From NCBI GenBank assembly GCA_943330455.2, contig CALQHT020000015.1, positions 1-40,481 on the forward strand: a DNA stretch of 40,481 bases, given 5' to 3'. The notes below the pieces were generated by a model. It made no database searches. It worked only from the letters and a program-made list of their open reading frames with translations, and was not told the origin of the DNA. The stretch is from Nitrosovibrio sp. Nv4. Lineage in GTDB: Bacteria > Pseudomonadota > Alphaproteobacteria > Acetobacterales > Acetobacteraceae. The stretch's first letter is position 1; each line of letters opens with the position of its first letter. Position numbers and translations under genes: made by a program. Below are positions 1 to 40,481 of the stretch, one piece after another.

Positions 1-1295
1 AATCCGGGGAAACTGGTGTCGATGAAGCCCGCGTCGTCGACCCGCACCGGATGTGTGGTCGCGGTCCCCAGCACGAGTGCCGCCATCGCGATCCGATGGT
101 CCATATGAGTCTCAACGGTCCCCCCGCCGGGAGCCGCTCGTCCGGTTCCCGTCACGATCAGGTCGTCGCCTTCCACCGTCACGTCGATGCCATTGGCCGA
201 TAGCATCGCGGCGGTGGCGGACAGGCGGTCGCTTTCCTTGACGCGCAATTCCTTCAGGCCCCGCATCCGCGTCGTCCCTACCGCGCCCGCCGCCGCCACC
301 GCCAGGATCGGATATTCGTCGATCATGCTGGGTGCGCGCGCCGCCGGCACGTCCACACCGCGCATCTCCCCGTATGTCACGACCAGGTCGCCCACTGGCT
401 CGCCACCCTCGGTCCGAGGGTTTTCCACGGCGATTCCCGCGCCCATTTCCAGCAAGGTCGCGAACAGGCCGGTGCGTAGCGGGTTCAGCCCGACGGACGG
501 GATCACCAGCCGCGATCCGGGCACCAGCAGCGCCGCGACCATCGGGAAGGCGGCCGAGGACGGATCGCCCGGCACCACCACATCCGCCGCCCGCAATTCT
601 GGCTGGCCTTGCAGGGTGATGATGCGTCCGGCGCCGGCGACCTCCACATGCACATCGGCGCCGAAGTGGCGCAGCATGTTCTCGCTGTGATCGCGGGTGG
701 CCTCGGGTTCCTCGATGCGGGTGGTGCCGCGAGCGTTCAGCCCGGCCAGCAGCAACGCCGATTTGACCTGAGCCGACGGGACCGGCACGCGGTATTCCAA
801 CGGCATCGCCTCCCGCGCGCCTTCGATCGCCAGCGGCAGCCGGCCGCCTTCGCGCGATGCGAATCGAGCGCCACAGGCCGATAGCGGGTCGGTCACGCGA
901 CGCATCGGGCGGCGGCGCAGGCTGCCATCCCCGGTCATCACCGCGAACAATGGGTGGCTCGCCAGGATGCCGCACAGAAGGCGGGCGGCGGTGCCGGAAT
1001 TGCCCATGTCCAGCACGTCCTCGGGCTCGGTCAGGCCGCCGATGCCGCGGCCGGCGACCCGCCAGGCGCCGTCGGGATCGCGGACGACTTCGGCCCCCAG
1101 GGCGCGCATGGCGGCGGCGGTGCGCAGCACGTCTTCGCCGGTCAGCAGGCCGGTAATCCGGGTTTCCCCGATCGCCAGGGCGCCGAACATCAGCGCCCTG
1201 TGGCTGATCGATTTGTCGCCCGGCACGGCAACCTGTCCGATCAACGGCGCGCCGGTCCGGCTGGAAATGAACGGTCGGGCCGAGGGGTGATTCAT
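1..1295 (-). CDS. aroA: 3-phosphoshikimate 1-carboxyvinyltransferase (EPSP synthase), C-terminus cut by window edge
   Basis: EPSP synthase joins phosphoenolpyruvate to shikimate-3-phosphate in the cytoplasmic shikimate pathway. The visible 431 residues carry the PEP/S3P-binding signature GDKSISHR (about 26-33), GNSGTAARL (98-106), [33 protein letters not shown] and LRVKESDRL. The pattern is closest to class II (CP4-type) enzymes of alphaproteobacteria. The position equivalent to CP4 Ala100 is glycine (G101), the usual residue in glyphosate-sensitive enzymes. I chose the ATG at 1293-1295 because similarity begins about 15 residues later; a clear Shine-Dalgarno is not visible. The family is about 440-450 residues, so only a short tail is missing off the left edge. 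It is divergent from the FYDLN-acid gene, a common alphaproteobacterial arrangement. The identification is near certain; glyphosate behaviour is inference. Confidence 0.96.
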
Positions 1296-1444
1296 GGGGA
1301 GATTCCGCGCAAGGATAGCGAGACAATGGGGCGAGCGCCGCTTAGCATGTGCGATCTGTATTTGACAGCGGCGCGCCAGGGTGGCATGGCCGCGCCCTCT
1401 TATGCAAACGGTCCGTCCGTTGACCGGCGCACCGCCATCCTCAC

Positions 1445-1522
1445 CGTCATTGCCGGACCTGTTCCGGCAACCCGCTCCGTGCCGTTGAAGCGCGGGTTGC
1501 CGGGTCAAGCCCGGTAATGACG
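1445..1522. repeat. Intergenic hairpin repeat, copy A (REP-like)
   Basis: A 78-bp imperfect palindrome whose arms read CGTCATTGCCGG and, at the other end, CCGGTAATGACG. The inner arms CCGGCAACCC and GGGTTGCCGG also pair. The asymmetric centre contains CCGTTGAAGCGC, so this copy has the same orientation as copy B and the opposite one to copies C, D and E. It fills much of the 306-bp gap between aroA and the FYDLN-acid gene. I see no gene in the rest of that gap. A TTGACA at 1362-1367 has no convincing -10 partner. Confidence 0.9.
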
Positions 1523-1601
1523 AGGGGGCGGTGATGGGTCGGTCAAAGGGGCGGGCCGTTGGCATTATCCGCAGCCCCTGCCTGGAGACGAAGGGCCACC
1601 T

Positions 1602-1940
1602 ATGGCGAAGCCAGAACTCGGCACCAAGCGCGTCTGCGTCTCCTGCAGCGCTCGCTTCTATGACCTGACCAAAGCCCCTGCTGTTTGCCCCAAATGCGGG
1701 ACCGAACAGCCTCCTGAGCAGCCACGCCCGCGTCGTGTCGGCGGCAATGTGATGGAGGACAAGCGGCCGAAGAAAGCCGCCGTCGTTCCGGGCATCGAGG
1801 ATGTCGACGTGGAGGTCGAAGGCGTGGAGGATGTCGAAGAGGAAGATGTCCTCGAAGACACCACCGACCTTGAAGACGACGCCGACGCGATCGGCCCGGA
1901 AATCGAGGTCGAGACGGACTCCGACGAAGGCGACCGGTAG
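1602..1940 (+). CDS. FYDLN acid domain protein (TIGR02300 family)
   Basis: A 112-residue protein of the alphaproteobacterial FYDLN acid family, whose biochemical role is unknown to me. The N-terminus is a small zinc ribbon with cysteines C12/C15 and C29/C32 around the family motif FYDLT (usually FYDLN). A linker of basic and proline-rich sequence follows, then a strongly acidic tail of Asp, Glu and Val from about residue 65. The ATG at 1602 is followed at once by the family's conserved ELGTKR start, which fixes the N-terminus. The gene is divergent from aroA, its usual neighbour in this class of bacteria, and convergent with the YdcF-like gene. A 12-bp stem hairpin just after the stop codon may terminate it. 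Confidence 0.9.
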
Positions 1941-1944
1941 TCCG

Positions 1945-1980
1945 GCGACTCACCGGTCCGATAAGCGTCCGGTGAGTCGC
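1945..1980. terminator. Hairpin between convergent genes, candidate bidirectional terminator
   Basis: A perfect 12-bp stem (GCGACTCACCGG at 1945-1956 with CCGGTGAGTCGC at 1969-1980) encloses a 12-nt loop. It starts 5 bp after the FYDLN-acid stop codon and also covers the last codons and stop of the opposing YdcF-like gene. There is no T-run on either side, so it may act with Rho or mainly protect RNA 3' ends rather than be a classical intrinsic terminator. Confidence 0.5.
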
Positions 1981-2402
1981 GCGAAGACGATCAGGATCGC
2001 ATCGTAGGGCGTGGCAGCGAGTTCTCGCAGCCGCCAATACCAGCGGTGCGCCTGTGTCGTGGACTCTGAGACGGCGGGCGGCGGGCAGGGCTTGGCCCGA
2101 ACGCCGGCCAGCCAGAGCAGAAGCACGCAGCGCGGCAGGTGGTAGGCGCTGGTCGCGGCGTACACGTGCCCGATATCGGGGCGGAGGCGCAGCAGGCGTC
2201 GCAGCGCCAACACCGATGACAAGGTGTCGGTTCCGGTTTCCTCCAGCACGATATCCTCGGGTGGAACGCCCAGTTCGATCAGCAGCCGACGCATGACAGA
2301 GGCTTCCGAGGGGCCATGCCGGCCGATGGCGCCGGTTGGCATGTAGAGTGGCGACGGCAAGGTCGCGCCGAACTTTGCCGCGGCCTCGGTTCTGTCGCGC
2401 AA
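1950..2402 (-). CDS. YdcF/SanA-like DUF218 protein, true start uncertain
   Basis: DUF218 (YdcF/SanA family) domain; members are linked to envelope and vancomycin-sensitivity phenotypes, but the reaction is unsettled. Family features include RDRTEAA, YMPTGAIG, PSEASVMRRLL, ETGTDTLSSV and TSAYHLPR. Coordinates start at a TTG at 2402, the first conventional start. However, clear family sequence continues upstream in the same open frame: the first-strand motif AILIFGAAVRPDGQPSRT is encoded at about 2403-2456. No ATG, GTG or TTG occurs in frame between there and the divergent oxygenase gene. Either an unusual start such as ATT (2451-2453, with a G-run upstream) is used, or the gene has lost its start and is decaying. 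It has no N-terminal membrane segment, unlike SanA. Confidence 0.75.
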   Translation of the reverse strand: MRDRTEAAAKFGATLPSPLYMPTGAIGRHGPSEASVMRRLLIELGVPPEDIVLEETGTDTLSSVLALRRLLRLRPDIGHVYAATSAYHLPRCVLLLWLAGVRAKPCPPPAVSESTTQAHRWYWRLRELAATPYDAILIVFARLTGRLSDR

Positions 2403-2534
2403 GGTGCGGCTGGGCTGCCCGTCCGGACGAACTGCTGCCCCGAAGATCAGAATGGCCGAGCGAACCCCCGATCTTGACTTGGCCGGCGCAGACCGAGCAG
2501 CGTAGTCTCCAACGATCGCGGGGGGAGTTGTGGC

Positions 2535-3362
2535 ATGAAGAGTCTGACCGAGGCGGCGGTTCGCCAGTACCAGGAGCAGGGCTATCTCTCCCCCATTCGG
2601 GTGATGTCCGCGGACCAGGCCGGCACCTTACGCCGCCAGTTGGAAGATTTCGAGGCCGGAGCCGGCGTGCTGTCCGGCAAATTGCGCCAGAAATCGCATC
2701 TGCTGTTCACCTGGCTGAACGACCTGATCCGTCAGAACGCGATCCTGGACGCGGTGGAGGACATTATCGGACCGGATATCCTGTGCTGGGGCAGTTCCTT
2801 CTTCATCAAGGAAACCCGCAATCCGGGTTTCGTGTCCTGGCATCAGGACTCGACCTATTGGGGCCTGGACCCGGCCGATGTGATCACCGCCTGGATCGCG
2901 TTTTCCGATAGCACGCCGGAAAACGGCGCGATGGAGGTCATCCCCGCCACCCACAAGATGGATCAGATCCCGCATAACGACACGTTCCGTCCCGAGAACC
3001 TGCTGTCCCGCGGGCAGGAGATCATGGTCGATGTGGACCCGGCCCAGGCCGTGACCCTGGAACTGAAGGCCGGCGAGATGTCGCTGCATCATGTGCGGTT
3101 GATCCACGGCTCCGCGCCCAATCCGTCCGACAAGCGGCGCATCGGCTTTGCGATCCGCTATATCCCCACCTATGTCCGCCAGATCGCCGGCACGCATGAC
3201 AGCGCGACCCTGGTCCGGGGTGTCGACCGGCATGGCAATTTCGAGCTGGAGCAGCGACCCGACGCGGACATGTCCCCCTCGGCCCTGGCCCACCACGCGG
3301 CGATTACCGGGGCACATTCGAAAATCCTGATGCGCGAGACCGGGCAGGCAATGCGGGCATGA
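2535..3362 (+). CDS. Phytanoyl-CoA dioxygenase (PhyH) family Fe(II)/2-oxoglutarate oxygenase
   Basis: A 275-residue cytoplasmic protein of the PhyH family, which hydroxylates or halogenates small molecules using Fe(II), O2 and 2-oxoglutarate. The iron triad is visible as WHQD (H103, D105) and LIHGSAPN (H191). The basic residue that holds 2-oxoglutarate is probably in KRRIGFAIRY (R202 or R208). The length matches stand-alone bacterial PhyH proteins. Start: ATG with a strong GGGGGAG Shine-Dalgarno 8 bases upstream. It is divergent from the YdcF-like gene and lies 110 bp ahead of a flavoprotein gene on the same strand. The substrate cannot be read from sequence; PhyH genes in environmental bacteria often act on small carboxylates or secondary metabolites. 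Confidence 0.88.
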   Translation: MKSLTEAAVRQYQEQGYLSPIRVMSADQAGTLRRQLEDFEAGAGVLSGKLRQKSHLLFTWLNDLIRQNAILDAVEDIIGPDILCWGSSFFIKETRNPGFVSWHQDSTYWGLDPADVITAWIAFSDSTPENGAMEVIPATHKMDQIPHNDTFRPENLLSRGQEIMVDVDPAQAVTLELKAGEMSLHHVRLIHGSAPNPSDKRRIGFAIRYIPTYVRQIAGTHDSATLVRGVDRHGNFELEQRPDADMSPSALAHHAAITGAHSKILMRETGQAMRA

Positions 3363-3472
3363 CGGCGAACAGCCCGTTGGGTCTTCTGTCCTTGGGTCGA
3401 ATGCCCATGGCGCATGGCAGGCCTTGTGTCGCCGGGGCGGAATAGGCTCGCGAGGGCGGAAAGACGACAGGC

Positions 3473-4348
3473 ATGGCTCATTGGGACGTCGTGGTCATCG
3501 GCGGGGGCGCGGCCGGGCTGTGTGCGGCGGCCGAGGCGGCGGGCACGGGCCTGACCTGTCTGCTGCTGGACCGCATGGGCGGCGGTGGGGAGTTGATGAA
3601 TCTCGGCTCCCTCCATGACGTGGCCGACGCAACCACGGGTCCCGATCTTGCCGCCGACCTTCTGAACGCCGCCATTGCCGCCGGTGTCGAACTGGGAATC
3701 GCCGAGGTCACCGGCCTTGCGACCGAAAACACCGAATGGCGCATCGCGACCGACGACGAAACCCATCACGCCCGCACAATCATCGTCGCAACCGGTCTCT
3801 CGCCCGGCACGCTCGGCCTTGCCAACGAGGCCGATTTTGAGGGGCGGGGATTGTCGCATTGCGCGGCCTGCGACGGTCCGCTGTATCGCGGCCAACCGGT
3901 GCTGGTCGCCGGCGCGGACCGGTGGGCGGTCGCGGAGGCACGGGAACTGGTCGGTGTTGCCTCCGAGGTCACGCTGGTCAGCCATGGCGATCCGCCCTCC
4001 GCCGACGAGGGGTTTGCCGTTTTCCATGGCCGCATCATGGGACTCGAAGGGGTGTCCGGCCTGGAAGCAGCGCTGGTTCAGCCGGTATCCGGCGGCTTGC
4101 CCCAGCGTATCGCTGCACATGCGGTCTTCGTGCAGACCGGCCGTCGTCCCGCGCTGGGCTTCCTGCCGGACGACGTCGATCGGGCTGAGGATGGCCGCTT
4201 GGTCGTCGGTGAGACCCTGCAAAGCAACCTGCCCGGGCTTTTCGCGGCGGGAGAAGCACGGTCTGGCTTCTCCCGCACCTTGGCTGCCGCCATGGCGGAC
4301 GGGCGACTCGCCGCAGCCTCGGTTCGAGCGATGTTGAACGGTCGGTAG
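3473..4348 (+). CDS. Thioredoxin-reductase-like FAD oxidoreductase
   Basis: A 291-residue flavoprotein built like thioredoxin reductase. The N-terminal FAD fold has VVVIGGGAAGLCAA (about 6-19). The redox cysteine pair is HCAACDGPLYRG (C130 and C133), in the place of the TrxB CATC site. The C-terminal FAD motif is LFAAGEARSG. The central NAD(P)H-binding segment is atypical: where TrxB has GGGDSAxEEA this protein reads VAGADRWAVAEA, and the HRR motif that binds the NADPH phosphate is replaced by VSHGDPP. It may therefore use another electron donor, as in thioredoxin-reductase homologues that lack an NADPH site. Start supported by a GGCGGAAAG upstream. Located between a PhyH-type oxygenase and a CMD-family gene, possibly one functional group. 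Confidence 0.8.
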   Translation: MAHWDVVVIGGGAAGLCAAAEAAGTGLTCLLLDRMGGGGELMNLGSLHDVADATTGPDLAADLLNAAIAAGVELGIAEVTGLATENTEWRIATDDETHHARTIIVATGLSPGTLGLANEADFEGRGLSHCAACDGPLYRGQPVLVAGADRWAVAEARELVGVASEVTLVSHGDPPSADEGFAVFHGRIMGLEGVSGLEAALVQPVSGGLPQRIAAHAVFVQTGRRPALGFLPDDVDRAEDGRLVVGETLQSNLPGLFAAGEARSGFSRTLAAAMADGRLAAASVRAMLNGR

Positions 4349-4574
4349 CGTTCCGATTGCGACGCGGGGTGCTGACCGGTCGCGTTGATCGGGATGCGCA
4401 ATCAATGGTCCGGTCACGACATGGCCGAGCCTGTGGGTCGCGAGAATGGGCACTGGCGATGAAGGATCGAGTGGTTCCGCCCGATAGCAAACGCTGTTGA
4501 AGCCGGGTTGGGCGTTGCCCTGACACTGTTCCCGGCGCAGATTTCTTCCAACCAACATGCCGGAGGAAACCGCG

Positions 4575-5123
4575 ATGGCTCGTCTGCCTCTCATCACCAG
4601 CAAGGACCAGGTCGCGCCCGAGCACCATGCGGTCGTCGACTCCATCATTGCCAGCCGTGGCGCGCTGCATGGGCCGTTCAACACGTTCCTGCACTCGCCG
4701 GAGATCGCCGAGCGGATCGCGCATCTGGGAGCCTATGTCCGGTTCGAGGGAAGCCTGGACATGCGGGTTCGGGTGCTGGCGGCCATGACCGTCGCCCGCG
4801 AGTTCGAGGCGCTGTATGTCTGGGGGGCTCAGACCGGCAGTGCTCGTCGGCAGAATGTTCCGGAGACGACAATAACGGCGATCCGCGACAACCGGTCCGA
4901 TGGCGTGCCGGCCGAGGACCTGGCGATCATCGAGTTCACCCGGACATTGCTGCGCAAGCATCGGGTCGATGACGCGACGTTCGCGGCGATGTTGGCTCGG
5001 TTCGGGTCGGATCAGTTGATCCAACTGACCAGTGCGATCGGGTATTATAGTCTGCTGTCGATGACGGTGAACGCGTGCGAGATGGACCCTGCGCCGGGGG
5101 CGGAGTTGTTGCAGACCGGGTGA
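4575..5123 (+). CDS. Carboxymuconolactone decarboxylase/AhpD-like family protein
   Basis: A 182-residue all-helical protein of the CMD/AhpD superfamily. The pattern LDMRVRVLAAMTVAREFEALYVWGAQ followed by LAIIEFTRTLL and ...DQLIQLTSAIGYYSLLSMTVNA is typical of the single-domain group. The CxxC pair of true AhpD peroxidase partners is absent, so thiol redox chemistry is unlikely. The start is the ATG at 4575: a perfect GGAGGAAA lies 5 bases upstream, whereas an ATG 18 bases earlier would place that Shine-Dalgarno inside the coding region. The 226 bp before it contain no gene. It converges on hyuB with a strong hairpin in between. The function is unknown; CMD proteins of this type often sit in catabolic clusters. 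Confidence 0.82.
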   Translation: MARLPLITSKDQVAPEHHAVVDSIIASRGALHGPFNTFLHSPEIAERIAHLGAYVRFEGSLDMRVRVLAAMTVAREFEALYVWGAQTGSARRQNVPETTITAIRDNRSDGVPAEDLAIIEFTRTLLRKHRVDDATFAAMLARFGSDQLIQLTSAIGYYSLLSMTVNACEMDPAPGAELLQTG

Positions 5124-5141
5124 GCGGCACAGCGTCTTCTA

Positions 5142-5165
5142 CCGGCGAGCCGAGCGGCTCGCCGG
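5142..5165. terminator. Hairpin between convergent CMD and hyuB genes
   Basis: A perfect 10-bp G+C-rich stem (CCGGCGAGCC at 5142-5151 with GGCTCGCCGG at 5156-5165) and a 4-nt GAGC loop. It lies 19 bp after the CMD stop and about 90 bp from the hyuB stop. No T-run follows, so the termination role is inferred from position and stability. Confidence 0.5.
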
Positions 5166-5254
5166 CGCCGTGGTGATCGTTCGCGTGCTGCATGGCACGC
5201 TTGATATTGCGGCGTTGGCGGAGCGCGGCGGGTTTGGATTTGGTGCCCGACCTC

Positions 5255-6949
5255 CTACTCCACCTTCACCCCATAATCCCGCTCCGCCGCCTCCACCGAC
5301 AGATACCCCAACCGCACATCCCGCCGCACCGCCTCTGGATCGCGGTCCCCGGCCGGCCCCATCCCGCCACCGCCCGGCATCTCCACCACCAGCCGTTCCC
5401 CCGGCTGCACGACGGATAATCCTTTCGGTTTCAACTCGACCCCGGACGCCAAGGACAGCCGCCCCTTCTCCCCCGGTCCGCCACCATTGCGGCCGCGAGC
5501 CGCGAACTTCACCCGCTCGAACCCCGCGAAAATGCCGAACGCGGCATCCTCTCGCGAGCTGACCTCCATGATTTGGCCCAAGCCCCCACGCTGGCGACCG
5601 GGACCGCCGGAATCCTGACGCAGTTCTTTCCGCCAGATCACCAAAGGCGTTATCGCCTCGGTCGCCTCCACCGGAACGTTCCGTACGCCGCTCGGAAACG
5701 GTGTCGCCGACAGCCCGTCCTGGTTGGGCCTCGCCCCGGCGCCGCCGCTATGGAAGCTCATGACCATGAACTGGGTGCCGACCTTGCTGCCGATCCCGGT
5801 CAGCCCGTGCCCGGCGATCATCTTCAGCGACCACAGATTGGACGTGCCCTCGGCCGGCACCCGCCCGGGGATGGCCTGCTCCAACGCGCCATAGACCACG
5901 TCCGGCATCATGTGCCCGATCACCGACCGAGCATACACCGCCGCCGGATACAGCGCATTCACGATGGTGCCCTCGGGCGACGTCACCCGCACCGCATCCA
6001 ACGTCCCGGCATTGTTCGGCACATGCGGGGCGACGACGCAGTTCACCCCGAACGTTGTATAGGCTTCCGTATAGCAGATCGGGCAATTGATGGCGTAAGA
6101 CGACATGCCGGACGTGCCAGTATAGTCCACATGGATCGAATCCGGACCGATCGTGACGGTGGCGACCAGATCGATCGGCCCTTCATACCCATCGATCCGC
6201 ATCGAATTGGTCCAGGTGCCTTGAGGCAACTTGCCGATCGCCTCCGTCATGGCGCGACGGGATCGGGTGATGATTTCTTCGCCCAGCATGTCCAGGTCGT
6301 CCAACCGGAACTCCCGCATCATCGCGATCAGGCGGCGGCCGCCGATGTCGTTGCACGCGATCAACGCATAGACATCGCCGATCACCTGCACGGGTTCGCG
6401 CACATTGGCGCGGATCATCGCCAGCAGGTCCTCGTTCATTTCGCCGGCACGCGCCAGGCGCAGCAGTGGGATGAACAGGCCCTCGTGCCAGATCTGCCGC
6501 CCTTCCGGGCTTTGGCCGATGCCGCCCATATCCACCAGATGCGCGGTGCAGGCGAACAGCGCCACCAGCCGCCCGTCCAGGAAGGTGGGAGATACCACGA
6601 CCAGGTCATACAGATGCCCGGTGCCCTTCCACGGATCGTTGGTGATGTAGACGTCGCCGTCCTTCATCTGCGCGGTCGGGAACGCCTCCAGGAAATGCCC
6701 GACCGAGCGCGCCATCGTGTTGATATGCCCGGGCGTGCCGGTCACCGCCTGGGCCAGCATCCGCCCGTTCAGATCGAACACCCCGGCCGAGATATCCCCC
6801 GCCTCCCGCGACGATGTGCTGAACGCGGTGCGTACCAGGGTCTGCGCCTGCTCCTCCACCACCGAGAGCAGCCGGTTCCACATGATCTGCAGTTCGATTT
6901 CCGAAATACTCCGCTCGTTCTTGCCCAGGTTGGTCATGGCACTGGTCAT
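5255..6949 (-). CDS. hyuB: Hydantoinase B/oxoprolinase family protein
   Basis: A 564-residue HyuB-type subunit, the usual partner of HyuA in ATP-dependent opening of hydantoins, 5-oxoproline or related cyclic amides; some family members are acetone/acetophenone carboxylase subunits. Family hallmarks are IMWNRLLSVVEEQAQTLVRTAFST near the N-terminus, GDVYITNDPWKGTGHLYD (about 105-122), HMMPDVVYGALEQAIPGRVPAEG and the C-terminal glycine-rich PGGGGMGPAGDRDPEAV segment. Its ATG overlaps the hyuA stop by 4 bases (ATGA), so translation is probably coupled. It is convergent with the CMD gene. The operon is divergent from a peptide-type ABC transporter, which suggests the transporter delivers its substrate. 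The exact substrate cannot be decided from sequence. Confidence 0.92.
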   Translation of the reverse strand: MTSAMTNLGKNERSISEIELQIMWNRLLSVVEEQAQTLVRTAFSTSSREAGDISAGVFDLNGRMLAQAVTGTPGHINTMARSVGHFLEAFPTAQMKDGDVYITNDPWKGTGHLYDLVVVSPTFLDGRLVALFACTAHLVDMGGIGQSPEGRQIWHEGLFIPLLRLARAGEMNEDLLAMIRANVREPVQVIGDVYALIACNDIGGRRLIAMMREFRLDDLDMLGEEIITRSRRAMTEAIGKLPQGTWTNSMRIDGYEGPIDLVATVTIGPDSIHVDYTGTSGMSSYAINCPICYTEAYTTFGVNCVVAPHVPNNAGTLDAVRVTSPEGTIVNALYPAAVYARSVIGHMMPDVVYGALEQAIPGRVPAEGTSNLWSLKMIAGHGLTGIGSKVGTQFMVMSFHSGGAGARPNQDGLSATPFPSGVRNVPVEATEAITPLVIWRKELRQDSGGPGRQRGGLGQIMEVSSREDAAFGIFAGFERVKFAARGRNGGGPGEKGRLSLASGVELKPKGLSVVQPGERLVVEMPGGGGMGPAGDRDPEAVRRDVRLGYLSVEAAERDYGVKVE

Positions 6950-9027
6950 GGCAGGTCTCCCTCGATCACGATTTCGCCGGAATGCCCGATCCAGGCGGAG
7001 CAGTCCCCGGGGACGATGGTGGTGGTGCCGTCTTCCACGATGGCCGCGGGACCATGCAGCCGCATGCCGGGTGACAGGTCGGTCCTCGTATAGACGGATG
7101 CCTCCACAACCTCCCCCGTCGCCGACTCCACCAGCCGGCGCGTTCCGCTGGGGTGAGCGGGACCTGCGTCGGGTGGGACAGGTTGTTGGACCGGGAGGGT
7201 GAAGGGTTGCGACAGGGCCAGGGTCCAGGTCAGTGCCTCAACCTCCAGCCGAGGGATCACCCGGCCGAACAGTTTTGTGTATGTCTCGTCGAACGCGGCC
7301 CGCATCGCGGCCGGGTCCAGACCGGCGCCGGTGAGCGGCACCGCGATTTCATGCCCCTGGCCGCGATAGCGCATGAAGGCGGTTCGGGTTTCGACCAGAT
7401 CGCCAACGGGGATGCCGAAGCGGACCACGGCCTCGGCTTCCGCGCGCATTTCGGCGAACAGGGAGTCGATCCCGACCTGGTCCAACTGGTCCAGCCGCAC
7501 AAGGAAGGTGCGCACGACCTCATAGGCGATCGGCGCGTCCAGGAACCCGTGCGCCGACCCGACCCCGGCATCGCGTGGCACCACGACGCGCGCGATCCCG
7601 AGTTTCCTGGCCAGGCGCACGGCGTGCAGAGGCGCGGCGCCGCCGAACGCGATCAGGGTGCGCCCGGTGGTGTCCTTGCCGTTCTCCACCGCATGGACCC
7701 TGGCGGCGCTGGCCATGTTCTCGTCGACGATTTCGGTGATGCCGCGGGCGGCTTCTGCAACCCCCATGCCGGCTGCGTCGCCGATACCGCCTTCGACCGC
7801 GGTTGCCGCCAGCGCTGCGTCCAGCACGATCTTGCCCCCGGCGAAGCGGGTCGGATCGATCCGTCCCAGCACCACATCGGCGTCCGTAACGGTTGGCGCC
7901 AAACCGCCGCGACCGTAGCAGGCGGGCCCGGGATCGGACCCCGCGCTGTCCGGCCCCACCGCGATCCGGCGCATCGCGTCCAACCTCCCGATCGAGCCGC
8001 CCCCCGCGCCGATTTCCACCATGTCGATCACCGGAATGCGCACCGGAATGCCGCTGCCCTTGGCGAAGCGGTAGGCGCGCGCGACCTCGAAATGGCGGGA
8101 TTGTTGCGGGGTGAAATCGTCGATCAGGGTGATTTTCGCCGTGGTTCCCCCCATGTCGAACGACAAAGCGCGGTCGTAGCCACCTCGCGCGGCGATATTG
8201 CGCGCCAGGATCACGCCGCCGGCCGGCCCGCTTTCCACCAGCCGCACCGGATAGCGGCGTGCCGTTTCCACCGTGCAGATCGCGCCGGAGGACATCATCA
8301 GCAGCAACGGGCAGGCAGCCCCGATCGCGCGCAATCCGCTCTGCATGTTGGCGATGTAGCCGGCCATCAACGGCAGCACATAGGCATTGGCGACGGTGGT
8401 GGAGGTCCGCTCGTATTCGCGGATTTCCCGGCACACGTCTGACGAGATCGTGATCGAGATGTCCGGCAGCGCCGCCGCCACCAGATCGCGCACACGCTGT
8501 TCGTGCGCCGGATTGACGTAGGAGTGCAGCAGGCTGACCGCCACCGCCTCGATCCGTTGCGCGCGCAGGGTCTCGACGGTGCGGGCGACGCTGGCTTCGT
8601 CCAGGTCCAGCAGGACCGATCCGTCGGCCGCCAGTCGCTCTGTCACTTCCAGCCGCAGATCGCGGGACACCAGAGGGGCGGGGCGCTCCATATAGAGGTC
8701 GTATTGCTCGAACCGGTGCTCGTAGGCGATTTCCAGGGAGTCGCGAAACCCGGCGGTGGTGATCAGGGCGGTGCGGGCGCCCTTGCGCTCGATCAGGGCG
8801 TTGGTCGCCAGGGTGGTGCCGTGGATGACCAATTCCAGGGCGGAGGCCGCGATGCCAGCTTCGGCCAGGATCGCCTTGGCGCCTTCGATCACCGCCGCGT
8901 CCGGCGCGTGATGCGTGGTCAGCAGCTTCGATGACAGCGTCCGGTCCGGCAGTTCCAGCACGAGGTCGGTAAACGTACCGCCGATATCGACGGCGAGTCG
9001 GGTGCGAGCAGCCATGCTGGGTTCCAT
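6946..9027 (-). CDS. hyuA: Hydantoinase A/oxoprolinase family protein
   Basis: A 693-residue HyuA subunit with the actin/hexokinase-like ATPase fold. The phosphate-binding motif DIGGTFTDLVLE lies at residues 14-25. Other family segments are HGTTLATNALIERKGA, SSDVCREIREYERTSTTVANAY, VESGPAGGVI, SFDMGGTTAKI and GAGGGSIGRLD. N-terminal, central hydantoinase A and C-terminal domains are all complete. Family members hydrolyse 5-oxoproline or hydantoins with ATP, or form carboxylase subunits. The start is probably the ATG at 9027, though an ATG four codons later is equally possible because neither has a clear Shine-Dalgarno. It is first gene of the hyuA-hyuB operon and shares a 223-bp divergent promoter region with the ABC transporter operon. 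Confidence 0.93.
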   Translation of the reverse strand: MEPSMAARTRLAVDIGGTFTDLVLELPDRTLSSKLLTTHHAPDAAVIEGAKAILAEAGIAASALELVIHGTTLATNALIERKGARTALITTAGFRDSLEIAYEHRFEQYDLYMERPAPLVSRDLRLEVTERLAADGSVLLDLDEASVARTVETLRAQRIEAVAVSLLHSYVNPAHEQRVRDLVAAALPDISITISSDVCREIREYERTSTTVANAYVLPLMAGYIANMQSGLRAIGAACPLLLMMSSGAICTVETARRYPVRLVESGPAGGVILARNIAARGGYDRALSFDMGGTTAKITLIDDFTPQQSRHFEVARAYRFAKGSGIPVRIPVIDMVEIGAGGGSIGRLDAMRRIAVGPDSAGSDPGPACYGRGGLAPTVTDADVVLGRIDPTRFAGGKIVLDAALAATAVEGGIGDAAGMGVAEAARGITEIVDENMASAARVHAVENGKDTTGRTLIAFGGAAPLHAVRLARKLGIARVVVPRDAGVGSAHGFLDAPIAYEVVRTFLVRLDQLDQVGIDSLFAEMRAEAEAVVRFGIPVGDLVETRTAFMRYRGQGHEIAVPLTGAGLDPAAMRAAFDETYTKLFGRVIPRLEVEALTWTLALSQPFTLPVQQPVPPDAGPAHPSGTRRLVESATGEVVEASVYTRTDLSPGMRLHGPAAIVEDGTTTIVPGDCSAWIGHSGEIVIEGDLP

Positions 9028-9103
9028 CGTCGTTGCTGGGGTCGAGAGACGAGCGCTTGCGTCCAGGCAGCGACGCTCGGTGGGAGAATTCCGCGTGGGG
9101 GCT

Positions 9104-9131
9104 TTGACAGGCGGGCCAGGATCGTTAGGCT
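9104..9131 (+). promoter_or_regulatory. Candidate sigma-70 promoter of the ABC transporter operon
   Basis: A perfect -35 hexamer TTGACA (9104-9109) is followed after 16 bp by TAGGCT (9126-9131), a weak -10 with three matches to consensus. Transcription would begin near 9138, giving a leader of about 110 nt before the first permease. That leader contains three 14-bp direct repeats and a short ORF. The -10 is poor, so this is a plausible rather than certain promoter. Confidence 0.45.
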
Positions 9132-9164
9132 GACCAGCAAGAAAGTATTGCGGCGCCCCCCGGT

Positions 9165-9206
9165 CGGGTCAATCGGTTCGGGTCAATCGGACCGGGTCAA
9201 CGCGCA
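9165..9206. repeat. Three 14-bp direct repeats (CGGGTCAA iterons), candidate operator
   Basis: The octamer CGGGTCAA occurs at 9165, 9179 and 9193, spaced exactly 14 bp apart. The first two copies extend to CGGGTCAATCGG. They lie in the divergent region between hyuA and the first permease, downstream of the candidate promoter and 45 bp before the permease ATG. Regular iterated sites at this place suggest binding by a regulator of the transporter, hyuAB or both. No regulator gene is adjacent. Confidence 0.6.
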
Positions 9207-9233
9207 GCATAAACCCATAGGGAGAAAACGCGC

Positions 9234-9257
9234 ATGACGGGACGCCCGCCATGCTGA
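9234..9257 (+). CDS. Seven-codon leader ORF upstream of the permease (candidate)
   Basis: A short ORF encoding MTGRPPC has the best Shine-Dalgarno of the leader: AGGGAG at 9219-9224, 9 bases before its ATG. Its TGA stop (9255-9257) overlaps the permease's second in-frame ATG (9257-9259) as TGATG, and it runs past the first permease ATG (9251). The permease start codons are 26-32 bases from that Shine-Dalgarno, too far for direct use. Ribosomes could load on the leader and restart on the permease. No translation evidence exists; the alternative is simply a weak permease start. Confidence 0.35.
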   Translation: MTGRPPC

Positions 9258-10240
9258 TGTATATCGGACGGCGGCTTGTGCTCGCGGTGTTCACATGCCT
9301 CGCGATCTCCGTGCTGACATTCATCATCATTCGTCTGCCACCTGGCGATTTTGTCGATGCTTATATCGCCAATCTGGCGTCCACCGGCAGTTCCATCACC
9401 GCCGAACAGGCCGAGTCCATGCGCCATGAGTATGGCCTGGACCGACCCGTCGTCATCCAATACGCCCTCTGGCTCGGCCGGATCGTCGAAGGCGATTTCG
9501 GCGTGTCCATGATGTGGCGCCGCCCGGTGACCGAGGTGATCGGGGATCGGCTGTGGCTGACCATGGTGGTGTCCTTCGCCGCCTTGTTCCTGACCTGGAC
9601 CCTGGCCTTGCCGATCGGCATCTATTCCGCGGTCCGGCAGTACTCGTTCGGCGACTATTTTTTCACGATGCTGGGGTTCCTCGGCCTGGCGGTGCCAAAT
9701 TTTCTGCTGGCGCTGATCCTGATGTATCTCGGCTTTCGCTATCTGGGCCTGTCGGTGGGCGGGCTGTTTTCCGCCGACTACGCGCAGGCGCCCTGGAGCC
9801 TGGCCAAGGTCTGGGACCTGACCAAGCACTTGCCGCTGCCCGCCTGCGTGCTGGCGCTGGCCGGCACCGCGCACCAGATCCGCATCATGCGTGCCAATCT
9901 GCTGGACGAACTGCGCAAACCCTATGTCATCACCGCGCGCGCCAAGGGCATCCCCGAACGGCGGGTGATCCTGAAATACCCGGTGCGCGCCGCGCTCAAT
10001 CCCTTCGCCAGCTCAATCGCGTATATATTTCCGTATCTGGTGTCGGGCAGCATCATCGTCTCCCTGGTGCTGGGGCTGCCCACGGTCGGGCCGCTGCTGC
10101 TGCAGGCTTTGGTGGCGCAGGATATGTTCCTGGCCGGCACGATCGTCCTGCTGCTGGGTGTCATGACGGTTGTCGGCACCCTGATTTCCGACCTGCTGCT
10201 GATGTGGATCGAACCACGTCTGCGTATCACGGGACGCTGA
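9251..10240 (+). CDS. Peptide/nickel-family ABC transporter permease (DppB/OppB-like)
   Basis: A 329-residue inner-membrane permease. The N-terminus MLMYIGRRLVLAVF opens the first membrane helix, as is typical of DppB-type proteins. A soluble stretch with GLDRPVVIQY and a GDFGVSMMWRRPVTEVI segment follows, then five more hydrophobic helices. The cytoplasmic EAA-type loop reads YVITARAKGIPERRVILKYPVRAALNP in two parts and contacts the ATPase. Start at the ATG that gives the family N-terminus; an ATG two codons later is coupled to a leader ORF. Two bases separate its stop region from the next permease ATG. It is the first structural gene of a long operon-like series of permeases, ATPases and four binding proteins. 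Confidence 0.93.
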   Translation: MLMYIGRRLVLAVFTCLAISVLTFIIIRLPPGDFVDAYIANLASTGSSITAEQAESMRHEYGLDRPVVIQYALWLGRIVEGDFGVSMMWRRPVTEVIGDRLWLTMVVSFAALFLTWTLALPIGIYSAVRQYSFGDYFFTMLGFLGLAVPNFLLALILMYLGFRYLGLSVGGLFSADYAQAPWSLAKVWDLTKHLPLPACVLALAGTAHQIRIMRANLLDELRKPYVITARAKGIPERRVILKYPVRAALNPFASSIAYIFPYLVSGSIIVSLVLGLPTVGPLLLQALVAQDMFLAGTIVLLLGVMTVVGTLISDLLLMWIEPRLRITGR

Positions 10241-10241
10241 C

Positions 10242-11375
10242 ATGAGCGCCACGACAGCATCGTCCGCGTCCTCCGGCGCCTCGCTCGCCGACGACAAACT
10301 GGCCCAGGCGGGGCAGTTGCGGCTGACCTGGCTGCGCTTCAAGCGCCACAAGCTGGCGCTGATCAGCCTGTTCATCGTCGCGCTCTTCTATCTTCTGGCG
10401 ATCTTCGCGGATTTCGTCGCCATCAGCGATCCGCACCACACCGATGCCCGCCGCAGCTATATGCCGCCGCAGGGCATCCATCTGTTCGACGAAAACGGGT
10501 TCGCGCCGCATGTCTACGGGCTGAAGGGTAGCCGCGACATGAAGACCTTCAAGATGGTCTACGTGCCCGACCCGTCGAAGAAGATCTACATCGCCTTTTT
10601 CGCCCCCGGCTACGACTACAACCTGTTCGGCCTGATCCCCACCAACCGGCATCTGTTCGCGCTGATCAACCCGACGCCGGTCGACGGCATCTTCCTACTT
10701 GGCACCGACCAGCTTGGGCGAGACCTGTTCTCCCGCCTCGCCGTCGCCACCCGGATTTCGCTGTCGATCGGGCTGGCCTCCGTCGGGCTCAGTCTGATCC
10801 TGGGGATTCTGCTGGGCGGCATATCCGGGCTGTATGGCGGCATCATCGATACGGTGATCCAGCGTTTGATCGAGCTGATACGATCGATCCCAACCATACC
10901 GCTCTGGATGGGTATCGCCGCGGCGTTGCCGAACACGTGGTCCGTGCTGCAGGTCTATTTCGCGATTACCCTGATCATCTCCCTGATCGGCTGGACCGAG
11001 CTTGCCCGTGTGGTGCGCGGCCGGTTCCTGGCATTGCGGGAGGAGGATTTCGTCATCGCCGCCGAACTGGTGGGGGCAGGGCAGTTCCGCATCATGCTGC
11101 GGCACATGCTGCCCTCCTTCACCAGCCATGTGATCGCGGCGGTCTCGCTCGCGCTGCCGGCCATGATCATCAGCGAGACGTCGCTGTCGTTCCTGGGTCT
11201 TGGCCTGCGTCCCCCGGCGATTTCCTGGGGCATCTTGTTGCAGGATGCGCAGAATGTGCAGGTGCTGGCCGGTGCGCCCTGGTTGCTGCTGGCCGCCGTG
11301 CCGGTGGTGCTGGTGATTCTGGCTTTCAATTTCCTCGGCGACGGCCTGCGTGACGCGGCGGACCCCTATGGCTGA
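10242..11375 (+). CDS. Peptide/nickel-family ABC transporter permease (DppC/OppC-like), long periplasmic loop
   Basis: A 377-residue second permease. An OppC-type N-terminal segment with the first membrane helix lies at about residues 38-60. A hydrophilic stretch of roughly 100 residues follows, up to the conserved GTDQLGRDLFSRL (154-166). Five further helices carry the EAA loop (VIAAELVGAGQ, then MLRHMLPS) and the usual C-terminal SWGILLQDAQN and NFLGDGLRDAADP. The loop is clearly longer than in E. coli DppC (about 300 residues in total), which may match the unusually large binding proteins encoded downstream. The ATG is one base after the stop of the first permease; the gene overlaps the following ATPase gene by 8 bases. 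This tight packing indicates one transcript. Confidence 0.93.
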   Translation: MSATTASSASSGASLADDKLAQAGQLRLTWLRFKRHKLALISLFIVALFYLLAIFADFVAISDPHHTDARRSYMPPQGIHLFDENGFAPHVYGLKGSRDMKTFKMVYVPDPSKKIYIAFFAPGYDYNLFGLIPTNRHLFALINPTPVDGIFLLGTDQLGRDLFSRLAVATRISLSIGLASVGLSLILGILLGGISGLYGGIIDTVIQRLIELIRSIPTIPLWMGIAAALPNTWSVLQVYFAITLIISLIGWTELARVVRGRFLALREEDFVIAAELVGAGQFRIMLRHMLPSFTSHVIAAVSLALPAMIISETSLSFLGLGLRPPAISWGILLQDAQNVQVLAGAPWLLLAAVPVVLVILAFNFLGDGLRDAADPYG

Positions 11376-12399
11376 TAACTCCCTCCCCCTGGTGTCCGTC
11401 CGCAATCTGGCCGTGGAGTTCACCCAGCACGGCGGCGGACCGGTCCGCGCGCTCGACTCCGTCAGCCTGGACCTGAGACCCGGCCGGGTCCTGGGTGTGG
11501 TCGGCGAATCCGGTTGCGGCAAGAGCGTCACCGCGCGCGCCATGCTGCGTATCCTGGACCGCAACGGTTCCATCAAGAACGGCCAGATCCTGCTGGACCC
11601 CGGCACGCCGCAACAGACCGACATCACCGCTTTGCCCGGCGAGGGCAACCGGATGCGCGAAATCCGCGGCGGGCGCATCGGCCTGATCTTCCAGGAGCCG
11701 ATGGCGGCACTGTCGATGCAATACACGGTCGGCAACCAGTTGATGGAAGCCATCCGGGTGCATAACGATCCCGGCAAGGCGGTCGCTCGCCAGCGGGTGA
11801 TCAAGCTGCTGAACGATGTGGGTATTCCTCGGCCGGAAACCCGCATCGACACCTATCCGTTCCAGCTCAGCGGCGGGTTGCGCCAGCGGGTCGGCATCGC
11901 CCTGGCCCTGGCCGCCGATCCTGACGTGCTGATCGCGGACGAACCCACGACCGCGCTGGACGTGACCACCCAGGCGCAAATCCTGGCCCTGCTGCGCCGC
12001 TTGCAGGTGGACAAGAAGATCGCGCTGATGCTGATCACCCACGACATGGGCGTGATCGCGCAAATGGCCGACGACGTGGCGGTGATGTATCTCGGCCGCG
12101 TCGTTGAGTTCGCGCCCGTCAACGAAGTCTTCGCCGCGCCGCGCCATCCTTATACGCAGGCCCTGCTGCGCTCGGTCCCCAATCTGCGCGCCCCGCCGCA
12201 TTCCCGCCTGGCGACCATCGGCGGCGCCGTGCCGCAGCCCAATGCCCGCCCGAAGGGCTGCCCGTTCCATCCGCGCTGCCCGGACATGATGCCCGGCCGA
12301 TGCGACACCACCGCCCCCGCGCCGGTGCCGCCCGGTCAGGCCGGCGCGTCCTGCTTCAAGGTCGAGGACGCCGCTCTGGTCGAGGGAGTAGCCGCATGA
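11368..12399 (+). CDS. Oligopeptide-type ABC transporter ATP-binding protein (DppD/OppD-like)
   Basis: A 343-residue cytoplasmic ATPase that powers the two permeases. Visible motifs are Walker A GESGCGKS (46-53), Q-loop FQEPMAALS, signature [15 protein letters not shown], Walker [13 protein letters not shown] and H-loop LITHDMG. The C-terminal oligopeptide extension has the cysteine-containing [17 protein letters not shown] segment that in some homologues holds an iron-sulfur cluster. I chose the ATG at 11368, which overlaps the permease stop by 8 bases; an upstream GTG in frame would add six residues with no family similarity. It ends in an ATGA overlap with the second ATPase gene. Confidence 0.94.
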
Positions 12400-13394
12400 A
12401 CATGCTGGAAGTCTCCGGCCTGACGAAACATTACCCGATCAACGCTGGGATCTTGCGCCGCGAGGTCGGCCGCGTGCGTGCCGCCGAGGACGTCAACTTC
12501 ACCATCAGCAAGGGCGAGACCCTGGCCTTGGTTGGGGAATCCGGCTGCGGCAAGACCACGGTTGCCCGTTGCATCCTGCGCGCGCTGAAACCGACCTCCG
12601 GGTCCATTCGGTTTTCGCCGGCAGACGGGGAAATGGTCGATCTGGCGCCGTTGTCGAAACGCCAGTTGCGGCCGTTGCGCCGGCATATCCAACTGATCTT
12701 CCAGGATCCGTATGCGTCGCTGAACCCGCGCATGATGGTGGGTGACATCATCGCCGAACCGCTGTTGGTGAACGGCGTGGCCTCGGCCGAACGCCATCGC
12801 CGGGTGCTGGAACTGCTGGACCTGGTCGGCCTGCCGGCCGCGGCGCGCACCCGTTTTCCGCACGCGTTTTCCGGCGGTCAGCGTCAGCGCATCGGCATCG
12901 CCCGGGCGCTCGCGCTCAACCCGCGCGTGATCGTGGCCGATGAGCCGGTGTCCGCGCTGGACGTGTCGGTGCAGGCGCAGATCATCAACCTGTTGCTCGA
13001 TTTGCAGGAGCAGCTCGGTCTTTCCACCCTGTTCGTCGCGCATGACCTGGGTGTGGTGCGCCATGTCAGCGACCGGGTCGCGGTGATGTATGTCGGCCGC
13101 ATCGTGGAGGTCGCGCCAACCGTCGCCCTCTATGCAACGCCGCGCCACCCATACACCCAGGCGCTGATGTCGGCTGTGCCCAAAGCCGATCCGCTGATGC
13201 GCGATACCGCGGCCGCCCCGATCGGGGAGGTCGCGGACCCCGCGAACCCGCCGCCCGGCTGCGCCTTCAATCCACGCTGTCCGTTCGCCATCGACCGTTG
13301 CCGCACCGAACGTCCGGTGCTGCGCGATGTCGGCGCGGGCCAGCTTGCCGCCTGCCATCGGGCCGAGGAACTGACACTCGCCGGCGTTGGCTAA
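12396..13394 (+). CDS. Oligopeptide-type ABC transporter ATP-binding protein (DppF/OppF-like)
   Basis: The 332-residue second ATPase of the heterodimer. Motifs: Walker A GESGCGKTT (48-56), Q-loop FQDPYASLNPRM, signature FSGGQRQRIGIARAL, Walker B VIVADEPVSALDVS and H-loop VAHDLGVVRH. The C-terminal extension contains PPGCAFNPRCPFAIDRC. KHYPINAGILRREVGRV is the typical OppF/DppF start. The ATG overlaps the previous stop (ATGA); a GTG 32 codons earlier opens the same frame but encodes no family sequence. The first substrate-binding-protein gene follows 27 bp after its stop, so it is probably on the same transcript. Confidence 0.94.
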   Translation: MNMLEVSGLTKHYPINAGILRREVGRVRAAEDVNFTISKGETLALVGESGCGKTTVARCILRALKPTSGSIRFSPADGEMVDLAPLSKRQLRPLRRHIQLIFQDPYASLNPRMMVGDIIAEPLLVNGVASAERHRRVLELLDLVGLPAAARTRFPHAFSGGQRQRIGIARALALNPRVIVADEPVSALDVSVQAQIINLLLDLQEQLGLSTLFVAHDLGVVRHVSDRVAVMYVGRIVEVAPTVALYATPRHPYTQALMSAVPKADPLMRDTAAAPIGEVADPANPPPGCAFNPRCPFAIDRCRTERPVLRDVGAGQLAACHRAEELTLAGVG

Positions 13395-13421
13395 ATGAAA
13401 CCGAAGGTCTCGGGGGACACA

Positions 13422-15443
13422 ATGCGCAAGACAACGCTCTGGCTGTTGGGGGCCTTGACCCTGGGAGGCGTCGCCGCTCAGGCCCAGAATGCCTTCGAGC
13501 AATCCGGTCTGATGGGCAAACTGGAATCCCCGGACATCATCGCCGATCCGGCAAAATGGCCCAAAGCCTTCAAGGAAGCGCCGCAACTCGCGGCTTTGGT
13601 CAAGGAAGGCAAGCTCCCCACGGTCGAACAGCGCCTGCCGTCGGAGCCGATGGTGCTGCAACCGCTGCGCAGCGTCGGCACTTATGGCGGCACCTGGCGC
13701 CGCGGCTTCCTGGGGCCGGGCGACCGGGAAAACGGCAACCGCATCCGTGCCGGCGAGAAACTGCTGTTCTGGAATGCCGCCGGGACCGAGATCGCACCGC
13801 AGGTCGCCAAGGGCTTCGAGCTCAGTGCCGACGGCAAGCGCACCCTGCTGTTCCTGCGCAAGGGCATGAAATGGTCTGACGGCGCCCCGTTCACCGCCGA
13901 CGATTTCATGTTCTGGTACGAAGAGATGTACTCGGTGAAGGATCTGGTGCCGGTTCCCGCGCCGGAACTGTCCATCAACACCAAACCCGGCCGCATGGTG
14001 AAGGTCGATGAAACCACCGTCGCGTTCGAGTTCGACGAAGCATACTACCTGTTCCCGCAAATGCTCGCCGGCGACACCCAGGTGGGTGGCGGTCAGTCCC
14101 GGTTGCAATCGGACGGGCGGGCGCTGGGCCTTTATGCGCCGGCGCATTACCTGAAGAAATATCTGCCGAAATACGGCTCCGTCGATGCGCTGAACGCGGA
14201 AGCCAAGGCCGCCGGCTATGAAAACTGGGTCCAGTATTTCCGCTTCAAGTCGGATTGGAGCCTGAACAAGGACGTCCCGACCCTGGCCGCCTGGTCCATG
14301 GTGCAGCCGGTCAACAGCCAGACCTGGCTGCTGGAGCGCAATCCCTACTATTACGCGGTCGATACCGCGGGCAATCAGTTGCCCTATATCGACCGGGTGC
14401 AGATGAGCCTTGCGGAAAACCCCGAGGTCATCAACCTGCGCGCCATCGCCGGTGAGTTCGACTACATGGAACGCTTCATGGACCTGGCGAAATTGCCGGT
14501 GTTCCTGGATAACGCCGCCCGCGGTGGCTACAAGGTGCATCTGGACCCCGGGTTCAACGGCGGCGACTCCCTGTTGTTCTTCAACATGGCCTATCGCCAG
14601 GACGCCGAACTGCGCAAATGGTTCCAGAACACCGAATTCCGGCGCGCTTTGGCGCTGGGCATCGACCGCGATCAGTTGAACGAGGCGTTTTGGCTGGGCC
14701 TCGGCGTGCCCGGCAGCGCCATGCCGTCTCCGATGATCCCGGAAAGTCCGGGCGAGGAGTATCGCAAGCGCTGGGCTACCCTGGATGTGAAGAAGGCCAA
14801 CGCGATGCTGGATGCGATTGGCCTGACCAAGAAGGACTCCGAGGGCTACCGTCTGCGCACCGACAATGGCCAGCGCCTGCGCATCCAAGTAGACGTGCCG
14901 CAGACCCTGACGCCGACCTGGCCGCAGCAGGTGGAGATGATCGCCCAGCAGTGGCGTGCGATCGGTATTCATGCCGACGCCAAGCTGTTCGAGCGCAGCC
15001 TGTTCTTCACGCGTATCCGCAATGACGACAACCAGATGTTGATCTTTGCCAATAATGGGTCGGAAAGCCTTTTCCTCTGGCCGGTGCAAACCCTGCCGAT
15101 CGATCCGACCAGCGCCTATGGCGGCGTTGCCATCGCTCGGTGGTTCTCGTCCGCCGGCGCGACGGGGACCGCGCCCGAAGACCCGGCCATGCTGAAGGCG
15201 TTCGACCTGTTGCGCTCCGCCGCCGGCAAGCCGCAGGCCGAACGGACCAAAATGGCGCAGGAAATCTGGAAGCTGGCGGTGGACCAAGTATGGACGATCG
15301 GGCTGGTCGGGCAATCTCCGACCTTCATGGGGACACGCGTTGTGAACCTGAAATTGGAGAATGTCCCCAGCCGCGTCTGCATCTCCCAGCACTGCCGCAC
15401 GCCTTGGAGTGGGCATCCGGAACAGTGGTACTACAACAAATAA
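13422..15443 (+). CDS. ABC transporter substrate-binding protein, family 5, paralogue 1 of 4
   Basis: A 673-residue exported protein of the SBP_bac_5 (DppA/OppA) family, which captures peptides or other solutes in the periplasm and delivers them to the permeases. It has a Sec signal peptide with likely cleavage after AAQA (residue 21). Family segments include YGGTWRRGF, LFLRKGMKWSDGAPFTADDF, the NPYYYAVDTAGNQLPYIDRV region and FRRALALGIDRDQLNEAFW. The C-terminus ends in CISQHCRTPWSGHPEQWYYNK in two pieces, with two closely spaced cysteines. It is longer than classical DppA (about 535). The ATG at 13422 is preceded by CGGGGGA and followed by the signal peptide; an ATG nine codons earlier has no Shine-Dalgarno. 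It lies directly after the ATPase genes. Confidence 0.93.
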   Translation: MRKTTLWLLGALTLGGVAAQAQNAFEQSGLMGKLESPDIIADPAKWPKAFKEAPQLAALVKEGKLPTVEQRLPSEPMVLQPLRSVGTYGGTWRRGFLGPGDRENGNRIRAGEKLLFWNAAGTEIAPQVAKGFELSADGKRTLLFLRKGMKWSDGAPFTADDFMFWYEEMYSVKDLVPVPAPELSINTKPGRMVKVDETTVAFEFDEAYYLFPQMLAGDTQVGGGQSRLQSDGRALGLYAPAHYLKKYLPKYGSVDALNAEAKAAGYENWVQYFRFKSDWSLNKDVPTLAAWSMVQPVNSQTWLLERNPYYYAVDTAGNQLPYIDRVQMSLAENPEVINLRAIAGEFDYMERFMDLAKLPVFLDNAARGGYKVHLDPGFNGGDSLLFFNMAYRQDAELRKWFQNTEFRRALALGIDRDQLNEAFWLGLGVPGSAMPSPMIPESPGEEYRKRWATLDVKKANAMLDAIGLTKKDSEGYRLRTDNGQRLRIQVDVPQTLTPTWPQQVEMIAQQWRAIGIHADAKLFERSLFFTRIRNDDNQMLIFANNGSESLFLWPVQTLPIDPTSAYGGVAIARWFSSAGATGTAPEDPAMLKAFDLLRSAAGKPQAERTKMAQEIWKLAVDQVWTIGLVGQSPTFMGTRVVNLKLENVPSRVCISQHCRTPWSGHPEQWYYNK

Positions 15444-15465
15444 TGACCCATCGGCGTTCCTTCAC

Positions 15466-15543
15466 CGTCATTGCCGGGCTTGACCCGGCAACCCACCCCT
15501 CGCCGTTGGAGCGCGGGTTACCGGGTCAAGCCCGGCAATGACG
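15466..15543. repeat. Intergenic hairpin repeat, copy B (REP-like)
   Basis: A 78-bp palindrome starting 22 bp after the stop of binding-protein gene 1. Arms CGTCATTGCCGGGCTTGACC and its near-perfect complement, with an asymmetric centre CCGTTGGAGCGC, give it the same orientation as copy A. A run of eight G follows its right arm. Position and stability suggest 3'-end protection or attenuation between binding-protein genes 1 and 2. The remaining 180 bp to the next start codon hold no gene. Confidence 0.92.
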
Positions 15544-15723
15544 GGGGGGGGCAGTGTGTTGGTCATTGTTTCGGCAGGAAGATGTAAGAAGTAGAGCATG
15601 ATCGGGCGGAGTGGCGACGTACCGGACCGTGGAAAAGGCCGTCGCACAGCGACCGAGCAAGCACGCCATTATCAGTCAGGCCAGACGCGTTCCAACCGCC
15701 CAAAAAGCGAACCGGGGGAAACG

Positions 15724-17742
15724 ATGCGCAAGATCATATTCGGGATACTGGGCATTTTAGCACTGTCGCTTCCCGCCGCCCACGCCCAGAACGCGTTCGA
15801 GCAATCCGGCCTGGTCGGCAAATTGGAAGCGCCGGAAACCATCACCGATCCGGCCAAATGGCCGAAGAGCTTTAAGGAAGCCCCGATGCTCGCGGCCCTG
15901 GTGAAGGAGGGCAAGTTGCCGCCGGTGGAAAGCCGCGTGCCGTCCGAACCTATGGTGGTGAAACCGCTGCGCAGTATCGGCACCTATGGCGGCACCTGGC
16001 GGCGCGGCTTTTTAGGGCCGGGCGACGGGGAGAACGGCAACCGCATTCGCGCCGGGGACAAACTACTGTATTGGAACGACGCCGGCACCGAAGTCGCGCC
16101 GCAAGCGGCCAGGGGGTTTGAACTCAGCGCCGATGGCAAGCGCACCTTGCTGTTCCTGCGCAAGGGGATGAAATGGTCGGACGGCGCGCCCTTTACCGCG
16201 GACGACTTTGTCTTCTGGTTCACGGACATGTACACGAACAAGGACCTGGCACCGGTCCCCGCCCCCGAACTGTCCATCAACGGCAAGCCCGGGCGCATCG
16301 TGAAGGTGGACGAAAGCACGGTCGCGTTCGAATTCGACGAGCCCTACTTCCTGTTCCCGCGCCTGCTGGCGGGAGACACCCAGGTGGGCGGCGGTCAGTC
16401 GCGTCTGCAATCGGATGGGCGAGAACTCGGGCTTTACGCACCGGCGCATTATCTGAAGCGGTATCTGCCGAAAAACAGCTCCGTCGAGGCTCTGACCGCG
16501 GAAGCCAAGGCGGCCGGTTACGAAAACTGGGTGCAGTATTTCCGCTACAAATCCGACTGGCGCCTGAACCGGGACGTGCCCACCATCGCAGCCTGGAAGA
16601 TGGTGCAGCCGATCAACACCCAGGCCTGGGTTCTGGAGCGCAATCCCTTTTACTACGCCGTCGACACCGCCGGGAACCAACTGCCCTATATCGACAAGGT
16701 GCAGCTGACGCTTGCGGAAAACCCGGAAGTCATCAACCTGCGGGCCATCGCCGGCGAGTATGACTATCAGGAACGCTTCATCGATCTTGCGAAATTGCCG
16801 GTATTCCTCGAAAACGCCGAACGCGGTGGCTACAAGGTCCAACTGGACCCGGGTTTCAACGGCAGTGACTCGCAGATTTACGTCAACATGTCCTATCGCC
16901 AGGACGCGGAAGTGCGGAAATGGCTGCAAAAGGTCGAATTCCGCCGAGCGCTTGCGCTGGGCATCGACCGGTCGCAGTTGAATGAAGCGTTCTGGCTGGG
17001 GCTCGGTGTTGTCAGCACGCCGATGCCGTCCGACATGATCCCGGAAAGCCCTGGCGGCGAGTATCGCACGCTCTGGGCCACGCTGGACGTGAAAAAATCC
17101 AACGCGATGCTGGACCAGATCGGTCTGACCAAGAAGGATTCCGAAGGCTACCGCCTGCGCACCGATAACGGCCAGCGCCTGCGCTTCCAGATCGATGTCG
17201 CGCAGACGCTGACCCCGACTTGGCCGCAGCAGGCCGAAATGATCGTCCAGCAATGGAAGAAAATCGGCATCTACGCCGATACCAAGCTGTTCGAGCGCAG
17301 CCTGTTCTACACTCGAATTCGTAACGACGACCACCAACTGACCATCTTCTCCAACAACGGGTCGGAGAGTCTGTTCCTGTATCCGAACCCGGTCTTGTCG
17401 GTGGACCCGACTTCCAGCCAGGGCGGCGCCGCCATCGCCAAATGGTGGTCGTCCAACGGTGCTGTGGGCATCCCGCCGGAGGAGCCGTCCATGCTGAAGG
17501 CGTTCGACATGCTGCGCTCCGCGGGGAGCATTCCGGAGGGACAGCGGAACGATCTCGCCAAGGACATCTGGCGGCTGGTGGTCGATCAGGTGTGGACCAT
17601 CGGGCTGGTCGGGCTGTCACCCAGCTACATGGGCACCAGGGTAGTGAACGCGAAACTGGAAAATGTGCCAGGTCGCGTCTGCACCTCCCAACACTGCCGC
17701 ACCCCCTGGAGCGCTCGGCCGGACCAGTGGTACTATAAATGA
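15724..17742 (+). CDS. ABC transporter substrate-binding protein, family 5, paralogue 2 of 4
   Basis: A 672-residue exported family-5 binding protein, the closest relative of paralogue 1: both begin the mature part with QNAFEQSGL and match almost throughout. The signal peptide probably ends after AAHA (residue 21). FVFWFTDMYTNKDLAPVPAP, NPFYYAVDTAGNQLPYIDK and the terminal CTSQHCRTPWS are conserved. In the likely ligand-facing stretch it reads NGSDSQIYVNMSYRQD, where paralogue 1 has NGGDSLLFFNMAYRQD. The ATG at 15724 has a strong GGGGGAAA six bases upstream; an ATG 42 codons earlier opens the frame but adds low-similarity sequence before the signal peptide. It is flanked on both sides by hairpin repeats in opposite orientation. 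Confidence 0.93.
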   Translation: MRKIIFGILGILALSLPAAHAQNAFEQSGLVGKLEAPETITDPAKWPKSFKEAPMLAALVKEGKLPPVESRVPSEPMVVKPLRSIGTYGGTWRRGFLGPGDGENGNRIRAGDKLLYWNDAGTEVAPQAARGFELSADGKRTLLFLRKGMKWSDGAPFTADDFVFWFTDMYTNKDLAPVPAPELSINGKPGRIVKVDESTVAFEFDEPYFLFPRLLAGDTQVGGGQSRLQSDGRELGLYAPAHYLKRYLPKNSSVEALTAEAKAAGYENWVQYFRYKSDWRLNRDVPTIAAWKMVQPINTQAWVLERNPFYYAVDTAGNQLPYIDKVQLTLAENPEVINLRAIAGEYDYQERFIDLAKLPVFLENAERGGYKVQLDPGFNGSDSQIYVNMSYRQDAEVRKWLQKVEFRRALALGIDRSQLNEAFWLGLGVVSTPMPSDMIPESPGGEYRTLWATLDVKKSNAMLDQIGLTKKDSEGYRLRTDNGQRLRFQIDVAQTLTPTWPQQAEMIVQQWKKIGIYADTKLFERSLFYTRIRNDDHQLTIFSNNGSESLFLYPNPVLSVDPTSSQGGAAIAKWWSSNGAVGIPPEEPSMLKAFDMLRSAGSIPEGQRNDLAKDIWRLVVDQVWTIGLVGLSPSYMGTRVVNAKLENVPGRVCTSQHCRTPWSARPDQWYYK

Positions 17743-17776
17743 AGGTGGGGCGTGGAGTGATACGAACTGCCCTCCT

Positions 17777-17853
17777 CGTCATTGCCGGGCTTGACCCGGC
17801 AACCCTCGCTTCAACGTTGGGGGCGGGTTACCGGGTCAAGCCCGGTAATGACG
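17777..17853. repeat. Intergenic hairpin repeat, copy C (REP-like)
   Basis: A 77-bp palindrome starting 34 bp after the stop of binding-protein gene 2. The outer arms are CGTCATTGCCGGGCTTGACC and its complement; the centre reads CGCTTCAACG, so it is inverted relative to copies A and B. It ends about 100 bp before binding-protein gene 3. Nothing else is recognisable in that gap. Confidence 0.92.
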
Positions 17854-17955
17854 GTGAGTCCAGTTGGCAAACCACGCCCCGCTCCGCGTAACGATCCCTC
17901 GGGATACCCGAGGCAAACAGGACCTTGCCGAAGCAGGGCCATGTGAGAGGCAACC

Positions 17956-19977
17956 ATGCGAAGAACCGTTCTCGGACTTGTCGCCGCGATTTCGTTTTCG
18001 GCATTGGGCGCGTTCGCGCAGCAGCCGGGTTACGTTCAGTCCGATCTGGTCGGCAAGCTGGAAGGGCCGACGATCGTCACCGATCCGGCGCAATGGCCGA
18101 AGACCTTCAAGGAAGCCCCCGCGCTGGCGGCGCTTGTGAAGGAAGGCAAGCTGCCACCGGTCGAGCAACGGATTCCGCAAGAGCCGATGGTGCTGAAGCC
18201 GCTGCGGGAGATCGGGCAATACGGCGGCACCTGGCGGCGCGGCTTCCTGGGGCCGGGCGATTCCGAAAACGGCAACCGCCTGCGGGCGTCCGACAAGTTG
18301 CTGTTCTGGGACGTTACCGGCACGGAAATAGCACCCAACGTCGCAAAGGGTTATGAAATCAGCGCCGACGGCAAGCGCACCACCCTGTTCCTGCGCAAGG
18401 GCATGAAATGGTCCGATGGTGCACCGTTCACCGCCGACGATTTTATGTTCTGGTATCAGGACATGTATCAGGACAAGGACGTGGTGCGCGCGCCGGCTCC
18501 GGAATTCGCCGCCAACGGCAGGTCGGGCCGGATAGTGAAGATCGACGAAACCACGGTCGCCTTCGAATTCGACGACCCGCATTTTCTGTTCCCCAGCCAG
18601 CTTGCGGGTGACACCCAGGTCGGCGGCGGCCAATCGCGCCTGCAATCCGACGGGCGAGCGTTGGGGATGTACGCGCCGGCGCATTATCTGAAGCAGTTTC
18701 TGCCGAAATACAGCTCGGTCGAGGCGCTGACCGCGCGCGCCAAGGCGGAAGGATTTCCCAACTGGGTGCAGTATTTCCAGTTCAAATCCGACTGGCGTCT
18801 GAACCGCGACGTGCCGACATTGGCCGCCTGGAAGATGACCCAGCCGATCACCGGGCAGAATTGGGTGATGGAGCGCAACCCGTATTTCTGGGCCATCGAT
18901 ACGGCGGGCAACCAATTGCCCTATCTGGATCGGGCGCTTCTGACGCTCGCGGAAAATCCGGAGGTGATCAACCTGCGGGCCATCGCCGGCGAATACGACT
19001 ATCAGGAACGCTTCATGGACCTGGCGAAGCTGCCGGTGTTTCTGGAAAACGCCCAGCGCGGCGGCTATCGCGTGCATCTGGACCCCGCCTTCAATGGCGC
19101 CGACACGCTGATCATGTTCAACCGCGCCTATCGCACCGATCCGGAGATCCAAAAATGGATCACCAACGTGGACTTCCGGCGCGCGCTCGCGTTGGGCATC
19201 GATCGGGAGCAGATCAATCACGCGTTCTTCCTCGGCCTGGGCACGACCGGGTCGGTCGTTCCATCAGAGATAATCAAGGAAAGTCCGGGCGGCGAATGGC
19301 GGCAAAAATGGTCGCATCAGGACATTCCGAAGGCCAACGCGATGCTGGATGCGATCGGGCTGAACAAGAAGGACAAGGAAGGCTTCCGCCTGCGCACCGA
19401 TAACGGGGAGCGTCTGCGGATTCAGATCGATGTAGCACAAACCCTGTCTCCGACTTGGCCGCAGCAGGGTGAAATGGTCGCCCAGCAGTGGAAAGCCATC
19501 GGTATTTCCGCCGACATCAAGTTGCTGGAGCGGAGTTACTTCTACAACCGCACCCGCCAGGATTTGAATCAGGTGGTGATTACCAGCAATGGGGGCTCGG
19601 AAAGCCTGTTCCTGTTCTCGATCTCGGTGCTGCCCGTCGATCCCGCCGCCAGCCTGAATGGCGCGGCGCATGCTTTGTGGTATTCGACCAATGGCGCCCA
19701 GGGCATCGCGCCCACCGATGCGGCCCAGCTCAAGGCGTTTGAACTCTACCGGTCCGCGGCGTCGCAGCCGGAGGCGGAACGGATCAAGATTGCCCAGGAG
19801 ATCTGGAAACTTGCCGCCGATCAGGTCTGGTCGATCGGTCTCGTCGGCCTGTCCCCCGCCTATATGGGCACCCGCGTCGTCAATGCGCGCCTGGAAAACA
19901 TTCCGGCCCGCACCTGCACGTCTCAGCATTGCCGCACTCCCTGGAGCGGCCACCCGGAGCAGTGGTTCTACAAATGA
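17956..19977 (+). CDS. ABC transporter substrate-binding protein, family 5, paralogue 3 of 4
   Basis: A 673-residue exported family-5 binding protein. The signal peptide MRRTVLGLVAAISFSALG continues to a likely cut after AFA (residue 21). It shares YGGTWRRGFLGPGD, TLFLRKGMKWSDGAPFTADD, ENPEVINLRAIAGEYDYQER and CTSQHCRTPWSGHPEQW with the other three. It is the most divergent around the putative pocket: NGADTLIMFNRAYRTDPE has Arg where the others have Met (NRAY versus NMxY), and WAID replaces YAVD/YEVD, so a different ligand range is plausible. The ATG is preceded by GAGAGG. Its stop overlaps the ATG of paralogue 4 (ATGA), so those two are translationally coupled. Confidence 0.93.
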   Translation: MRRTVLGLVAAISFSALGAFAQQPGYVQSDLVGKLEGPTIVTDPAQWPKTFKEAPALAALVKEGKLPPVEQRIPQEPMVLKPLREIGQYGGTWRRGFLGPGDSENGNRLRASDKLLFWDVTGTEIAPNVAKGYEISADGKRTTLFLRKGMKWSDGAPFTADDFMFWYQDMYQDKDVVRAPAPEFAANGRSGRIVKIDETTVAFEFDDPHFLFPSQLAGDTQVGGGQSRLQSDGRALGMYAPAHYLKQFLPKYSSVEALTARAKAEGFPNWVQYFQFKSDWRLNRDVPTLAAWKMTQPITGQNWVMERNPYFWAIDTAGNQLPYLDRALLTLAENPEVINLRAIAGEYDYQERFMDLAKLPVFLENAQRGGYRVHLDPAFNGADTLIMFNRAYRTDPEIQKWITNVDFRRALALGIDREQINHAFFLGLGTTGSVVPSEIIKESPGGEWRQKWSHQDIPKANAMLDAIGLNKKDKEGFRLRTDNGERLRIQIDVAQTLSPTWPQQGEMVAQQWKAIGISADIKLLERSYFYNRTRQDLNQVVITSNGGSESLFLFSISVLPVDPAASLNGAAHALWYSTNGAQGIAPTDAAQLKAFELYRSAASQPEAERIKIAQEIWKLAADQVWSIGLVGLSPAYMGTRVVNARLENIPARTCTSQHCRTPWSGHPEQWFYK

Positions 19978-21992
19978 GATACTTTGCCCTTGCCCTGTCC
20001 TTACTGCTGGCCGGTGCCTCCGCCGCGGCCGCGCAGCAGAACGCGCTGCGCGATGCCGGGATCGTCGGCGCCCTGGAATCCGCCACGATCGTCTCCGATC
20101 CGGCGCAGTTCCCGAAGAAATTCCAGGAATCGCCGACGATGGCGGAACTGGTGAAAGCCGGCAAATTGCCTCCGGTCGAGCAGCGTTTGCCGGTCGATCT
20201 GCTGGTCATCGCGCCATTGCATGAAATCGGCAAATACGGTGGCACCTGGCGCCGCGCCTTCCTGGGGCCGGGCGACGGGGAGAACGGCAACCGCATCCGC
20301 GCCGGAGACAAGCCGCTGTTCTGGGATGTGACCGGAACGAAACTGATGCCGCAGGTCGCCAAATCCTATGAAATCAGCGCCGATGGCAAGCGCACCACGC
20401 TGTTCCTGCGCAAGGGCATGAAGTGGTCGGATGGCACGCTCTTCACCGCCGACGATTTCGTCTTCTGGTATGAGGACATGTACCAGAACAAGGAAGTCGC
20501 ACCCTCCGCGTCGCCCAACATGACGCCGAGCGGCAAGCCGGGTCGGGTGGTGAAGGTGGACGAGACCACCGTGGCCATCGAATTCGACGTGCCTCATTTC
20601 CTGTTCCCGGCCCTGCTGGGCGGCGACTCCCAGGTCGGCGGCGGTCAGTCCCGCATGCAGTCGGAGGGCCTCGCGTTCGGTCTTTACGCTCCGGCGCATT
20701 ACCTGAAGCAGTTCCTGCCGAAATACACGCCGGTGGAGACCCTGAACGCGCAAGCCAAGGCGGCCGGCTATGCCAACTGGGTGCAGTATTTCAAGTTCAA
20801 GACCGACTGGCGGCTGAATGTCGATCTGCCGACCATCGCCGCCTGGAAAATGACGCAACCGATCAACACCCAGACCTGGATGCTGGAACGCAACCCGTAT
20901 TTCTATGAGGTCGATACCGCGGGTAACCAACTGCCCTATATCGAGCGCGTGCAGATGGCGCTGGCGGAAAATCCTGAAGTCGTGAACCTGCGTGCCATCG
21001 CCGGCGAGTATGACGTGCAGGAACGCTTCATCGACATTGCCAAGCTGCCGGTGTTCCTGGAAAACGCCGCTCGCGGCAAATACAAATACCGCCTCGACCT
21101 GGGCTTTAACGGCAGCGACTCCCAGTTGGTCTTCAACATGTCCTACAAGGGCGACCCTGAAATCGGGAAATGGTTCGCGGTTGCCGATTTCCGGCGAGCG
21201 CTGTCCATCGCGATCGATCGCGAACAATTGAACGAGACATTCTGGCTCGGTATCGGCACCCCCGGGTCCGGCGTCCCGTCGGAAGTGATCCCGGAAAGCC
21301 CCGGCAAGGAATGGATCGCCAAATGGTCCAATTTCGATCCGGCCAAGGCCAACGCTATGCTGGACGCTGTCGGCCTGACGAAAAAGGACCGGGAGGGCTA
21401 CCGTCTGCGCACCGACAATGGAGAACGGTTGCGGGTGCAGATCGACGTCGCTCAGACCCTGAACCCCACCTGGCCGCAACAGGTGGAAATGGTGATCCAG
21501 CAATGGCGGGCGGTCGGCATCTCGGCCGACTTGAAACTGCTGGAACGCAGCCTGTTCTTCACGCGGCTGCGCAACGACCAGCACCAGATGGTGCTGTTTT
21601 CCAACAGCGGGTCCGAAAGCCTGTATCTGTTTCCGACCCTGGCCCTGCCGGTCGATCCCGCCGGCAGCCTGATGGGCACCGCATGGTCGAACTATTACGC
21701 GTCAGGTGGCACGCAGGGCACCAAGCCGGAGGACCCGGCCATGCTGCGCATCTTCGACCTGATGCGCAATGCGCCAACCATGCCGGAGCAGCAGCGGAAC
21801 GAAGCCGCCCAGGAAATCTGGCGCACGGTTGCCGATGCGAAATGGCAGATCGGCCTGGTTGGCCAGGCGCCGGGCAGCCAGGGCAACCGCATCGTCAGCG
21901 ACCGGCTGGGCAATATCCCCGCCCGCATCTGCATCTCTCAGCACTGCCGTCCGCCCTGGTCCGCTCGGCCGGAGCAGTGGTATTTCCGTTAG
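19974..21992 (+). CDS. ABC transporter substrate-binding protein, family 5, paralogue 4 of 4
   Basis: A 672-residue exported family-5 binding protein. The signal peptide MRYFALALSLLLAGASAAAA probably ends at residue 20. The conserved family framework is complete, ending in CISQHCRPPWSARPEQWYF. Its putative pocket stretch reads NGSDSQLVFNMSYKGD. I placed the start at 19974, where ATG overlaps the TGA of paralogue 3, because the signal peptide begins there; an in-frame ATG 15 codons earlier lies inside paralogue 3. The sulfite dehydrogenase gene follows after 69 bp with no terminator visible, so the operon probably continues. Similarity among all four proteins shows they arose by tandem duplication. 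Confidence 0.93.
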   Translation: MRYFALALSLLLAGASAAAAQQNALRDAGIVGALESATIVSDPAQFPKKFQESPTMAELVKAGKLPPVEQRLPVDLLVIAPLHEIGKYGGTWRRAFLGPGDGENGNRIRAGDKPLFWDVTGTKLMPQVAKSYEISADGKRTTLFLRKGMKWSDGTLFTADDFVFWYEDMYQNKEVAPSASPNMTPSGKPGRVVKVDETTVAIEFDVPHFLFPALLGGDSQVGGGQSRMQSEGLAFGLYAPAHYLKQFLPKYTPVETLNAQAKAAGYANWVQYFKFKTDWRLNVDLPTIAAWKMTQPINTQTWMLERNPYFYEVDTAGNQLPYIERVQMALAENPEVVNLRAIAGEYDVQERFIDIAKLPVFLENAARGKYKYRLDLGFNGSDSQLVFNMSYKGDPEIGKWFAVADFRRALSIAIDREQLNETFWLGIGTPGSGVPSEVIPESPGKEWIAKWSNFDPAKANAMLDAVGLTKKDREGYRLRTDNGERLRVQIDVAQTLNPTWPQQVEMVIQQWRAVGISADLKLLERSLFFTRLRNDQHQMVLFSNSGSESLYLFPTLALPVDPAGSLMGTAWSNYYASGGTQGTKPEDPAMLRIFDLMRNAPTMPEQQRNEAAQEIWRTVADAKWQIGLVGQAPGSQGNRIVSDRLGNIPARICISQHCRPPWSARPEQWYFR

Positions 21993-22061
21993 ATCGGAAA
22001 CGGAGTACAAGTACCTCCAAATGAGGGCCTGACTGGTTTGATCCGGCCTGGAGGAAATGTG

Positions 22062-23366
22062 ATGTCTCAATCGATCGAACGCAGCGCGGCGGAACTTTAT
22101 GCCAATGATCCGGAACGCGCGGACGCCGTGGTGCTGGGGCGGCGGCGCGTTCTGACCGGCGCGGGCCTTGCTGCTCTGGGCACCGCGCTGGGGGCGGCCA
22201 TGCCGTTCGGGCGCCACCTGCCGGCCGGAATGCTGCCTGTCGCGCTGGCCCAGGGGAAGGGGCCGCAGTTTCTGGACTTTCCGGGCAAGGACAAAGGACT
22301 GGTCGTCCTGGGCGATCGTCCGCTGGTTGCGGAAACGCCGGAGCATCTGCTGGACGATGCCACCACACCGGTGGGTAAATTCTTCATCCGGAACAATGGC
22401 CAGATCCCGGACGACATTGCCAATGCGGATGCCTGGACGATCCGTATCGACGGGGAGGTCAACACACCGCTGGAGTTGAAGCTGGGCGACATCAAGCAAC
22501 GCTTCCAGGCACAGACCCATCGCATGGTGCTGGAATGCGGCGGTAATGGCCGGTCCTTTTTCTCCCCGCCCGGTCGCGGCAACCAATGGACCAATGGCGG
22601 TGCGGGCTGCGCCGAATGGACGGGCGTCGCCCTGAAGGACGTGCTGGCGGCCGCGGGATTGAAGTCCGAGGCCAAGTTTACCGGCAGTTATGGCTCGGAC
22701 GCGCATCTGTCCGGCGATGCATCGAAACACGCGATTTCCCGTGGCAATCCGATCGCCAAGTCGCTCGATCCGCACAGCATGATTGTGTGGGCGATGAACG
22801 GGCAGCCACTGACGACCATCCATGGCGGGCCGGTTCGCCTGATCGTGCCGGGCTGGCCGGGGTCGTTGTCCACCAAGTGGTTGAACCGCGTGGTGGTGCG
22901 CGCCACGCCGCATGACGGGCAGGGGATGGGCGGGACGTCGTATCGCGTGCCAGTCAAGCCGATCGTTCCGGGCAGCAACGACGACGGGAAGACGTTCCGC
23001 GACCTCGAATCGATGCCGGTTCGGGGCATCATCACCAATCCGGCGAACGGCGCTCGTCTGCCGACCGGCACGCGGGATCTGCCGTTGCGCGGTGCGGCTT
23101 GGGGGGGCGATGTCGGCGTCGGGCGGGTCGATGTCTCGATCGATTTCGGCCAGACCTGGCAACAGGCGGACACGGCCACACCGACCAACCACTATGACTG
23201 GACCCGCTGGACCCGGACGGTGAAGCTGCCATCCGATGGGTATTTTGAACTGTGGGTGAGGGCGACCGATCGGAATGGCCTGGCCCAGCCTGTGGTCGCG
23301 CCGAACTGGAACCCGCAAGGTTACGGAGCCAATCCGATCAACCGGATTGCGGTGTTGGTCGGCTGA
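22062..23366 (+). CDS. sorA: SorA-like sulfite dehydrogenase, molybdenum catalytic subunit
   Basis: A 434-residue periplasmic molybdoenzyme of the sulfite oxidase family, which oxidises sulfite to sulfate and passes electrons to cytochrome c. A Tat signal starts with GRRRVLTGAGLAALG (26-40), fitting export of a folded cofactor protein. The pterin-binding domain has FFIRNNG (108-113 region) and MVLECGGNGRS, in which C159 is the expected molybdenum ligand. A C-terminal dimerisation domain follows (GVGRVDVSIDFGQTWQ, WVRATDRNG). The ATG at 22062 has GGAGGAA at optimal distance; a TTG eight codons earlier would bury that Shine-Dalgarno. It overlaps by one base with the cytochrome gene, the SorAB arrangement. 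SoxC-like assignment is the alternative, but no sox genes are nearby. Confidence 0.86.
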   Translation: MSQSIERSAAELYANDPERADAVVLGRRRVLTGAGLAALGTALGAAMPFGRHLPAGMLPVALAQGKGPQFLDFPGKDKGLVVLGDRPLVAETPEHLLDDATTPVGKFFIRNNGQIPDDIANADAWTIRIDGEVNTPLELKLGDIKQRFQAQTHRMVLECGGNGRSFFSPPGRGNQWTNGGAGCAEWTGVALKDVLAAAGLKSEAKFTGSYGSDAHLSGDASKHAISRGNPIAKSLDPHSMIVWAMNGQPLTTIHGGPVRLIVPGWPGSLSTKWLNRVVVRATPHDGQGMGGTSYRVPVKPIVPGSNDDGKTFRDLESMPVRGIITNPANGARLPTGTRDLPLRGAAWGGDVGVGRVDVSIDFGQTWQQADTATPTNHYDWTRWTRTVKLPSDGYFELWVRATDRNGLAQPVVAPNWNPQGYGANPINRIAVLVG

Positions 23367-23737
23367 TGCGGCCGATCCATCTTGTGGTCCTGCTGGGACT
23401 GGTGGTGGCGGCGGTCCCGTCGGTGGCGCAACAACCGCCGGCGGCCGCATTCCAGCCCGGGCAGGAAGATCCGGCGACCTATCCGGATTTTCCCGGCCGC
23501 GATGAGACGTTCGGCTTCTGCGCCGCTTGCCACAATTTCCGCATTGTCGCCGCCCAGGGCATGACGCGAGATCAATGGGATGCGTCCCTGGCCTGGATGA
23601 CCGACAAACACGGCATGCCGGCGCTGGACCATGCTTACCGAGAGACGATCCTGGACTATTTGGCCAAGGCCTTCCCACCCCGTGCGCCGGTCGGCGGGCG
23701 CGCCGGATGGCGCAACCCGTTTGCGCCTGCCCAGTAA
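23366..23737 (+). CDS. sorB: SorB-like c-type cytochrome, sulfite dehydrogenase subunit
   Basis: A 123-residue small monohaem cytochrome. The N-terminal signal peptide MRPIHLVVLLGLVVAAVPSV ends near AQ (22). One haem-attachment motif FCAACHNF (C52, C55, H56) is present; M66, M78 or M84 could be the sixth ligand. After sulfite is oxidised by SorA the electrons would pass through this haem to the respiratory chain. The start is the ATG formed by the TGATG overlap with sorA; an ORF extending further upstream lies inside sorA and lacks the signal peptide. It closes the plus-strand locus and is followed by hairpin repeat D, which may mark the transcript end. Confidence 0.86.
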   Translation: MRPIHLVVLLGLVVAAVPSVAQQPPAAAFQPGQEDPATYPDFPGRDETFGFCAACHNFRIVAAQGMTRDQWDASLAWMTDKHGMPALDHAYRETILDYLAKAFPPRAPVGGRAGWRNPFAPAQ

Positions 23738-23770
23738 GGCCGGCTGCCCAAACCAAGGACCGTTCCCCCC

Positions 23771-23858
23771 TTCACCGTCATTGCCGGGCTCGACCCGGCA
23801 ACCCGCGCTTCAGCGGCAGGGGGTGGGTTGCCGGGTCAAGCCCCCCAATGACGGTGAA
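23771..23858. repeat. Intergenic hairpin repeat, copy D (REP-like)
   Basis: This is the longest-stemmed copy: the 78-bp core (23776-23853) is extended by TTCAC and GTGAA on its outer ends. The centre GCGCTTCAGCGGCAGGGGGT matches copy E and has the orientation of C and E. The right inner arm is slightly decayed (GCCCCCCAATG in place of GCCCGGCAATG). It sits between the convergent sorB and LhgO-like genes and may serve both as an end structure. Confidence 0.92.
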
Positions 23859-23921
23859 AAGGGGGCGGCGGCGTATCGGTCAGTTGATAAGGCCGTTGGC
23901 ATAACGCTCAGCCCGTCTGCC

Positions 23922-25028
23922 TCACCCCGTCCGCGAAATCTCCAGCACATGGTCCGCGATCGCGAGCGACGCGGTCAGGCCGGGGCTCTCGATCCCGAAC
24001 AGGTTGATCAGCCCTGGCACGCCATGCGTCTGCGGCCCCTGCACCACGAAATCCTGCCCCGGCGCCCCGCGCGGCACCGTCTTCGGCCGGATGCCCGCAT
24101 AGCCCGGCTGTAGGGCCCCGTCCTTCAATCCCGGCCAGTATTTCCGCACCGCGTCATAGAAACTGTCGGATCGCGACGGATCGACCGTGTAGTCGATCGC
24201 ATCGATCCATTCCACATCCGGCCCAAATCGCGCCTGCCCGCCCAGATCGACCGTCAGATGCACGCCCAGCCCGCCGGGCACCGGCACCGGATAGATCAGC
24301 CGCGAAAACGGAGACCGTCCGGACAAGGTGAAATAATTCCCCTTGGCGAAATATTCCGTCGGCACCCGATCCTGAGGCATCCCGTGGATGCCCCGCGCCA
24401 CGAACGGCGCATGCAGCCCGGCTGAGTTCACCAGCAAACGGCAGCGTAACGTCATCGGGTCGGTGCCGCCGACGTCGATCTCGATCTGCCGGTCCACCAC
24501 CCGCGCGCCTACCATCGGGCTGAAAATCACCAGCACGGCACCGGCGTTTTCGGCGTCGCCTTGCAGCGCCACCATGTAGTTGTGGCTGTCGATGATGCCG
24601 GTGGCGGGAGACAGCAGGGCGCTGGTGCAGGACAGGTTCGGTTCCATTTCGATGGCCTCGGCAGCGGTCAGGACGCGCATGCCCTCCACGCCGTTGGTTT
24701 CCGCCCGCTGCTTGATGCCGGCCAGCATCGCGTCTTCCTGCGCGTTGGTGGCCACGATCAGCTTGCCGCAATTGATGTGCGGCACGCCTTTCTCCGCGCA
24801 ATAGGCATACAGCTTGCGCCGGCCTTCCACGCAGAACCGCGCCATCAGGCTGTTCGCGGGATAGTAGATACCGGCGTGGATCACCTCGCTGTTGCGGGAG
24901 GATGTTTCGGTCCCGATCCCCTCCGCCTGTTCCAGGATGATGACCTCGCGTCCGGCCTGGGCCAGCGCCCGCGCGACCGCCAGACCGACAACTCCGGCGC
25001 CCACGACAACGCAATCGACTTCTTCCAC
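23922..25028 (-). CDS. FAD-dependent oxidoreductase, L-2-hydroxyglutarate oxidase (LhgO)-like
   Basis: A 368-residue flavoprotein of the D-amino-acid-oxidase fold, closest in pattern to L-2-hydroxyglutarate oxidase/dehydrogenase. The FAD motif [16 protein letters not shown] is at residues 7-22. [35 protein letters not shown] (in part), [11 protein letters not shown] and the C-terminal [16 protein letters not shown] are family hallmarks. I chose the GTG at 25028 because AGGAGG stands eight bases upstream; an ATG eight codons earlier includes that Shine-Dalgarno in its coding sequence. It is divergent from the PanE-like gene with about 64 bp between. No ubiquinone-reductase partner is adjacent. 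The substrate is inferred from family pattern and could be another 2-hydroxyacid. Confidence 0.82.
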
Positions 25029-25092
25029 GCGCGCCCCCTCCTGTAACGGCATTCAGGAACGGGTTAGGCTGGCTGAAAACAGGAGTCCAGAC

Positions 25093-26016
25093 ATGCGGAT
25101 CGCGGTCATCGGCACAGGCGGGGTTGGCGGAGGGTTTGGTGCGGCGCTGGCCAAGGCGGGCGGCGACGTCACCTTCGTCGCGCGCGGGGCGCATCTGGCG
25201 GCCATGCGCGCCAACGGGCTGCGCGTGGAAGGCGATCGCGGCAACACCCTGATCAAGCCGGTGCAGGCGACCGACGACCCGGGCTCGATCGGTGTCGTCG
25301 ATGTCGTGCTGTTCTGCGTGAAGCTGTGGGACGTGGAGAGCGCCGGTGCCCAGATCAAGCCGATCGTCGGACCCGACACCGCGGTGATCCCGCTGCAGAA
25401 CGGCATCGATTCCCCCGACCGTCTGGCGCCCATACTGGGGGCAGGCGCGATCATGGGCGGCACCGTCGGCATCAGCACCACGATCGCCGAACCCGGGCTG
25501 ATCCGTCAGACCGGCACCGGGATGACGATGGCATTCGGGGAACTGGATGGCAGTCCCAGCCCGCGCGGGGAGCGCCTGCTGGCCCTGGCGAAGCAGGCCG
25601 GCTTCGATGTCACCCTGACCAACGCGATCCAGACCGCGATCTGGACCAAATTCATTCTGCTGACCGCCATGAGCGGCATTACCGCGCTGACTCGCCTGCC
25701 GGTCGGCAAATTGCGCGACGATCCGGACATTCTCGCCCTGTTCGAAGCGGTGATGCGGGAGACGGAGGCGATCGGCCGAGCGCGTGGGGTGGTATTGCCG
25801 GCGGATGTGGTGGAGCAGCGGTTGGCCGGGGTTCGTTCATCTCCGCCGGGGGTCATGGCGTCCATGGCGCACGACCTGCTGCGAGGCAACCGGCTGGAGC
25901 TGCCGTGGCTGGCCGGCAAGGTGGTCGCGCTGGGTCGGGAATACGGCATCCCGACCCCCGCCAACGCAACGATTCTGGCCGGGTTGAAACCCTATGCCAA
26001 CGGCAAGCCGGCCTGA
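25093..26016 (+). CDS. 2-dehydropantoate 2-reductase family protein (PanE/ApbA)
   Basis: A 307-residue NADP-dependent reductase of the ketopantoate reductase family, which in pantothenate synthesis reduces ketopantoate to pantoate. The Rossmann motif RIAVIGTGGVGGGFG starts at residue 2. PLQNGIDSPDRL, the catalytic-lysine segment IWTKFILLTAMSGI and the C-terminal GNRLELPWLAGKVV/GREYGIPTPANATI are present. The ATG has AGGAG seven bases upstream. Such genes are frequently present in several copies, many acting on other 2-oxoacids; an LhgO-like 2-hydroxyacid oxidase next door fits either role. It ends 3 bp from the convergent BrnA-like gene. Confidence 0.85.
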   Translation: MRIAVIGTGGVGGGFGAALAKAGGDVTFVARGAHLAAMRANGLRVEGDRGNTLIKPVQATDDPGSIGVVDVVLFCVKLWDVESAGAQIKPIVGPDTAVIPLQNGIDSPDRLAPILGAGAIMGGTVGISTTIAEPGLIRQTGTGMTMAFGELDGSPSPRGERLLALAKQAGFDVTLTNAIQTAIWTKFILLTAMSGITALTRLPVGKLRDDPDILALFEAVMRETEAIGRARGVVLPADVVEQRLAGVRSSPPGVMASMAHDLLRGNRLELPWLAGKVVALGREYGIPTPANATILAGLKPYANGKPA

Positions 26017-26019
26017 CCG

Positions 26020-26358
26020 CTACTTCGCTCTGCCACGCCCCGACTTCTTCGGCGCGGCCGAGCGCTCGGCTGCTGCAGGAGCGAGGCCGGCGCGCTGGCG
26101 GGCCTGCATGAAGGAGCGCAGAACCTCATTGATGCGGGTCTGGTAGCCGGCGCCAAAGCCGCGAAAGAAGCGCAGAACATCCGCGTCGAGGCGCAGGCTG
26201 ACGGCCAGTTTGGCCTCCTTCACGTCGAAGACCAGGTCGGTGGCCCAACCGGCGTTGCCGATATCGGGTTTCGGCGCGGCGGCCGGCTTGGGGGTCTTCG
26301 CGGCGGCTTTCTTTCGGCTGGCCGGGGCTTTGGCTTTTGGTTTCGCTGTCCGTGCCAT
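26020..26358 (-). CDS. BrnA-type ribbon-helix-helix protein with basic, histone-H1-like tail; orphan antitoxin or DNA-binding protein
   Basis: A 112-residue basic protein. Residues 1-45 are a Lys/Ala/Pro-rich tail (KAKAPASRKKAAAKTPKPAA), resembling histone-H1-like bacterial proteins. Residues 55-95 match the BrnA/DUF4415 domain: VSLRLDADVLRFFRGFGAGYQTRINEVLRSFM, quoted here as two joined motifs, with a ribbon-helix-helix fold. A second basic tail (APKKSGRGRAK) ends the protein. BrnA is normally the antitoxin and repressor of the BrnT RNase toxin, encoded just upstream; I find no BrnT in the 460 bp upstream or elsewhere in the window. The ATG at 26358 follows GGAGGAAAC, so a longer in-frame start at 26463 is unlikely. 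Confidence 0.78.
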   Translation of the reverse strand: MARTAKPKAKAPASRKKAAAKTPKPAAAPKPDIGNAGWATDLVFDVKEAKLAVSLRLDADVLRFFRGFGAGYQTRINEVLRSFMQARQRAGLAPAAAERSAAPKKSGRGRAK

Positions 26359-26823
26359 TTTGTTTCCTCCCATAGTCAGTGAAGCGGCGAGTCCGTTGTC
26401 TCGCTTCTTGCATCGCTTCCAAGGGGTACGCACGGTTGTCATTACAGTCAAGCGCCAGACCATTTGGCGGCTGTTCGCGCAGGGGCATCGCGGGATCCGG
26501 TAATGAAACGTCTGGAGAACAAAGCCCCGTGCTGACGGTTATGGCGAAGTTCGGGGCGCAGTCTGGGTCGCTTTGAATCTGCGTGAAGGCGGTTGAGGGA
26601 TCATTCGATCTCCAATCGCGCTTGGAATAAAAATCTTATTCTCATTTCGGCTGTCGGAACGATGCCCCTGCTTCCACTGTGTCATGCGCTTTTCCAGCAC
26701 CTGGAACGGGGCCGACGCCGGTCGCAATAGGGCAGGAGCATAAGGCCAGTCGCGCCGCCCTGGTCTGGCGGACCAGGGCAAAACGCGCGTGCCCCGATCC
26801 GGCCCGCGTGCTAGATCGCGCGC
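26359..26823. other. 465-bp gap with no convincing gene; contains a 17-bp palindrome
   Basis: This divergent spacer between the BrnA-like gene and gltX should hold promoters for both. I find no protein with family similarity in any frame and no tRNA. Its most distinctive part is A+T-rich, at about 26620-26650, against a very G+C-rich background, and carries the palindrome described separately. The last 130 bp before gltX have no clear Shine-Dalgarno. Confidence 0.6.
26625..26641. promoter_or_regulatory. 17-bp palindrome GAATAA-N5-TTATTC, candidate operator
   Basis: GAATAAAAATCTTATTC is a perfect inverted repeat with 6-bp arms and a 5-bp spacer. It is in the only A+T-rich patch of the divergent spacer between the BrnA-like gene and gltX, roughly 270 bp and 180 bp from their starts. 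It looks like a dimeric regulator site. The A+T-rich sequence recalls iron-responsive boxes, but it does not match the Fur 7-1-7 consensus well, so I leave the regulator open. Confidence 0.4.
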
Positions 26824-28236
26824 ATGACCCAAGGCTCCACTGCGATCCGTACCCGTTTTGCTCCCAGCCCGACCGGCCTGCTGCATATTGGCGGCGCCCG
26901 CACCGCGCTGTTCAACTACCTGTATAGCCGCCATGTCGGCGGTGCATTCCTGTTGCGGGTCGAAGACACCGACCGCGAACGCAGCACCGATGCCGCGACT
27001 CAGGTCATCCTGGAAGGGCTCGACTGGCTTGGGCTGACCCGGGACGAACAGACCGTGTTCCAGTCATCGCGCGCCGATCGCCATGCGGTGGTCGCTTATC
27101 AGCTCCTCGAAACCGGCAAGGCCTATCGCTGCTGGTGTTCGGCCGAAGAACTCCGCCAGATGCGGGAGCAGGCCGTCGCGGAAGGCCGCTCCCCGCGCTA
27201 TGACGGGCGCTGGCGCGATCGCGACCCGGCCGAGGCCCCGGCAGGGGTGAAGCCGTCGATCCGCCTGAAAGCCCCGCAGGAGGGCGAAACGGTGGTCGAG
27301 GACATGGTGCAAGGCACCGTCCGCGTCGCCAATGCCGAGATGGACGACATGATCATCCTGCGCAGCGATGGCACGCCGACCTATCTGCACGCGGTGGTGG
27401 TCGACGACCACGACATGGGCATCACCCATGTCATCCGCGGCGACGACCATCTGACCAACACGTTCCGCCAGGTGCAGATTTTCCAGGCCATGGGCTGGGA
27501 TCAGCCTCGGTTCGCGCATATCCCGCTGATCCACGGCGCGGACGGCGCGAAACTGTCCAAGCGCCACGGCGCCGTTTCGGTCCTGGAATTCCGGGAGCAG
27601 GGGTTCCTGCCCGAAGCCGTCTGCAACTACCTGTTGCGGCTGGGCTGGTCGCATGGCGACCTGGAGGTGGTGGATCGTGACGAAGCCATCCGCCTGTTCG
27701 ACATCGCCGACGTCAACCGCGGCGCGTCCCGGATGGATTATGCCAAGCTGACCAACCTGAATGGCATCTATATCCGCAAGGCCGACGACGACCGCCTGAC
27801 GCGGGAGGTGCTGCAGCGCCTGGCGCATCAGCCTCATCTGTCGCTGGGGAGCATCGCCGCCGCCCGCATTCGCGCGCTGATGCCGCAGTTGAAGGAACGC
27901 GCGAAGACCCTGGTCGAACTGGCCAACGCCGCGGCCTTCCTGGCCCGCGTGGTGCCCTTGCCGATGGAACCAAAGGCCGAGGCGCAACTCACCGCCGAGG
28001 CCAAACTGCTGCTGCGTGACGTGGGTTCGGCGCTGGGCGAGACGGATTTTACGGTCGCCGCGATCGATGCGGCGCTGCGTGGGTTTGCGGAGGCGACCGG
28101 ACGCAAATTGGGACAGGTGGCCCAACCGCTCCGCGCCGCTTTGACCGGCAGCACCGTCAGCCCGGGCATCGACGCCACAATCGCGGCACTCGGCCGGGAG
28201 GAAGCGTTGGCGCGGATTTCCGCTGCCGCGCGATAA
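26824..28236 (+). CDS. gltX: Glutamate--tRNA ligase
   Basis: A 470-residue class I aminoacyl-tRNA synthetase that charges tRNA with glutamate in the cytoplasm. The N-terminal catalytic core begins [20 protein letters not shown], quoted up to the HIGH-type motif HIGG (21-24). The KMSKS motif is KLSKRHG (243-249). [21 protein letters not shown] and a helical anticodon-binding C-terminus follow. The length is full for bacterial GluRS. Many alphaproteobacteria carry two GltX copies, one of which may charge tRNA-Gln for later amidation; which type this is cannot be decided here. Start chosen because the synthetase similarity begins within ten residues. A strong intrinsic terminator lies 114 bp downstream, after an FNR-type box. 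Confidence 0.97.
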
Positions 28237-28249
28237 TTGTTTCGCCCCT

Positions 28250-28263
28250 TTGATTCAGATCAA
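28250..28263. promoter_or_regulatory. Perfect FNR/FixK-type box
   Basis: TTGATTCAGATCAA matches the FNR/FixK/Anr consensus TTGAT-N4-ATCAA at all ten defined positions. Flanking CCCC (28245-28248) and GGGG (28265-28268) extend the symmetry to 24 bp. It lies 13 bp after the gltX stop codon. A -10-like hexamer CATAGT (28286-28291) is placed as in class II FNR promoters, where the box is centred about 41.5 bp before the transcription start, predicted near 28298. FNR-type regulators activate such promoters when oxygen is low. Confidence 0.7.
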
Positions 28264-28297
28264 TGGGGAACCCCGCGGTTCTCCGCATAGTCCGTTT

Positions 28298-28382
28298 CGA
28301 GGCGCCAGGGCCCTGTCCTTGGCATCTCTCTTGGACTCCTCCCCAAACTTGGCGATGCCCGCGAAGGCATCGCCTTTTTTTG
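28298..28382 (+). ncRNA. Candidate FNR-controlled small RNA of about 85 nt
   Basis: The 5' end is predicted from the FNR-type box and -10 hexamer, and the 3' end from the intrinsic terminator, so the transcript would be about 85 nt. A 5' stem pairs GCCAGG (28304-28309) with CCTTGGC (28317-28323). A single-stranded linker follows that contains CTCCTCCCC (28336-28344), complementary to Shine-Dalgarno sequences. The terminator stem closes the RNA. Promoter box, short unstructured C-rich seed and T-tailed terminator are the standard layout of a trans-acting bacterial small RNA. I know of no named family that it matches. Alternatives: the box drives the downstream membrane-protein gene by read-through, or the terminator serves gltX only. 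Confidence 0.55.
28351..28381 (+). terminator. Strong Rho-independent terminator
   Basis: A perfect 9-bp stem, GGCGATGCC (28351-28359) with GGCATCGCC (28366-28374), has a 6-nt CGCGAA loop and is followed by seven T. This is the clearest intrinsic terminator in the window. It ends transcription from gltX and would form the 3' end of the candidate small RNA. Confidence 0.9.
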
Positions 28383-28471
28383 TCCGGGGCAAAAACACAA
28401 ACGGTTGTTTACGAAATCTGAACCAATAGGGGGGTAGTTGCGGGTCGGTGAAGGACAGGAGTGCGCAAAAA

Positions 28472-28954
28472 ATGCGAGCGAAAGACCAAGGCTCGATTGG
28501 GTCGATGATCGCCCCGCTGGTCGGTTTGAGTGTGGGACTGCTGGTCCTGGGCGGCTCCATCGAGATAGCCCGTATGGCAGAGCAACTCGGCCCCAAAGTC
28601 GGCGATCAGGTGGCATTCGGCTTGGATGCCCGCTCCCAAATTGCCAGCCAGGAGACTCTGGCCGTCACGCGCGCCGATGGTTCGCCCTGCCGGTTGGACA
28701 TTGCCATGATGCAGAAATCCGGCGGTAGCCTGATCGTGGAGGAACGTGGGCCGGGTCCACAGCGCATGTACCGGATCCATTGGTCGGGGCGAAACACCGC
28801 GGCGGATGACGGCAATTGTGGTGCGTCGGTGGATTTACGGTTGAACGATGGGCAGATCGCGACTCTGGCCGAGGCCGCGGGGGGCTATGGCCTTGTCCGC
28901 CGGCGTTTGGTGCTGTCGACACCTTGGGCCACGGCTGGGGCTTCCGTGCCCTGA
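28472..28954 (+). CDS. Conserved-looking hypothetical protein with one N-terminal membrane helix
   Basis: A 160-residue protein I do not recognise. A short basic N-terminus (MRAKDQGS) precedes one hydrophobic helix at about residues 12-33 (IAPLVGLSVGLLVLGGSIEIA, given as one motif region). The remaining 125 residues are probably periplasmic, with two cysteines (near GSPCRLD and GNCGAS) that could form a disulfide. No lipobox or catalytic motif is seen. The ATG at 28472 has AGGAG ten bases upstream; a GTG 24 bases earlier is possible. It lies 90 bp after the terminator and about 209 bp after the FNR-type box, so it may have its own promoter. It converges with the ArsR-type gene. Confidence 0.65.
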   Translation: MRAKDQGSIGSMIAPLVGLSVGLLVLGGSIEIARMAEQLGPKVGDQVAFGLDARSQIASQETLAVTRADGSPCRLDIAMMQKSGGSLIVEERGPGPQRMYRIHWSGRNTAADDGNCGASVDLRLNDGQIATLAEAAGGYGLVRRRLVLSTPWATAGASVP

Positions 28955-28960
28955 CGGAAT

Positions 28961-28999
28961 GGCCGTGGCGGACACCGTCTGGTGTAAGCCGGCATGGCC
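28961..28999. terminator. Imperfect hairpin between convergent genes
   Basis: GGCCGTGGCGGACACC (28961-28976) pairs imperfectly with GGTGTAAGCCGGCATGGCC (28981-28999) around a GTCT loop. It fills the 44-bp space between the membrane-protein gene and the ArsR-type regulator. No T-run, so termination is a guess from position. Confidence 0.35.
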
Positions 29000-29682
29000 T
29001 ATCCGCTCAAAGTCACCCCGAATCTCGCCGCGAAACCGGTTCGACCGATCGGGGTGATGGCGACCGCACGGGTGTCGCGTAGGCGGGCCACCCAGCCGAG
29101 ATCGAAGCAACGGCACGCCAGAGCGGCACCGAGGCGCCCGGCGATGTGGGGCCGACGCTCGCTCCAATCCAGGCAGGGGCGGCAGAATACGCGCTTTCCC
29201 AGACCCGGTTCCGCCCCGAAATCGCGCAGGAAGGCGTGGCCGGCTTCCGTCACTTCACCGCCATCCGGCGACAGGGCGATATAGCCGCGCTGGGTCAGAG
29301 CGTCGGCCAGGGCGACACCCAGCCGTCCGGCCAGATGGTCGTAGCAGGTACGGGCGTTGCGCAGGGGCTCGCCGCCTTTCCAGCTTGTGGCCGTCCGTGG
29401 CGTTTCCGCGCCGGCCACCGCCATGATGCTTTCCAGCATCTGCCCGACCAGCGGGGAGGCGAGGCGGAAATACCGGTGCCTGCCCTGTTGTTCGACGGTC
29501 AGCAGCGCCGCCTGGGTGAGTTTGGCGAGATGACCGCTGGTGGTCTGCGGCGAGACCCGCGCGGCAAAGGCCAGTTCCTTCGCCATCAGCGCTCGGCCGT
29601 CCAGCAACGCGTTCATGATGTTGGCGCGCGCCGGATCGCCCAGCAAAGCCGCTACCGCCGCCACCCTTGGCATATCGCTCAT
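28999..29682 (-). CDS. ArsR-type winged-helix transcriptional regulator
   Basis: A 227-residue cytoplasmic regulator. The winged helix covers about residues 10-80: VAALLGDPARANIMNALLDG, MAKELAFAARVSPQTTSGHL and LLTVEQQGRHRYFRLA are the classic ArsR-type pattern. The C-terminal half, beyond ordinary ArsR length (about 110), contains ARTCYDHLAGRLG and a cysteine/histidine-rich segment (C167, C170, H179, C190, C192) that could bind metal or sense redox state. Start: ATG with GGGAGA upstream. It may regulate itself or pdxY, which is transcribed in the same direction and starts about 1 kb upstream. The inducer is unknown. Confidence 0.85.
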   Translation of the reverse strand: MSDMPRVAAVAALLGDPARANIMNALLDGRALMAKELAFAARVSPQTTSGHLAKLTQAALLTVEQQGRHRYFRLASPLVGQMLESIMAVAGAETPRTATSWKGGEPLRNARTCYDHLAGRLGVALADALTQRGYIALSPDGGEVTEAGHAFLRDFGAEPGLGKRVFCRPCLDWSERRPHIAGRLGAALACRCFDLGWVARLRDTRAVAITPIGRTGFAARFGVTLSG

Positions 29683-29875
29683 TCACGGTCTCCCGGAGGT
29701 TCGATTGGGGACAGCATAACGGATTTGGAGATGGCGATGGTTCGGTCTCCACCGAACTGTCATCGGCTACCCGCTGGGTTATGGGACGGGCACGCTCCGG
29801 AGATTGGCAGGGGTGCGCTGGGCAGACGGTGTTGCGACCGCCGTCCAGCGCCGACGCCGTGGTCGAGAACCTCGC

Positions 29876-30736
29876 TCAGCAAATCTCCGCCTTGAATTGG
29901 CGGCTGGGGTTCACGAACTCCTCCTGTGCCGCGACCATCTGGATTTCCCGCGCGCCCGCCTCGGCCGTGCGGCGCAGCAGGCCGTGGATCGACGATCCCG
30001 CCGCTTCCAACGCCGTGACGGCGCTGCCGGATCGCAGGCGGTGGAACAGGAACAGGGCGGCGATGGCATCTCCCGCGCCGTTGACCGAGACCGGCAGCAA
30101 CGGCGTGCGCAACAGATGAAACGCGCCGGCTTCCGCGACCATCATGTCCAGATGATCGCCGGGTGTCGTGGCGGTATCCAGACTGGTCAGCAGCACGCAG
30201 CGCATCCCGTCCGGGCGCATCGTTTCGGACAGCCGGGTCATGGCCGTCTTGGCGCCGTCCAAGGTGGAGCAGTCCAGGCCGGTGAGCAGTTCCAGCTCGA
30301 ATCTGTTGGGTGTGGCGATGTCGGCTTGCGGCAAAGCGCGGGTGCGGAGGAACGCCTCGATCCCGGGGCGGACATAGACGCCGGTGTCGGTGTCGCCGAT
30401 CACCGGGTCGCAGCAATAGATGGCGTGGGGATTTTCCTGCCGCACCCGCTCGACCGCGTGCAGGATCGCCTCTCCGATCGAGGCATCGCCCATATAGCCG
30501 GACAGCACTGCGTCACAGCGGCGCAGTGCGTCCCGGGCGGCGATGCCATCGACCAGGTCGCGAACGGATTGGCCGGTGTAGACCTGCCCGGTCCAATGTC
30601 CGTAGCCGGTGTGGTTGGAGAACTGGACGGTGTTGATCGACCACACATCCGCGCCGAGCCGCTGGAGCGGAAACACGGCGCTGGCATTGCCGACATGGCC
30701 GTAGGAAACCCAGGACTGGATCGAGAGGATGTTCAT
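29876..30736 (-). CDS. pdxY: Pyridoxal kinase
   Basis: A 286-residue ribokinase-like enzyme that phosphorylates pyridoxal to pyridoxal 5'-phosphate in the vitamin B6 salvage pathway. Hallmarks are NILSIQSWVSYGHVGNASA at the N-terminus, quoted up to the substrate loop, VLSGYMGD, CCDPVIGD, DIATPNRFELELLTG and the catalytic NGAGDAIAALF, where the Asp acts as base. The length matches PdxY. The ATG has a GAGCGGGG Shine-Dalgarno. It lies upstream of the ArsR-type gene on the same strand with a 193-bp gap, so they may be transcribed separately. Confidence 0.95.
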   Translation of the reverse strand: MNILSIQSWVSYGHVGNASAVFPLQRLGADVWSINTVQFSNHTGYGHWTGQVYTGQSVRDLVDGIAARDALRRCDAVLSGYMGDASIGEAILHAVERVRQENPHAIYCCDPVIGDTDTGVYVRPGIEAFLRTRALPQADIATPNRFELELLTGLDCSTLDGAKTAMTRLSETMRPDGMRCVLLTSLDTATTPGDHLDMMVAEAGAFHLLRTPLLPVSVNGAGDAIAALFLFHRLRSGSAVTALEAAGSSIHGLLRRTAEAGAREIQMVAAQEEFVNPSRQFKAEIC

Positions 30737-31133
30737 CCCCGCTCGATATCATACCGCCCGGGTGAAACAATGACCTGGTGGTGGGGCGACCTGGGCGTGG
30801 TGTCTGACGGGGGGTGTCCGAAGTGCCGTCATCCATGACGTCCATGGTCGAACCTGGGAAGGCCGTGGATGGCGGCCCGTGGGCGGTTCAGGTTGTCGAA
30901 CATGCATGCCCTCGCGCCGAGATTGTTGAACGCATCGGACTGGCGCGGGTCGAAAAGCGATGGTCGGTTGGTCCGGCCTACTGGCAGCACGCCGCCGCAT
31001 TGTGGGTTGGCGAGGGTGCTTGGAGTTGAAAATTGGTGCCGTCGAGCCGGATGGGCACGGTCTCGGCGATGGGCCTTGGCGATGGCGCGGAACGGTGAAA
31101 GCCCGGACAATGCGGCCATGGCGGCGGGGGTGG
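30737..31133. other. 397-bp gap with no supported gene
   Basis: No frame shows a convincing protein. On the minus strand near 30830-30940 the translation contains SDAFNNLGARACMFDNLNRP, faintly like a tetratricopeptide repeat, which could be the relic of a decayed TPR gene. The signal is too short to call. The pdxY promoter should be in the left part; no clear -35/-10 pair was seen. Confidence 0.5.
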
Positions 31134-31736
31134 TCAGCGCGAGACGGCTCCGGCGGCCAAAAGCACGGCGTCGATTGCTGGGATGCGGTTGGCGGACACC
31201 AAGGTGATCGGCCCTCGATCCTTGCGGGCAATCAGAACCGGGGTGTCAGGGTCGGTATTGTCGAACACATAGAGACGGTCGGCCATTGGTGCGAGGCGTC
31301 CCAGCATCCCGATCGAGCGTGACCAGCGCTCGACGATCCGGTCGAGCGGGACATCGTGCCCACCCCGATCGTGCCGCAGCCTTACGCGGCGCACGGCATC
31401 CTGTGGCGTTTCGAGTGCCACGTAGATGACGCCGATCCGGTAACCCAGCCTTATGGCTCGTTGAACGTCATCCAGATACTTGTCGGATGAAAGAACGGTC
31501 TCAACCAGGAAGTCGCGCCCTTCGTCGATGCATTCGACCACCTTGGCGTCAATTTCGATTGCGGCACGCAGATTGGCGTCCGGTGTATCCGGGGCGTTCG
31601 CCAGGATGGCAGCCGTGCGGACATCCGCGTTCAGGCTCGTCAGTTCGATGCCTGCGGCTTTCCTGACGACGCCGGCCGAGACAAGGGTGGTTTTGCCGGC
31701 GCCGTTGGGGCCGGCGATGATCCAGAACCAAGGCAC
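31134..31736 (-). CDS. Zeta-toxin-like P-loop ATPase/kinase
   Basis: A 200-residue P-loop protein. Walker A is AGPNGAGKTTLVS (8-20). VETVLSSDKYLDDV, GYRIGVIYVALETPQDAVRRV and the arginine-rich VRLRHDRGGHDVP followed by VERWSRSI match the zeta-toxin/AAA_33 group found in chromosomes. Classical zeta toxins phosphorylate UDP-N-acetylglucosamine and stop wall synthesis; whether this protein is toxic is unknown. The start is a GTG 6 bp after the stop of the upstream gene, with AAGGG in front. The pair with the upstream gene resembles a toxin-antitoxin operon, though the partner is much larger than the epsilon antitoxin. Confidence 0.78.
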   Translation of the reverse strand: MPWFWIIAGPNGAGKTTLVSAGVVRKAAGIELTSLNADVRTAAILANAPDTPDANLRAAIEIDAKVVECIDEGRDFLVETVLSSDKYLDDVQRAIRLGYRIGVIYVALETPQDAVRRVRLRHDRGGHDVPLDRIVERWSRSIGMLGRLAPMADRLYVFDNTDPDTPVLIARKDRGPITLVSANRIPAIDAVLLAAGAVSR

Positions 31737-31742
31737 GAATGG

Positions 31743-32492
31743 TCAGCCCTTCGCGCGCGTCCTCCAGGAGGTTGGGGTCCATTCGACGCCTTCGTCGATC
31801 GGCGTTGTTGTCCCATTGGGCAGCACCTCGATCGCGATGCCATCGTGCCGTCCGGACACGGCTAACCCGTGAGCGTGGGCGTCCTGGATCGCCGCCTTGA
31901 CCGCTGCGGCAAATCCTGCGGTCAATCGCTCGCCAAAATCGTCGGGATCACCAATTCCGTCATCCTCGGCAGTTGGGATTGTGTCGGATGCGGTTGGCAG
32001 CAGCGCGTCATATCTCACCCGAAGGTTGGCGAGCGCACTCTCGGCGACCGAGGCGCCAACCAAGCCGAAAGGAGCAAGGCCGAGAAGTCCAGCATTCGGA
32101 CCCGCCTCCGCTAGGATTTTGCCGATGTCATCGGGAAATCGACCAATGCCGTTGGAGGCCGCCGGTATCGCACCCGGCTCGAATGACGCCGAGAGCCTGC
32201 CAGATGTGCCAACGAGGCCGGTACTGAATTTCGGATCACCCGCGCTTACGAGTGCGCCTGATTGCCCGGGTATCTCCTCGACATTGAGCACGACGCGTGC
32301 CGCCTGGGCTAGTTCCGTCAGAAGGGCCGAGCAGGCCGACGCGGCCTCGGTCATTTTCACAAGTTGCACTTCTACCCGGGCGGCAAGGTCAGCCAGGATG
32401 GCACTCTGCTTACGTGCTGCCTCTTGAGCATCTAGCTCTTGCGCGCGGCCAAACCGTTCCGACGACGCGGACTCCGCCGTATCTGCGGTCAT
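31743..32492 (-). CDS. Hypothetical partner (possible antitoxin) of the zeta-like protein
   Basis: A 249-residue protein of unknown function. The N-terminal third is helical and alanine-rich with heptad-like character (AQELDAQEAARKQSAILADL region), possibly a coiled coil. The middle is low in charge and rich in Ala, Gly and Pro. The C-terminal 50 residues (AIQDAHAHGLAVSGRHDGIA, then EVLPNGTTTPID) resemble the short proteins that commonly precede zeta-like ATPases in Proteobacteria, so this domain may be the antitoxin part. The ATG at 32492 has AGGGAG ten bases upstream; an earlier in-frame start would add 21 residues without a Shine-Dalgarno. It is first gene of a two-gene operon. Confidence 0.6.
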   Translation of the reverse strand: MTADTAESASSERFGRAQELDAQEAARKQSAILADLAARVEVQLVKMTEAASACSALLTELAQAARVVLNVEEIPGQSGALVSAGDPKFSTGLVGTSGRLSASFEPGAIPAASNGIGRFPDDIGKILAEAGPNAGLLGLAPFGLVGASVAESALANLRVRYDALLPTASDTIPTAEDDGIGDPDDFGERLTAGFAAAVKAAIQDAHAHGLAVSGRHDGIAIEVLPNGTTTPIDEGVEWTPTSWRTRAKG

Positions 32493-32618
32493 CGACCGAG
32501 GCTCCCTACCGACTTCATGGCTCAATGTACCCGAACCCGCCGCCAAAAACCACAATCCCGCGCCACAGCCCTCCGCCGATTGTCTTAACCCCCCGAACCG
32601 TCTATCGCGACCGCCTGA

Positions 32619-33728
<1,110 letters not shown>

Positions 33729-33844
33729 ACCCCGTCATAGGACACTTCGCCAGGGAGCGCGGTTGGGCGCGCTCCCGCTGGGCGGCGTCGTTCAGGGCAC
33801 GCCACAAGGCGACTTCGCATGGGGATGCCACCCGGCACCCCTGG

Positions 33845-33922
33845 GGGGTCGTCCCGCCAAACACCCCTGCGGGGTCGTCCCGCCAAACGCCCATGCGGCC
33901 GACACCGCGAAACACCCCGAGA
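33845..33922. repeat. 26-bp imperfect tandem repeat, three units
   Basis: GGGGTCGTCCCGCCAAACAC followed by CCCTGC forms the first 26-bp unit. The second unit at 33871-33896 differs at two positions, and a third at 33897-33922 is more diverged (GCGAAACACCCC is kept). The 327-bp gap between the OYE gene and the lipoprotein gene has no convincing coding frame, and this is its only structure. Each unit can form small GGGG/CCCC hairpins. Confidence 0.65.
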
Positions 33923-34055
33923 CTCGGCGCACCAAATGTCCCCGCGGTGCCACGCGTTGCCGATCCGCGCGCGGGGCGGCAGTATCCCCCGCGCGCCGTT
34001 CCCTCTCTCACCGTCCGGCCGATCCCGTCACGCGGATCAGGTCGCGGAGTAGCCG

Positions 34056-34637
34056 ATGCCCCTGTCCTCCTTCCGGTTCCCCATCTCCCTGGTCACCAAG
34101 GCCAGATTGGCTCGCCTGCTGCCGGCGCTGCTTGCGCCGCTGCTGCTGGTGAACTGCGGACCCGCGCGCAATGAGTTCCCGCCGATCTGCCCAAGCCCCG
34201 CCTTTCTGCGGGAATTGTCCGACCTGACCCGCTACCGCCCTGGCAGCAACGGACGCGACCTCACCGATCTGGTGGTCCAGGCGCGCCTAGCGTCGCTGCA
34301 AGGCCAGTGCGAGGAGGGGTCCAACAAGAATGAACTGAAAACCACGGTCACCGTCGCGGTCGAGATGGTCCGCGGCCCGGCGATGCAGGGCCGACAGGTC
34401 ATGGTGCCGATCTTCATCGCGGTGACGGAAGGCGAGACCGTCATCACCAAGGAAGTCTATGCGACCGCCTTCGAGTTCCCCTCCAATGTGGATCGGGTGG
34501 CGATCGCGACTCCGCCGGTGCAATTGGTTCTGCCCGTCAGCCCGCAGAAATCCGGCGCTGCCTATGGGATCATCGTGGGTTTCCAGTTGTCGCCGGAGGA
34601 GCGGGATCTCAATCGTCACCGCGCCGGGGGACGATAA
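34056..34637 (+). CDS. Hypothetical exported protein, possible lipoprotein
   Basis: A 193-residue protein I do not recognise. A basic, hydrophobic N-terminus (RLARLLPALLAPLLLVNCG) ends in a cysteine at about residue 34. The lipobox would be LVNC; Asn at -1 is unusual, so lipid attachment is plausible rather than certain. The mature part has ICPSPAFLRELSDLTRYRPG, a CEEGSN segment and a predicted beta-rich C-terminus (VTVAVEMVRG, VPIFIAVTEGETVI, VQLVLPVSP). The start ATG has CGGAG upstream. It lies 127 bp before the HtrA-like gene on the same strand, with a separate promoter between them. Confidence 0.65.
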   Translation: MPLSSFRFPISLVTKARLARLLPALLAPLLLVNCGPARNEFPPICPSPAFLRELSDLTRYRPGSNGRDLTDLVVQARLASLQGQCEEGSNKNELKTTVTVAVEMVRGPAMQGRQVMVPIFIAVTEGETVITKEVYATAFEFPSNVDRVAIATPPVQLVLPVSPQKSGAAYGIIVGFQLSPEERDLNRHRAGGR

Positions 34638-34752
34638 TGCGGCCTCTTCGACCGATCCCGACCTTTCTCATCGCCCGTTCGGCAGGCAAACACGCTTCGA
34701 GATTGCCGTTTGATGACCGGAGTGACATTGTCGCAGGACCTGAAACACCCGA

Positions 34753-34758
34753 TATAAT
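34753..34758 (+). promoter_or_regulatory. Consensus -10 element next to the HtrA-like start codon
   Basis: TATAAT, a perfect -10 hexamer and rare in this G+C-rich window, ends 6 bp before the first ATG of the HtrA-like gene. A weak -35 (TTGTCG at 34728-34733) lies 19 bp upstream. The start point would fall on or next to that ATG, giving a leaderless mRNA. If translation begins instead at the later ATG (34816), the leader would be about 50 nt. Confidence 0.5.
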
Positions 34759-34764
34759 GCGCTC

Positions 34765-35790
34765 ATGAGTGATACGCCCCCCAAGGGACGCCCCAACCAG
34801 GGAAGACGTCGTGGTATGAAAAAAGAGGACTGGGAAATCCCCCCCAACCTGCAGCCAGACCCCGACGATTACTCGTTCGACCTCGAACGGGCGTTGCGGG
34901 CTGTCGTAAGCCTGAAAACCTACGTTCCAGCCGACGCTTTCACCGCCAATACGCTCGGCACGGAGCGGGCGGGCAGCGGCGTGATGATCCGGGATACCGG
35001 GCTGATCGTCACGATCGGCTATCTGGTCACCGAGTCGGAAACCATCTGGATCACCTCCTCCGACGGACAGGCGGTGCCGGGCCACGCCCTGGCGATCGAC
35101 CAGGAAACCGGATTCGGCTTGGTGCAGGCGCTGGGCAAGCTGGACCTGCCGCATCTGGAACTCGGCGACTCGGACCGTCTCAAGGTGGGCGATCAGGTCG
35201 TGCTCGCCGCGGGCGGCGGGCGCCATCACGCCATCGAGACAAGGGTGGTCGGGCGGCAGGAATTCGCCGGCTATTGGGAATATGCGCTCGACGATTCGCT
35301 GTTCACCGCGCCGGCGCATCCGTTCTGGGGCGGCTGCGGGCTGATCGGCACCGACGGCAAGCTGATGGGCATCGGCTCCCTGATCCTGCAACAGGGCGAC
35401 GGCAGGGGCAGGCGGCTCGACATGAACATGGTCGTGCCGATCGGTCTGCTGGCGCCGATCCTGAAGGACCTGCTGTCCTATGGCCGGGTCAATCGGCCGG
35501 CGCGCCCCTGGCTGGGGATGTACGCGACCGAGGCCGATGAATCCATCGTCGTCGGCGGTCTGGCCGATAACGGGCCGGCCGATCAGGCGGGCGTGCGGGC
35601 CGGCGACAAGATCCTGACGGTGAACGAGGAAGACGTGCCCGATCTGGGTGGCCTGTGGCGCCGGGTCTGGGCATCCGGCAGCGCGGGGGCGGAAGTGCGC
35701 CTCGCGGTCCGCCGAGAAGGCAGCGAACGGCGCATCAGCATCCGATCCGCGGACCGGACCAGTTTCCTGAAGTCGCCCCGGCTGCATTGA
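34765..35790 (+). CDS. HtrA-like PDZ protein lacking the catalytic triad (pseudoprotease)
   Basis: A 341-residue protein with the layout of HtrA/S1C proteases: a trypsin-like domain (about 45-235) and one PDZ domain (about 248-327, RPWLGMYATEADESIVVGG and AGVRAGDKILTVNEEDV). Aligned by eye to HtrA, the three catalytic residues are all replaced. His is Tyr in GLIVTIGYLVTES (Y86; family TNAHV). Asp is Gly in QETGFGLVQA (G116; family TDLAV). Ser is Gly in HPFWGGCGLIG (G189; family GNSGG). Scaffold motifs such as LGDSDRLKVGDQV are kept. No signal peptide is present, so it is probably cytoplasmic, also unusual. The start may be 34765 or the ATG at 34816, which has GGAAG upstream. Confidence 0.82.
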   Translation: MSDTPPKGRPNQGRRRGMKKEDWEIPPNLQPDPDDYSFDLERALRAVVSLKTYVPADAFTANTLGTERAGSGVMIRDTGLIVTIGYLVTESETIWITSSDGQAVPGHALAIDQETGFGLVQALGKLDLPHLELGDSDRLKVGDQVVLAAGGGRHHAIETRVVGRQEFAGYWEYALDDSLFTAPAHPFWGGCGLIGTDGKLMGIGSLILQQGDGRGRRLDMNMVVPIGLLAPILKDLLSYGRVNRPARPWLGMYATEADESIVVGGLADNGPADQAGVRAGDKILTVNEEDVPDLGGLWRRVWASGSAGAEVRLAVRREGSERRISIRSADRTSFLKSPRLH

Positions 35791-36455
35791 TGGCTGAAGA
35801 CGCCGAACCGCGGCTGCGCGGCGCGATCATCCCGGTCACGCCGTTCCAGCAGAATTGTGCCCTGCTGTGGGACGACGTGACCAAGCAGGCCCTGATCATC
35901 GATCCGGGCGGCGATGTCGACCGGATCATGGCCGCGATCGAACAGATGGGCGTGACGGTGGAACGCGTGCTGCTGACGCACGGGCATCTGGACCATGCCG
36001 GTGGTGCCGCGGGTCTGGTGGCGGCCTTGCGCGACAAGGGTCTGACCGTGCCGATCGAAGGGCCGGACCAGCGCGACAAGTTCCTGCTGGACGGCATCGC
36101 GGCCCAAGCGGCCGGGTACGGCTTCGAGGCCCAGAATGTCTCGCCGGATCGCTGGTTGGAGGAGGGTGACTCCATCCTGCTGGGCGATCACCGGTTCGAC
36201 GTCCTGCACTGTCCCGGTCACACGCCCGGGCATCTGGTGTTCGTCAACCATGCCGCGCGGTTCGCGATCGTGGGTGATGTCCTGTTCCAAGGCTCGGTTG
36301 GGCGCACCGATTTCCCTTATGGCGATCACGACGCGCTGATCGGTGCCATCAAGACCAAGCTGCTGCCTCTGGGCGACGATTTCGCCTTCCTGTGCGGCCA
36401 CGGGCCGGGTTCGACCATCGGGGCGGAGCGGGAAGGTAACCCGTTTCTGCGGTGA
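35790..36455 (+). CDS. Metallo-beta-lactamase-fold hydrolase (glyoxalase II-like)
   Basis: A 221-residue metal-dependent hydrolase. The dinuclear metal motif THGHLDHAGG (H64, H66, D68, H69) is complete. Further ligands are in LHCPGHTPGHLVF, IVGDVLFQGSVGRTDF and FLCGHGPGSTIG. The small size without the glutathione-binding C-terminal domain of GloB fits the short YcbL-type group, which hydrolyses glyoxalase-pathway or other thioesters. Its ATG overlaps the pseudoprotease stop by one base (TGATG), and its own stop overlaps the methyltransferase GTG, so the three genes form one operon. Confidence 0.88.
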   Translation: MAEDAEPRLRGAIIPVTPFQQNCALLWDDVTKQALIIDPGGDVDRIMAAIEQMGVTVERVLLTHGHLDHAGGAAGLVAALRDKGLTVPIEGPDQRDKFLLDGIAAQAAGYGFEAQNVSPDRWLEEGDSILLGDHRFDVLHCPGHTPGHLVFVNHAARFAIVGDVLFQGSVGRTDFPYGDHDALIGAIKTKLLPLGDDFAFLCGHGPGSTIGAEREGNPFLR

Positions 36456-37825
36456 CCGGTCGCCGTAAAGCGCAAGCCGAGCGGGAGGATCCGCTTCCGT
36501 TGTTCGGGGATTGGGCCGGACCAGATATTGCCGCATCGGGGTCAGGCGCCCCGGGTCTGGCGACGCCTGACGCGGCGGCAGACTCGACCATGTCGAACCT
36601 GGACCGGTCCGGACGTCCGCCGAACGCGCCCACCGACCAATCCTTCACCGACGGGCTGCGTGGGTTTTCCTACAATGGTGCCCCGACCGTTGTGTTCGAC
36701 GACTCCGGCCTGCGCTATTTCGTCAATGAATTCTGGACCTCTGGCCAGCGCCGCGGCCACAATTTGCACGAGATCAGCTACCGCGCCTGCTTCAAGGCGC
36801 AACTGCCGGAGTTCCTGATCCAGCGCCTGACCCGGATCGGGGACACCGTCTACGACCCGTTTTCCGGCCGAGGCACCACGGCGGTGCAGGCCGGGTTGAT
36901 GGGACGCCGGCCGATGGCCAACGACATCAATCCGTTGAGCGCGATGCTGGCGCGTCCTCGGCTGAGCCCGCCCGGTCTGCCCGAAATTCGCGCCAGGGTG
37001 GAGGCGTTGGACCTGACCGGCCACCAGGACCCGGCGCCTGACGATCTTTTGGCATTCTACCATCCGGATACCCTGCACGGGATTGTCGGGTTGCGCCGCT
37101 ATCTGCTGGATCGCGACGCGGCGGGCACGCTCGATCCCGTCGACGATTGGATCCGCATGGTCGCGATCAACCGCCTGACGGGGCATTCGCCCGGATTTTT
37201 CTCGGTCTACACATTGCCGCCCAATCAGGCGGTCTCGGCCGTTCGGCAGCGGAAGATCAACGAAAAGCGAGGCCAAACCCCGCCGCCCCGGGACATCGCG
37301 GCAATTATCCTCAAGAAGAGTAGAATCCTGCTGGCCGACGGGATGCCCCCCGACCATCCAGACCCTTTGCTGCTGACCGGACCCGCGAACCACACGCCCG
37401 CCATCCCGGATCGTACGGTGGACCTGCTCGTGACCTCCCCGCCCTTCCTGGACATCGTGGATTATGAGGGCGACAACTGGCTGCGCTGCTGGTTCGCCGG
37501 CATCGACCCCTCCACCGTGCGGATCGCCCGCCACGCCAGCACCGCGGCCTGGGAGGCATTTGTCCACAGCGCGTTCCAGGAGTTCGCCCGCATCGTCCGC
37601 CCCGGCGGCTATGTCGCCTTTGAGGTCGGCGAAGTCCGCGGCGGCAAGATCCTGCTGGAGCGCCACGTCGCCGCCGCGATCGCGGGTTTGCCGTTCGATG
37701 TGGAGGGCGTGATGGTCAATCAACAGGAATTCACCAAGACGGCGAATTGCTGGGGCGTCGGCAACAACAGTAGCGGCACCAACACCAATCGGATCGTGCT
37801 CGCCCGCCGGCATATGCCAGCTTGA
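36452..37825 (+). CDS. Orphan DNA methyltransferase (N4-cytosine/N6-adenine type)
   Basis: A 457-residue S-adenosylmethionine-dependent DNA methylase. The cofactor motif DPFSGRGTT (135-143) with MANDINPLS stands N-terminal to the catalytic motif TSPPFLDIVDY (328-338), about 190 residues later; this order is like alpha-type enzymes, with a target-recognition region between. The TSPPF form suggests N4-cytosine or N6-adenine methylation. The C-terminal GYVAFEVGEVRGG and GVGNNSSGTNTNRI are further family-like segments. It starts at a GTG overlapping the upstream stop (GTGA). No restriction endonuclease gene is nearby, so it is probably a solitary methylase with a housekeeping or regulatory role. 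The first 60 residues look disordered. Confidence 0.8.
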   Translation: MTGRRKAQAEREDPLPLFGDWAGPDIAASGSGAPGLATPDAAADSTMSNLDRSGRPPNAPTDQSFTDGLRGFSYNGAPTVVFDDSGLRYFVNEFWTSGQRRGHNLHEISYRACFKAQLPEFLIQRLTRIGDTVYDPFSGRGTTAVQAGLMGRRPMANDINPLSAMLARPRLSPPGLPEIRARVEALDLTGHQDPAPDDLLAFYHPDTLHGIVGLRRYLLDRDAAGTLDPVDDWIRMVAINRLTGHSPGFFSVYTLPPNQAVSAVRQRKINEKRGQTPPPRDIAAIILKKSRILLADGMPPDHPDPLLLTGPANHTPAIPDRTVDLLVTSPPFLDIVDYEGDNWLRCWFAGIDPSTVRIARHASTAAWEAFVHSAFQEFARIVRPGGYVAFEVGEVRGGKILLERHVAAAIAGLPFDVEGVMVNQQEFTKTANCWGVGNNSSGTNTNRIVLARRHMPA

Positions 37826-37849
37826 TCCGTCCTTGAAGGAGCCAGCCGG

Positions 37850-38329
37850 GTGCCGCATCATCCCGTCATGTCAGTCATGATCGAACTACGCCGCCTGCCG
37901 CATGGCGCGGACCTCCCTTTGCCGTCCTACGCCACCGATGGCGCCGCGGGCATGGACCTGCTGGCGGCGGTCGCCGAACCGGTGACGCTTGCGCCCGGGC
38001 AGCGCGCGCTGATCCCAACCGGCCTCGCCATCGCGTTGCCGCCCGGCCATGAGCTGCAAATCAGGCCGCGTTCGGGCCTCGCCCTGCGGCACGGCATCGT
38101 GCTGCCCAACAGCCCTGGCACAATCGACGAAGATTACCGGGGCGAGATCCAGGTCATCATGCTGAACACCGGCGACGCACCGTTTGTGATCGAGCGCGGC
38201 GCCCGGATCGCGCAGGCGGTCCTGGCACCGGTCATCCGGGCGGTCTGGCGGGAAGTCGAGGCGCTGGACGAAACCGCGCGCAATCAGGGTGGGTTCGGCA
38301 GCACGGGGACATCGGGGCTGCCGGCCTGA
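37850..38329 (+). CDS. dut: Deoxyuridine 5'-triphosphate nucleotidohydrolase (dUTPase)
   Basis: A 159-residue trimeric dUTPase that converts dUTP to dUMP and keeps uracil out of DNA. All five motifs are visible: [44 protein letters not shown] and the C-terminal NQGGFGSTG that closes over the substrate. The GTG start at 37850 has AAGGAG eight bases upstream; later ATGs (37868, 37877) are possible but lack such a site. It follows the methyltransferase by 24 bp, probably as last gene of that operon, and is followed by hairpin repeat E. Confidence 0.97.
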
Positions 38330-38415
38330 CGGGGAAGAGCCGACCGGAGAGCCAATCTTTCCGGCGGTTAGTTTTGTACAAACCGGCTGAATTAATGACC
38401 TACGGCCCCCCCCCG

Positions 38416-38493
38416 CGTCATTGCCGGACTTGATCCGGCAACCCACGCTTCAACGGCAGGGGGTGGGTTGCCGGATCAAGTCCGGCAATGATG
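38416..38493. repeat. Intergenic hairpin repeat, copy E (REP-like)
   Basis: A 78-bp palindrome between the convergent dut and hpt genes. The arms contain GCCGGACTTGATCCGGCAAC and its complement, with compensating changes relative to copy B (GACT/AGTC in place of GGCT/AGCC) that keep the pairing. The centre ACGCTTCAACGGCAGGGGGT gives the orientation of C and D. Covariation of the two arms suggests the hairpin itself is under selection. Confidence 0.92.
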
Positions 38494-38533
38494 GTAAGGG
38501 CACACCTATGGGTTAACGGTTAGGTCGGTTGGT

Positions 38534-38959
38534 CTAGACCCCCACGGTCTGCTGTACCGCCTCCCACCGCGCCACCTCAATAAGCGACCTGTCCAGCAAT
38601 TCGGCCAGCTTCGCAACGGTTTGCGCGTCGGGTTCGGTCGCCTCGGTCTGTCGTTCCAGCGCATGCGCGGCTGCCCCCAGGTCAGAGAAACCCAGGGTCA
38701 ACGCCGCTCCAGCCAAGGCATGGGCCTCCCGGCGCAGGCTCGGGAAGGTTCCATTTGCCTCCGCCTGCACGATTGCTGAAACGCGGGCCGCGGCTTCGTC
38801 CCGGAAATGCCCCATGGCTTCCAACACCCCGTCCAGGCCGATAGCGTCCACCAGCTCGGACAGAAGCGCGTCATCGACCAGGGTGCCGCCCGCCAACCCG
38901 GAACTGGCCTCCGAGGAGTCGCCAATCGCCGTCTGGACCGAGAGAGGGGGCGGTGTCAT
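38534..38959 (-). CDS. Hpt-domain phosphotransfer protein
   Basis: A 141-residue protein with a single histidine phosphotransfer domain. The phosphorylatable histidine is in RREAHALAGAALTLGFSDLG (H80), with the usual K/R and small residues around it. Helices before and after (LLSELVDAIGLDGVLEAMGH, AAAHALERQTEA) complete the four-helix bundle. The ATG at 38959 overlaps the stop of the REC-EAL gene (ATGA), so it is co-translated with it; ten residues further upstream in frame are less likely. It probably passes phosphate to or from the neighbouring receiver domain. No sensor kinase is in the window. Confidence 0.85.
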   Translation of the reverse strand: MTPPPLSVQTAIGDSSEASSGLAGGTLVDDALLSELVDAIGLDGVLEAMGHFRDEAAARVSAIVQAEANGTFPSLRREAHALAGAALTLGFSDLGAAAHALERQTEATEPDAQTVAKLAELLDRSLIEVARWEAVQQTVGV

Positions 38960-40152
38960 GCCGCGGCCTGTAAATGTTCCGCGAGCCACTGATGCAGCTC
39001 ATCCTCCGGCATCGCTCGGCCGAACAGCCAACCCTGACCGACTTCGCAGCCGGCATTGCGCAACATGGTCTCGATCGTCTCGGTCTCGATCCCTTCGGCC
39101 ACCACGGTCAGGCCCAGTTCCCGAGCCATCGAAATGGTAGCGCGGACGATCTTCCACGCCTCCGGGTCGGTATCGCAATTTGCGGTGAAGGACCGGTCGA
39201 TCTTCAGCTCTGAAAATGGCAGCCGCAGCAGGGTCAGCAGGGATGAATGCCCGGTGCCGAAATCGTCGATCGAGAGATTGACACCTTTGATGCGAAGCCG
39301 GGTCAGCACCTCCGCCGCGACCAGCGGGTTGGAGATAACGGTGCTTTCGGTAATCTCGGCTATCAGCGCCCCCGGACCGAGGCCGGTTTGGTTCAGCAGG
39401 CGCTCGATCTCGTCCGGCAGGGACGGATCGGCCAGCACCAGGGGCGAGATATTCACCGCCACGCTGCACGACGGATACCGGGTCCGCCAGCGCCGACATG
39501 CCTCCAACGCCTGCCGCAATATCCGAAATGTCAGCGGCACGATCAGTCCATTTTGCTCAGCGAGCGGAATGAAAACGTCCGGCGAAACCAGATGCGGCGT
39601 TGGCTGCGGCCAGTGGGCCAGCGCTTCCATGCCCACCACGCGTCCGTCGGCCAGGGACACCTTGGGCTGAAACTGCGCGACGATCTTGTCCCACTGCAGG
39701 GCCTCCGCCAATTCCGCGGCGCTCGGCGGCTTAATCCCGGGCCGTTCCGCATCGGGGCGGCGCGTGGGGGCGTCGGCCAGCAAGGTCCGGAGCGCGGCGG
39801 GGGACAGAGGTTTTTGCAATGCCCCGCCAACCCGCAGGCCAAGCGCGGTGGCCAGCCTTGTGCTCGCGGCGCGCACGCGTTCGTCGAGGCGGGAGATGAA
39901 GATCACGACGGGGTCGGAAATACTGTCCCGGACGGCCTGCAACAGGCTGATCCCATCGTTGTCGCCCAGCGACAGATCGAGCAGCACCACGTCGTAGCGC
40001 ACATGCGCCAGATGTTCGGCGGCCTCTTCCAGGGTCGCCGCCGATTCCACACGATACCCCATGGCTTCGGCGCCGCGGGTGATGATCAGGCGCTGGATGC
40101 GCTCATCATCCACCACCAGGATCCGCCGTTGTTCGCTGGTTGCATGGTCCAC
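38956..40152 (-). CDS. Response regulator with EAL phosphodiesterase domain
   Basis: A 398-residue two-domain protein. The receiver domain (about 10-125) has the acidic pair D15/D16, phosphoacceptor D59 in VVLLDLSLGDNDG and conserved K114. The EAL domain (about 145-395), which hydrolyses cyclic di-GMP to pGpG, has EAL itself at 176-178 (MEALAHW; His where most have Arg), VNISP, EITES, SIDDFGTGHSSL, KIDRSF, VAEGIET and GQGWLFGRAMP. All metal and catalytic residues appear intact, so it should be active; phosphorylation of D59 probably tunes it. It heads an operon with the Hpt gene. The output is likely motility, biofilm or surface attachment. Confidence 0.93.
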   Translation of the reverse strand: MDHATSEQRRILVVDDERIQRLIITRGAEAMGYRVESAATLEEAAEHLAHVRYDVVLLDLSLGDNDGISLLQAVRDSISDPVVIFISRLDERVRAASTRLATALGLRVGGALQKPLSPAALRTLLADAPTRRPDAERPGIKPPSAAELAEALQWDKIVAQFQPKVSLADGRVVGMEALAHWPQPTPHLVSPDVFIPLAEQNGLIVPLTFRILRQALEACRRWRTRYPSCSVAVNISPLVLADPSLPDEIERLLNQTGLGPGALIAEITESTVISNPLVAAEVLTRLRIKGVNLSIDDFGTGHSSLLTLLRLPFSELKIDRSFTANCDTDPEAWKIVRATISMARELGLTVVAEGIETETIETMLRNAGCEVGQGWLFGRAMPEDELHQWLAEHLQAAA

Positions 40153-40450
40153 GCCGCATCACCCGAGACAAAATCATTCGGCGCATTGTTGGGTGAAAAG
40201 ATGAACAACCCGTAAACGGCGGCCATAATCTTTCGTGTGGTGAGAGCCGGTAACGATCTTGTGTTCCGATTTCGCAACGCCGGACCCGCAAGTCGCATCG
40301 ATCCGAACATCAGGCTTTCATGCCAACCGTCGGAAACAACGACCCACGGGCAATGCAACCCGGTCATGCCGGGTGCATACCCGCCGTCCATGTCGGCCGT
40401 GGGTGTATAGCCCTACGGCATTCACACATCGCGGCAGGGTAGAAAATTCT
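40153..40450. other. Upstream region of the REC-EAL gene, no gene seen
   Basis: This stretch should contain the promoter of the REC-EAL/hpt operon reading leftward. I see no protein with family features and no clear -35/-10 pair. A small inverted repeat (ACCCGGTCATGCCGGGT, about 40349-40365) is present; its role is unknown. Confidence 0.5.
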
Positions 40451-40473
40451 CCCCCTCCCCGTGCGGGAGGGGG
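40451..40473. repeat. C/G-rich hairpin at the right edge, second repeat family
   Basis: CCCCCTCCC (40451-40459) pairs perfectly with GGGAGGGGG (40465-40473) around a CGTGC loop, preceded by AAAATTCT. This short element is unrelated to repeats A-E and resembles another intergenic repeat common in alphaproteobacteria; only one copy is in the window and it may continue past the edge. Confidence 0.5.
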
Positions 40474-40481
40474 TTGGGGGG

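Follow-up and report, generated by a model that had tools for sequence, protein, structure and literature searches.

What is encoded in the short gap behind gltX in this genome, which signal would switch it on and what would its product do? The window, by which we mean the whole stretch of 40,481 nucleotides that was analysed, belongs to a 6.48-Mb genome in 470 contigs from an uncultured relative of the vinegar bacteria. A sequence-only reading had proposed an oxygen-responsive small RNA between gltX and a gene of unknown function, and the elements that it named are indeed flanked by these two genes. The features of the locus, all on the + strand, are as follows.

26824–28236, +: gltX, glutamate--tRNA ligase (TIGR00464, 497 bits; cut-off 290), the upstream neighbour, outside the RNA unit
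28250–28263, +: FNR/FixK-type box TTGATTCAGATCAA, by sequence and by its presence at all 18 distinct loci
28286–28291, +: −10 element CATAGT, positions −12 to −7
28298–28381, +: predicted small RNA of 84 nt with three stem-loops (stable fold, shared by relatives and covarying; RF00519 match)
28299–28328, +: stem-loop 1, variable in sequence and conserved in fold
28331–28346, +: stem-loop 2, UUGG[ACUCCUCC]CCAA, with the anti-Shine-Dalgarno segment CTCCTCCCC (28336–28344)
28351–28381, +: stem-loop 3 and T tail, an intrinsic terminator
28448–28954, +: ORF of 168 aa, function unknown, outside the RNA unit

Searches of Pfam and NCBIfam gave no match for the product of the 28448–28954 ORF. The small ORFs that span the stretch (28250–28429 on the + strand and 28255–28596 on the − strand) had no match in Pfam.

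The box and the core promoter are conserved at 18 loci

We searched the 33 genomes of the genus with a pattern that does not contain the box (TTGGACTCCTCCCNNAC, one mismatch allowed). The core TTGGACTCCTCCCCAAA (CCCCAAA) was found in 18 of the 33 genomes, in one of them on two contigs; that the other 15 lack the RNA had been overlooked in the first reading. The 18 loci exclude L062 and L065, which repeat L015 letter for letter (two contigs of a single genome), and L075, which lies on the same contig as L007 and ends 12 nt before the core. Three core look-alikes, L128 (G006), L125 (G008) and L137 (G025), were rejected: they have neither AAAC nor a terminator, and only a box with 2 mismatches. 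Further matches with one mismatch in G001, G025, G028 and G032 were also rejected, the 3' part of the RNA being absent behind them; L113 and L123 were read in context, and L116, L121 and L135 were judged on 17 letters alone.

At every one of the 18 loci, TTGAT-N4-(A/G)TCAA is present 62–72 nt before TTGGAC (ATCAA in 10, GTCAA in 8). The loci were aligned gap-free from the box and conservation was scored by column. The box, the −10 element and the start stood out as sharp footprints: TTGAT and TCAA are invariant, as are C at −12 and A at −11; T at −7 is kept in 16/18, and CGA occupies +1 to +3 (C in 16/18; G and A invariant). In the spacer between the box and the −10 element, 20 of the 22 positions are below 0.8 bit; the exceptions are a G two bases past the box (16/18) and one further column at 0.87 bit. 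The perfect TTGAT-N4-ATCAA box and the −10-like CATAGT at class II spacing that had been proposed are both present, and the layout of a class II FNR promoter is seen in the sequence as well as in the footprint, with the box centred at −41.5. The predicted start at 28298, 41.5 nt after the box centre, is inferred from this spacing together with the conserved CGAG.

A scan of the neighbourhood in the window found no sigma-70 promoter and returned three terminator sites against 1.4 expected, so the promoter and terminator calls rest on the comparison of loci and not on the scan. The perfect TTGAT-N4-ATCAA box occurs at 17 sites in the 6.48-Mb genome, and the reversed control pattern at none. When 115-nt windows are drawn at random from the fetched loci, about 1.9% contain a box with at most one mismatch, a rate that is raised by loci fetched for their boxes.

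The predicted RNA has three hairpins, two of which covary

The sequence-only reading had put the transcript at ~85 nt with a 5' stem. We found an 84-nt segment (28298–28381) that folds into three hairpins at −37.8 kcal/mol (z −4.18; 0/200 shuffles as good), and three hairpins were also obtained when each of the 18 sequences was folded singly. The first stem was more stable than its own shuffles in all 18 (mean z −3.16, range −1.94 to −5.33).

Covariation was counted on the 11 of 18 sequences that have a long first stem. Among these, 98.1% of 262 cells pair, and 8 pairs have both partners changed, where shuffles give 2.7; 0/500 shuffles reached this level. Five of these changes are in stem 1 (of its 11 pairs) and three in the 9-bp stem of the terminator. 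The count of further pair types was unexceptional in the same 11 sequences (40/500 shuffles as high). Over all 18 sequences, RNAalifold detected 6 pairs in which both bases had changed. The T-tailed terminator proposed earlier is a G+C-rich hairpin (28351–28374) whose stem covaries, followed by seven T (28375–28381).

Stem-loop 2 is invariant in the 18 aligned sequences, which puts its pairing beyond the reach of covariation. The segment CTCCTCCCC had been described as single-stranded. This holds for ACUCCUCC, a loop closed by a 4-bp stem (UUGG/CCAA); the last two C of the segment are in the stem in the predicted fold. Taken over the relatives, the box and the loop are conserved, as the first reading had required, at 18/18 loci from a box-free search, and stem 1 and the terminator covary in the 11/18 sequences counted; with the evidence for a separate unit given below, this supports the interpretation as a small RNA.

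The unit was found in one clade of the genus and in a second genus

In a GltX tree covering 30 of the 33 genomes, a branch with 100/100 support has all 18 genomes with the RNA on the same side. The conservation described above therefore covers a limited depth. We read by eye the gltX loci of 12 genomes without the RNA and found no such unit behind gltX.

Of 397 genomes in the family, 10 have the box and the core at the right distance by exact patterns, which drifted forms would escape (reversed control, 0); these are 8 of the 13 sampled from the same genus and 2 of 2 from genus g52. A class-wide search with a looser core, equally an exact pattern, gave 1 of 385 genomes, the genome of the window itself. 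The unit is again behind gltX in g52, where one genome (G083) has two gltX-RNA units, L102 and L112, each with a perfect box. Two of the three g52 copies fold as expected, and L112 lacks the open anti-Shine-Dalgarno loop. These three loci are no evidence for the box, because the pattern that found them requires it.

Relatives of the 28448–28954 ORF were observed behind the RNA only in L003, L016 and L018 and in the three g52 loci, hence in both genera. At L016 and L018 this relative is behind the RNA although gltX is elsewhere.

FNR is the most likely regulator at the box

The genome of the window has an FNR-like gene with a perfect box upstream. Its protein carries CAHCSARQFSVC, of the form CX2CX7C, and its best NCBIfam match is FnrL at 156.6 bits, below the model cut-off of 300. 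A perfect box is also present upstream of the gene for 5-aminolevulinate synthase; hemA is commonly an FNR target in bacteria of this class. The genes adjoining several other perfect boxes of the genome were uninformative. A perfect box (L095, G000:C72:22176) also lies between genes for a CBS-BON protein and a sulfatase-modifying-factor-like protein on opposite strands.

Of the 18 RNA-bearing genomes, 16 encode a full-length FNR orthologue with the Cys motif, as against 2 of the 15 that lack the RNA (G008 and G025). In 11 further RNA-less genomes (all but G002 and G023), the best Crp/Fnr match was read and the Cys motif was absent. The box is upstream of fnr for 12 of the 16 full-length orthologues of the clade and for neither of those in G008 and G025. 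As all 18 genomes form one clade, the co-occurrence of RNA and FNR counts as a single event and is weak evidence. In G028 (L209, contig C111) we observed just the C-terminal 82 residues of an FNR orthologue, its DNA-binding part, at 32538–32780 in the middle of a contig of 46,976 bases.

The same small RNA gene could instead be read by FixK, in a cascade of the FixLJ type, or by another Crp/Fnr protein. FixK is a real rival because contig C20 encodes, next to FixJ-like response regulators, a Crp/Fnr protein that lacks the N-terminal Cys motif, and a perfect box is present in this region (G000:C20:25461–27028; L080, L090). G022 also fits this alternative: it keeps the RNA and the box, our search found no FNR orthologue there, and the Crp/Fnr protein that it did find lacks the Cys motif. 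The distribution of the full-length Cys-motif protein speaks against FixK, subject to the same confounding by a single clade. We consider control by FixK or a similar protein unlikely, and FNR remains our preferred regulator.

The RNA is related to alphaR8

At curated thresholds, Rfam detected nothing in the window. A permissive search of 351 bases, up to E 5, matched one family alone, RF00519 (suhB/MmgR), at 28321–28389 (29.5 bits, E 2.5e-4; cut-off 41), over positions 1–77 of the 77 of the model. When 20 loci of the window's type were searched (58,855 bases), 16 likewise matched RF00519 (24.7–36.2 bits, E 1 or better), and none of the 20 reached the cut-off. The CcsR1 family (RF02791), whose motif CCUCCUCCC has a counterpart of like kind in the loop of the window RNA, gave a weak match at L018 (26.1 bits; cut-off 65.3) and none at the other 19 of the 20. 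L022, L102 and L112 matched neither family.

Two canonical RF00519 copies are present elsewhere in the genome (60.9 and 52.8 bits). Among 145 relatives, 124 have a match at E 0.1 or better and 101 one above the cut-off, in a survey that is noisy, since 6 of 14 control genomes also matched (1 above the cut-off). The canonical copies read TTGGACGTTTCCTCCCTAAACTTGG and the window's type TTGGACTCCTCCCCAAACTTGG: the two share their flanks, and the window's type is shorter by three bases and has a core richer in C, which makes the window RNA a paralogue of the canonical copies.

The alphaR8 family, with MmgR of Sinorhizobium meliloti and SisA-D of Caulobacter crescentus, shares with the window RNA its three hairpins and a Rho-independent terminator as the last of them. 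The C-rich anti-Shine-Dalgarno segment of the window RNA is bounded by CUUGGAC and AAACUUGG, the flanks also seen in canonical copies from these genomes. Where alphaR8 has UUGGAC-GUUUCCUCCCU-AAAC, the window RNA has UUGGAC-UCCUCCCC-AAAC. The 10-mer UUUCCUCCCU, given for alphaR8 in the accessible part of PMC12559287, is absent from the window RNA, which has ACUCCUCCCC at this place, as do the 17 other aligned sequences. The main alphaR8 copy is reportedly located by the gene for N-formylglutamate amidohydrolase, and the window's type by gltX (15/18); a paralogue need not keep the linkage. By sequence comparison, then, the RNA is a diverged paralogue of alphaR8 with a shortened, C-richer anti-Shine-Dalgarno segment, a kinship that the first reading had not noticed.

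The promoter also differs. MmgR is described in the available portion of PMC7143759 as being under NtrC and AniA, whereas the window RNA has an FNR-type class II promoter. For the Caulobacter siblings, what could be seen of PMC12559287 reports unlike promoters, with no shared motif among the four. In our fetched loci, none of 45 canonical copies has a box within 120 nt, even at 2 mismatches. With the box at 18/18 loci of the window's type against 0/45 canonical copies, we ruled out a chance co-occurrence of box and RNA. The box-less canonical copies often stand in tandem, ~170 to 270 nt apart (G001:C1:24884 and 25057; G003:C113; G009:C22; G011:C66; G027:C455), and G010:C4 has three copies.

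Ribosome-binding sites as candidate targets

According to the accessible text of PMC12559287, Caulobacter SisA represses many targets via the anti-Shine-Dalgarno 10-mer of the family, and its direct pairing with one target was shown by compensatory mutation. By analogy, the window RNA would mask ribosome-binding sites. In an exploratory search of the same genome, GGGGAGGAG-N1-9-ATG was found at 9 sites, against 2 for the control, and five of the 9 precede open frames of >200 aa, including clpX and accD. Duplex energies were in favour of the window's type for 4 of these five frames and of the canonical type for 1. These sites show only that suitable ribosome-binding sites exist and are compatible with targeting.

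The RNA could also act as a sponge or decoy that titrates another G-rich small RNA, or Hfq, rather than repressing mRNAs. The sponge CrfA, a G/A-rich small RNA, counters SisA and pairs with the core of SisA-D in the available part of PMC12559287, and a C-rich loop could be a decoy for such an RNA. The same source has SisA itself repressing mRNAs, and we hold the decoy role to be improbable. Repression of mRNAs is the function that we prefer.

The RNA gene is a unit of its own

At 15 of the 18 loci, the unit is directly behind gltX, and in the window the box lies 13 nt after the gltX stop codon, as might be expected of a 3' UTR or terminator of gltX from which the RNA is released by processing. 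However, in G004, G007 and G028 the unit and gltX are on different contigs, with the box, the −10 element and the fold kept, and a promoter footprint is expected only for an RNA with its own start; processing from gltX is thus very improbable. An attenuator or leader of the downstream gene, suggested by the same-strand ORF that begins 66 nt after the T run in the window, is if anything still less probable, as the next gene is convergent at L005 (chromate transporter) and L008 (cation efflux), and by eye six more loci (L004, L006, L007, L011, L013 and L072) have the same protein tails in convergent orientation. The three loci away from gltX and the several that face a convergent gene lead us to reject both a gltX 3' UTR and a leader as explanations of the RNA.

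A proposed low-oxygen circuit and its meaning

The comparison makes a strong case for a conserved small RNA gene of the alphaR8 kind with an FNR-type promoter. We have good confidence that it is an independent gene under a Crp/Fnr activator, most likely FNR, that would be induced at low oxygen and would repress mRNAs via their ribosome-binding sites. At low oxygen, the activator, most likely the genome's own [4Fe-4S]-type FNR, would bind the box at −41.5 and, to judge from layout and conservation, recruit RNA polymerase in the class II manner. The resulting RNA of ~84 nt would end at the intrinsic terminator. Its C-rich loop may then, probably aided by Hfq, pair with ribosome-binding sites rich in G, and the translation of a set of mRNAs would be repressed, both steps being modelled on Caulobacter SisA. 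The outcome would be a set of siblings in which this RNA is gated by oxygen and the others have no box.

The proposed logic resembles that of FnrS of enteric bacteria, an FNR-activated small RNA that represses mRNAs at low oxygen (PMC8139620, as far as its text was available). FnrS has another fold and another seed and belongs to another class of bacteria, and no FnrS-family match was obtained among 4227 Rfam models, in keeping with the earlier remark that the two RNAs are unrelated in sequence. PcrZ of Rhodobacter sphaeroides is also an alphaproteobacterial low-oxygen small RNA, likened here by description only. The accessible part of the same source has it depending on PrrA and FnrL, with FnrL control that may be indirect, whereas the window RNA has the box in its core promoter. 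The literature searched contained no FNR-controlled alphaR8 RNA; the phylogenetic survey of the family (Lagares 2016) could list one.

Several alphaR8 siblings per cell are common. We lean slightly towards the view that in this Acetobacteraceae lineage one housekeeping-type alphaR8 copy, with its anti-Shine-Dalgarno segment shortened and enriched and with direct class II FNR control, became a brake on translation dedicated to low-oxygen conditions, independent of its enteric counterpart FnrS. It would be an FnrS-like circuit made from an unrelated RNA. Because one sibling type has both a conserved input signal and a conserved change in the pairing segment, signal and target choice may be tested apart from each other in this family.
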